A stretch of DNA of 43,221 nucleotides from a virus, in IMG/VR virus record IMGVR_UViG_3300002503_000014, positions 1-43,221 of that record; one strand, written 5' to 3'. Of this stretch, positions 1 through 43,221 are shown one piece after another (the stretch's first letter is position 1; the number at the start of each line of letters is the position of its first letter). The notes beneath the pieces are model-generated. The model was not told where the DNA came from and searched no databases. It saw only the letters and a list, made by a program, of their open reading frames with translations. The position numbers and the translations under genes are program-made.

Positions 1-323
1 TGAAGGCCACAAGCAGGGTCACCATCTACACTACACTCTAAACCCTCCTGTAACCAGCCGTTGTTGATAGTGCAGTCTCGCGCCGCTTTGTATGCTGCCA
101 CCTCAGCCTCCACTCTGTCTCGTTGATTGCGAACCTCCTCGATGTAGGCATTCGCACCGTTCAAGTCTCGCTGAACAACCGACAACTCGGATTCCTTCGC
201 TGCGACCTCAAGACGGGCGGCAGCGAGGGAGCGGGCGAAAGAAGTTGTATCTTCATCCTCATCTGGGCACATGAAGTCAGGGTGTGCGTTTCCGTGAACT
301 TTACATTTCGTGTTTAGCCCCAT
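1..323 (-). CDS. Coiled-coil protein with N-terminal Cys/His motif, cut by window edge
   Basis: This reading frame starts at ATG 323 behind a GAAAGGAGATG ribosome site and runs off the left edge, so the C-terminus is missing. The N-terminus carries a possible metal site (CKVHGNAHPDFMC). It is followed by a long heptad-like stretch rich in Ala, Glu and Arg (roughly residues 27-80) that should form a coiled coil, and then a Cys-containing tail (ECSVDGDPAC). I do not recognise a family. If the window is circular, the frame continues across the join as QDIR and then stop, giving about 111 residues. It lies 17 bp downstream of the helicase and is probably the next gene of that leftward operon. Confidence 0.75.
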   Translation of the reverse strand, partial: MGLNTKCKVHGNAHPDFMCPDEDEDTTSFARSLAAARLEVAAKESELSVVQRDLNGANAYIEEVRNQRDRVEAEVAAYKAARDCTINNGWLQEGLECSVDGDPACGL

Positions 324-340
324 TATCACATCTCCTTTCA

Positions 341-1861
341 CTACCTCAGTTGGTCGTGGAACCACTGAGGAAAAGCCTTTTTATTCCGGTCATACAGGTT
401 TGCAAAACTCCCGTCCAAAATGTAGGTTTCGCAGTAATCATCGGCACTTCGCATTCCTCTTCCAATAGTTTGACTAGTGTAGGCGGCAGTGGAATTGAAA
501 TAAAACTTTTGTCCCATTCCCCCATCGTTTGCACGAAGATTGACGAGTGGGTCAGCCAAGTCTGGATATCTAATCTTGGCAATAAGTTGGATTCGACATT
601 GCTCGTCGTCGAAGGACTCTCCTTCTCCGATTGATGGGTGTATAATCCATCCTGCCTTGCTTGCTCGAAACCTGTCAAGAGTCTCAACACGTTTCCCTCC
701 ACGACGTAGAAGTACCAGCCTAGACCGGCAGTCCTGACACCGTAAGATTGTCCTTGCCAGCCTATCCACCTGAGATACAGAGGCGACGTGGATGATTCCT
801 TTATCCCCACTTCTGCTGTGTATGTATTCATGACATGCTAACCCCATCCTTTCCCAGTCCTTGACGGACGAATCCTTGTTCATCGAAGCCACGGGTCTAT
901 AATACACCGGCCAGCGCCATTTGTCAAATGGGGACGGTGCAGATATATACTTGTAGTCATCCTTGTACCCTAACAATTCTGCAAAAAAGTCTCCTCCCCA
1001 TAATGTGGCTGACATAACTAATACATGATTGGCAGACTGGAGCAAAGATTCGGCGCTCTTACGGGGCCAGAGTGGAGTAGCCTCAAACAAGTCATCGGCA
1101 CGGGTTACTATAAGCCCCGCCGGACTTGTGGCTAGTCCCTGTAGCTGGTACATAAGAGATAACCAAGCCTTTGCCCATTTACTGCCAGATAACGTCAGAC
1201 CGAAGGCACGTTTACGAACCTTGTCTACATTGAGCTTTGCCCAAGTTTGCATAGGTTCTATCTCGTTGGACGCTGGAACCTTTAGGTTAAGCTTCTCGCA
1301 CAATCTCCGGTCAACAGTGATTGTCTCTGCTTGAGTGAGGAAATCTAACAGTCGGTGCCCCTCATCACAGACTAACAGGTGTGGACGGCGCTCATGCCAT
1401 CGCTTACCCTTCAGTAGCTCAGACATATACAATGCATAGTTTGTTACCACTACTGCCGAGCGTCTGTACTCCTCCTCCTGTGCATAAAAGTCAGAGTTAC
1501 AAGATATAGACGAGTCAGCTACACACGGAGCGTTCGCTGCCGTAGTCTTGTATCTCAGGGTGCACTCGAAGTTATCCCTGCCTACCAGTTTGCAGACACG
1601 AGGGAAGTCCGCATCGTATTGGTTCTGCAAAGATATGGTGGCCGTATTGATGACAGTGAACGGTGAACCTATCAATTCTGCCAATGATATAGCAATTGCA
1701 GACTTCCCGATTCCAGTGGGCAGCTCTAGCATAGTAAGCCTGCCTAATTTAGTTGAAGATATTGTCCCCAATTCACGGGCTATTTTAATTAAGATATTTC
1801 TTTGCATCTCTCGTGCCTCAGCGTAGCGTGGCCCTAGTCCGGCGAAAATTTCCTCTATCAT
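341..1861 (-). CDS. DinG/XPD-type superfamily 2 DNA helicase
   Basis: An ATP-dependent 5'-3' DNA helicase of the Rad3/XPD/DinG type, acting in phage replication or recombination in the cytoplasm. Walker A is ELPTGIGKS (residues 46-54). Cysteines at about 100, 113 and 121, with C90 nearby, sit where this family holds its 4Fe-4S cluster. The DEAH-like box is CDEGHRL and motif VI is QTIGRGMRSADD near the C-terminus. ATG 1861 was chosen because it overlaps the preceding stop as ATGA; an upstream extension to 1924 would overlap the upstream gene heavily. About 506 residues is short but normal for phage versions. No replicative polymerase or primase was recognised in the window. Confidence 0.88.
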   Translation of the reverse strand: MIEEIFAGLGPRYAEAREMQRNILIKIARELGTISSTKLGRLTMLELPTGIGKSAIAISLAELIGSPFTVINTATISLQNQYDADFPRVCKLVGRDNFECTLRYKTTAANAPCVADSSISCNSDFYAQEEEYRRSAVVVTNYALYMSELLKGKRWHERRPHLLVCDEGHRLLDFLTQAETITVDRRLCEKLNLKVPASNEIEPMQTWAKLNVDKVRKRAFGLTLSGSKWAKAWLSLMYQLQGLATSPAGLIVTRADDLFEATPLWPRKSAESLLQSANHVLVMSATLWGGDFFAELLGYKDDYKYISAPSPFDKWRWPVYYRPVASMNKDSSVKDWERMGLACHEYIHSRSGDKGIIHVASVSQVDRLARTILRCQDCRSRLVLLRRGGKRVETLDRFRASKAGWIIHPSIGEGESFDDEQCRIQLIAKIRYPDLADPLVNLRANDGGMGQKFYFNSTAAYTSQTIGRGMRSADDYCETYILDGSFANLYDRNKKAFPQWFHDQLR

Positions 1862-2052
1862 GGTAGACCAGACTCCAACGGGAGGAAATCTCGCGGGTCT
1901 GGGTTTATTTGTGTACCACACCACGGGCAGTAGCTTATAGGAACCTCAAAATTGTCGTCACAACCCCAGATAAGGTTATTCCATAGGTGGGGGGTACATC
2001 CCTCAGCTTTTCTAAACCTCCACATCTCGTGGCAACACATCTTCTTATTCAC
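1858..2052 (-). CDS. Small Cys/His-rich protein
   Basis: A 64-residue protein starting at GTG 2052, with ATG 2040 as an alternative. It has an N-terminal CCHEMW and a C-terminal CPWCG knuckle plus two further cysteines between them, consistent with a small zinc-binding fold. The family is not recognised. Its stop overlaps the helicase start by four bases (ATGA), so the two are probably translationally coupled. It belongs to the run of cysteine-rich leftward genes at 1.8-5.5 kb. Confidence 0.7.
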   Translation of the reverse strand: MNKKMCCHEMWRFRKAEGCTPHLWNNLIWGCDDNFEVPISYCPWCGTQINPDPRDFLPLESGLP

Positions 2053-2102
2053 TTCTCAAAACCTTTTCGACTCTCCCCTTTACCGCCCGAAACGGACTAG
2101 AC

Positions 2103-2459
2103 CTAAGTGGCGTCCTCACCCTTAGCTCCTGTCAAGGTCTCTGCAAACAACTCCCACGAACTACTATAGAGCGCTATATTACGCACAGTACCATCTACAT
2201 CAATTACTCTAGTTTGTAGGCTGTGTATTACCTCTTCTAATTTCTTATTTATTTTCACTATTGCTTTGAGCGATTCCGTACCTCCCCACAATATTAGAGT
2301 CTCTTGGGGGTGGGCGCACTGTGCAAATATGTGAAGTAGGAAATTAATAATCTGTTCCTTACCTACGTTATGCCTTTGAAATTCAGCCAATAGTTTTTTC
2401 AGTAGCGCATCACGGTCTGACAAAACCAGTAGAGACGGGCGGCTCTTACGTTCTTTCAT
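2103..2459 (-). CDS. Hypothetical protein
   Basis: A 118-residue soluble protein with no signal or membrane segment. A basic N-terminus (MKERKSRPS) is followed by a mostly helical pattern (DALLKKLLAEFQRH, KKLEEVIHSLQTR). The family is not recognised. Its ATG lies inside the stop region of the phosphatase gene upstream (4-base ATGA overlap), so it is co-translated with it. There are no cysteine knuckles, unlike its neighbours. Confidence 0.7.
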   Translation of the reverse strand: MKERKSRPSLLVLSDRDALLKKLLAEFQRHNVGKEQIINFLLHIFAQCAHPQETLILWGGTESLKAIVKINKKLEEVIHSLQTRVIDVDGTVRNIALYSSSWELFAETLTGAKGEDAT

Positions 2460-4012
2460 GCCTTAAACTCCTCCCATAGAATCGCTGGCCGCACATGATG
2501 TGTCTTTTCTGTACAGGATGTGCAGTAAATGTCGTCCGTCGTGTCGTTCCTTCCGTGTGGTCGTTCAATCATAGACTGTAGCATGGTACAACAACTCTTG
2601 CACTGCCAGTAGAACCCATTAGTCTCAAAATCTGCAAGCCTAGTGACTCCTCGACCCTGTGCCTCCTTCACCTTCTCCCTAAATGCTATTCGTCTTGCCT
2701 TACGCTGCTTCTTACCTTCCTTCTTCTCAGCCCGCGTCTTGTATTTCGTGCCTTGATTCTTATTAGTTGATGCACTAAGACTGACAGGAGCGGGCGGGGT
2801 AGGTTCACCAGCAAACCCGTAGATGAACGCTCGTTGTGCGTAGGTTTCGATGGCTTCTTGACAGTGGTTCTTTCGCACCAGGTTGATAGCATCTAGCGCC
2901 GTCATCTCTAACAACTCTACCGCCAACAGTGCCATGAACGTGCCCGTCCTGCCATGTCCCCCCATGCACCCAATGTCTACCTTCTTGCCCTCTTTTATTA
3001 GCTCTGTCGCAGCCTTGACAATGTGTAGTATGTATGGACTACGCGGTGCGCTCATGTCTGTCCAGTCGTAGAACAGGCACGGGAAAGCCACATCTATCTT
3101 TACCAATTCTCTTGGGAAGTCCGGCGTCACCGTCAGTTTATGCGACCACGAGATAGTAGAGAAGTAGAAGCCATAGTCCGGTCGTATGTCCGTGTCCTTC
3201 GCACTATTCTTATCGGAGGATGCAGAGGCATAGACAGTGTATTCTCCTAGTTTCACAGGGTCACGCCAGTGGTCGCAGTTGTGAAATCCTCCGCCGTACC
3301 ACTGTGAGTTCTCGTATCTCCCATAATTGTATACGTTGCTCCGGTGGTACGTGCTTGCCAGACTAGGTGTTACGCCCTGCCCTGTCCCAACCTCAGTGAA
3401 CGAACCATCAGACATTTTGCGAAATCTATGGAATCGTGTCTGCCCACAAACTAGGCACTCTAACTTAGGAGATGTATTGTTCGTCGTCCCCATGACCACA
3501 CGATAGAGAAACTTGTGCTGTTGGTTTGTGCCACATCTGGCACAGAAGATGTAATCCTCATCCTCTTCTTCTGTATCAGCGGGGTCGTTCTCATCGGTAG
3601 TGTCAGGTATGTTGAGCACGTTCTTCTCCCACCACACAAGGAACTCAAAATTTACACCATCTGAATACAGTTTCTCAATGCTAATGTCAGCTACGCTCAC
3701 GTCCTTGCCGAAAGTGGTCTTACACTTCACACAGATAGCATCGGCGTTGGTTGCTAGTCCGTCTTCTGATTCTAGTGCGTGGTATTCCACACTTCCACAA
3801 GTGAAACAGTATAGATTACCTCCCGCCCATACCTCTTGCTCTATACAAGTGCAGCACAAATCACACCGGCCACAATCATGACATAGGCACAAGTCACAGA
3901 CAGGGAATGTGTCACAGTTTGTTTCCTTGCAATAGTAAAGTAGCCCGTCGACTTTCATCTCTGTCTTACATAGCCTACAGTGTACCGCCTCAGTTGGTTT
4001 TGTTATTGTCAT
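2456..4012 (-). CDS. Protein tyrosine phosphatase domain embedded between zinc-ribbon segments
   Basis: 518 residues. The N-terminal 70 residues hold a dense cysteine array (C12/C15, C28, C33, C39-C55, C69/C72) reading like several treble-clef or ribbon fingers. Two further CxxC pairs follow at 94/97 and 157/160, with another at 186/189. The middle contains a protein tyrosine/dual-specificity phosphatase core. The P-loop is CMGGHGRTG, with nucleophile C349 and R355 in the CX5R spacing, preceded by a WPD-like acid loop DWTDMSAP (candidate acid D319). A Lys/Arg-rich linker (about 420-450) leads to a last ribbon (CKSCC at 471-475, CTSC at 497-500). Phosphatase activity is inferred from intact catalytic residues; the target is unknown. 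The neighbour upstream is another cysteine-rich giant. Confidence 0.82.
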   Translation of the reverse strand: MTITKPTEAVHCRLCKTEMKVDGLLYYCKETNCDTFPVCDLCLCHDCGRCDLCCTCIEQEVWAGGNLYCFTCGSVEYHALESEDGLATNADAICVKCKTTFGKDVSVADISIEKLYSDGVNFEFLVWWEKNVLNIPDTTDENDPADTEEEDEDYIFCARCGTNQQHKFLYRVVMGTTNNTSPKLECLVCGQTRFHRFRKMSDGSFTEVGTGQGVTPSLASTYHRSNVYNYGRYENSQWYGGGFHNCDHWRDPVKLGEYTVYASASSDKNSAKDTDIRPDYGFYFSTISWSHKLTVTPDFPRELVKIDVAFPCLFYDWTDMSAPRSPYILHIVKAATELIKEGKKVDIGCMGGHGRTGTFMALLAVELLEMTALDAINLVRKNHCQEAIETYAQRAFIYGFAGEPTPPAPVSLSASTNKNQGTKYKTRAEKKEGKKQRKARRIAFREKVKEAQGRGVTRLADFETNGFYWQCKSCCTMLQSMIERPHGRNDTTDDIYCTSCTEKTHHVRPAILWEEFKA

Positions 4013-4020
4013 TCGCTCTC

Positions 4021-5391
4021 CTATCTAAACGTGTGGGAACCAAACTGTTTCCACGCATGATAACGCTTAGTGTGTGGTTCTTCTTCCGGCAGATGCTTCT
4101 CAACGTACTCTATTCTACCCTCCAAGTTGGCATCGAGTATATCTTTGAGCCCATACGTCGTCCACAGTTTGTTGAATATGCAGCCGTTGTTATGCTCCAG
4201 TCCGAAAGCGGTATCAACAAATGTGACCACACTAATCTCACCCTCCTCGAACTGCCTGAGTGTGGCCGCCACTTGTGCCCAAGCATGACCACCTACTGAC
4301 CTTCCCCACTTGCCTTCTTCTAGAGCGTACTCCGCCTCTCTAAGAATGTCAGTGCCATACTCATCGCGCAGGGTTTTCCACTCTGCCCACGCCTTGCCTC
4401 GATTGATGTTACCATACTTACGATACCTTTTGTGTATTCTAGGCATCAGTCTCTTAGCCTCACCATCACCAATCGTCTCCGACCCATACCTAATCTCCCC
4501 ACCAACAGCCATGTCTAGATAAGGAGCAAAGACTTCGGCCAGTTCCTTCGCGTAGTTCTCAAACTCTTGCTTGTAGCTTGGGTCACGCTCGGCCATAGTT
4601 GCTAGAGTATAGAATGTGGCCGCCGCTTGGTGTAGCTTAAACACAATGGGCAACCCCCAATCTCCTACAGCCACATCAGATTCGGAATCGTGCCCGCAGT
4701 CACATTCACCGCTGCTAGTACACTCACCACAACGTCTGCATGAGTGGCAGCAATCAGTACAGGTGCCACAATCGCCACACCAAGAGGCGCTGCTAGTACA
4801 CTCACCACAACGTCTGCATGAGTGGCAGCAATCAGTACAGGTGCCACAATCGCCACACCAAGAGGCGCAGCTAGAACAACTCCGAACTCCACAGTCCCCG
4901 CAAACCGAAAACCCCCTCACGAACTCATTGCAGTCTGAACACCAATGGTCGCACCCCTCACACTCACACTCCGCACAATTTGGACACCTATTAGTATCTT
5001 CCTTGCATTCCTCACACTCTAATTGCAGTTTCCACAGGAATCTTTGCACAGCCGATAATAGGTCAAAAGTCTCCCCAGTAGATTGTGCTACCTTTTCGGC
5101 AGTTTGGTAATGCTTCGCACACCAATACAAGCCCTCGATACTTCTCGTTCCCTCAAATAGACAGATTACACAAGACAGAGAATGGGCAGAGACAAGGGCA
5201 TCATGCATTTGTACCATATACATAAATGGTGCATCCGCATATCCTAATGTTCCTGCTAATCTGATTATTTCGTTGTAGCAGTCCTTACAGAGATAAACAT
5301 CCTCCTTGTATTGTTTTATGTTACGCGGTTCTGAAAGAGTCCAAGTAACAACAGCAACACCATGTCCAAAGATGCATTGAGGTGCGTTCAT
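4021..5391 (-). CDS. Cysteine-rich multi-knuckle protein with exact internal duplication
   Basis: 456 residues starting at ATG 5391 behind CAGGAG. Residues 1-100 contain CKDC, CVIC and CAKH metal-type knuckles. Residues 126-232 are almost a continuous array of CxxC pairs, including two identical 26-residue units (176-201 and 202-227). The C-terminal half (about 240-456) has no such array and looks like an ordinary alpha-helical globular domain with many Trp and Tyr. I know no matching family. A role in metal binding, protein interaction or host takeover is inference only. The gene precedes the phosphatase gene with a 9-bp gap and is co-transcribed with it. Confidence 0.8.
   Translation of the reverse strand: MNAPQCIFGHGVAVVTWTLSEPRNIKQYKEDVYLCKDCYNEIIRLAGTLGYADAPFMYMVQMHDALVSAHSLSCVICLFEGTRSIEGLYWCAKHYQTAEKVAQSTGETFDLLSAVQRFLWKLQLECEECKEDTNRCPNCAECECEGCDHWCSDCNEFVRGFSVCGDCGVRSCSSCASWCGDCGTCTDCCHSCRRCGECTSSASWCGDCGTCTDCCHSCRRCGECTSSGECDCGHDSESDVAVGDWGLPIVFKLHQAAATFYTLATMAERDPSYKQEFENYAKELAEVFAPYLDMAVGGEIRYGSETIGDGEAKRLMPRIHKRYRKYGNINRGKAWAEWKTLRDEYGTDILREAEYALEEGKWGRSVGGHAWAQVAATLRQFEEGEISVVTFVDTAFGLEHNNGCIFNKLWTTYGLKDILDANLEGRIEYVEKHLPEEEPHTKRYHAWKQFGSHTFR
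4712..4867. repeat. Two exact tandem copies of a 78-bp coding unit
   Basis: Units 4712-4789 and 4790-4867 read identical base for base. Each encodes 26 residues in frame within the cysteine-rich protein (ASWCGDCGTC and following). The lack of any synonymous difference implies a recent duplication or ongoing unequal exchange. Removing one unit would keep the frame open. Confidence 0.95.
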
Positions 5392-5394
5392 GCT

Positions 5395-5493
5395 TTACTC
5401 CTGTTGGTCTATCTCTTTCACGGCGGCGATAGCGGCGCGGTTGTCTATGCATTGGCCCCAAGAATCTGTAAAGCATACGTCACATATCATCAT
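5395..5493 (-). CDS. Short Cys-containing protein, 32 aa
   Basis: A short frame starting MMICDVCFTDSWGQC, with a strong ribosome site (GAGGAGTTAAC before ATG 5493). It ends TAA three bases before the start of the cysteine-rich gene, whose own CAGGAG site lies inside this gene's last codons. It carries a CxxC pair and a third Cys. The spacing and ribosome site make it a credible gene of the same operon; function unknown. Confidence 0.6.
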   Translation of the reverse strand: MMICDVCFTDSWGQCIDNRAAIAAVKEIDQQE

Positions 5494-5494
5494 G

Positions 5495-5671
5495 TTAACT
5501 CCTCGAATTCCGATAAGGGATATACTCCCTACCATGAATAACAATCGCCGTGCTCAGGGGATTAGGATACTCTACCTTCTTTGCCCTCCTTGCTCGTGTA
5601 CGTGCGGCCTTCTGTCCTGCGAGCTTACGCATTAGTGCTTTGTGTTCGAGAAGTTCTAGCTCTGTTGCCAT
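5495..5671 (-). CDS. Small basic protein, 58 aa
   Basis: ATG 5671 is preferred over upstream starts because AAGGAGAGACAGCA precedes it and because the upstream codons overlap the promoter's transcript start. The protein begins MATELELLEHKALMRKLAGQ, has a very basic centre (ARTRARRAKK) and a tyrosine-containing tail. It could bind nucleic acid, but no family is recognised. It is the first gene after the leftward promoter at 5723-5751. Confidence 0.65.
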   Translation of the reverse strand: MATELELLEHKALMRKLAGQKAARTRARRAKKVEYPNPLSTAIVIHGREYIPYRNSRS

Positions 5672-5722
5672 TGCTGTCTCTCCTTTTCTCTCCTTGCCGC
5701 CCCATTCGGAGCGGCCACGACT

Positions 5723-5751
5723 ATTATCGCACACTCCGAGAATCGTGTCAA
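5723..5751 (-). promoter_or_regulatory. Leftward sigma70-type promoter
   Basis: On the minus strand TTGACA (5751-5746), a 17-bp spacer and GATAAT (5728-5723). Transcription would start near 5716 and read the basic small gene, then the cysteine-rich and phosphatase genes. Confidence 0.8.
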
Positions 5752-5777
5752 CCCCAGATAGGCTCAGAGATAGGTGC

Positions 5778-5951
5778 TCACCTCCTTGCTAGTGCCTTAG
5801 ATAAGTCTGAGATAAGTCTTACAACATCATCATCTGACATCCCAATATAGTAATACTTAGTCTTGTCTATGTAAGGTACAAACTCCAAGACTATAGCCCC
5901 ATCTTGAAATCGGATATTGTAATCAACAATCTTGCCAGCTTGGTCTCTCAT
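5778..5951 (-). CDS. Small hypothetical protein, 57 aa
   Basis: ATG 5951 follows a GAGAGGAGAAGAA ribosome site. The protein starts MRDQAGKIVDYNIRFQDG and ends SDLSKALARR before TGA, with a beta-strand-like first half (EFVPYIDKTKYYYIG) and a helical acidic/basic tail. The family is not recognised. It has its own promoter upstream (5996-6023) and is the first leftward gene of the divergent region, a position usual for early phage genes. Confidence 0.7.
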   Translation of the reverse strand: MRDQAGKIVDYNIRFQDGAIVLEFVPYIDKTKYYYIGMSDDDVVRLISDLSKALARR

Positions 5952-5995
5952 TTCTTCTCCTCTCTCTAGTGACCGCTCTCCAGTCGGCCACCATC

Positions 5996-6023
5996 ATTTT
6001 ACCACAACCGCACCCGATGTCAA
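5996..6023 (-). promoter_or_regulatory. Leftward promoter of the divergent region
   Basis: Minus strand TTGACA (6023-6018), a 16-bp spacer and TAAAAT (6001-5996). It lies about 100 bp from a rightward promoter, back to back, and 45 bp upstream of the 57-aa gene. Confidence 0.7.
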
Positions 6024-6125
6024 CCCCAGACTATCGCTTGCCTATAGATACTTCGCCCCTGCCTTTCTCAATAACCCCTTACGCACCCACAGTCTACCCT
6101 TATGCCTTACGCCTGTGCTTGGGGC

Positions 6126-6154
6126 TTGACAAACTTGCTTAAATATGTTATGCT
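6126..6154 (+). promoter_or_regulatory. Rightward promoter with conserved leader
   Basis: TTGACA (6126-6131), 17 bp, TATGCT (6149-6154), with the extended -10 context TGT. The predicted start is near 6161. The first bases, AGTGATTCGCGGGAGTCTT, match the leader of the opposite-facing promoter at 34804-34832 with one difference. Confidence 0.8.
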
Positions 6155-6160
6155 AGAAGC

Positions 6161-6245
6161 AGTGATTCGCGGGAGTCTTATTAAGGCACGGCCTATCACT
6201 TAGTCGGAGAGAGAATTGCCCAGCTTTGCACAGTTTCTCGCCGAC
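6161..6245 (+). ncRNA. Structured leader RNA (putative)
   Basis: Immediately after the predicted start, AGTGAT (6161-6166) can pair with ATCACT (6195-6200). A second hairpin follows, with GTCGGAGAGAGA (6203-6214) against the strand ending CCGAC at 6245; that is 12 pairs with one A-G mismatch and one G-T. No convincing gene starts for the next 70 bases or more. The region 5952-6317 holds only the two promoters and this structure. It may be an attenuator, an antitermination-type leader or a small RNA; I cannot tell which. Confidence 0.4.
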
Positions 6246-6317
6246 TGTCTACCAAAATAACGCATACCGACAGGCGAGTTTACCCTTAGCCCTTACCCTA
6301 GCCTTGAGCCGTGAGAT

Positions 6318-6665
6318 TTGCGCGTTTCGGCTGTCAGAGGGTCGCCAGCACGCGCATGTGCGGTCAACAGATATGGGGCCGCTGTTGGGGTATGGGCAAC
6401 AAAAAACGCGCCGTCTGTTGGCGCGTACAATGTGTCCCATGTCATATTGTCTCTAGGGTGTCAACATTGTGGATACAACGAGCATGCCTACGCTTTGGAC
6501 TTAGACCACATTGACCCATCCACTAAGTTTGCTCCGGTCAGTGCGATGGTGGGTAGCTACACCCTCAACAGACTAAAAAAAGAGGTGGCAAAATGCACTG
6601 TCCTATGTGCAATCTGCCACCGTATTAAAACCTGGGAACCCGAACGGCTGTCCCTAGCGGTCTAG
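6318..6665 (+). CDS. HNH endonuclease, start uncertain
   Basis: The recognisable part runs from about 6432. GCQHCGYN is followed by the metal-binding core LDLDHIDPSTKF and by KCTVLCAICHRIKTWE, the standard pattern of small free-standing phage HNH nucleases (two CxxC pairs plus His). The open frame begins at TTG 6318, but no ribosome site precedes it. GTG 6432 gives about 77 residues and matches the family's usual N-terminus better. An intrinsic terminator for the opposite strand lies inside the 5' part. The gene may be poorly expressed or 5'-eroded. Likely a homing-type nuclease. Confidence 0.7.
   Translation: MRVSAVRGSPARACAVNRYGAAVGVWATKNAPSVGAYNVSHVILSLGCQHCGYNEHAYALDLDHIDPSTKFAPVSAMVGSYTLNRLKKEVAKCTVLCAICHRIKTWEPERLSLAV
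6401..6426 (-). terminator. Intrinsic terminator for leftward genes
   Basis: Read on the minus strand: ACGCGCC, a 7-nt loop, GGCGCGT, then TTTTTT. It lies downstream of the leftward genes at 7631-6703 and would stop their transcript before the divergent promoters. Confidence 0.85.
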
Positions 6666-6702
6666 GATGCTATCTACGCGCTATCTACTCACTATGCGTT
6701 CG

Positions 6703-7053
6703 TTACTTCGCCTGGAGTAGCTTAGTAGCCACCGTTAGGGCATTGGCGCTTACTGTCGCAGGCGAGCTAGCCGGGGCCTTGTCCGGTAGGTAGAACCGAA
6801 CGCCGCCTTTTGCGGGTAGACGGACTATCTCGCCCGTGTCAGTCATGGCATCGGTCACGGCCCGAACAGCTTGGGTATCGATGCCAAACTCCGCACTAAC
6901 CAGCTTGTTGAATGACAGATTGCCAGCCCACACAAGCGGGAAATTGCAGTGTACGCCGTTGAATCCCGTTTGCTTTGCGTTGACCGCAATCAGCTTGAGG
7001 ATAAACAGACGTATCGCCAGCCCCGTTGTCTTACCCTTGCCTCGTGTTGTCAT
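6703..7053 (-). CDS. Hypothetical protein, possible winged-helix fold
   Basis: A 116-residue protein from ATG 7053, with GGAAG upstream. The pattern is helix-rich with a short beta hairpin (GEIVRLPAKGGVRFYLP), which resembles a winged helix in outline only. The Ala/Thr/Leu-rich C-terminus is probably helical. The family is not recognised. It is the last gene before the leftward terminator. Confidence 0.6.
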   Translation of the reverse strand: MTTRGKGKTTGLAIRLFILKLIAVNAKQTGFNGVHCNFPLVWAGNLSFNKLVSAEFGIDTQAVRAVTDAMTDTGEIVRLPAKGGVRFYLPDKAPASSPATVSANALTVATKLLQAK

Positions 7054-7059
7054 TGGAGT

Positions 7060-7269
7060 CTACTTCCCTTCCTTGTCACCGTAACACGGGCGACATACAA
7101 ACTGCCCATCATCTGTGAGCACTACATCTCGGACAGACTGCGAACAGTCTGCGCAGTAAATGTCATGCCCATGCCTCAGCCAATCGCTCAAATAAGAGAC
7201 TAGATATTCCCGCTCATCTGGCGATAGCTCAGGGTCTGCTGTACCGATGCAATAGCTCGGTACTGTCAT
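7060..7269 (-). CDS. Small zinc-ribbon protein
   Basis: ATG 7269 is chosen over 7302 because GGGAAGGATACTCCC gives it a ribosome site. About 69 residues: a helical acidic region (SPDEREYLVSYLSDWLRHG) followed by CADC, about 17 residues, then CRPC, the spacing of a one-zinc ribbon. Function unknown. It lies 6 bp upstream of the 116-aa gene and is co-transcribed with it. Confidence 0.65.
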   Translation of the reverse strand: MTVPSYCIGTADPELSPDEREYLVSYLSDWLRHGHDIYCADCSQSVRDVVLTDDGQFVCRPCYGDKEGK

Positions 7270-7305
7270 GGGAGTATCCTTCCCGACAACGCGCAGAAGC
7301 ATTCT

Positions 7306-7327
7306 AAACCGCTAGTGAAAGCGGTTT
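7306..7327. other. Perfect 8-bp hairpin beside inverted repeat
   Basis: AAACCGCT, loop AGTGAA, AGCGGTTT. It is located between the zinc-ribbon gene and the 29-bp inverted repeat. There is no T-run on either side, so it is not a standard terminator. Confidence 0.6.
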
Positions 7328-7334
7328 GGATTGT

Positions 7335-7363
7335 GAATCAATGCCCTAGCTTGACTGTCGGGC
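7335..7363 (+). repeat. Left copy of 29-bp inverted repeat
   Basis: It begins GAATCAATGCCCTA and ends TGACTGTCGGGC. Its reverse complement recurs at 7648-7676 with 27 of 29 bases identical. The two copies enclose one complete gene (7374-7631). Confidence 0.9.
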
Positions 7364-7373
7364 GAATTGTCAG

Positions 7374-7631
7374 TCAGGAAATCTCTTGCGGATTGCTTAG
7401 GTCACTAAGACGCCAGCCGAATGACCGCCACCTCCCAGGAGTCACCTGATAGGATGCATTGGCTTTGTTGCCGTGAAAGACGCGAACGAGCCCTATCCGT
7501 CGTTCGCCTTTGCGCGTTAGCTCCACGCAATCCTCGCTTGTACAGGGAAAGCATGCGTCATACCTAAGCATGTCAAAGGGGAAGTATCCGCTTCCCGATA
7601 CGTTGAATGTCAGGCGGTATAGCTTGGCCAT
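7374..7631 (-). CDS. Hypothetical protein enclosed by inverted repeats
   Basis: An 85-residue protein from ATG 7631. The N-terminal half reads as beta strands (LYRLTFNVSGSGYFPFDMLR), then a Cys-containing acidic turn, then basic strands (RRIGLVRVFHG) and a Trp-rich end (RWRSFGWRLSD). The DMLRYD and RWxSFGW patterns look like those of small conserved phage proteins I have seen without a function. The upstream region has no strong ribosome site. The gene is flanked on both sides by the 29-bp inverted repeat. Confidence 0.65.
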   Translation of the reverse strand: MAKLYRLTFNVSGSGYFPFDMLRYDACFPCTSEDCVELTRKGERRIGLVRVFHGNKANASYQVTPGRWRSFGWRLSDLSNPQEIS

Positions 7632-7647
7632 CGGGAGCTCACTCTCT

Positions 7648-7676
7648 GCCCGACAGTCAGGTTAGGGCATTGATTC
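7648..7676 (-). repeat. Right copy of 29-bp inverted repeat
   Basis: Reverse complement of 7335-7363 with two mismatches. It lies 16 bases upstream of the ATG of the enclosed gene, so it could also be an operator for that gene. Confidence 0.9.
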
Positions 7677-7900
7677 GTATTGCGGCGGCTCTGGAAGTCA
7701 CGGTGGGGGACTTTTGCTGCCAGCTTGTCCGCCGTGCGCCTGATATGTGGGCGCTATGTGAATGTACTATGATGAGGGTACTCCGTTCATTCGGCGTTTG
7801 TCAACTTGCGTCGCGTTCCTATCACAGCCCAAATGCACCCAAATACTCCCACGTCAGATAGGGGCATCTCAGAATAGCTCATCCTCAGATACGACTTCAT

Positions 7901-7917
7901 ATACCCCCTGGGGGTAT
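7901..7917. promoter_or_regulatory. Perfect palindrome ATACCCCC-T-GGGGGTAT
   Basis: Two exact 8-bp arms around one base. The sequence is similar to operators of CsoR/RcnR-family metal or formaldehyde repressors, which favour TACCCCC..GGGGGTA. No such repressor or target gene is visible here, so the function is open. Confidence 0.45.
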
Positions 7918-8125
7918 GCCCATCGTACGCCGCACGTGCACAGGCAGGCGCGAGGGATAGGATGTCCATCGGACAAGGCACGGCCCGCGAAACCAGACCC
8001 TTAACTTTCTATGGTATCAAGAATTAATAGGGGGGTAGGTACTTAAATCGAGAGCGGGATTTTCTGCAAAGGGTGGTCAAAAGGGGGTGTTATAAATAGG
8101 CAGAAATATAAAATAGTGTGGGGGC

Positions 8126-8154
8126 TTGACAAAGGTGCGCGGATATGTTATAAT
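8126..8154 (+). promoter_or_regulatory. Rightward sigma70-type promoter
   Basis: TTGACA (8126-8131), 17 bp, TATAAT (8149-8154) with TGT before the -10. The predicted start is near 8161, and it reads the small cysteine-rich gene and probably the terminase region. Confidence 0.88.
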
Positions 8155-8191
8155 GTAGGCAAAGATGAGTAATGTTATGGAGGAGGGAAAG

Positions 8192-8383
8192 ATGCAGTCA
8201 ATGAGCGGGAGCAATTCGTCCTTTGTCTTGTGTACTTATTGTAATAGGTATCCGTGCTCTTGTTACATTAATTATAGACCTTTTGCCTGTGAGCACTGTT
8301 ACTGCAGTGAATACTCCAATGACCATCTACAGTGTTGTAAGTGTTATACAACTATGCACAAGAAGTTCGTTGAGAAGATGTAA
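8192..8383 (+). CDS. Small cysteine-rich protein
   Basis: ATG 8192 is used because GGAGGAGGG precedes it by a few bases; the earlier ATG 8165 would be almost leaderless. About 63 residues with nine cysteines in pairs (CTYC, CSC, CEHC, CCKC), likely one or two zinc knuckles. It is the first gene of the rightward arm. It resembles the leftward cysteine-rich cluster in style but not clearly in sequence. Function unknown. Confidence 0.65.
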   Translation: MQSMSGSNSSFVLCTYCNRYPCSCYINYRPFACEHCYCSEYSNDHLQCCKCYTTMHKKFVEKM

Positions 8384-8404
8384 TTGATAACTTTCCCTCA
8401 CATC

Positions 8405-8433
8405 TTGACAAACTCTTTCAAATGGTGTATAAT
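8405..8433 (+). promoter_or_regulatory. Promoter for terminase operon, with leader element
   Basis: TTGACA (8405-8410), 17 bp, TATAAT (8428-8433). The leader contains GCAGGGGGTCTTTATAATAA just upstream of the small terminase ATG, and no usual Shine-Dalgarno sequence stands at the normal distance. Confidence 0.88.
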
Positions 8434-8470
8434 AGCAAGGAACGAGCGCAGGGGGTCTTTATAATAACAA

Positions 8471-8899
8471 ATGGCCGTAACCAAGCTTGACCCCCGAAAA
8501 GAGAAAGCAGCCCTCCTCATCGCTGAGGGATGGAAACAGGTAGACGTAGCCCGTGAGATGGGAGTTTACCCACAGACTGTCAGTCGGTGGATGAAGGAGG
8601 AGGACTTTACAGCAAGGATTGACGAACTTCGAGTAGACCTGACAAGTCAGGCCGTCACCTTGCTACGCGAAAGCGTAGTTGAGAATACCGAGATAGTCTT
8701 GAAGATTGCGAAACAAGGCGGCGAACCAGGAGTGGTTAGCTCACAATTAAAGGCCGCACTATGGGCAATCGACAAGGTGCTCGGCAAATCAGCAGAGGAA
8801 ACCGCTACGCGTTCAACTAGAGCGGTTAAATCTGTTGAATCTACTCTTCTAAAGCAACCAGAGGAAGAGTTGCAGGAGTTGCTTGATAGAGGGAAGTAG
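8471..8899 (+). CDS. terS: Terminase small subunit
   Basis: 142 residues. The N-terminal part contains a helix-turn-helix (KQVDVAREMGVYPQTVSRWM) as in phage small terminases, which recognise the packaging site on phage DNA. The central part is helical (oligomerisation) and the C-terminus acidic (EEELQELL), probably contacting the large subunit. It lies directly before and overlaps the large subunit gene by 17 bases. ATG 8471 lacks a standard ribosome site; the GGGGGTCTTTATA leader element precedes it. Confidence 0.85.
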   Translation: MAVTKLDPRKEKAALLIAEGWKQVDVAREMGVYPQTVSRWMKEEDFTARIDELRVDLTSQAVTLLRESVVENTEIVLKIAKQGGEPGVVSSQLKAALWAIDKVLGKSAEETATRSTRAVKSVESTLLKQPEEELQELLDRGK

Positions 8900-10289
8900 T
8901 AAAACAGAAAAGTTAATAAAGCGAGGGGAACGTGCTAGGCAGAATTTTGCCGAGTTTTGCCGCTTTGTACTTGGATTCAACCCCGCAGCGCACCAAAAAC
9001 AGTGGATTGAAGAACTACAAAAGATAGGAGATGACCCAAATGGGCGGAAACTTATCATCATCGCTCCCCCTGGTAGTGGAAAGACCCAGCTTGTCGGTGT
9101 GGGATTTACTGCATGGATGCTTGGTAGGCTACCGGACAGACATTACGGACTTCTCTCCTACGCGGACTCCGTTGGCTGGAGTCGTAGTTACGCCATTAGG
9201 AATCTCATCGAGTCTAGTCTCCCCTATCGCATTACCTTCCCAGAAGTCCGACCTGACAAGCGAAGATGGGGCACCAGTGAGTTCCAAGTCTCTAGAACAG
9301 ACCTCGCTGACCCACACCCAACTCTTAGGGCTGGTGGCACTACTTCGGCAGTCGTGGCATATAGACTCAATGGATTGGTCATTGACGACCCCCACGACCA
9401 AAAGAACTCAGGAACCAAGGCAAACCTAGACAAAGTTTGGGAAAACTACGACAACGCAATCTCCACGCGCCTCACCTCAGACGCTTGGGAAGTAGTAATT
9501 GGCACTAGGTGGAGTGATGCCGACTTTATCGGTCGGAAATTGAGCCAAAAGGGAGTAAAAGTCTTGCACACTGCCGCACTTTTGCGCGGTGACAAGTCAT
9601 ATTGGGAGGAGGCTTATCCCGCTGAGTTCCTGATTAACAAGCGTTACCAATCTCCGGCCATGTTTGCCATGCAATATATGGGTGATACCAAGGGTGGAGA
9701 GGCCCAAATCATCCGTAAACTGCACACTTGGGACAGCTACAGTCGTCCTCCGAAGTATATAAGGGATGAGCTTGACCTACTTGTGGCCTCTTCGTGGGAT
9801 ACAGCGTTCAAAGAGAAGGAACAAAACGATTTCACAGTTGGGTATATTGGGGGGATGGACAAGCACGGACGTATTTACATCCTTGACCGCATCAAAGGAC
9901 GCTGGGGACTTCCTGGTTTGCTCGACCAAATCGCTGAATCTGCCCAAAAATGGAACGAATTTGCCATTTGGGTCGAAGATGCGGCCTCTGGAACTCCCGC
10001 TGTACAGACTTTGATGGCCCACTCGATGCTTCCAGTCCAAGCAATGCCCTACAAAGGTGGGAAAATGACCCGCGCCCACGCAATTGCACCGTTTTTGCAC
10101 GGTGGACACGTACTTTTCCCTTCTGGAGAGGAGTGGTTCCCTGATTGTGAGTACCAATTGACTCATTACCCGAACACAGGGCACGATGACGACTTGGACG
10201 CACTTTTTTTACTCATTGACAACCTTACCAAAATGAGGCATCCTTCAACAATCCTCAATCGACCAAGGATAATTATGGAGATGCGGTGA
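8883..10289 (+). CDS. terL: Terminase large subunit (ATPase and nuclease)
   Basis: 468 residues from TTG 8883 behind CAGGAG. The N-terminal ATPase has Walker A APPGSGKT (61-68) and Walker B GLVIDDP (about 164-170). The C-terminal RNase H-like nuclease has acidic residues in SSWDTAFK, WVEDAASG and GHDDDLDAL. It translocates phage DNA into the prohead through the portal and cuts it. Length and motif order are typical of the family. The next gene is a homing-type endonuclease inserted before the portal operon. Confidence 0.95.
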   Translation: MIEGSSKTEKLIKRGERARQNFAEFCRFVLGFNPAAHQKQWIEELQKIGDDPNGRKLIIIAPPGSGKTQLVGVGFTAWMLGRLPDRHYGLLSYADSVGWSRSYAIRNLIESSLPYRITFPEVRPDKRRWGTSEFQVSRTDLADPHPTLRAGGTTSAVVAYRLNGLVIDDPHDQKNSGTKANLDKVWENYDNAISTRLTSDAWEVVIGTRWSDADFIGRKLSQKGVKVLHTAALLRGDKSYWEEAYPAEFLINKRYQSPAMFAMQYMGDTKGGEAQIIRKLHTWDSYSRPPKYIRDELDLLVASSWDTAFKEKEQNDFTVGYIGGMDKHGRIYILDRIKGRWGLPGLLDQIAESAQKWNEFAIWVEDAASGTPAVQTLMAHSMLPVQAMPYKGGKMTRAHAIAPFLHGGHVLFPSGEEWFPDCEYQLTHYPNTGHDDDLDALFLLIDNLTKMRHPSTILNRPRIIMEMR

Positions 10290-10292
10290 GCT

Positions 10293-10652
10293 ATGTCTAT
10301 AAAACCTAAGAACTGTATGTCTAGTCGTGTTCTATCTATGACAGAGGTCGAAAGAGCCTGGATAGGAGCCTTGATAGAGGGAGAGGGACATGCTAGTTAC
10401 AGAACCAATGGCCAAACTCCTGTTCTCTACCCCTACGTTGGTGTTTCTAACACCGACCCAGAAGTGATATCAGTTCTTCTACGGAAAGTAGGTGCTGGTT
10501 CCATATCAGCGATATGGCCCAAAGGGTTAGGGAATAAGCTTATATTTCATTGGAATTTGCGGCGTAGAGCAGAAGTTCTAGATATCGTAGAGCAGTGTAA
10601 AGATTACAGTATGAAGCTACAGAAACTTGCTTCATGGTTAGGAGGGCAGTAG
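10293..10652 (+). CDS. LAGLIDADG-type homing endonuclease
   Basis: 119 residues. A single LAGLIDADG-like helix, AWIGALIEGEGHASY, with the acidic residue at the end, followed by a beta-rich DNA-contact region (YPYVGVSNTDPEVISVLL). One motif means it would act as a homodimer. Free-standing between the large terminase and the zinc-ribbon/portal genes, starting 3 bases after the terminase stop. It is one of three genes of this type here. Confidence 0.8.
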   Translation: MSIKPKNCMSSRVLSMTEVERAWIGALIEGEGHASYRTNGQTPVLYPYVGVSNTDPEVISVLLRKVGAGSISAIWPKGLGNKLIFHWNLRRRAEVLDIVEQCKDYSMKLQKLASWLGGQ

Positions 10653-10654
10653 TC

Positions 10655-10813
10655 ATAGCTTTCTATACGTACAAGTGTGACCGCGACGGCACGGAATGGG
10701 ATGAAATTAGACTAATGCAGCACCGCGATGTCCCTGTTGGGTGCCCCACTTGCAGCAAAGAGGACAAAGTGCACCGTGTACTGACCACTCCGGCGCTGAT
10801 AAAGGTCAACTAA
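10655..10813 (+). CDS. FmdB-like zinc-ribbon protein with ATA start
   Basis: About 52 residues: AFYTYKCDRDGTEW, then CPTC, then a basic VHRVLTT tail, the layout of FmdB-type regulatory or structural zinc ribbons often found beside phage terminase and portal genes. The frame has no ATG, GTG or TTG at the family's normal N-terminus. The only fitting start is ATA 10655, nine bases after AGGAGGG (10640-10646). The stop overlaps the portal start (TAATG). Either a rare ATA start or a sequence error for ATG. Confidence 0.6.
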   Translation: MAFYTYKCDRDGTEWDEIRLMQHRDVPVGCPTCSKEDKVHRVLTTPALIKVN

Positions 10814-12681
10814 TGACTATGAACCTACCAAAGCCCACGGCTGAGACCGTGCAAGAGCTTCACGACAAACTTATCACAGATTGGTCGCCCACTATCGCGG
10901 AAAATGAGGTTATTCGTGACCTTGTACACCGCCGAAACAAGATTGAAGTCTTGGAGGATGACCCTGACCGCAATATCCAGCCCTTCGAGGTACATTCAGG
11001 ACGCGCTGGGGGTATCATAGAGCATGCCGCCGGTCTTGTCATGGCAATGCCATCGTGGTCTATGGAACCACTGACTCCAAAGACAGACGACAAGGCATTG
11101 GCTGAAGCAACCGAGCTTGTTGCTGCCAAGGTGTTTGAGCAGCAGCTTCTACGTACTGATTTTTGGCCGAGTATAGCCAAAGATGTACTAATCTATGGTC
11201 GTGCCTTCCTCAAGGCACTTCCACTCCCCTCAGTCTGGACAGCCCAAGCTGGCTATCCAGTCAGAAAGGCTCGGCAATCCCCAGAGGATTACCTAGAGGT
11301 TATTAAGAAGTGGAAGTCGTCTGAGGCCAAGTTCCCCTTCGTCATGCAACACATACCAACCATGAGTATTCTGCCTCTTCTCGATGCAGAGGACAACACA
11401 ATCGCCACTATTGAAGAGAAGAGGGTTGTCGCGGGTATCCTTGCCGACAAGAATGGAATGAACTCTTCTGATATTAAGGGTCTCATGGCCTCTGGTGCTC
11501 TTAAATGGTTTGATGAAGTAAGTGTTGTTGAGTACACGGACTACAATTATGTACAGTATTACCTAGTCAATACCTCTCCTGAGCAGGCACACGTTCAACT
11601 CCCCATCACCGCAACCCCAAAGGGTGACTACAAACTACTCAAATCGTGGCAGCATGGTCTAGGTAAATGTCCCGTTGTCATGTTCCCAGGGATTAAAACG
11701 GAGATGCGGGATTACACAGATAGGTACAAAAGCTTTTTGGCCGACGCTCACGAGGCTTTAGAGGTTTACGACCTACTCATCTCTCGTCTGGCAACTATGG
11801 TAGGAGCCTATTACCTACCCTCATATGAACTGAAGCTGCCTGAGTCTGGAGTAGCGCAGGGTGGAAAGACTCGCCCCAAGTTCCAAGTCAGGCTTGGGGG
11901 CGTTACAGCAACCTACTCAGACGAACTATTGCAAATGCTTCCATACCCACAGGGTCTCTTCGATGCTGAAAAGCTTATCACAGAGGTAGATGACCTTATT
12001 CAGCGCCATACCCTTGAGGATGTACTGTTCGGGCGTGTTCAGGGTTCGGCACCCGCGTTCCAAGTCAACCTACGAATCAACGTCGCACGTTCCAAATTGA
12101 CTCCCATCTCCCAGCACATGGCCCAAGGCATCACAAATGTTATGGACTTGTTCTTCCGTGGAGTTGAACAGCTTGGTGAGAGTATTGTTGTAGACGGACA
12201 TGAATGTACTGTGGCAATGGCTAAGGCTGCCCGTGGGCGCATGAACGCAAGTATTGAACCCAAGGGGCCGGTTGACCGTGCTCAGGACATTGGCACGGCC
12301 AATATGTTCCTCCAGTTCGGGATGCCGTGGGATTGGATTGTTGAGAATATCCTTGACGTGGAGAACCCAGCCATGCTGCGGATGGAGAAGCTAGTTGGTG
12401 AACTAGAGAAGCTGCCCCCTGTACAGGCCAAGATGATGCAAGAGGTGTTAGACGAATTCGACCTTCTTGAGAATGTTAATGAGTTTACAGACATGAGCGC
12501 TCTACAAAGTGCTCTACCACCTGAACTCCAAGACATGCTTGGCGGAATGATGGGCTTGGGCAATGGGCCATTCCCCACAGGCGGCGCTCCTCAATCAATA
12601 CAGGGCGGGAGAGGGCTAACGACACAGAAGGAGCAACCAATGCCAGGGACTCCCCAAATAGGAACAGGACTGGTGCAGTAA
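10813..12681 (+). CDS. Portal protein
   Basis: 622 residues starting at ATG 10813, which overlaps the zinc-ribbon stop as TAATG; a longer GTG start would overlap that gene. The protein follows the terminase directly, and its size and helical, acidic/aromatic pattern fit the large portal proteins of podoviruses. The dodecameric ring at one capsid vertex is the DNA channel and terminase docking site. Gly/Pro/Gln-rich C-terminal tail (GGAPQSIQGG). The assignment rests on position, size and composition rather than on a signature motif. Confidence 0.85.
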   Translation: MTMNLPKPTAETVQELHDKLITDWSPTIAENEVIRDLVHRRNKIEVLEDDPDRNIQPFEVHSGRAGGIIEHAAGLVMAMPSWSMEPLTPKTDDKALAEATELVAAKVFEQQLLRTDFWPSIAKDVLIYGRAFLKALPLPSVWTAQAGYPVRKARQSPEDYLEVIKKWKSSEAKFPFVMQHIPTMSILPLLDAEDNTIATIEEKRVVAGILADKNGMNSSDIKGLMASGALKWFDEVSVVEYTDYNYVQYYLVNTSPEQAHVQLPITATPKGDYKLLKSWQHGLGKCPVVMFPGIKTEMRDYTDRYKSFLADAHEALEVYDLLISRLATMVGAYYLPSYELKLPESGVAQGGKTRPKFQVRLGGVTATYSDELLQMLPYPQGLFDAEKLITEVDDLIQRHTLEDVLFGRVQGSAPAFQVNLRINVARSKLTPISQHMAQGITNVMDLFFRGVEQLGESIVVDGHECTVAMAKAARGRMNASIEPKGPVDRAQDIGTANMFLQFGMPWDWIVENILDVENPAMLRMEKLVGELEKLPPVQAKMMQEVLDEFDLLENVNEFTDMSALQSALPPELQDMLGGMMGLGNGPFPTGGAPQSIQGGRGLTTQKEQPMPGTPQIGTGLVQ

Positions 12682-12971
12682 TGGACAAAGTAACAATGCT
12701 AGAAGAAGCCCCCAAGTTGGCTGCTGAACGTATCTACAAGCAGAAACAGGAGTTGCGGAAGGCAATGGGGGTCAAACCCTTTGGTGGTGAGGATATGACC
12801 GAGGATGAGGCATTCAATGAATACCTGGCCCTTCGTATAAACCCAGCAGCCTTTCAGAAGATGCTCCAAGATAACATGAAGATGGGCAGGGATGGTCGTT
12901 CGCTCATCAGGAAAGAAGTAGTTGAGGCTATCATAAAGATGGAGACAAAGATAAAGGAAGGACAGAGATAA
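12681..12971 (+). CDS. Hypothetical head protein
   Basis: 96 residues, mostly charged helices (AAERIYKQKQELRKAMG, IKMETKIKEGQR) with an acidic middle (GGEDMTEDEAF). The start overlaps the portal stop as TAATG. The family is not recognised. Conserved position between portal and ejection genes suggests a small head or assembly protein. Confidence 0.7.
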   Translation: MDKVTMLEEAPKLAAERIYKQKQELRKAMGVKPFGGEDMTEDEAFNEYLALRINPAAFQKMLQDNMKMGRDGRSLIRKEVVEAIIKMETKIKEGQR

Positions 12972-13762
12972 TGGTATTAACTCCTGACCTATTTCTGGCC
13001 CAACAGGGTCTTGATATATGGGGAAAGCCTAAGACTGGAACAACAACACCTACTGGTGGTATTCCGCCAGAGTTGATGGCGTTATTTCAGTCATTCCTAC
13101 AGGGGCAAGCGAGTGGTGGAGGCGGTGGAGGCGCTGCCCCAACTCCTTACACTCAAACTCAAGCAGGAGCACAATTTGCTGCAGGAGAACAGCTAAAGCA
13201 AATCCAGCTACAGGGAGCCGAACAGCTAAAGCAAATCCAGCTTCAGCAGAAACTCCAGTTCGACGCCGATTATGCCCTCGCTCAACTACAAGGTGCAAAT
13301 GCTAAAGAACTTGAGCAGATGAGACAGGCATTTGCGGAGAAGCAGAAGTTGCAGGAGTTGGAATTTGGGCGACAACAGATGTTTGCTCAAATGCTAGGTA
13401 CTGACCCTGTGCGTGCAGTCCTTCTTGCAACGGGCATGGGAGGACAAGCTCTAGGTGGAGTTGGTGGTGAGTTCAAGGCCCTACCAGCTATGCAGGGTGC
13501 TCAACAGTTTGAGCAGAGTACAGAGCAGGCATTGAGGGGGATAACAGGCGGAAATATTGACATTACGGGACAGGGTGTCCTAGGACTGCCCAGTGTTTAC
13601 CAGACTGCTCGACAAGCCCAGCAGGGCGGAGATGCAGTGACCACACTCCTTCGTTCAGCTTTCGGGGTAGGCAACGAGGCACTAGGTGGTGGAGTTAGTG
13701 CTGAAGAGTTTGGCAAGAGAATACAGTCCGTCACTCCGACAGGTGTGTTTGGTGGTCGTTAG
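12971..13762 (+). CDS. Gln-rich coiled-coil virion protein (putative)
   Basis: 263 residues, TAATG-coupled to the preceding gene. A Gly-rich linker (GGGGGGAAPTP) separates the N-terminus from a Gln-rich coiled coil that contains a short internal repeat (EQLKQIQLQ twice), residues about 75-140. A Gly/Ala-rich C-terminus follows. Such composition is seen in phage internal or ejection proteins. No named family. Confidence 0.7.
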   Translation: MVLTPDLFLAQQGLDIWGKPKTGTTTPTGGIPPELMALFQSFLQGQASGGGGGGAAPTPYTQTQAGAQFAAGEQLKQIQLQGAEQLKQIQLQQKLQFDADYALAQLQGANAKELEQMRQAFAEKQKLQELEFGRQQMFAQMLGTDPVRAVLLATGMGGQALGGVGGEFKALPAMQGAQQFEQSTEQALRGITGGNIDITGQGVLGLPSVYQTARQAQQGGDAVTTLLRSAFGVGNEALGGGVSAEEFGKRIQSVTPTGVFGGR

Positions 13763-13770
13763 ACAATTTC

Positions 13771-13806
13771 GGGGGCCGTCGAGCTTTCTCTCCGGCTCCG
13801 GCCCCC
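13771..13806 (+). other. GC-rich hairpin before the giant virion gene
   Basis: GGGGGCCG (13771-13778) pairs with CGGCCCCC (13799-13806). There is no T-run, so it is not an intrinsic terminator. The following ATG at 13817 has no Shine-Dalgarno sequence, so the hairpin may influence its translation or mark an RNA processing site. Confidence 0.5.
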
Positions 13807-13816
13807 ACTTCCCATA

Positions 13817-16800
13817 ATGTTACCTGGTTTCGCATCCAAGAAGAAACGAGCAAAGCAGCTTCAGACTGAGGCTGCCATGCGTACATTTAGGCAGGTTGAG
13901 CAACAGACTCAGCCCCGCCGTCTTGTTCCCTTTTCCACCCGCACTGCTGCTGGAACTCCCTTTGACCTTTCATTTCAGCGAGAAGACCCTGACTATGCCC
14001 GTGAGGGGATAGAGAGACTCAAGAAACTGCGGGAACACGCTACACTATCAGTACAAGGAAAAGTACCACCAGACCTAGAGACTCCTGAACAACGCACTCA
14101 GCACTTTATCCTCAACTATGCGGGCATCCGTGCCCGACAGGGATTGGACTTTGATAGTGCTATTGATGAGGCAGTACAAAACGCTGTAGCCCACGGTATA
14201 CCTGAAAAGTATGCTAGGGATGAAGCTGAAAGGAATAGAGGATTCTGGAGTAAGCTTGGCGGTGCTCTTCTCAAAGAGGGAGACTTCATTGCCGATGTAG
14301 CAATTAGGGACACTGTGCACGATATTGAGAGTGCTTTCAATAGGACTCGTCGCTTCAAGGGTGTCCTACCACTCCTAAAAGGTGAGGAGCCCTTTATGAC
14401 AGAGAGGGAGGCTGAGGAGCACTTTGGCCCTTCTCTGGATATAAGCAGAGAATTGCAGGCTCGCCTTGATGCTGCTGATGAGGCTAAAGTTCTTTCTCGC
14501 CCAGTGGTTCTAGGAGCACAAGAGGCGTTAGCCCGAACTCTGGAGGGACGAGGGGGTAGGGAGAATGTCTTATCACGCGCAGTACGAAGCCGTGCAGTCA
14601 CAGAAGTTGGGGCTGAGTTACTTAATCCGATTTATCTTGTATCCGCTTTGCCTTTCCTAAGTCTACGACCAGGAGTTTCCGGTGCTAGAGCAACAGCGGA
14701 TGTAATATCACAACTTGTTGCTACTGGATTAGAGCCTGGTGCAGCCGTTGGCTTCTACAAAGGTTTCCGCGCTATTGGCAAAGGCACTCTTCGGGCAACG
14801 CTTCGTGGTCTTGCTAAGGGCACTGTTCAAACCCTTGAGAAAGAACGAGGCACGCGACTAGCTGCGGGAATCTTAGGGGAAGCTGACCCGAAAGCACAGG
14901 GATTGGCCTTCTCTCGATGGGTTATGAACGAGGATGACCCGTATGAGGCTGGAGTCAAGTGGGCCAGAGCCACCAACTCAGGCGTGGAAACTGCCGTTAC
15001 CAATGTCGAAGACCTTGCTGCGCGTCAACGCACTCTGACAGACCTTATTCAAGAGAAGGAAATCAACCCCCTCACTGGCCGTCCTACTCAGGAACCTCCT
15101 ACTATTAAGTCTCCCATGAGAGTACAGATTGAGGACGAGATAAAGGCAGGTAAAACTGCCGAGGAGCTTCTGGACGAAACGACAGCACGTATTGCTGAGA
15201 GTCCTAGGCTTGCTGGTGAAGAGGTCGGAGATGTCTCTGATTCACTTTCTAAAGCTGGAATTCCTGAAGATGTAGCTAGGCTTCTCACTGACCCTGAGAA
15301 TCTTTATCCCAAGGGAACACAAGTCTCAATCACTAAAGGCCCACTTAGTGGACAAACTGGTAAAATCACTAGCTACACCAAGGTCACAAACTCTTACAAG
15401 ATTCGAGTAGGTAAGAAGACAACTGACCTTCAGGCTAAGTTCTTCGATGCTATTGAGGATATAGAACAACAAGCTGGTAAGATTACCTCTGAGGTGGACG
15501 ATATTGGTGTTCACACTAACATCAGTTCTATCCTTGATGAATCTGACAATGCTGCCCGTGCCCAACGCTCTGCCGACCTAGGTGCCGACGAAGTTACAGG
15601 AGAGCCTGTCCGCCCATCGTCTGACCCCGCGATTCCTCATCCTGACAAGATTCCCGATAAGGTGATGACTAAAGAGGCGCGGGAAGCGATGTACCGTGTC
15701 ATTGATAAGATACGCCGCACTCAATCGTGGACAGCCGTTGTCCAGAGCGCGATGGAACACGAGATGCGGGCGCTAGATGTAGATTTGGAAACAGGACTAA
15801 TCCGAACTGCCACCCCAAAGGATGGAGTATCTAGCACACACTGGGCCGAAGTCTTGTCTGACCCCGACAAGTATGATTTTGTTGGGGCTGAGGCTTCGGA
15901 CATTGAAAAAGCTATACGGAGCTACAACCTATTCACCTTTCAATCCGTCGAGGACGGAGTAAGGGCTGGTATATTTGATGATGCCTTCTTAAATTTCATC
16001 AAACCTGATGGCAAGCGATACGTCCACCGCGTGGCTATCTCTATCGAACAGGATGGGGAAGTCATCGAGCTTCGCCGTTCCTCTCGTCATGGCCCTCTTG
16101 GGCAGAAACAGTCTCACCAAATGCCTCGCACAAGGGAGACTATCGACGAGGCAGGGAGACCGGAAGTTGTCTATCTAAATAATCCATCTGCGGCCCTAGC
16201 AGAATTCATTGAAGAGGTAAACTATCGAATAGCTGTCAAGGAACTAGCCAACGACCTAGAGAAGTACGCGGTCACTCCCCACGCACAGCAAGCAACCCGT
16301 GTGGCTTATGATGAGGCACGAGAGAAGGCACAGAGTCTCTCCACACAGTTAGAGGACTTGACCCGAACTCGTCTGGTTATGCTTGATGAGGAACGTTTAG
16401 CTGAGGCAGCGGGTGAGGTAAAGAATGCTGAACGTCTGCGAAGCAATCTTACAGCTATTGAACTAGACCTTGACCAAACCAACAAGGAGCTAAAGACTGC
16501 CCGCTCTCAGGCCAAGCGACTGCAAAAGACAGTTGCTTACGAGAAAAAGACTTTCCGTTCTATCAACATAGAGCTACAAGGAATCCGTGAGCCGTTTGCT
16601 GGAGGCAAGCTCTACCCTAAGTCTGTAGCAGATACAGTTGAACGAACTCTCCGCCTAAACCACCGTGGTATTGTCTATGGCACAGCTGTCAAGGGCCTTG
16701 AGCTTCTGCGGGAAGTCAACAAAGTATTCAAGCCTGTCTGGGCTAGCGCGGACATGTCATTCATCGGGCTACAGACCTTGCCCTCTCTTGCTGTCAATCC

Positions 16801-18847
16801 TGTTGCTTTCGCAGATATGATGAAAGTCACATTCTCCAGTGCAGTCGATGGAGACGTGTACAATGCTTGGGTTCACTCGCACTTACCTCTTCTACAGGAT
16901 ATGATTGACGATGGTGTTCCCATGTTGGGCACCGAACTCAGCGCAACAGACCTACTAAACCGTATCGAGAAGACTGCCGGAAAATGGAGCACTAAGTACA
17001 CCCCACTGTGGTTTATGAAGGGTGGAAACCATATGTGGAATAGGGCGGTGAACATGATTGGTGCTTCTCTATATGAGCAGAATCGTGCTCTTATGGAAGA
17101 GGTTGGTCACAGCAACTATCTACATCTTGCCCAGAAAGCATTTGGCCCCAATATCGTTGGCAAGGACATAACCTCTGCCAGACGTGCTTTGGCCGATGTT
17201 GTGTCGCACGGTACTGGACGACTCTCGGCCAATGACCTCATGCACCGTGGCCCAGGAATGAGGCTTCTATCTGACTCTATTCTATTCGCCGGACAATACT
17301 TTGAGTCGTACTTACGGCTCATTATGGACGCACGGCGATTAGGAATTCGTGGCAATCTTGGGCGTCGTCTCCTAGCAGGATGGGCAACTACAGCTATTGG
17401 TGGTTATGTTGCTCTATCTTATATACTAGGACAGGAACCAAAACTAGACCCCACGAAGTATGGCTCCCAGATTCTTACTGTGCGTTTGGGAAATCAGAAC
17501 GTGGGATTTGGTGGTGTATTGCAGCAGCTTATGCTCTATGGGGGCAGACTGTCAGAAGCAAAAAGTCCTCAAGATGTTTTTGATATTACTGAGAGGTTCG
17601 TCCGCAGCAAGCAATCTCCGGCCCTATCCTTTGCCTCAGACCTATTCATCAATCGTGCGGATTACATAGGGCGCAAGCTTGACACTCGTAATTCCATCCT
17701 TGCATATTTAGCCAGTCGTTTTGTCCCCTTTGTGGGCCAAGATATGCTTCGGGAAACGCTAGCAAGGGGACTATCTGGAGATTGGAGACTCCCAGAGGAA
17801 TTGAATCCTACCAATGTAATAGGGACACTTCTCGGAGGTCGGTCGTTCCCTGTCTCCAAGAAGACCCTCCGTAATGAAATCGGAGTGGAAGAGTATCGTC
17901 TAAATAATCCACAATCCAAGGAGACTGACGAGTATATTGTAGACAACTACATAAATCCCCAAGTCTTCATGAGTGACCCTGAGAACTATCCGCGTACTAT
18001 GAAGGCACAAGAAGAGGTAGATGCGTGGCAGCGAGAGACTGGTTCAAAGTGGCAGGAATATTCTGATAAGCGACAGAGTTATAATGATAATCAATTCCAG
18101 AAGGATATTGAAGATGGGGCTAAGGAAATTCAATGGGGTCGCGCTGGCGGAGGGGTAACATTTCGAGAGGATGTACTGCCAGAAGCCTATGCTGGAAAGA
18201 ACTCATATAACGACCAGACACTTCTAGACCTTGGGCTCAATCCAGATGACTTGCCCGAAGTACAGGGGAACGACATCAAACTTCTGCGAGACTATCATGC
18301 ACTGAATTATGATAGTTATAAGGCAGCGGATGGAATTACTCCCGACCCAGAGGGGTACAAAGCTGCTCAACAGAGTATCCTGAACCAGATGTCCCCTGCT
18401 ATGAGAGGCTTCATTGAGTCTGGCAAGGATGGTAGGATTACGTCAAGGAAGGGTAAAGACGCAAATACTCGCCTAATTTCTACTCGTACTGACCTTCGAC
18501 GGTGGTTTGATGCTCCGAAATATAAGGGACTCACTGGAGACGAAAGTAAACAGGTTGACCAACTCCTTGAGTGGGCCTCTACTCTACACGACATGGCAAC
18601 TCTATCCGGTGTATCCATCGACCGCCGAAAGATTATAGCAATGATGGGGTCTATTCCTCAATATTCTAAGCTTGCTGCTGTCGCCTTCTTCGCTACCTTC
18701 GAGGGTCTGAAGAGTATGGTTCTCAGCGATGAGCAGGAAAAGATAACGATGTCCAACGGGGATTTGGCAGTTTTCTACCCATTCACCTACGAAGATTTAT
18801 CTGACGAACTCAAGGTAGACTGGGCAAAACTGTATGGAATGAGATAA
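13817..18847 (+). CDS. Giant internal virion / ejection protein
   Basis: 1676 residues, the largest gene. The first 600 residues are mixed and charged. At about residues 495-535 a KOW-like strand-turn pattern appears (YPKGTQVSITKGPLSG then GKITSY). A long Lys/Glu/Gln coiled coil covers about 820-920. The C-terminal third has Trp- and Gly-rich segments and hydrophobic stretches (GWATTAIGGYVALSYIL) plus an RSKQSPALSFASDLF motif like those seen in very large phage polyvalent/ejection proteins. Its position between portal and scaffold and its size suggest a capsid-internal protein ejected with DNA; this is inference. No catalytic motif is certain. Confidence 0.75.
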   Translation: MLPGFASKKKRAKQLQTEAAMRTFRQVEQQTQPRRLVPFSTRTAAGTPFDLSFQREDPDYAREGIERLKKLREHATLSVQGKVPPDLETPEQRTQHFILNYAGIRARQGLDFDSAIDEAVQNAVAHGIPEKYARDEAERNRGFWSKLGGALLKEGDFIADVAIRDTVHDIESAFNRTRRFKGVLPLLKGEEPFMTEREAEEHFGPSLDISRELQARLDAADEAKVLSRPVVLGAQEALARTLEGRGGRENVLSRAVRSRAVTEVGAELLNPIYLVSALPFLSLRPGVSGARATADVISQLVATGLEPGAAVGFYKGFRAIGKGTLRATLRGLAKGTVQTLEKERGTRLAAGILGEADPKAQGLAFSRWVMNEDDPYEAGVKWARATNSGVETAVTNVEDLAARQRTLTDLIQEKEINPLTGRPTQEPPTIKSPMRVQIEDEIKAGKTAEELLDETTARIAESPRLAGEEVGDVSDSLSKAGIPEDVARLLTDPENLYPKGTQVSITKGPLSGQTGKITSYTKVTNSYKIRVGKKTTDLQAKFFDAIEDIEQQAGKITSEVDDIGVHTNISSILDESDNAARAQRSADLGADEVTGEPVRPSSDPAIPHPDKIPDKVMTKEAREAMYRVIDKIRRTQSWTAVVQSAMEHEMRALDVDLETGLIRTATPKDGVSSTHWAEVLSDPDKYDFVGAEASDIEKAIRSYNLFTFQSVEDGVRAGIFDDAFLNFIKPDGKRYVHRVAISIEQDGEVIELRRSSRHGPLGQKQSHQMPRTRETIDEAGRPEVVYLNNPSAALAEFIEEVNYRIAVKELANDLEKYAVTPHAQQATRVAYDEAREKAQSLSTQLEDLTRTRLVMLDEERLAEAAGEVKNAERLRSNLTAIELDLDQTNKELKTARSQAKRLQKTVAYEKKTFRSINIELQGIREPFAGGKLYPKSVADTVERTLRLNHRGIVYGTAVKGLELLREVNKVFKPVWASADMSFIGLQTLPSLAVNPVAFADMMKVTFSSAVDGDVYNAWVHSHLPLLQDMIDDGVPMLGTELSATDLLNRIEKTAGKWSTKYTPLWFMKGGNHMWNRAVNMIGASLYEQNRALMEEVGHSNYLHLAQKAFGPNIVGKDITSARRALADVVSHGTGRLSANDLMHRGPGMRLLSDSILFAGQYFESYLRLIMDARRLGIRGNLGRRLLAGWATTAIGGYVALSYILGQEPKLDPTKYGSQILTVRLGNQNVGFGGVLQQLMLYGGRLSEAKSPQDVFDITERFVRSKQSPALSFASDLFINRADYIGRKLDTRNSILAYLASRFVPFVGQDMLRETLARGLSGDWRLPEELNPTNVIGTLLGGRSFPVSKKTLRNEIGVEEYRLNNPQSKETDEYIVDNYINPQVFMSDPENYPRTMKAQEEVDAWQRETGSKWQEYSDKRQSYNDNQFQKDIEDGAKEIQWGRAGGGVTFREDVLPEAYAGKNSYNDQTLLDLGLNPDDLPEVQGNDIKLLRDYHALNYDSYKAADGITPDPEGYKAAQQSILNQMSPAMRGFIESGKDGRITSRKGKDANTRLISTRTDLRRWFDAPKYKGLTGDESKQVDQLLEWASTLHDMATLSGVSIDRRKIIAMMGSIPQYSKLAAVAFFATFEGLKSMVLSDEQEKITMSNGDLAVFYPFTYEDLSDELKVDWAKLYGMR

Positions 18848-18860
18848 TTCTGTGCAGGAC

Positions 18861-18889
18861 TTGACAAACTTGCCTAAGTGTGTTATAAT
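18861..18889 (+). promoter_or_regulatory. Promoter for scaffold and capsid genes
   Basis: TTGACA (18861-18866), spacer AACTTGCCTAAGTGTGT, TATAAT (18884-18889). It lies directly after the giant gene and about 45 bp upstream of the scaffold start, giving extra transcripts of the capsid genes. Confidence 0.9.
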
Positions 18890-18932
18890 GAAGATTAGGT
18901 AAGAATGATTAGTTTCAAGACAGGAGGTTTCC

Positions 18933-19673
18933 ATGCTGGACGAGGATACGACTTCCACCGAGGAGTCTACCGACCAGACGAAAGAGACAACCGACGAGAC
19001 TACATCCGATGCGACGGATAAGACCGTAACATTGACCGATGAGCAGATTGCTTCTTTGGTTAAGGATGAACGGCTCGCAAAAATAATTCAGTCCGAGGCC
19101 GACAAGAGGGCTGCGACTATCGAGAAGCGTATGCGAGTGGAGCAGAGCCAAAGGCTTGCTGCTTCCAAAGCACAGCGCGAACAGGATGAGTTGCTGTCCT
19201 TAGTTGACGATGAGGACTATGAGGGTTTAGGTAAGCGCACTGCCCAGACTCTCCAAAGTACAAGGAGTATGCAGGATGCAGCAGTGCAGTTCTCAGGTGC
19301 GCTAGAGGGTATTCTAAAGGAACACCCTGAATTCCGTGGGTTAGGACAAGACAGGATTGATGAGGTTTACCAAGATGTCATTGATAAGCAAGGCAACGTG
19401 GTAGATTTCATGATTGGTCTATCTAAGGCACGGGAATCACAGGCGATAGAGGTGTCCATCGCCACGGCTCAAAAAGCTTTTGCTGCAGAATTGGATGCCA
19501 AACTAACAGAATATGGACTCTCTCGCAGAGACAAAGAGGGCGGGCCTGACGAAAATGTGTCAGGAGCCACAGGTAATGTGGCAACGGCTGACGAGGATGC
19601 ACTCCTCGAAAACCCGAACACACCAACCAAAGTCCTCAAGGAAATTCTTGCCAAGCGGGGGATACAAACTTAA
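18933..19673 (+). CDS. Capsid scaffolding protein
   Basis: 246 residues after a strong GACAGGAGG site. The N-terminus is extremely acidic and Thr/Ser-rich, the middle is a charged coiled coil (SEADKRAATIEKRM, ASKAQREQDELL), and the C-terminus ends in a short basic helix (LKEILAKRG). This is the usual outline of phage scaffolds, whose basic tail binds the capsid shell. Directly upstream of the capsid gene. It is assigned from composition and position. Confidence 0.8.
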   Translation: MLDEDTTSTEESTDQTKETTDETTSDATDKTVTLTDEQIASLVKDERLAKIIQSEADKRAATIEKRMRVEQSQRLAASKAQREQDELLSLVDDEDYEGLGKRTAQTLQSTRSMQDAAVQFSGALEGILKEHPEFRGLGQDRIDEVYQDVIDKQGNVVDFMIGLSKARESQAIEVSIATAQKAFAAELDAKLTEYGLSRRDKEGGPDENVSGATGNVATADEDALLENPNTPTKVLKEILAKRGIQT

Positions 19674-19688
19674 TAAAGGAAAATAGAA

Positions 19689-20567
19689 ATGGCATCAGGA
19701 GAAACCAATACTGGTTCTCTAGGCGATAGTCTACCTACGATGGTTGCCTCGGCCCGTATCGTGCGAGAGTACGAGGGCACGGTGCAGCGGCTCGTAGAGA
19801 ACCAGACTCTCGGAGAAGGGACTGGGTTGTCCTGGCGTGAGGTTAGTTTCGCTGCTCTGGCAAGTCAGAATATCACTGAAACGACACAGTTGGATAACCC
19901 TCAGCAGCTTTCGGACGCTCTCATCTCCGTCACCCCGTCCGTTATCGGAATTCACACAGTCGTTACCGACCGAGTGAAGGCTCGCATCGCCAAGAACGCT
20001 CTTGCGAAGATTGGTGGGCTGGCTCAGAACGCGGTTGAGAGGAAGAAGGCACAGGACGGGCACACAATGCTCGACGGTGCTACGACCTCTCTCCCTGGTA
20101 CTGGTAACACTCTCACTTCTGGCCACATTGCGGCTGCGGCCTCCCGTGCCCGCCTTGGCGGAACAGCAGAACCCTCCAACCCCCCACACTACGCTGTCCT
20201 TCACCCCTATCAGATTAAAGACCTGTTCGATGTGGTGACGGCTGGTGTTGGTACATACAACATCCCCGAAGGTGAAACCGCCCGTGTCTTCAAGGAAGGC
20301 TTTAGAGGTTCCATCTCCGGTGTTCAGATTTTCGAGGACAACCTTCTGGCAGCGGACGCAACTCCAGATGTCAAGGGTGGTGTCTTCGCCAAGGAAGCGA
20401 TTATTCTCGTGCAGGGTCGCTCTCCTCGGATGGTTAACCTGCGTAACGAAAAGCTCGGCGGTGGTGCCGACGAAGTCATCCTCTACGATGAGTACGCCTA
20501 TGGCGAACGTTCAGTTGGCAACTGGCTGTACGAAATCATGAGTGATGCTACCGCACCCACGTCGTAA
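19689..20567 (+). CDS. Major capsid protein (HK97 fold)
   Basis: 292 residues after AAAGGAAAATAG. The sequence features fit small HK97-fold capsid proteins: an N-terminal arm, a spine-helix-like region (GIHTVVTDRVKARIAKNA), a P-domain-like stretch with Ala-rich helices, the motif ALARKK-like QNAVERKKAQDGHTM, and a C-terminal strand pattern (YDEYAYGERSVGNWLYEI). It forms the icosahedral shell. Located after the scaffold, as expected, and its codon use is cleaner and more GC-rich at third positions than its neighbours, as in highly expressed genes. Confidence 0.88.
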   Translation: MASGETNTGSLGDSLPTMVASARIVREYEGTVQRLVENQTLGEGTGLSWREVSFAALASQNITETTQLDNPQQLSDALISVTPSVIGIHTVVTDRVKARIAKNALAKIGGLAQNAVERKKAQDGHTMLDGATTSLPGTGNTLTSGHIAAAASRARLGGTAEPSNPPHYAVLHPYQIKDLFDVVTAGVGTYNIPEGETARVFKEGFRGSISGVQIFEDNLLAADATPDVKGGVFAKEAIILVQGRSPRMVNLRNEKLGGGADEVILYDEYAYGERSVGNWLYEIMSDATAPTS

Positions 20568-20607
20568 CCCAATCACCTCAGGACGAGGTAGAAAGGACAA
20601 CTAAATA

Positions 20608-21408
20608 ATGGCCATTCAGGACGAATTTGGCCGAATAGGATTTTTCGAGGACTTTGGTGGTTATAATGCCACCGCCTCAATTGCAGACGCAACAGCGGGC
20701 ACACGGTATAACCAAATCTCTTTGGTTGCCGTGAGCGGTGCTGTTGACTTCATCAACACAGTAGACGAGTCCGGTGGTGTTGCTTCCTTCAGTGGCGCTG
20801 CCGGAGCCGGTGACGGTATTGCTATGTTCGGTGCGCCGATGCAGCCCTCCACCAACGGTACTATTAGTATGGGTGCGCGGTTCAAGGGTGCCTCAGCGAC
20901 AGACCTGCGTGTATTCGTGGGTTGGGCCGAGACGGTTGCCTTGGCCGAGCCCATTAACCCGTTCACTCTGAGTGGCTCGACTCTGACTTCAAACGATGCT
21001 GGTAACGCGGTTGGTTTCTACGCTGACACGGGTGCCACCACGGATGACTTCAGATTCCACTACTCACTGGACGGGGCAGAGGCCACGACCGCTGCCCTCG
21101 ATTTTGCTCGTGAGGGCTCGACCACGCTTGGTGCCTTGGGTATCCGCGCTGGTTGCACTATCACTGCAGATTCGTGGTACGTCGCTAAGGTCGAGATTGC
21201 TCCTAGCGGTAAGTGCTCTGGCTACTTCGGTGGGCCTGGGATGGGGAACCAGCTTGGGTTGACCCCTGTTGCCGAACTTAGGGCAGGTACTTTCGACCAG
21301 ACGGCGCTAGTTTACCCCGTGCTGTATCTCCTGGCGGAATCTACAGGTGACCCTCTTCTGGAGTGTGACTACTTCTGGGCACGGGGCTTCCGTGAGTGGA
21401 CTACGTAA
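20608..21408 (+). CDS. Capsid decoration or spike protein (putative)
   Basis: 266 residues, Gly/Ala/Thr-rich and predicted to be mostly beta strands, with a lectin-like jelly-roll look (TISMGARFKG, SWYVAKVEIAPSG, CSGYFGGPGMG). No coiled coil or membrane segment. The gene directly follows the capsid protein and keeps the same high-expression codon style, which suits an abundant decoration protein. The family is not recognised. Confidence 0.65.
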   Translation: MAIQDEFGRIGFFEDFGGYNATASIADATAGTRYNQISLVAVSGAVDFINTVDESGGVASFSGAAGAGDGIAMFGAPMQPSTNGTISMGARFKGASATDLRVFVGWAETVALAEPINPFTLSGSTLTSNDAGNAVGFYADTGATTDDFRFHYSLDGAEATTAALDFAREGSTTLGALGIRAGCTITADSWYVAKVEIAPSGKCSGYFGGPGMGNQLGLTPVAELRAGTFDQTALVYPVLYLLAESTGDPLLECDYFWARGFREWTT

Positions 21409-21429
21409 CAATTGAATAGCAAGGCTTAC

Positions 21430-21458
21430 GAGGGGTGAGCCTAGTGAAATCACCCCTC
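21430..21458 (+). other. 9-bp perfect hairpin after the decoration gene
   Basis: GAGGGGTGA, an 11-base loop, TCACCCCTC. There is no T-run afterwards. It may be a transcript-stabilising or partial termination structure at the end of the capsid unit. Confidence 0.6.
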
Positions 21459-21500
21459 ACCTATCAAGTGCAGCCTTAGCTGCTAGGAAAGGAAAACGAA

Positions 21501-22049
21501 ATGGCAACAAGTCCTGTTCATAAGGGATGGTTGCGTGATATTCATAATGGTCGCCTCGCGGCTGTTTACAACGGCACTGAGGTTTTTGACTTTGATGCAA
21601 ACGATTTGGACGTAGCAGTTGCCGCTATCTTTTCGGCTGATGTTAAATTTGAACTAACCATTACTGCTGGTGCAGATGGTGTTGGTGCAGATGGGGAGCA
21701 GCTTACCTCTGGTGGTGCTGCTGCCGAGTGTGATTGGGCCGCTGCCGCCTGCCTCCGTGAATATAAGAATGTTCAGGGGGAACGAACCGATGCACAGGAA
21801 GTGCTCTCTCAGATAATTGCAACTCCTGTGTATGACTTCCAGTACAAGAGTAAGGCTGAGAGTGATGAGCATGTTATCTCTACGGGCGACCTAACCACTA
21901 CATACACGGGAATCATGGCTGACGAAGCTCCGTGGGCAACACATTACAAGGGGCGGATTCTTAACCCCATCAACACGTTTGGGTACACCGTTTTGGCTAT
22001 CAAGGCTCTGAACGAGAAGATTGCCAAGCTTGAGACGATGGTTAGTTAA
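21501..22049 (+). CDS. Structural protein, unknown
   Basis: 182 residues with an AGGAAAGGAAAAC ribosome site. Beta-rich and Ala/Asp-rich, with a C-terminal amphipathic helix (VLAIKALNEKIAKLETMV). It is located in the head-to-tail part of the virion block. No family recognised; a connector or minor capsid role is possible by position only. Confidence 0.65.
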   Translation: MATSPVHKGWLRDIHNGRLAAVYNGTEVFDFDANDLDVAVAAIFSADVKFELTITAGADGVGADGEQLTSGGAAAECDWAAAACLREYKNVQGERTDAQEVLSQIIATPVYDFQYKSKAESDEHVISTGDLTTTYTGIMADEAPWATHYKGRILNPINTFGYTVLAIKALNEKIAKLETMVS

Positions 22050-22053
22050 TATC

Positions 22054-22170
22054 ATGAACGTACCTATAGAGTTTCTATTTCAACTATATGGTGAGGCTAT
22101 GGTCAAAATCCGTCTATTGGAAAATGAAATTCTTAGGTTGTCCGAGCCAGAGAAAGAAAAGGAAGAATAG
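22054..22170 (+). CDS. Short helical protein, 38 aa
   Basis: Starts MNVPIEFLFQLYGEAMVKIR and ends in an acidic/basic helix (PEKEKEE). Its TAG overlaps the GTG of the next gene (TAGTG). Probably a real coupled short gene; no known function. Confidence 0.5.
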   Translation: MNVPIEFLFQLYGEAMVKIRLLENEILRLSEPEKEKEE

Positions 22171-22358
22171 TGTTCTTCGAGGTAGCGACAGAGGAGGATG
22201 AGGCTCGCCTAGCCGAGATTCTCAAACGTGAAGAGAAACTACTCAAAACTAGGCAAAACTTAGATGAAAGGATAAGGGAGAAAAACGGTGGAAGGGCTTA
22301 CGTTTCCAGCGACCGTAGTGTACGCCGACGAATTGGCATACGGTCTATCCGAAGTTAA
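22170..22358 (+). CDS. Small charged helical protein, 62 aa
   Basis: GTG start overlapping the upstream stop. A strongly charged helix (EEDEARLAEILKREEKLLKT) followed by an Arg/Ser-rich tail (RSVRRRIGIRSIRS). It overlaps the next gene by about 70 bases, an unusually long overlap, so its C-terminus may be less constrained or it may end earlier in practice. Function unknown. Confidence 0.5.
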   Translation: MFFEVATEEDEARLAEILKREEKLLKTRQNLDERIREKNGGRAYVSSDRSVRRRIGIRSIRS

Positions 22359-22692
22359 CCTCCTCTCTCCTCTGTCGGATGCCATCACGGGAGTGGGGCA
22401 GACAATGCGCCGCTACCAAATCATCATAGTAAATCGTAACGACCAATTGGCTGAATACCGAGAGGACTTGGGTTTGGCCTCAGACTTCGACGCTATTCAG
22501 TTCCGTATTCCCAGCTTTTGGGTACATACAGTGGGAGAGCTAAAGGAAATGGCTGAAACCCTGCGACTGAACGAGCCAAGTTACTTGCACGAGGCGATAC
22601 CAGTGCCAGATTCCGAGAAGTTCTGGCGAAGGTACAACGACTTGAACGAGGGAATTAGGGCATACAGAAAGGGGAAAAAGCACTATGCCTAA
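22288..22692 (+). CDS. Tail assembly-type hypothetical protein
   Basis: 134 residues from GTG 22288 with GGGAG upstream. Contains FPATVVYADELAYGLSEV and an aromatic middle (IPSFWVHTVGELKEM), ending in a basic tail (YRKGKKHYA). No family recognised. Overlaps the preceding gene by 71 bases and the following one by 8. The position suggests a head-tail joining or structural role. Confidence 0.65.
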   Translation: MEGLTFPATVVYADELAYGLSEVNLLSPLSDAITGVGQTMRRYQIIIVNRNDQLAEYREDLGLASDFDAIQFRIPSFWVHTVGELKEMAETLRLNEPSYLHEAIPVPDSEKFWRRYNDLNEGIRAYRKGKKHYA

Positions 22693-23278
22693 GGACAATC
22701 AGAACATGGCACCTGACTCCGACGACAACGAGGAAATCATTGCCTTCCTTCAGGGAGACATGGACAGGGCACAGGAACCAGGGGATATGCCGCCTGGAAC
22801 TATTGTAGACACAGGAAAGAGTGAGGAAACTCCCTTCCCAAGTGTGGTGGCGTCTGTTGAGAGTGCGGGGTATGTAACTCTGTACAATCGTCAGACGGGT
22901 GACCCCAGTATTATCAACATTAACAACTTGTCACCCAAACTGAAGCAGCGGTATAACGATGGGCCGTTCACAGGGGAGCTAGTATTCACTCTTCGTGACC
23001 CTGGTTTCCGACCTCCGAAGGGTACGGAACTCTGTTGGCTACACGCTGACCATCCCCGTCGGGCTGAGTTTGACAAGTATGGCTTTGCGGTGTGTCCTGC
23101 AGGTAGTCTACAGTCGGAATACCAGCGAGACCGACACGCTGAGAAGAGGCACAACACGGAGTTTGCAATCATTAAGGATATGCTGAGGCGCGAGAAGGAC
23201 TCACAGCGAGATGACATCGAGGCGCAAGACCGTGAAGAGCGTCGCAAACTGCTAGAGATTCTAGCGAATAGAGGGTAA
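22685..23278 (+). CDS. Hypothetical virion protein with Cys/His pair
   Basis: 197 residues, acidic N-terminus (PDSDDNEEIIAFLQGDMD), a central globular region with CWLHADHPRR and YGFAVCPAG, which might bind one metal, and a long charged C-terminal helix (RDDIEAQDREERRKLL). No known family. Overlaps the previous gene by 8 bases. Confidence 0.65.
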   Translation: MPKDNQNMAPDSDDNEEIIAFLQGDMDRAQEPGDMPPGTIVDTGKSEETPFPSVVASVESAGYVTLYNRQTGDPSIININNLSPKLKQRYNDGPFTGELVFTLRDPGFRPPKGTELCWLHADHPRRAEFDKYGFAVCPAGSLQSEYQRDRHAEKRHNTEFAIIKDMLRREKDSQRDDIEAQDREERRKLLEILANRG

Positions 23279-23281
23279 ATT

Positions 23282-23578
23282 ATGGCTCGATTTTCAATGA
23301 CACCAGGAGATTACCACGCGTATGAAACTGTGACTGTTGCTGGAACAGCAGTGGAGTTAACGGACGCTACTAAACTTAATGCCACTTTTGCTACAATTAC
23401 TGTTGAGACCGCACAGATAAGGTTCACATTAGACGGAACTACACCCACTGCTACTGTGGGGCACTTGCTAGAGCCTGGGGACGTTCTCACTCTCGACAGT
23501 GCTGAACAGATTACACAAGCACAATTCATCCGTGTGGGTGCGACTAGTGGCACAATTCAAGTGAGTTACGGGAACTAG
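23282..23578 (+). CDS. Small beta-rich structural protein
   Basis: 98 residues, Thr/Val-rich alternating pattern (YHAYETVTVAGTAVELTD, ATVGHLLEPGDVLTL), typical of a beta-sandwich spike or head-fibre subunit. It is the first of three short beta proteins in a row before the fibre promoter. Confidence 0.65.
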   Translation: MARFSMTPGDYHAYETVTVAGTAVELTDATKLNATFATITVETAQIRFTLDGTTPTATVGHLLEPGDVLTLDSAEQITQAQFIRVGATSGTIQVSYGN

Positions 23579-23580
23579 CG

Positions 23581-24021
23581 ATGAAGATAGAACGTTCAGC
23601 ACCAGGAGCCCCAACTTACGTAGCCCGTGGAAACTGGAACTTTACAGATGACACTGGTGCTACTGGAGCATATACTATTTTCACCGTCACTGGAGATGTA
23701 TTAATCCAGACCTTTGGTATCTGTAATGTCAGCCTAACTGGGGCAACAGCTACAATTCAACTTGGTGTCTCTGGTGACACAGCGGCATTTGTAGCCCTAA
23801 CTACTGGAACAGACTTGCTTGCTGATGAGGTGTGGATAGACGCTACTCCCACTCTGACGAAGGAGATACTAGACCCAGCTGCAATACCCAGAACATGGAT
23901 TGTGGCTAATGGCCAAGATGTAATACTCACCATTGCTACAGCTGCTCTAACGGCTGGTGATATAGACTTCTACGCTCGCTGGAGTCCTCTTTCTGCAGAT
24001 GGTATGGTGGTTGGTGGATAA
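23581..24021 (+). CDS. Beta-rich structural protein
   Basis: 146 residues, Thr/Ala/Gly-rich (DTGATGAYTIFTVTGDV, GATATIQLGVSGDTAAF), predicted all-beta. Probably a virion surface protein. Starts just after the previous gene's stop and is TAATG-coupled to the next. No named family. Confidence 0.65.
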   Translation: MKIERSAPGAPTYVARGNWNFTDDTGATGAYTIFTVTGDVLIQTFGICNVSLTGATATIQLGVSGDTAAFVALTTGTDLLADEVWIDATPTLTKEILDPAAIPRTWIVANGQDVILTIATAALTAGDIDFYARWSPLSADGMVVGG

Positions 24022-24317
24022 TGGCGTGGGTAGTTGATGAAGACACAAGCTTTGTTGTAGGTGATAGTCCTCACGTTATAACAATCAACGCGGACTCCAC
24101 TCTGCACAAGTACCCCCCTGTCAAGGGCTACATTGCCTGCGATGGGACAGGCAACATACTCATAGAAATGGCCAGATTTGGCACTGGTTATGAAGACCAA
24201 TTCACCTTAAAGACTGCTGAGGTAGTGGAGTTTGAGGGAGAAATTGGACTAGTACGAATCACCTACTCAGGAACAGACTCAGCTTATCGCTGTGTGGTTC
24301 AAACACTAATCAATTAG
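24021..24317 (+). CDS. Small beta-rich structural protein
   Basis: 98 residues, starting inside TAATG. All-beta pattern with VKGYIACDGTGNILIEMARF and an end YRCVVQTLIN. Likely a tail or spike accessory protein. It is followed directly by a strong promoter. Confidence 0.65.
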   Translation: MAWVVDEDTSFVVGDSPHVITINADSTLHKYPPVKGYIACDGTGNILIEMARFGTGYEDQFTLKTAEVVEFEGEIGLVRITYSGTDSAYRCVVQTLIN

Positions 24318-24321
24318 GGAC

Positions 24322-24350
24322 TTGACAAACTAGTGAAAATGTGTTATAAT
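24322..24350 (+). promoter_or_regulatory. Promoter for the fibre module
   Basis: TTGACA (24322-24327), spacer AACTAGTGAAAATGTGT, TATAAT (24345-24350). The leader holds GGCGGGGGTCTTTATAG directly before ATG 24380, again the shared element. Confidence 0.9.
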
Positions 24351-24379
24351 AAAGCTGTATACGGCGGGGGTCTTTATAG

Positions 24380-25660
24380 ATGAGACTCAAGAAACTTCCA
24401 TCTTACTTCGCCACGTCAGGACATACCCACTCTATCTATGTCTTGACTGCTGACCACGGGGGCACTACTCCGTCTGGGCACCACTCCAACACCAACGATG
24501 TTACCGCTGCTGCTGTCCTCGCCGACACCGCGCTGGTTCGCGGCTCAGGTGGGGCTAGGGGTGTTCAGGATTCCCTTGTCCTTTGCGATGCCGGAGGTAA
24601 CGTTACGGGGGTCGGTCAGCTTACAGCAGTCAGTTTCGCCACCACACCTACGTCACCGACTAAGTTCATAGGTACTTATTCTGGGTCAGATACACCCAGC
24701 TTGGCCCCATTTTTCGTTCTCCGTAGGGCCAGAGACGGCACCCCAACTTACATTGTAACAGCGGGCGACTACCTGGGAGGGTTTCAGTGGGCTGGAGGCG
24801 CTACTGAAGTCCCTGCCTACGGGACGGGGGCGGCGCTGTACGCCATAGCGACTGAAGCGTTTGGTGTTCTTAATTACGGCACCAAACTTGAGTTCTGGGT
24901 CTGTCCTAACGGCTCGCCGACAGCGGCGGTGAAGATGCGGCTAGACCAGGACGGCAAACTGTACGCGCTCGGCGGCCTGGATGTGACGGGGAACATTGTT
25001 GTCTCCGGTAACGTAGATGGGGTGGACGTAGGAGCGCACGACGTTGCGACAACTGGAGTCCATGGTGCGGGGGCGAATACGCTCTTGCACTCGGCCTCGG
25101 CTGCGGGGGGAGACGCTACGGGAACACTAGGGGCGTTGGTTATCGCTGATGATAGTCACGGGCACACAAGTACCACCGTAACGACACACAGTACGGCCCA
25201 CGCTAATGACCACACCCGCTCCCACGACCTCGAAGGCGCGTCCGACCACACCACATCTTCAGGCGTGGACGGCCACTTCATGCGGCAGACTGGGGTGACA
25301 ACCTATGCCTTTGAGGCAGACTACTACACCATCAACTTCATCATCAATGGCGGCGGCGCGGCTATCACAACTGGAGTCAAGGGCTGGGCTGAGGTTCCTG
25401 GGCCTGGGGTACTGGAAGAGTGGCGCATCCTGCTATCGGCTGCCGAGAACATCACCGTGGACATTGACTATGACACCTACGCGAACTTCCCCACGGTGGG
25501 GAACAATTTAGTAGCGCCGTCCACAACGGGTGTGCAGAAAAACGAAGCCACGGGGCTTTCCGCCGCGATACCCGACAAGAGCATCCTCGAATTTGATGTG
25601 ACGGGCGCTCCTGCCACAGCACAGATGTGTACCGTAGCACTTAGAATAAGGAAGACATGA
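24380..25660 (+). CDS. Tail fibre protein
   Basis: 426 residues. Repetitive Gly/Ala/Thr/Val stretches typical of trimeric fibres, a middle His/Asp-rich section (THSTAHANDHTRSH then DLEGASDHTT) like metal-chelating shafts of phage fibres, and a C-terminal beta-rich head domain (NITVDIDYDTYANFPTVG). It probably recognises the host surface. GC content and third-position G/C are clearly higher than in the genes before it, and this continues to about 28.4 kb. Ends ATGA-coupled to the next gene. Confidence 0.82.
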   Translation: MRLKKLPSYFATSGHTHSIYVLTADHGGTTPSGHHSNTNDVTAAAVLADTALVRGSGGARGVQDSLVLCDAGGNVTGVGQLTAVSFATTPTSPTKFIGTYSGSDTPSLAPFFVLRRARDGTPTYIVTAGDYLGGFQWAGGATEVPAYGTGAALYAIATEAFGVLNYGTKLEFWVCPNGSPTAAVKMRLDQDGKLYALGGLDVTGNIVVSGNVDGVDVGAHDVATTGVHGAGANTLLHSASAAGGDATGTLGALVIADDSHGHTSTTVTTHSTAHANDHTRSHDLEGASDHTTSSGVDGHFMRQTGVTTYAFEADYYTINFIINGGGAAITTGVKGWAEVPGPGVLEEWRILLSAAENITVDIDYDTYANFPTVGNNLVAPSTTGVQKNEATGLSAAIPDKSILEFDVTGAPATAQMCTVALRIRKT

Positions 25661-26442
25661 GAGTAGTTCTCACTAACCAAGACTTGACCGGCCAGGTACT
25701 TGACGCCTCCACACGACCGGACGGTCATGCCCGCGAGTCTCTGGTTCGGGGTTGCACGTTCGACCTCGGCACTCGTTTTGTGGGGGACATTCGCGGTACG
25801 GACTTCATAGGCAACACCGGCCCTGCTGATTGGCGCGCCGCCCAGACCTATAGTTGTTACTGGCGGGGCAATCAGAACCTCTCCGGCTCTCTGTGGCCCG
25901 CCGACATCGGGTCTCTACACCACGAGCCCGTGGGCACCATCATCAGAGACAGGGTGGCCCTAGTCGCTGCTACTGCCAGGCCCAAGGTCATAGCCGTTGC
26001 TAGCTACGTGTTGGGGGGCGATTATGCCAGAGCCTCCTGGGACACCTCCAAGACCTACTGGTGGGACGGGCTTACGGTCACGCAGAGGGAGAAACTGGCA
26101 GCAGCCTTCCGTCTGGTGTTCCAACCTTACCCTGGGTTGGCCGAGCGGTTTGAGGAGTTGGTCAAGGCACTCAAGGAGGGGACACCGCTATTCCAGGGCG
26201 CGCCCCTGGCGACGGACGTGTCGTGGCCGGACGGAGCTAGCATTCATCTGGACGCTATGAACCTACCCGCTCTACCTGAGCCCAGCCGCTATGCGCTGGC
26301 CCGCTGGCTGGAGGCCCAAGCTGACTTGCAACAGCCCGCCCCCCATCACTGTTTTGTCTACTCTGCTCTACCTCCAATCGTGCGGCCCCTACCCCAACCT
26401 GATGACTGGCTGAACCCAGGCTGGCATTGGCGGGGGTACTAG
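25657..26442 (+). CDS. Fibre-module protein, possible pentapeptide-like N-terminus
   Basis: 261 residues with AAGGAAGAC before ATG. The first 80 residues alternate in a way that resembles degenerate pentapeptide or parallel-beta repeats (TNQDLTGQVLD, SLVRGCTFD, WRGNQNLSGSLWP). The rest is helical with Trp-rich segments (DTSKTYWWDGLTV). No family recognised. Overlaps the fibre gene by four bases, so it may be a fibre chaperone or fibre-associated protein; this is inference. Confidence 0.6.
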   Translation: MRVVLTNQDLTGQVLDASTRPDGHARESLVRGCTFDLGTRFVGDIRGTDFIGNTGPADWRAAQTYSCYWRGNQNLSGSLWPADIGSLHHEPVGTIIRDRVALVAATARPKVIAVASYVLGGDYARASWDTSKTYWWDGLTVTQREKLAAAFRLVFQPYPGLAERFEELVKALKEGTPLFQGAPLATDVSWPDGASIHLDAMNLPALPEPSRYALARWLEAQADLQQPAPHHCFVYSALPPIVRPLPQPDDWLNPGWHWRGY

Positions 26443-26443
26443 G

Positions 26444-27820
26444 ATGAGCCGTAGCTGGCTACACGTAGGGGGCGGCTGGGAGCATGGCCCCATCCGCTAT
26501 CTCTATTCCGCCAATGACACGCAGACAAAGACGTTCATCACAGGCCCCAACTGGAACGTAGGGGGGTCTGGCCCTCCCGCTCCTGAGAAGTCCACTAAGC
26601 GCAGTGGCTACTTCGCTCATCGGATGCTCGGCGGCGGTTTCTCGTCTGGCATTGACGCCCGCTGTGGCCATGTGTTCGCCCGCACCAAGGACTGGTTATT
26701 CTGGGTTGTCCCCGTGGCCATCATCGGCTTTGACACACCCCCAACTGTCGGCAATGATTACCTTGCTGCCCGTTGTACTGAGCATTGGGCACCGGCCACT
26801 GGGGACAAATACCTGGGTGTAGGTGTCGCTATCGTCTCGGCTGGCCCGCCCGCCACCTTCCAATTCACCATCCAGCGTTTCACCAACACTGGTGCCTTCG
26901 ATGTTAAACTGGGCGGCAACAGTGCTACCTTCACAGCCGGGACGACGGTACGCTATATCGTCCTGGCCCTGAACACAGCGGGCGGGACAGACAACTGCAA
27001 GCTATGGGTGGACGGGACGGCGGGAGCGGCTGTTACCTCCGGCACTGTTCGCACCTCTGGCCATCTCCTGCCTGACTCCCGAAAGGTTGCGGGCGCTAAG
27101 GGTGCTGATACTGGTATGCAAGTGGTGGCCGATGACTGGTGCAGCGCCGAGGGAGACGCTGAGGCCGACCGCCCAGGGCTGAATCTACGGACGATATGTT
27201 ACCAGGCCCGCAAGAACGTCACGGGCGAGAACGCCTGGACGGGCTCGCACCTGGACGTGGATGACGAGAAGGACGCAGGCGTGGGGGATGCCAACACCGA
27301 CACCAACGTTTGCACCCCTGGGGCCGCCGACCAGCTTGAGATATTCGGCTTTCCCGACCTGGTGGACGAGGCTGGACAGACAGCCACGGTGGAGGCCGTG
27401 CTGCTGTGCTGGGAGCAGGTCATATCGACCTTTAGGGGTGAAGGTTTTGCTCCTGCCTATGAGGGCCACTACCCCCACGCCCGCACTACCAGCAGCAGCC
27501 TGACCGACCTCAGCGGCGATTACGGTAGCGGCTATAATGCCAATGGCACGCCTTCGCGGCTTTGGTTCTCCCGTCTGATGCGTACCACGCCGGAGGGCTC
27601 CGCCTGGACGCCGACCCTGTTCAACGCCCTCCAGGCTGGTCTGAAGTCGCGGAACACCGAGGAGATGGGGGAGTTCTATGCCATCCCCATTGGGGACTAT
27701 ATCGATGCTCCTGCCGATACGCCAACCCCACCTGGAGACCCTCTTTGGGAAGACCCACCGGCTGCGGCTGCGGTCAGTCTAGCCATCCCGCGTCGGATTA
27801 ATACACTACTGAGAATGTAA
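26444..27820 (+). CDS. Tail/fibre structural protein
   Basis: 458 residues, beta-rich with lectin-like segments (GVGVAIVSAGPPATFQFTIQ, CKLWVDGTAGAAVTSG) that resemble concanavalin-like sandwich domains, and a Pro-rich C-terminus (PADTPTPPGDPLWEDPP). Part of the GC-rich module. Host-surface binding is a reasonable inference; no catalytic residues are evident. Confidence 0.65.
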   Translation: MSRSWLHVGGGWEHGPIRYLYSANDTQTKTFITGPNWNVGGSGPPAPEKSTKRSGYFAHRMLGGGFSSGIDARCGHVFARTKDWLFWVVPVAIIGFDTPPTVGNDYLAARCTEHWAPATGDKYLGVGVAIVSAGPPATFQFTIQRFTNTGAFDVKLGGNSATFTAGTTVRYIVLALNTAGGTDNCKLWVDGTAGAAVTSGTVRTSGHLLPDSRKVAGAKGADTGMQVVADDWCSAEGDAEADRPGLNLRTICYQARKNVTGENAWTGSHLDVDDEKDAGVGDANTDTNVCTPGAADQLEIFGFPDLVDEAGQTATVEAVLLCWEQVISTFRGEGFAPAYEGHYPHARTTSSSLTDLSGDYGSGYNANGTPSRLWFSRLMRTTPEGSAWTPTLFNALQAGLKSRNTEEMGEFYAIPIGDYIDAPADTPTPPGDPLWEDPPAAAAVSLAIPRRINTLLRM

Positions 27821-27831
27821 AGGAGGAAATT

Positions 27832-28314
27832 ATGGGACGGATGTACGTATGTGAGTTCGCGGACGTATCAGTTACGGCGGCGGATGGGAACGTGGACTTC
27901 TGGGAGTTGAAGCCCGCGACCAACAAACCCATCCGCATTCATGCGGGCTATGTAGGGCAGACGACACTCGACCAGGACGCCAATGAGCAGATGTTAACGA
28001 TACAGATTCTCCGGCTTCCTGCCACAGTAACCGACGCCACTGGTGGGACAACGGCAGTGATAAGCCCACTCGACACCAACGATACCGCCGCCGGTGTATC
28101 AGGGGTTACGGTGGCCGATGTGGTAGCGACATCAAGTGGAACTATCATTGACATCCACTCTGAGACATTCAACAACCGCTCAGGCTGGGTTTATCTACCG
28201 ACGCCAGAGATGCGAGTCCGTGCCCTTGCGGGTGAGGCGATTTGCGTCAGGCTCACCACCGCTGTCGCTGCCACGACCACGTTCTCAGGCACGGTCTACA
28301 TAGAGGAGTTGTAA
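27832..28314 (+). CDS. Beta-rich virion protein
   Basis: 160 residues, AAGGAGGAAATT ribosome site. Alternating Thr/Val/Ala pattern (MLTIQILRLPATVTDATGG, AICVRLTTAVAATTTFSG) indicating a beta sandwich. Similar small proteins sit near fibres in many phages as spike or head-fibre subunits. TAATG overlap with the next short gene. Confidence 0.65.
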   Translation: MGRMYVCEFADVSVTAADGNVDFWELKPATNKPIRIHAGYVGQTTLDQDANEQMLTIQILRLPATVTDATGGTTAVISPLDTNDTAAGVSGVTVADVVATSSGTIIDIHSETFNNRSGWVYLPTPEMRVRALAGEAICVRLTTAVAATTTFSGTVYIEEL

Positions 28315-28424
28315 TGCACGTCTATCGCCGCCCCCACTTCTACCGAGCGCGGAGATTATGGATTGGCACCGTCACCGCTGCCCCGCCTGCGGGCTTTCCG
28401 TACTCGCAGGTAATCATATGCTAG
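28314..28424 (+). CDS. Short basic protein, 36 aa
   Basis: Starts MHVYRRPHFYRARRLWIG inside TAATG and ends QVIIC. The N-terminus is strongly basic and aromatic. It is small but coupled to the preceding gene with no other explanation for the gap. Function unknown. Confidence 0.5.
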   Translation: MHVYRRPHFYRARRLWIGTVTAAPPAGFPYSQVIIC

Positions 28425-28434
28425 GGAGAGGATT

Positions 28435-28659
28435 GTGGACATTAACATACTACAAAATTTAGAGAATATTACTCAGGCTCAGGCGGAACTGATAGAGCGA
28501 TTGACCTCTAAGAGTATCTTTGGTTTCTTCCAGCGTAGACGAGTTCGGAAGATGTTACAAGGCAAACAACTGGTACGTAGATTACGGGAGGATGAATTAC
28601 GCGCCCATGTCCTCCGTCTCAAAAAGGAGTTGGCAGAGATGAGAGTAGAGAGAGCATGA
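28435..28659 (+). CDS. Small helical protein, 74 aa
   Basis: GTG start with GGGAGAGGATT upstream. Helical with a coiled-coil N-terminus (ILQNLENITQAQAELIERL) and a basic C-terminal half (RRRVRKMLQGKQLVRRLRED). Directly before, and ATGA-coupled to, a predicted membrane protein. Could take part in lysis or membrane association; unproven. Confidence 0.6.
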   Translation: MDINILQNLENITQAQAELIERLTSKSIFGFFQRRRVRKMLQGKQLVRRLREDELRAHVLRLKKELAEMRVERA

Positions 28660-28871
28660 ATGTAGAGATAATCACCGCATTGGGTGCAATCCCTGTAGGT
28701 ATCGTAGGGATGTACTTGATGTACAGGATTGTTGGAAATCATCTCGACCATAATACTGAGGTTCTCGATAAGCTTACTAAGTCTATTGACCGAAGCACTG
28801 AAGTCAGTAACGTATTCTTTGCATGGTTGAAGGGTAGACTGGACGTGGGGCGTGCCAGAGAAGATAACTAA
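28656..28871 (+). CDS. Single-pass membrane protein, holin candidate
   Basis: 71 residues. One membrane segment near the N-terminus (ITALGAIPVGIVGMYLMYRI) followed by a charged soluble helix (EVLDKLTKSIDRSTEVSN). This layout is shared by several small phage holin or holin-like families and by membrane anchors. The amidase lies 5 kb downstream in the same transcription direction. Holin function is an inference from topology only. Confidence 0.6.
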   Translation: MNVEIITALGAIPVGIVGMYLMYRIVGNHLDHNTEVLDKLTKSIDRSTEVSNVFFAWLKGRLDVGRAREDN

Positions 28872-29013
28872 AGTCAAGGGAGGATACAGAGTCAGCACCC
28901 CGCATGGAGTGAAGGCTAAGAAGACTAGCAAGAAAAAGGCCAAGTCTCAAGCACGTTTGCTCCGAGCAGTTGAGCACGGATGGAAGCCCACGGGAAAGAA
29001 AGCCAAGAAGTAA
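28852..29013 (+). CDS. Small Lys-rich phage protein
   Basis: 53 residues from GTG 28852, overlapping the preceding gene by 20 bases. VKGGYRVSTPHGVKAKKTS, then a Lys-rich helix, then RLLRAVEHGWKPTGKK. I recall similar tiny phage proteins ending in an EHGWKP motif, without known function. Probably nucleic-acid or protein-binding. TAATG coupling to the next gene supports it. Confidence 0.6.
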   Translation: MPEKITKVKGGYRVSTPHGVKAKKTSKKKAKSQARLLRAVEHGWKPTGKKAKK

Positions 29014-29306
29014 TGATAGAAGCAGTGCGAAGATTCTACAGATTCTTTTGGATTCACACATCTGGTCGCCCCTGGACATACGAAATTCGTGACTGGACAG
29101 AGAGACATCGAATATGGGGCGCTCTAATAACAGGTGGTGTTACGACTGCCTTCTTTACTGGACAGATGCTACTAACTATATACTTCGGGTATTGGTCTAT
29201 ACCATTCATGGTGTGGGCTGACTTCATGGCGTTTGTTGCGGGTCATTTATTTTGGGACAGCGAAGGTACGTACATTCAACTTAAGGAGAAATTTCGTAAT
29301 GGCTAA
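29013..29306 (+). CDS. Two-pass membrane protein, holin candidate
   Basis: 97 residues from ATG 29013 within TAATG. A basic aromatic N-terminus (VRRFYRFFWIHTSGRPW), then two hydrophobic segments (GALITGGVTTAFFTGQMLLT and a second at VWADFMAFVAGHLFW) and a charged tail. It could be a second lysis protein alongside the single-pass protein upstream. The final 8 bases overlap a homing endonuclease gene, whose insertion may have altered the C-terminus. Confidence 0.6.
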   Translation: MIEAVRRFYRFFWIHTSGRPWTYEIRDWTERHRIWGALITGGVTTAFFTGQMLLTIYFGYWSIPFMVWADFMAFVAGHLFWDSEGTYIQLKEKFRNG

Positions 29307-29700
29307 GTCTAGAACACCACTGACAGTTCCTCAGATGACTCCAGTTGAATGCGCTTGGTTAGGGGCCTTTCTAGAGGCTGATGGGAATGCTAATGTTTAT
29401 CATAATAGGGGAGGCTCAAAGAACACAACAAGCTTGGTTCTTAGGATAAGCCAATCTATCGTGAACCCAGAGCCTATTTCAGCGGCTTTACGATGTACTA
29501 ACGCTGGTTCGGTATCTGTTTCTAACATTCAGTATAACTCCGAGATACGTCCAGTTCTCCAATGGCAGGTTGATAGTAGATTGAATGCAGTCTGTTTGGC
29601 AAAACAACTAGCTCCCTACTCACCTAAAGTTAAAGATGCCTTAGATAAATGGTTAGCTTGGGACACCGACGGCGCCTACATTCACATGAAAGGGACATAG
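29299..29700 (+). CDS. LAGLIDADG-type homing endonuclease
   Basis: 133 residues from ATG 29299, with AAGGAGAAATTTCGTA upstream. Motif CAWLGAFLEADGNANV, then a beta-rich part (SLVLRISQSIVNPEPISAAL). The 10293-10652 protein has the same pattern (AWIGALIEGEGHASY and NTDPEVISVLL), so the two look related. A free-standing single-motif enzyme between small membrane and basic genes. Confidence 0.8.
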   Translation: MAKSRTPLTVPQMTPVECAWLGAFLEADGNANVYHNRGGSKNTTSLVLRISQSIVNPEPISAALRCTNAGSVSVSNIQYNSEIRPVLQWQVDSRLNAVCLAKQLAPYSPKVKDALDKWLAWDTDGAYIHMKGT

Positions 29701-29702
29701 TA

Positions 29703-29813
29703 ATGCCAAAGAAAAAGAAGAAAGCTAACAAGAATGGCACGCACAAGATGCCAAACGGTATGATGATGTCAGATGCAGAGATGAAGAAGCACCGAAAGAA
29801 GATGATGAAGTAG
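29703..29813 (+). CDS. Very basic Met/Lys-rich short protein, 36 aa
   Basis: MPKKKKKANKNGTHKMPNG followed by a Met-rich helix and KKMMK. Starts in TAATG overlap after the endonuclease stop region. Similar Lys/Met-rich mini-proteins occur in phage late operons; possibly DNA-packaging or capsid-internal. Function unknown. Confidence 0.5.
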   Translation: MPKKKKKANKNGTHKMPNGMMMSDAEMKKHRKKMMK

Positions 29814-29834
29814 TGACCAATCCCTGGAGGCCCA

Positions 29835-29960
29835 ATGCGGTACAACTTTTGCGGGAAATGTCACAAGATGAAAGTCAAGGGGACAGACTGCACTTACTGC
29901 AAGGTAGTCAAGAAGTCCTGGTGGAGTAAAGTATGGCAAACTATTCTGCGACAGAGCTAG
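29835..29960 (+). CDS. Small zinc-ribbon protein, 41 aa
   Basis: ATG 29835 after CTGGAGG. Two knuckles CGKC and CTYC flank a basic loop (HKMKVKGTD), followed by a Trp-rich basic tail (KKSWWSKVWQ). A one-zinc ribbon by pattern. A competing GTG frame from 29813 lacks any recognisable feature. Function unknown. Confidence 0.6.
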   Translation: MRYNFCGKCHKMKVKGTDCTYCKVVKKSWWSKVWQTILRQS

Positions 29961-29969
29961 ATAGATACA

Positions 29970-31277
29970 ATGAGTAATTACCCAACCGTAACAAGAAAAG
30001 CACTAAGACAGAACATCATCAAGAAGTTCTATAAGCCTAGGCACCCCATTGTCTCCGCTACCACAACCACAGCCAGTGATACCACGACTCTGATTGACAG
30101 TGTGTTGGCTCCAGCAGGACAGACTGAGGACTACAGGGGTGCATGGGTATTGATTACGGAAGTTGGAGCATCTGGCCCAGCGGTGGGAACCGTTGCTCGT
30201 GTGACCAATACATCTTTCTCTGGAAGTAACAGCACTCTTACCATTGCCCCAGCGTTTAGTGCAGCCTTGCTTACGGCGATGGACTATGAATTGCACTACA
30301 AGTATCACCCAAATTACATAGAATTCCTCATAGATGAAATCTTAGGAAACCTAGAGAATCCTTACTATTTCCCGCTAACTCTAATCACCGATGGTGACAT
30401 GGAGAATGCCCCAGCTACCAGCTTTACAGCCTCTAATGCAACCCTTGCCAACGAGACAACTACCGTCCTGCATGGTCGAAAGGCACTCAAGATAACCGCA
30501 ACTGCTGCCAACGGTCATGCGCGGTCAGCTACCGTGAACCTACCTAATTCTACTCAAGTCTTATGTGCTGCCGATGTATTTATTACAAGTGGAGACTCAG
30601 CAAAGTTGACACTGTATGATGTAACCAACAGCGCCGTGCTTGAGACCGCCGAATCAGCCTCCACCGGATGGGTGAGATTGCAGTTCACGGCTACAATGCC
30701 ATCAACCTGTGAGCAGGTGCGGTTGAATCTTGAGTCACAGGCTAACACAGACATTACATACTGGGACAATGCAATTTTACTGCCTTGTTATCAAACACAG
30801 TACACGCCGCCGGATGAGATAGAATATGCGGAGGATATTACGGGGCTTTACTTCTGGCCCAAGGGTGCAGACATTGCAGGAAGTGCCGAGGATTTCTCGT
30901 TCAGACTTCATGAGGGCGGGCTACAGACATTCAGTCAATGGCACAGTGAAAGGGACGAAACTGCTGTGGTTCCGTGGAGACTGAGTATTGACCAGCCTCC
31001 TATCACAGAACCAATATTCATTCAGACTTTGGTGGACTACGCGGCTCTTGCCTCGGATACTGCAACTACTACCGCTCCTGCCCTCTTGGTTGAGGAGCTA
31101 GTCTTGGCCGAGCTATACGATGATATGGCCGACGAGGAGGAAGAGAATGGTAATCTCCAGTCTGCCAACTCTTTCCGCACCCGTGCTGCACGCACACGGC
31201 AAGGAGTGAGCCCTATCTATCGGAAGTTCCGCCCACAACAGACTTTTGTAAAGGGGGCACGTCTTGGCAGCGGGTAA
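29970..31277 (+). CDS. Tail structural protein with carbohydrate-binding-like domain
   Basis: 435 residues. The N-terminal 110 residues are beta-rich. The middle (about 140-270) reads like a carbohydrate-binding jelly roll: TDGDMENAPATSFTASNAT, ALKITATAANGHARSATV, VRLNLESQANTDITYWDN. The C-terminal third is acidic and helical (DDMADEEEENG). Likely a tail or adsorption protein. Overlaps the next gene by 14 bases. Confidence 0.7.
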   Translation: MSNYPTVTRKALRQNIIKKFYKPRHPIVSATTTTASDTTTLIDSVLAPAGQTEDYRGAWVLITEVGASGPAVGTVARVTNTSFSGSNSTLTIAPAFSAALLTAMDYELHYKYHPNYIEFLIDEILGNLENPYYFPLTLITDGDMENAPATSFTASNATLANETTTVLHGRKALKITATAANGHARSATVNLPNSTQVLCAADVFITSGDSAKLTLYDVTNSAVLETAESASTGWVRLQFTATMPSTCEQVRLNLESQANTDITYWDNAILLPCYQTQYTPPDEIEYAEDITGLYFWPKGADIAGSAEDFSFRLHEGGLQTFSQWHSERDETAVVPWRLSIDQPPITEPIFIQTLVDYAALASDTATTTAPALLVEELVLAELYDDMADEEEENGNLQSANSFRTRAARTRQGVSPIYRKFRPQQTFVKGARLGSG

Positions 31278-33450
31278 GACGCAACGGCTGAAGATTTGGC
31301 GAGACTGGAGTGATGGGGTAGGATTCCTCGATGACAGTCCTGATGCAAATGGATTGTATTATGCGTCAGGGATTCTCGGTATGCTTGGGGAATTGCGTCC
31401 TGCTCCGTTGAAGAATACTGTTGCTGTTGGTATCGATTCTTCTAGGCATTTTCAATACTTCTTTGAGGAGCCTGTAGCAACAGCGAACCCTGTTTTTGAC
31501 GCAAGTTCGTCTGGGTCTACCAATAACGTTAATACCCTAACAGTCTCTCACACCATTGCTAATCAGCCAAATCAAGTCCTTTTTGTCTGGGTGTTTGTCA
31601 ATAGCACACTTGCTTGGTTTGAGTCTGACCTTACAATTACTTTTAATGGCGACACCTTGATTAATGCTGTAGATGAGGCGTATAGTTCGAGCTTCGCAGG
31701 TATATTGTATTACCTACCTAATCCTGACATTGGAGCACATGATATAGTTGCCACCGTCAGTAATGGGGGAACCGCAGATATTATACTCATCGCTGCTAGT
31801 TATTACAAAACAAGCCAAACCGCTCCTATCCGAGCAACCTTTTCAGCCGATGGCCTTGGCACCAGTATTGCCAAGACGGGGATAGTTAGTTCCACTAGCG
31901 AAATTATGGTAATGGGAAGCGCAACCCCAAATAATCTTACTGATACTCAGGACGGAGCGGAAACTCTAATCGCAACGATTCTTAATGCAGGTAATGATAT
32001 GAGAAGTACCGCTAGTTCTAAGGTGGGAGCAGCCAGCGGCTCAATGACTCACACGTTGAGTGGTGCCGGAGGAGCATGGATAAGTCTGGGAGGCTCTATT
32101 GTTGGCGCTGCGCCTGGCCCAAGCCATCTCTACGCGATGAGCGGAGGGCGAGTGGGTAATACCTCTTGTTTCCTCGATAAGTTTGACCTTTTCAATAGTG
32201 CCTTCGCTACACAGGAGTCTGGCTTTTACGCGCTAACCAATCTACTAAAAACTGGACAACCCACACGCTATCAAGGCTTCTGGTGGATACCAGATGGGGA
32301 TGAGTTCGACCCTCGGAAGTTGACTCCCGCCACCGGAGGGTGCTCTGGTGAACTTGCGGCTTCAAGTGCATGGACAGGCGGTGGAGCCGACCATCTTGGT
32401 AATATGAACGGGCAGATGATAGCTGGGTTGAAGGACAATGGATACGCTATTCTGTCCGTCAATGGTACTCCAACCACTACAGCAGATTGGGGTTCTTATT
32501 TCACAGTTGGTGATAAGAATGAACGGCCCGCCGCAATCTCAGGGCTTAGTGGGCTGTCGTTCGTCCTAACAGTAGAGGGTCTCCTATCCTTCAATACTCA
32601 AGGCCGTTCAGGTCTTATCTTCGAGGATTTCCGTTCGTGGCGCAATGTGTTTGACAATATTCCAATGCCATCATGGAGAGGAGGTCTTCTGATACCCCAC
32701 CCCACAGGACTCCTCTACTATACCCCTGGGGAAATACCAGTCAATATAGGTATTGAGGCGAAGTCTGGTGTAGGTTCCATCCCACCGTCGGGAGCAACCG
32801 AACTACACGGCGGGCGATACATGGGAGTACACGCCACTGGTGACTATGTATGGGCAGTGTATCAACCACTACTTAGTTCTACGGCTGCCTTAATTCTATG
32901 TGGATACTCTAAGACCAGAGACCCACGGAATCTAACCTGGCAAGTAGTGTCAACCACAACCCTGCAAGATGCTCAACATCTCTTGGGTATCTTCGTCTCT
33001 GCTCAGAGTCAGCCAAATTCATCCACGTACAATACTCCTTGTGTCTGGTATGGGGACACGGGCAACCTATCTTACAACATCCTTGACCCACGAGCAGGCC
33101 CATTCCGTTCTCGGACAGACACTCACAAGGTAATCACAAGTGGCAATGCCTTTCTCAGTGAGATTACTCTACCTGAGCCAATGGATTTGGACAGAGTAAC
33201 CTTAGTGGTTCAAGACATGGCAGCGGGAGATGAGTGGCAAATATCTGCCATAATCAATAACGATGGGAATGACATAAATCTAGGAGCGCCGATTGTAGGG
33301 GATGGATGGCACAGTCGCCCGTTCGGAGTGCGGGGACAGAACGTCTATCGCATTATGTTCCACCTTACATGGATAGCCACATCATCTAGTGCAAGAGTAC
33401 CGCCGACTATCCGCTTGATGGAACTATGGGGGAGTCCGCCCATTGCCTAG
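31264..33450 (+). CDS. Large tail protein with inserted adhesin-like beta domain
   Basis: 728 residues from TTG 31264 (no ATG fits). About residues 75-285 match by eye a common surface beta-sandwich module (NTLTVSHTIANQPNQVLFV, LTITFNGDTLINAVDEA, GIVSSTSEIMVMGSATPNN). Before and after it the chain looks like a repetitive beta-propeller-type tail protein (HLYAMSGGRVGNTSCFLD, TGLLYYTPGEIPVNIG). It probably forms the tail tip or spike. The inserted module suggests domain shuffling. Confidence 0.72.
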   Translation: MAAGKTQRLKIWRDWSDGVGFLDDSPDANGLYYASGILGMLGELRPAPLKNTVAVGIDSSRHFQYFFEEPVATANPVFDASSSGSTNNVNTLTVSHTIANQPNQVLFVWVFVNSTLAWFESDLTITFNGDTLINAVDEAYSSSFAGILYYLPNPDIGAHDIVATVSNGGTADIILIAASYYKTSQTAPIRATFSADGLGTSIAKTGIVSSTSEIMVMGSATPNNLTDTQDGAETLIATILNAGNDMRSTASSKVGAASGSMTHTLSGAGGAWISLGGSIVGAAPGPSHLYAMSGGRVGNTSCFLDKFDLFNSAFATQESGFYALTNLLKTGQPTRYQGFWWIPDGDEFDPRKLTPATGGCSGELAASSAWTGGGADHLGNMNGQMIAGLKDNGYAILSVNGTPTTTADWGSYFTVGDKNERPAAISGLSGLSFVLTVEGLLSFNTQGRSGLIFEDFRSWRNVFDNIPMPSWRGGLLIPHPTGLLYYTPGEIPVNIGIEAKSGVGSIPPSGATELHGGRYMGVHATGDYVWAVYQPLLSSTAALILCGYSKTRDPRNLTWQVVSTTTLQDAQHLLGIFVSAQSQPNSSTYNTPCVWYGDTGNLSYNILDPRAGPFRSRTDTHKVITSGNAFLSEITLPEPMDLDRVTLVVQDMAAGDEWQISAIINNDGNDINLGAPIVGDGWHSRPFGVRGQNVYRIMFHLTWIATSSSARVPPTIRLMELWGSPPIA

Positions 33451-33964
33451 CTACGAAGAACAAATTGCAGCCCTAGCCCGAAAGATGGACAGGCTGGAAC
33501 AAATGCTACAATCACAGCCTAACTCTCGTTATGACCGACGCATCCCTGAATTGGCTACCAACTATGACGTGGAAGACTCTATTTTCCGCCCCACACTAAC
33601 AGGAAAGGCCACAGCAAATCTTACACTAACCACTGGCGCTCAAGCTGTTGTAGGCACCACCATCACATTATCTCCTGGTGGTATTTGGCTAATAACGGCT
33701 AGCTCATTAATGCGAGACAGTAGCGGTGCCACTGAAGCTAGAGAGGTTTACGTGGAGCTAAACATCTCTGGCGCGGGTCAGACACCCATAATGACCGGAA
33801 TCCTCGCTGAAGGGTGGATGGGCTTTACTACTGGAATGGCGTGGATTGTAACAGTAACCAATAATGAGGCTGCCCAATTGCGCTCGTGGAAGAGTGGTGG
33901 CACGCAATCCACAAGCATTATTGCCGCATCCACCCTAATTTCAGCAGTGTGGATAGCGCCTTAG
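33443..33964 (+). CDS. Short spike: coiled coil plus globular beta head
   Basis: 173 residues from TTG 33443, overlapping the preceding gene by 8 bases. The N-terminal coiled coil (EEQIAALARKMDRLEQML) probably trimerises. The rest is a beta-rich head (GGIWLITASSLMRDSSGAT, TQSTSIIAASTLISAVWI), resembling C1q/TNF-like heads found at fibre tips. Likely receptor-contacting; unproven. Confidence 0.65.
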   Translation: MPSYEEQIAALARKMDRLEQMLQSQPNSRYDRRIPELATNYDVEDSIFRPTLTGKATANLTLTTGAQAVVGTTITLSPGGIWLITASSLMRDSSGATEAREVYVELNISGAGQTPIMTGILAEGWMGFTTGMAWIVTVTNNEAAQLRSWKSGGTQSTSIIAASTLISAVWIAP

Positions 33965-33980
33965 AACCGTGGTATAACTT

Positions 33981-34754
33981 ATGAATGCTGATTACCCAGG
34001 AGCCATTGTCGTCGAGGCCGCTAACTACGGATACAGCGGCGCTTTCAATCGTCCTCGTGCTTGGGCCCTGCATACACCAGAAGAACTTGCTGATTCAGAC
34101 CCTCAGACCCCATACTATTTCCATAATACAACTAGAGAGGCGTCCACAACATACTTCGTATCCTACTTGGGCTTTGTGTTCCAGTGTGTGCCTGAGTCCG
34201 AAGGCGCTTACGCTAATGCTGTGGAGGGTAAACCTTACCCCAGTTGGGCAGACTCAACCATCAACCTGAACCTCCAAACACTATCTGTAGAAATAGAAGG
34301 ATTTGCCACTGATATTCACCTTACAATGCCACGGGGCTCTCCTCAGTGGAAGGCTCTAGTTGACCTTATGGCTCACCGATGCAAAGCCTTGGGAATACCA
34401 CCAGATAGAACATTTGGGCATTATGAGGTCAGTATATATCGGGGAGACCCAGGACAATTGGACATACCACAGTTAGTAGCGGACGTAGTAGCAAAGATGG
34501 AGGAAGATATGCCAAAACTAATTCATTGCATAGATGGTGGTAAAGTCTATGTCGTGGGAGAAGTTGGTAAGCGCCATATCGACGACCAAGCAGAACTGGG
34601 TATTTATATCAGACTGTTTGGTGCGTGGATGGATGTCTACCAAGCAGAGGCCGACATGATACCGGATGTCCCCAGTGTCACAGGAAATGCTGTAGATGTT
34701 GCATCTATAGCTAGCGCGGTTGCCAACGAACTAGCACGACGTATGGTGACGTAG
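33981..34754 (+). CDS. N-acetylmuramoyl-L-alanine amidase (endolysin)
   Basis: 257 residues. An amidase_2/T7-lysozyme-type zinc amidase that cuts the bond between the glycan and the peptide stem of peptidoglycan at lysis. Zinc and catalytic residues fit: H31 in AWALHTPEE, E104 in LSVEIEG, H147 in TFGHYEV, and D156 in GDPGQLD in place of the Cys seen in T7 lysozyme. A C-terminal 90-residue domain may bind the cell wall. No signal peptide, so export needs a holin. Last gene of the rightward arm. Confidence 0.88.
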   Translation: MNADYPGAIVVEAANYGYSGAFNRPRAWALHTPEELADSDPQTPYYFHNTTREASTTYFVSYLGFVFQCVPESEGAYANAVEGKPYPSWADSTINLNLQTLSVEIEGFATDIHLTMPRGSPQWKALVDLMAHRCKALGIPPDRTFGHYEVSIYRGDPGQLDIPQLVADVVAKMEEDMPKLIHCIDGGKVYVVGEVGKRHIDDQAELGIYIRLFGAWMDVYQAEADMIPDVPSVTGNAVDVASIASAVANELARRMVT

Positions 34755-34756
34755 AT

Positions 34757-34789
34757 AAAAAGAGCGGGAGGCTTATAAAAGACCCCCGC
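34757..34789 (-). terminator. Leftward intrinsic terminator after a very short leader
   Basis: On the minus strand an 11-bp stem with two mismatches (GCGGGGGTCTT against AAGCCTCCCGC), tetraloop TTAT, then CTC and TTTTT. On the plus strand it follows the amidase stop but lacks a T-run there. Confidence 0.7.
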
Positions 34790-34797
34790 GAATCACT
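34757..34797 (-). ncRNA. Predicted ~40-nt terminated RNA
   Basis: From the expected start of promoter 34832-34804 to the terminator. It contains AGTGATTCGCGGGGGTCTT, shared with the leader at 6161 apart from one base. No start codon or frame fits. It may be a small decoy or sponge RNA, or an attenuated leader of an otherwise antisense transcript. Confidence 0.4.
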
Positions 34798-34803
34798 AAT
34801 TCG

Positions 34804-34832
34804 ATTATACCACATTCAGAGGCGTTTGTCAA
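34804..34832 (-). promoter_or_regulatory. Leftward promoter without a downstream gene
   Basis: TTGACA (34832-34827), 17 bp, TATAAT (34809-34804) on the minus strand. Reads into the terminator at 34757-34789 and then antisense to the amidase. The surrounding 34833-34949 holds nothing else I can identify. Confidence 0.88.
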
Positions 34833-34949
34833 GCCCCCTGGCGATAAATCTTTGACAAGGCATAGATTAGGAACAACGGTGCTACTGCCAGCGGTGCCCA
34901 CCACTGCCCGTTCATACCCGCCACTGCTGCAACGGACAGTACATAGAAT

Positions 34950-35120
34950 CTAAGCACGGTAGATTACCTTAAAATACCCCCCGCCCGTGCTCTCCAAAGC
35001 TTCTTCTCTCTCCTTCTTTTCCAAATAGTGCTCGCAGAACTTAATGTGCCGTTTGTTTCGTCTCTGACAAGGCAAGATATGGCCGTTGTAGTTTGTCCCT
35101 TTATGTCTTTTCCACTGCAT
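34950..35120 (-). CDS. Small basic protein coupled to ribonucleotide reductase
   Basis: 56 residues from ATG 35120, overlapping the reductase stop as TAATG. MQWKRHKGTNYNGHILP, then a Cys-containing basic region (CQRRNKRHIKFCEHYLEKK) and an acidic/Gly end. Two cysteines and two histidines could bind a metal. Coupling to the reductase suggests a related role, or just co-expression. No family recognised. Confidence 0.65.
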   Translation of the reverse strand: MQWKRHKGTNYNGHILPCQRRNKRHIKFCEHYLEKKEREEALESTGGGYFKVIYRA

Positions 35121-36694
35121 TAAGAACAACCTCCTCCACAATCAGGACACATAAAGCATGTACCGTCAGGCACCGACTCACTATGGTTACAAGCGGAGAT
35201 AGACTCATCTACCTTGGCCCGAAGAACCTGCTTCTCCCTACACCCATCACGGAACACTGTGACACCCTTGCAGCCTCTTGCCCATGCACGCTTATACGAG
35301 TTTAGTACATCATCTACTGTCGCAGCGTTGGGCATATTGATAGTCTTCGATACGGACTGGTCAACATGCTTTTGAAAGATAGCTTGGTGTTCTAGGTGCC
35401 ACTTCCAATCTATCTCATGCGCTGTCTTAGGTCGAAACTCCGAGAATTTCAGTGTTGGGTTAATCTGCTCGTGCAACTGTGTACCGTCACCCATAGTCCG
35501 AACCCAAGAGTCAGAGAAATGTGGCTCAATCCCTGCGGAGCAACCAGCAAGCAGCGAGATGCTGCCAGTTGGTGCAATAGCTGTCCTACACGCATTACGA
35601 TAAAGAGTCCTCGTCTCCCCTTTGTAAGCAGGGGCAGGGCCCCGAACTCTGGCAAGACTAGCACTCGTTGAATCAGCCACCTTCTGTACTGTTGACATAA
35701 CCTTACCCGCCAAGTCCAAAGCAGTCTGACTATCATACGGTATTCTCAACTGCGCCAACATATCGGCCCAACCCATCACACCAAGGCCGAGCTTCCTAGT
35801 CAGACGCACAGCCTCGGTTATATCTTCGTGAGGGAACTGGTTATGCTCAAGTATGTCATCGAGGAACTGAATAGCCGTGGCAACCGTGGCCTGTAGTTCA
35901 GTAAACTTGACACGACCATCATCAGCAAACTTGGACAAGTTTATACTGCCCAAGTTACACGCCTCATTGTCCAGAAGGGGAATCTCACCGCACGGGTTAG
36001 TGCCTGTAAGTTTGCCCAACCACGGCGTAGGATTATCTCTTTCCGCAGCATCAATGAAATAACACCCTGGGTCTCCAGTTGCCCACGCTACCTCGGCCAT
36101 AAGACCAAGTAACTTCTCGGCCTGTGTGCCCCCCACCATCACCTCTTCCATGAACTTGTCTGTTAGTGCAACAGAAACATTGAAAGTCCGAAGACCATCG
36201 GGATTCACGGCCTTCATAGTGATAAACTCTTCAACATCAGGATGGTCACAGGATATGATAGCCATCTGTGCGGCCTCTCGCTTGCCCGACTGGGTGACAA
36301 CTTCGCCCAACGAGTTGAACATCCTGATAAATCCCACAGGGCCACCAGCGGTATTACCCGTGCCCAACACTGGGGCACCCTTGCCTCGCACTTCGGACAA
36401 CACATACCCCACACCCCCTCCCCATTTCTGCACCAGCGCAGCTTTCTTTGCCACGTCCATGATACCAATCATGTCATCAGGAACGTCGAACTTGAAACAA
36501 GCGGACAGTGTACCTCTGCCTGTACCAGCATTGAAAAGGGTTGGACTGTTAGGGAGAAATTCTAAGTCTCGCATCATGCGATAGTAACTTGGATTGCCGA
36601 AGCTGACTCGTTGCAGCATCTCATCGGGTGTCTCTCTCTCCATGAGATACCGTTTTTGGAGCACTAGCAAAGCATTGCCGTTGAAGTTGGACAC
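35120..36694 (-). CDS. nrdJ: Class II (B12-dependent) ribonucleotide reductase
   Basis: 524 residues from GTG 36694 behind AAAGGATAACT. Catalyses ribonucleotide to deoxyribonucleotide reduction with adenosylcobalamin. Seen: the first active-site Cys in TLSACFKFD, the core TNPCGEIPLL with Asn, Cys and Glu of the class I/II active site, GSINLSKF, and the C-terminal redox tail CFMCPDCGGGC. There is no N-terminal ATP-cone. The protein is at the short end for class II enzymes. Own promoter at 36757-36785. Confidence 0.92.
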   Translation of the reverse strand: MSNFNGNALLVLQKRYLMERETPDEMLQRVSFGNPSYYRMMRDLEFLPNSPTLFNAGTGRGTLSACFKFDVPDDMIGIMDVAKKAALVQKWGGGVGYVLSEVRGKGAPVLGTGNTAGGPVGFIRMFNSLGEVVTQSGKREAAQMAIISCDHPDVEEFITMKAVNPDGLRTFNVSVALTDKFMEEVMVGGTQAEKLLGLMAEVAWATGDPGCYFIDAAERDNPTPWLGKLTGTNPCGEIPLLDNEACNLGSINLSKFADDGRVKFTELQATVATAIQFLDDILEHNQFPHEDITEAVRLTRKLGLGVMGWADMLAQLRIPYDSQTALDLAGKVMSTVQKVADSTSASLARVRGPAPAYKGETRTLYRNACRTAIAPTGSISLLAGCSAGIEPHFSDSWVRTMGDGTQLHEQINPTLKFSEFRPKTAHEIDWKWHLEHQAIFQKHVDQSVSKTINMPNAATVDDVLNSYKRAWARGCKGVTVFRDGCREKQVLRAKVDESISACNHSESVPDGTCFMCPDCGGGCS

Positions 36695-36756
36695 GGGTAC
36701 AGTTATCCTTTCGATAAACTATTAGGCTATTGGCTCTCCGAGCGGGGGAGGACTCT

Positions 36757-36785
36757 ATTATACACCATCCCTCGTTGTTTGTCAA
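36757..36785 (-). promoter_or_regulatory. Promoter for ribonucleotide reductase
   Basis: TTGACA (36785-36780), 17 bp, TATAAT (36762-36757) on the minus strand; start near 36750. The leader contains CCTCCCCCGCTC, complementary to the GCGGGGG of the other leaders. Confidence 0.9.
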
Positions 36786-36907
36786 GGGGTGGGGCCTACC
36801 ACTCTCCTACCACCCACCCTTCGCCTCTGCTTCTCCTCAGTCACCATTAGACTGCCTCAAGGCGTCACCAATACACAGAAGCGGTTTGATAGGCCCCGAT
36901 ATTTATC

Positions 36908-36985
36908 TGGAGTAGGGGATGGGACTCGAACCCACAACTTGCTGAGTCACAGTCAGCCGGTCTACCATTTGACCGCTACCCCTAC
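36908..36985 (-). tRNA. tRNA-His (GTG), atypical
   Basis: 78 nt including an encoded CCA. Acceptor GTAGGGG/CCCCTAC, anticodon arm GCTGA-CTGTGAC-TCAGC with anticodon GTG, T arm GTGGG-TTCGAGT-CCCAT. The D arm is unusual (5-bp stem CGGTC/GACCG with loop AAATGGTA). Histidine tRNAs normally carry G at -1 and C73; here these are A and T, so charging by the host enzyme is uncertain. Begins 4 nt after the tmRNA-like RNA. Confidence 0.8.
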
Positions 36986-36989
36986 TTTT

Positions 36990-37071
36990 TGGTGGAGCCG
37001 GTGGGTGTCGAACCCACGTCCTGAGTACGTCCTTTTCAGGCTTTACTACTCAGTCGAACCCTCGCGGCCCC
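36990..37071 (-). ncRNA. Minimal tmRNA-like RNA lacking the messenger domain
   Basis: 82 nt. Acceptor GGGGCCG/CGGCTCC with the G3-T70 pair that defines alanine identity, A73 and an encoded CCA. The D-loop analogue reads GAGGGTTCGAC, as in tmRNA 5' ends, and the T arm is GTGGG-TTCGACA-CCCAC after GGAC, as in tmRNA 3' ends. In between, a 7-bp P2-like helix (CTGAGTA/TACTCAG) is closed by a short hairpin instead of the tag reading frame and pseudoknots. It does not fold as a normal tRNA: no proper D arm or anticodon stem. Starts one base after the stop of the upstream gene. Confidence 0.75.
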
Positions 37072-37072
37072 A

Positions 37073-37378
37073 TTAATAACTAGCGTAGTTACTCCACTTC
37101 GTAATATACTCGTTAGGAACTCGTTTCCTCACTCCTGGTCTTTTGCCGTAAGCAGGCTTTTTCCAGTAGCAGTCCCCGCACACCGACACCCACCTCCACG
37201 CTGTCAGATTTTGCTTATCCGCTTCTGCAGAATCGACGGTGATGGCTGCCTGCCACTGCACCATGGGGCCGACGAACTCCTTGCCGCAGCAATAGCATTG
37301 TTCAGGGGGGGTGGTTCGTTGGTGCTTACCTCCACGGTTCATGTCTTTTATCCATTCCTTTTCCTCCTCTTGGGACAT
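37073..37378 (-). CDS. Cys4 zinc-finger protein
   Basis: About 101 residues if ATG 37378 is used; the frame stays open to 37462 but that start overlaps the HNH gene and lacks a ribosome site. CYCCGKEF and CGDCYW form a likely zinc site with a Trp-rich strand between them, followed by a basic tail (KRPGVRKRVP). The 5' end may have been changed by insertion of the HNH gene. Ends one base before the tmRNA-like RNA. Function unknown. Confidence 0.6.
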   Translation of the reverse strand: MSQEEEKEWIKDMNRGGKHQRTTPPEQCYCCGKEFVGPMVQWQAAITVDSAEADKQNLTAWRWVSVCGDCYWKKPAYGKRPGVRKRVPNEYITKWSNYASY

Positions 37379-37440
37379 AGTGGGATGAGTATGTAGTTCT
37401 TTAGTACATTGTCCACGAGTAAGAGTACACTTTCCAATTA

Positions 37441-37962
37441 CTATTCTATAAAACATTGGCAAGTAGGGCAGTGACGAACTTTATTATGAGTTTGTGTTTC
37501 CATCGTTGCCCACCTAATGTTACTTGGTTCATAATTACCCTGCCCATCTATGCGGTCTAGTCCTCCATCCGCCCAATCTGGTCTCCACCCTACATCAGAA
37601 AGGAAATTCGCAAAGCCGTTTTTTCCAAGCCAGCTATCGCAGACTATGATTCCTCGCCCACCATAATGATGATAGGCAGGGTCGTTTGTCCTGTAGCATC
37701 TCGACCTCATACTTATCCAAGTATGATATTCTGTTGAAGTAGTTAATCCATGTTTGACAGCGAGGTTAATAGTAGGGTTTCCATGTCTGCGTATTCTCAT
37801 GTGATGCTTGCTGCAATAACCATCGCAGAACGCTTTCTCTAGACATTTTTCAATCTTGCAAAGAGGGCGACACTCGCGGGTACAAAATCTTTGATTATGT
37901 ATATTTGGGGTAAAGTCTATTCCACATGACTCACAGCTTTTATTAGCATATTCTTTCCCCAT
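37441..37962 (-). CDS. HNH-type homing endonuclease with N-terminal zinc fingers
   Basis: 173 residues. The N-terminus has CESCG and FCTRECRPLC-type knuckles and YCSKHHMRIRRHG. The C-terminus carries the pattern of common phage HNH nucleases: HTWISMRSRCYRTNDPAYHH, YGGRGIIVCDSWL, LDRIDGQGNYEPSNIRWAT. A free-standing gene between exonuclease and zinc-finger genes, without a ribosome site of its own. Likely a mobile homing enzyme that cuts alleles lacking it. Confidence 0.85.
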   Translation of the reverse strand: MGKEYANKSCESCGIDFTPNIHNQRFCTRECRPLCKIEKCLEKAFCDGYCSKHHMRIRRHGNPTINLAVKHGLTTSTEYHTWISMRSRCYRTNDPAYHHYGGRGIIVCDSWLGKNGFANFLSDVGWRPDWADGGLDRIDGQGNYEPSNIRWATMETQTHNKVRHCPTCQCFIE

Positions 37963-37964
37963 GT

Positions 37965-38708
37965 CTAGTATACCCTCAACGGCGTCGCGCCAAGATTCCT
38001 GAACTTCACCAGATACTCGAATATCCGCTCAAGCTCCTCCACATCCTTCTGGCAGTGGTCAACAATATATTTCATGGCCGTGCTATTGCCCTTCATTGCA
38101 GCGTTCCACACAGAGCCGATAAGACGCGTCTTGTTTGATTCACCCAGGAGTGTTTCTCCGACGGCCTGTTGACGGTTGCTATGCATAGCCAGTTGGCTCC
38201 GTGCCGTATAGTACAAGTCCACATGTCGAATGTGAGATAATGGCGCGTGACCTGATACGAGCAGTCTTGTTTGCAGAAAGGGCAAATCAAAGCCAGTTCC
38301 ATACCATGTGATGATGTAGTCATATTTCATCAACTCCTCACGGATTCTGTCCGCCACTGTTCCGTCCCCTTGTCGTCCCGCAACGAATGTCTTTGTGTTT
38401 CCACCGACATTCTTAACACATCCGCAAAGAATTTCTCCGATACTCGCGTTGAGGTTGGAAGTCTCAAGGTCAAAAGTAGCGAAAGATTTGTTCTCCAATA
38501 TCCACGCGTTTTTCGCCTTGTTCTCCTCTGCACGGAGCAGCTTCTTTGTCTCCTGTGCCTGCCATGTCTGCTCATCATATAGTGGTTCCTCTGTCACTGC
38601 CTGTCGGCGTACATTCTCCATGTGCCGCTTGCATTTCTGCGAACAGTAGGTTTGGTTGTGTACTTGAGGCTCAAACGCAACCGAGCACTCATTACTTTGA
38701 CAAATCAT
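37965..38708 (-). CDS. DnaQ/YprB-like 3'-5' exonuclease with zinc ribbon
   Basis: 247 residues from ATG 38708 behind GCGGAGGAACTGC. Residues 3-26 hold two Cys pairs (CQSNEC, CSQKC), then a charged helical linker. The exonuclease core has the RNase H-like acidic set: FATFDLETSN, YDYIITWYGTGFDLPFL, HVDLYY and HCQKDVEELE. Degrades single strands or proofreads; no polymerase is fused to it. Overlaps the nucleotidase gene by 17 bases. Confidence 0.85.
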   Translation of the reverse strand: MICQSNECSVAFEPQVHNQTYCSQKCKRHMENVRRQAVTEEPLYDEQTWQAQETKKLLRAEENKAKNAWILENKSFATFDLETSNLNASIGEILCGCVKNVGGNTKTFVAGRQGDGTVADRIREELMKYDYIITWYGTGFDLPFLQTRLLVSGHAPLSHIRHVDLYYTARSQLAMHSNRQQAVGETLLGESNKTRLIGSVWNAAMKGNSTAMKYIVDHCQKDVEELERIFEYLVKFRNLGATPLRVY

Positions 38709-39294
38709 GCAGTTCCTCCGCGACCTTCAACGCCCGCTCCAAATTAAACACTCGATGTAGACCTGGCTGCTTAGGGAGATGGACGTTGTATTGGTACGTT
38801 GGCATCACAACCTGGATACCGCTGTCCAATAACTCCTGTGCGTACTTCGGGCTGTCATCTATCATCACGTTAATCTTCAGCAGCTTGCAGTGTTCGGATT
38901 TCTCTTCACCCTTCTTCACCCGTATGATGAAAGCATTGGGCATCCCATAGTTCTCCAACCACTGATGAGTCTGCTTGGCAGAATTGCCGCCGTCTCTCCT
39001 CGTGATGAACACGATAGGGTGCTTGTTGTATATCTCTCGTAGATAATCCATGTTGTACAGGGGCTCAACACCTAGCCAAAAATTGCCATTGTCCAGTGTG
39101 AGTATGGACTTCCACGTTGCCTCTATTATCCCACTATGTGCGTACCACTCATCCCACTTCCACGATTCCACATCCATGTAATCGACAATCGGTGCCTCAT
39201 CGGGGAATAATCTATTTGCGCGGGTGGAGAACGCCTTGACAAAGTTACAAACTACTCCGTCCATGTCGCAGCCTATGATACTCAAGGCTTCCAC
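38692..39294 (-). CDS. HAD-family 5'(3')-deoxyribonucleotidase
   Basis: 200 residues from GTG 39294. HAD motif I CDMDGVVCNF gives D10 as nucleophile and D12 as acid; motif II is in IVFITRRDG; motif III/IV in KINVMIDDSPKYA. Dephosphorylates deoxynucleoside monophosphates and so affects nucleotide pools, fitting the reductase downstream. The start overlaps the end of a LAGLIDADG gene, so the original start context may have been remodelled by that insertion. Confidence 0.85.
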   Translation of the reverse strand: MEALSIIGCDMDGVVCNFVKAFSTRANRLFPDEAPIVDYMDVESWKWDEWYAHSGIIEATWKSILTLDNGNFWLGVEPLYNMDYLREIYNKHPIVFITRRDGGNSAKQTHQWLENYGMPNAFIIRVKKGEEKSEHCKLLKINVMIDDSPKYAQELLDSGIQVVMPTYQYNVHLPKQPGLHRVFNLERALKVAEELHDLSK

Positions 39295-39716
39295 CTTCTT
39301 TGTGCTTCCTTAAATTTCAAGTAATAATTTTCTTGCGTACTTAACATCTCCTCAGTTCTTCCTCTGCCACCTGGATTAGAGGGACAGTCTTGTCTATATT
39401 GTAAGGCTAACTCAAATAAATGCTTCTTGATGAAAAGAGAAGGAGAGATATGACTAAAAAATCTATCCAAATCGTTAGAGATTACTCTCCAAACACCACA
39501 CCCATCCTTACGTATACCAACGGTACCCCCATAAAGTAACTTAGTGCTCTCCAGAAGAGGAATACATCTGTTAGTTATTTGTCCCACAAGACTATACGTT
39601 GGCTTTCCGCTAGTGCTTCCGGTCATGGATTTATATAAGGATAGACTACCTTCTCCATCGAAAATCCCAGCAAGATAAGCTACTCCAAAAAACTGTGGTT
39701 TGTTTTCATGCTCCAT
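39282..39716 (-). CDS. LAGLIDADG-type homing endonuclease
   Basis: 144 residues from ATG 39716. Motif VAYLAGIFDGEGSLSLYKS with the acidic end, then beta strands (YSLVGQITNRCIPLLES) and a Tyr/Lys-rich C-terminus. A single motif, so probably dimeric. Overlaps the ERCC4 nuclease gene (36 bases) and the nucleotidase gene (13 bases), consistent with insertion into a tightly packed operon. Confidence 0.85.
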   Translation of the reverse strand: MEHENKPQFFGVAYLAGIFDGEGSLSLYKSMTGSTSGKPTYSLVGQITNRCIPLLESTKLLYGGTVGIRKDGCGVWRVISNDLDRFFSHISPSLFIKKHLFELALQYRQDCPSNPGGRGRTEEMLSTQENYYLKFKEAQRRWKP

Positions 39717-40186
39717 TTATACAGTGCATCCAATCTGTGTGCTAACATTCCCTGTAGACAGTGTGCCACGCGGACTGTACCTTGACAGGAGACGAGGAGA
39801 TTGTCGAAATCGATGTCACCCCAAGGCTCGTAGCCTGGGCGCTTGTATTCTTTTCTGTGGTCGATGAGAAGGATTGGGAACGCTCCTCCTTCCACTGCTT
39901 TGCGAAGTCGCCCAAGTTGCGAAGATAAGCGCGAAAGGTCTCTCGCATCTGCGGGTGTTTTCCGTTCGACAATAACGAGTCCGAGTTTAGAATTCCATCT
40001 ATAATCTCCAAGTGGGATTCTCTCGGTGACTGTTGCATACCCCATCCCGTTGAGGAGAAGTTGTGTAAGCCGGTCAAGGTCTTCTCTGTCGTCGATGGTG
40101 ATGATACGCTCGCGCCTTTGGCGTAGTAGCTTGCCCCCATAGTTGAAAGCCTCTCCTGCAATCTCTTTCTTTTGTTTTCCATTCAC
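39680..40186 (-). CDS. ERCC4/XPF-type nuclease
   Basis: 168 residues from GTG 40186 behind AAGGAG. The catalytic pattern GDY (60-62) followed by ERKTPAD (74-80) is the GDxnERKx3D signature of XPF/Mus81-type structure-specific nucleases; IDDRE (31-35) supplies the N-terminal acid. Probably resolves branched DNA in replication or recombination. The C-terminal residues overlap a homing endonuclease and may not be native. Confidence 0.87.
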   Translation of the reverse strand: MNGKQKKEIAGEAFNYGGKLLRQRRERIITIDDREDLDRLTQLLLNGMGYATVTERIPLGDYRWNSKLGLVIVERKTPADARDLSRLSSQLGRLRKAVEGGAFPILLIDHRKEYKRPGYEPWGDIDFDNLLVSCQGTVRVAHCLQGMLAHRLDALYKWSMKTNHSFLE

Positions 40187-40377
40187 GTCACTCTCCTTGG
40201 TCTGAACGTGTAAGCAAGAGCCGAGCCAGGTATCTCGTACTTTCCTTCTTCTGCGTTAATAATTATTGTATATTGTGTTCTCTGAAACCTGAATAAGTCG
40301 GCTACTATCACCTTACCTGTGGTCAGGTGTACTTCTATTTGTTCGGCTGGTTTTCGTTCTTCTTCTTCGTCTCTCAT
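40183..40377 (-). CDS. Small hypothetical protein, 64 aa
   Basis: ATG 40377 follows GATAGGAGAGTA and lies in a TAATG overlap. MRDEEEERKPAEQIEVHL, then beta strands (GKVIVADLFRFQRTQYTIII) and a basic end. Looks like a small SH3- or PilZ-like beta barrel in outline; no family recognised. Overlaps the ERCC4 gene start. Confidence 0.7.
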   Translation of the reverse strand: MRDEEEERKPAEQIEVHLTTGKVIVADLFRFQRTQYTIIINAEEGKYEIPGSALAYTFRPRRVT

Positions 40378-40457
40378 TACTCTCCTATCGGGGGCAGTAG
40401 CACACGCACTGTGAGGAATATAAGCCAGATAAACATTGCTCCAACTATGAAATCCAT
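40377..40457 (-). CDS. Membrane micropeptide, 26 aa
   Basis: MDFIVGAMFIWLIFLTVRVL then LPPIGE and stop. A single hydrophobic helix. Its start overlaps the stop of the annealing-protein gene (TAATG) and its stop overlaps the start of the next gene (TAATG), and GGAGAAGTA stands before it. The exact couplings on both sides argue for a real gene; function unknown. Confidence 0.6.
   Translation of the reverse strand: MDFIVGAMFIWLIFLTVRVLLPPIGE

Positions 40458-43221: not shown

Follow-up and report, generated by a model that had tools for sequence, protein, structure and literature searches.

To our knowledge, trans-translation is nearly universal among bacteria, and phage infection plausibly yields many broken mRNAs. 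The alanine that tmRNA receives by way of a G-U pair lets EF-Tu carry it, together with SmpB, into ribosomes at the end of an mRNA (PMC8363625). One phage-encoded tmRNA that lacks the message is already known: mycobacteriophage DS6A is listed as encoding a tRNA-like domain (TLD) only (PMC4131195, PMC11915505), with little beyond the TLD and no tag, and these sources present it as a proposed or shown inhibitor of the host tmRNA. A DS6A-like TLD-only molecule is said there to inhibit tmRNA strongly in E. coli (Mao 2009, as cited in PMC4131195 and PMC11915505), and to do so independently of alanine charging (Mao 2009, as cited in PMC4131195). The plastid CDS-less tmRNAs of Mallomonadaceae, of about 65 bp, are likewise shrunk to the TLD without a tag, but are organelle genes of which two sequences are reported (PMC11915505). 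Mitochondrial tmRNA (RF02544; Jacob 2004 and Hafez 2013, as cited in PMC11915505) also has no tag reading frame according to that account, but is usually permuted and organelle-encoded, with SmpB encoded in the nucleus. The 2025 tmRNA database holds 9 unique “standard, no CDS” sequences in total (PMC11915505). A description of a wider phage family of TLD-only tmRNAs was not found in the open-access literature searched, and publications outside it could exist.

The window analyzed here is the whole 43,221-nt stretch of IMG/VR virus record IMGVR_UViG_3300002503_000014. Its minus strand, from 37071 (the RNA 5′ end) to 36990, encodes a complete tmRNA TLD without a messenger domain, 82 nt in length, which we refer to as the mini-tmRNA; a sequence-only reading had described it earlier without giving a strand. 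In RNA order it reads GGGGCCG-CGAGGGUUCGAC-UGAGUA-GUAAAGCCUGAAAAGGACG-UACUCA-GGAC-GUGGG-UUCGACA-CCCAC-CGGCUCC-A-CCA. The acceptor 5′ strand GGGGCCG (37065–37071), with G3 as its third base, forms 7 of 7 pairs with 36994–37000, including G3-U70; the 3′ portion (36990–37000) comprises CGGCUCC with U70, the discriminator A73 and an encoded CCA, so that the alanine identity elements (7-bp acceptor, G3-U70, A73) are present in the sequence. The D-arm analogue CGAGGGUUCGAC (CGAGGG + UUCGAC, 37053–37064) contains the equivalents of E. coli U17 and G19, and the A of GGAC (37018–37021) is the equivalent of A334 in the SmpB Trp122 pocket (PMC8363625); the nucleotides predicted to contact SmpB are thus present in the sequence. 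The T arm, GUGGG-UUCGACA-CCCAC with 5 bp (37001–37017), is evident from the sequence and the Rfam match described below. Helix 2 has 7 bp (a C-G and six further pairs), formed by C-UGAGUA (37047–37053) and UACUCA-G (37021–37027), and only 19 nt separate its arms: these include the A-rich 5′ side of an internal loop, GUAAAG (37041–37046), and a small closing hairpin, CCU-GAAA-AGG (37031–37040), at the place of the messenger and pseudoknots. The tRNA-like ends, and the replacement of the messenger domain by a 7-bp helix and short hairpin, are therefore as the sequence-only reading had them, whereas its remark that it knew of no phage example overlooked DS6A. Since the mRNA-like domain (resume codon, tag, stop codon and pseudoknots) is absent, the mini-tmRNA is not a full, tagging tmRNA. 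Canonical one-piece tmRNA (RF00023) shares the acceptor with G3-U70, UUCGAC, GGAC, the T arm and helix 2, but is about 360 nt long versus 82 nt, and has PK1–4, a resume codon, a tag and a stop codon. The T. thermophilus TLD fragment, PDB 2CZJ (5′ 25 nt + UUCG + 3′ 34 nt; PMC3929946), has the same hairpin-closed architecture, but is a construct for crystallography, whereas the phage RNAs evolved and have a longer helix 2 and an A-rich loop.

Rfam 15 assigned the mini-tmRNA to RF00023 with 61.7 bits against a gathering score of 47 (E = 3.5e-23 with 2 kb searched, 7.6e-22 for the whole window). The match spans model positions 1–374 with the middle deleted, 19 nt replacing 310 model positions, and the competing tRNA-clan models score lower; the covariance search that the earlier reading had proposed as a check thus returned a tmRNA rather than an ordinary tRNA. 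The two-piece (permuted) model RF04321 was rejected, as it reached 22.5 bits, below the cut-off of 47, and the gene runs in the order 5′ to 3′. Compared with dinucleotide shuffles, the RNA has a more stable predicted fold (z = −2.8), but the T arm is not reproduced by the unconstrained minimum-energy fold. ARAGORN missed the mini-tmRNA, its sole call at the locus being a tRNA-His(GUG) 4 nt downstream (36908–36985, minus strand; RF00005, 41.9 bits), which is probably on the same transcript. Apart from these two, the whole-window Rfam search returned nothing, and no second tmRNA. An ORF of unknown family with no Pfam match (37462–37073) ends beside the mini-tmRNA on the other side from the tRNA-His, and the window encodes phage genes, including a terminase and a major capsid protein. 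The same stretch occurs in three further IMG/VR contigs at 99.97–100% identity, which makes an assembly error unlikely. Judged from its sequence, the mini-tmRNA is a phage-encoded tmRNA reduced to the TLD; like the DS6A RNA, to which we liken it by the published description (Mao 2009, via Table 2 of PMC4131195 and PMC11915505), it has both TLD ends and no tag.

Relatives were collected with two patterns in IMG/VR. The first, requiring tmRNA ends with 18–48 nt from UUCGAC to GGAC, matched 98 viral contig stretches, and the second, with the acceptor wholly free, gave at least 119 matches; by these scans, well over 100 IMG/VR contigs carry mini-tmRNAs. A structural parse of the pattern matches listed, the cultured phages and the bacterial contigs, in which at least 6 acceptor pairs were required, returned at least 117 distinct sequences, with all 7 acceptor pairs in 116 of 117; the exception (L117) seems to miss some nucleotides close to the T arm, probably through an error. 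The few second-pattern matches that failed the acceptor requirement resemble chance matches or ordinary tRNAs. Among the matches listed, the lengths of the 116 distinct mini-tmRNAs show a sharp peak at 80–84 nt, and CCA is encoded in 29 of 117. The loci fall into 64 sets by nucleotide sequence and into 43 when at least two proteins in common are required (a rough ORF-based clustering), and we conclude that unrelated phages carry the mini-tmRNA. Of the 116 loci, 24 have a tRNA no more than 500 bp away, versus 8.5% expected at random, and most loci have no other tRNA within the stretch fetched. All 50 virus records tested, four cultured phages included, scored above the RF00023 cut-off, and each of these records, which may be fragments, contained exactly one tmRNA-class match over the cut-off when searched in full. 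We therefore rejected a split tmRNA encoding the messenger at another site, as neither the window nor the 50 records contain another such match. A phage-encoded SmpB partner was rejected likewise: SmpB is encoded neither in the window nor in any of the 50, possibly fragmentary, records, while a control search found it in 10 of 10 bacteria, and host SmpB would therefore be needed.

Several relatives depart from the common size. A second class of 108–127 nt from viral loci (L176, L182, L187, L188, L189) has an intact acceptor, G3-U70 and T arm, is too short for a normal messenger domain, and contains an insert that may fold into a further pseudoknot or into hairpins; the four members tested (L176, L182, L188, L189) score 54–71 bits, all above the tmRNA cut-off. 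The shortest members, at 70–72 nt (L154, L158, L139), have a plain hairpin as helix 2 and resemble the TLD fragment engineered for crystallography. Four others of 92–98 nt (L123, L127, L165, L071) have a longer helix 2 with unrelated inner sequence, possibly of separate origin.

Conservation was assessed separately for each part of the molecule. G3-U70 and A73 are present in 116 of 116 accepted relatives among the matches listed. Of these 116, 52 distinct sequences do not match the first pattern and were therefore not selected for G3-U70 by it; all 52 have the pair, although a handful of them come from a bacterial-genome or gap-variant scan in which the 3′ end was fixed as CTCCA or TCCA. Pairs 4 to 6 of the acceptor covary (pair 4 being GC, CG, UA or AU), while pair 3 is invariant. 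For helix 2, on which the searches were not conditioned, we used 79 sequences of less than 85% identity, 76 of them with a middle long enough: the outer four pairs are formed in 75, 74, 70 and 70 of 76, where independence of the two sides would predict 31–40, and partners shifted out of register pair in just 34–39% in the same sequences. In E. coli tmRNA, A15, U17 and A334 make up the pocket that receives SmpB Trp122, and binding depends on G19 (PMC8363625). With GGAC left free, the A334-equivalent was kept in 89 of 89 distinct matches with a good acceptor and T stem; 64 of these read GGAC, many by way of earlier scans that fixed it, so the evidence lies in the 25 with another sequence (GGAG, GUAC, GGAA, GGAU, GCAC, GAAC), in which the letters around this A vary. 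A scan that left the D loop free gave divergent relatives with sequences such as UAUCGAC, UCUCGAC, UUUUGAC and UUUAGAC; read by eye, about 27 divergent relatives keep U17 and G19 with one or two exceptions, while U16 and C18 vary. The acceptor, G3-U70 and D-loop motif, whose loss in related phages would have spoken against the earlier reading, are thus retained. These comparisons show, at the level of sequence, that selection maintains both ends, the G3-U70 acceptor, helix 2 and the SmpB-contact nucleotides, and the invariant G3-U70 suggests that the charged form matters.

We also considered where mini-tmRNAs occur beyond uncultured viruses. A comparable pattern with a relaxed T arm matched 5 contigs in 84,980 bacterial and archaeal genomes, versus at least 98 viral ones. 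At least two of the 5 contigs are phage-like: in a protein scan of four of them (L168, L170, L171, L172; L169 was left out), L170 encoded a terminase, and L172 combined a phage-type DNA ligase and a deoxyribonucleotidase with a large tRNA cluster, while L168 and L171 gave no match. Five cultured phages carry unrecognised copies, namely Streptomyces phages LuckySocke, GiJojo, pSt2308 and BRock, and Stenotrophomonas virus Jojan60; these score 57.1 to 64.5 bits with RF00023 and are sited in tRNA clusters, and with such examples the function can be tested now. In GiJojo (L386), a hypothetical protein (gene 44) annotated across the mini-tmRNA at 599–841 is probably a false gene. Streptomyces phage Alone3 (L395, about 274–353) has a related copy with two T-stem mismatches, apparently decaying in the same tRNA cluster. 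Other BLAST matches were set aside as look-alikes. Those in the cultured phages Pelagibacter phage HTVC008M (L388), Caulobacter phage CcrPW (L389), Synechococcus phage BUCT-ZZ01 (L391) and Stenotrophomonas phage QDWS359 (L387) are permuted tmRNAs, which score above the Rfam cut-off, are unannotated as tmRNA and lie partly under “hypothetical protein” CDSs. Those in a mycobacteriophage (Niklas) and a Thermus phage (Lalka8) are 3′-end pieces beside integrases, unlike the two-ended mini-tmRNA; other mycobacteriophage matches were left out of this examination. For a Mycobacterium MAG locus, a nucleotide relative among phages was not found.

Our preferred reading, held with moderate confidence and drawn from sequence comparison, is that the mini-tmRNA is an alanyl, SmpB-borrowing decoy on stalled ribosomes. 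Host RNases would trim it from a tRNA transcript, host AlaRS would charge it with alanine, and host SmpB and EF-Tu would bind the charged form, which would then enter ribosomes stalled on broken mRNA where host tmRNA would otherwise do so. Lacking a resume codon, a tag and a stop codon, it could not direct tagging and would for that reason occupy SmpB and the stalled ribosomes; the charged form could receive the nascent chain, perhaps with the addition of one or more uncoded alanines. Trans-translation would thereby be inhibited or rerouted during infection. In a reconstituted system, the TLD with SmpB is described as performing alanine transfer and template-free polyalanine synthesis (Shimizu and Ueda 2006, as cited in PMC2481249 and PMC3929946). 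The earlier suggestion of a block of host trans-translation agrees with the DS6A work as reported, although the one-alanine tag that accompanied it does not stand (see below). Inhibition by a TLD that needs no charging would on its own leave the invariant G3-U70 unexplained. A more specific proposal, which we put forward tentatively as something less than an even chance, is a widespread class of phage-encoded, alanine-charged template-free tRNAs that, with host SmpB, would take over stalled chains, add uncoded alanine and avert tagging and destruction. If true, the phages would have a dedicated counter to, or takeover of, trans-translation.

Counting against the decoy, the same sequence signature would come from a real rescue function. 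In such a productive, tag-less rescue, modelled on the presumed role of messenger-less mitochondrial tmRNAs, the charged mini-tmRNA would release or recycle stalled ribosomes for the phage, with release by ArfA, ArfB or drop-off. The invariant G3-U70 and SmpB contacts would fit, as would the co-occurrence of SmpB with mitochondrial tmRNA that has no tag frame (PMC11915505) and the ability of the TLD alone to function as a tRNA on the ribosome (PMC2481249). We nevertheless regard it as unlikely: a TLD-only molecule in E. coli is reported to inhibit tmRNA rather than help (PMC4131195), and H. pylori does not survive mutation of the resume codon (PMC2584231), an argument that in this species at least rescue is not efficient when that codon is missing. 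Less likely still is a pure SmpB sponge, binding SmpB away from host tmRNA with alanine irrelevant. TLD-only inhibition is reported for chargeable and non-chargeable forms alike, perhaps via SmpB titration (PMC4131195), but a sponge would have no need of AlaRS identity, and G3-U70 and A73 are nonetheless kept throughout the 116 accepted sequences, in contrast to the free variation at pairs 4 to 6 of the acceptor; we therefore argue that charging matters and that a plain sponge is not the whole story. The bacterial tmRNA gene, ssrA, is a common integration site, and the mini-tmRNA could accordingly be functionless, either the remnant of a host tmRNA after decay or an attP site copying the 3′ end of that tmRNA, as the integrase-adjoining piece in Niklas and the mismatched Alone3 copy might suggest. 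This we consider very improbable, since the compensatory changes in helix 2 across the 79 divergent sequences, with both ends present, contradict it, and the sharp length peak also stands against it.

The inner sequence bears on the proposal that the mini-tmRNA is a minimal real tmRNA whose loop encodes one alanine and a stop. GCC UGA is indeed present in the window, and GCCUGA in L170 as well, but in the window it sits within CCU-GAAA-AGG, where UGA is part of a U-A pair and the GAAA tetraloop. Among the matches listed, just 8 of the 116 distinct middles contain GCN-stop, at shifting places, and no resume codon, tag or reading frame is conserved across these 116 relatives; we rejected the mini-tag, which is barely credible on these counts. 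What most relatives do have is an A-rich stretch (AAAR) upstream of an inner hairpin whose stem and loop change, such as CCG-CACG-CGG, CCC-GCAA-GGG or CCA-CAAG-UGG. PK1 of tmRNA is described as replaceable by a small stable hairpin (Tanner 2006, as cited in PMC3968760), and by analogy the inner hairpin may play the role of pseudoknot 1. Finally, that an ordinary tRNA was misread as a tmRNA, as its place beside tRNA-His and its canonical T arm might suggest, has a negligible chance, given that the tmRNA model outscores RF00005, ARAGORN calls no tRNA at the mini-tmRNA, and a normal D stem and anticodon arm are absent.

Before this analysis, a phage RNA that obstructs or redirects ribosome rescue was known from one mycobacteriophage, seemingly treated as a curiosity. 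In comparison with that single case, we find a broad family, mostly of 80–84 nt with an A-rich loop and inner hairpin; what is new, on the sequence comparisons above, is that TLD-only tmRNAs are common in phages and under strict selection, with G3-U70 invariant. More than 100 distinct relatives with strictly conserved AlaRS and SmpB signals point to a family maintained by selection. ARAGORN is widely used for phage tmRNA annotation, and its misreporting of mini-tmRNA genes amounts to a blind spot, although the Rfam tmRNA model catches them.

Three further features of the window's minus strand, away from the mini-tmRNA, were recorded. Between the tRNA-His and a ribonucleotide reductase gene, 36757–36785 is a 12/12 match to the sigma-70 consensus TTGACA-17-TATAAT. 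The ORF at 4021–5391 is cysteine-rich and contains an internal near-exact protein repeat (ASWCGDCGTCTDCCHSCRRCGECTSS twice), and the ORF at 2456–4012 has a weak Pfam tyrosine/dual-specificity phosphatase match within cysteine-rich sequence.
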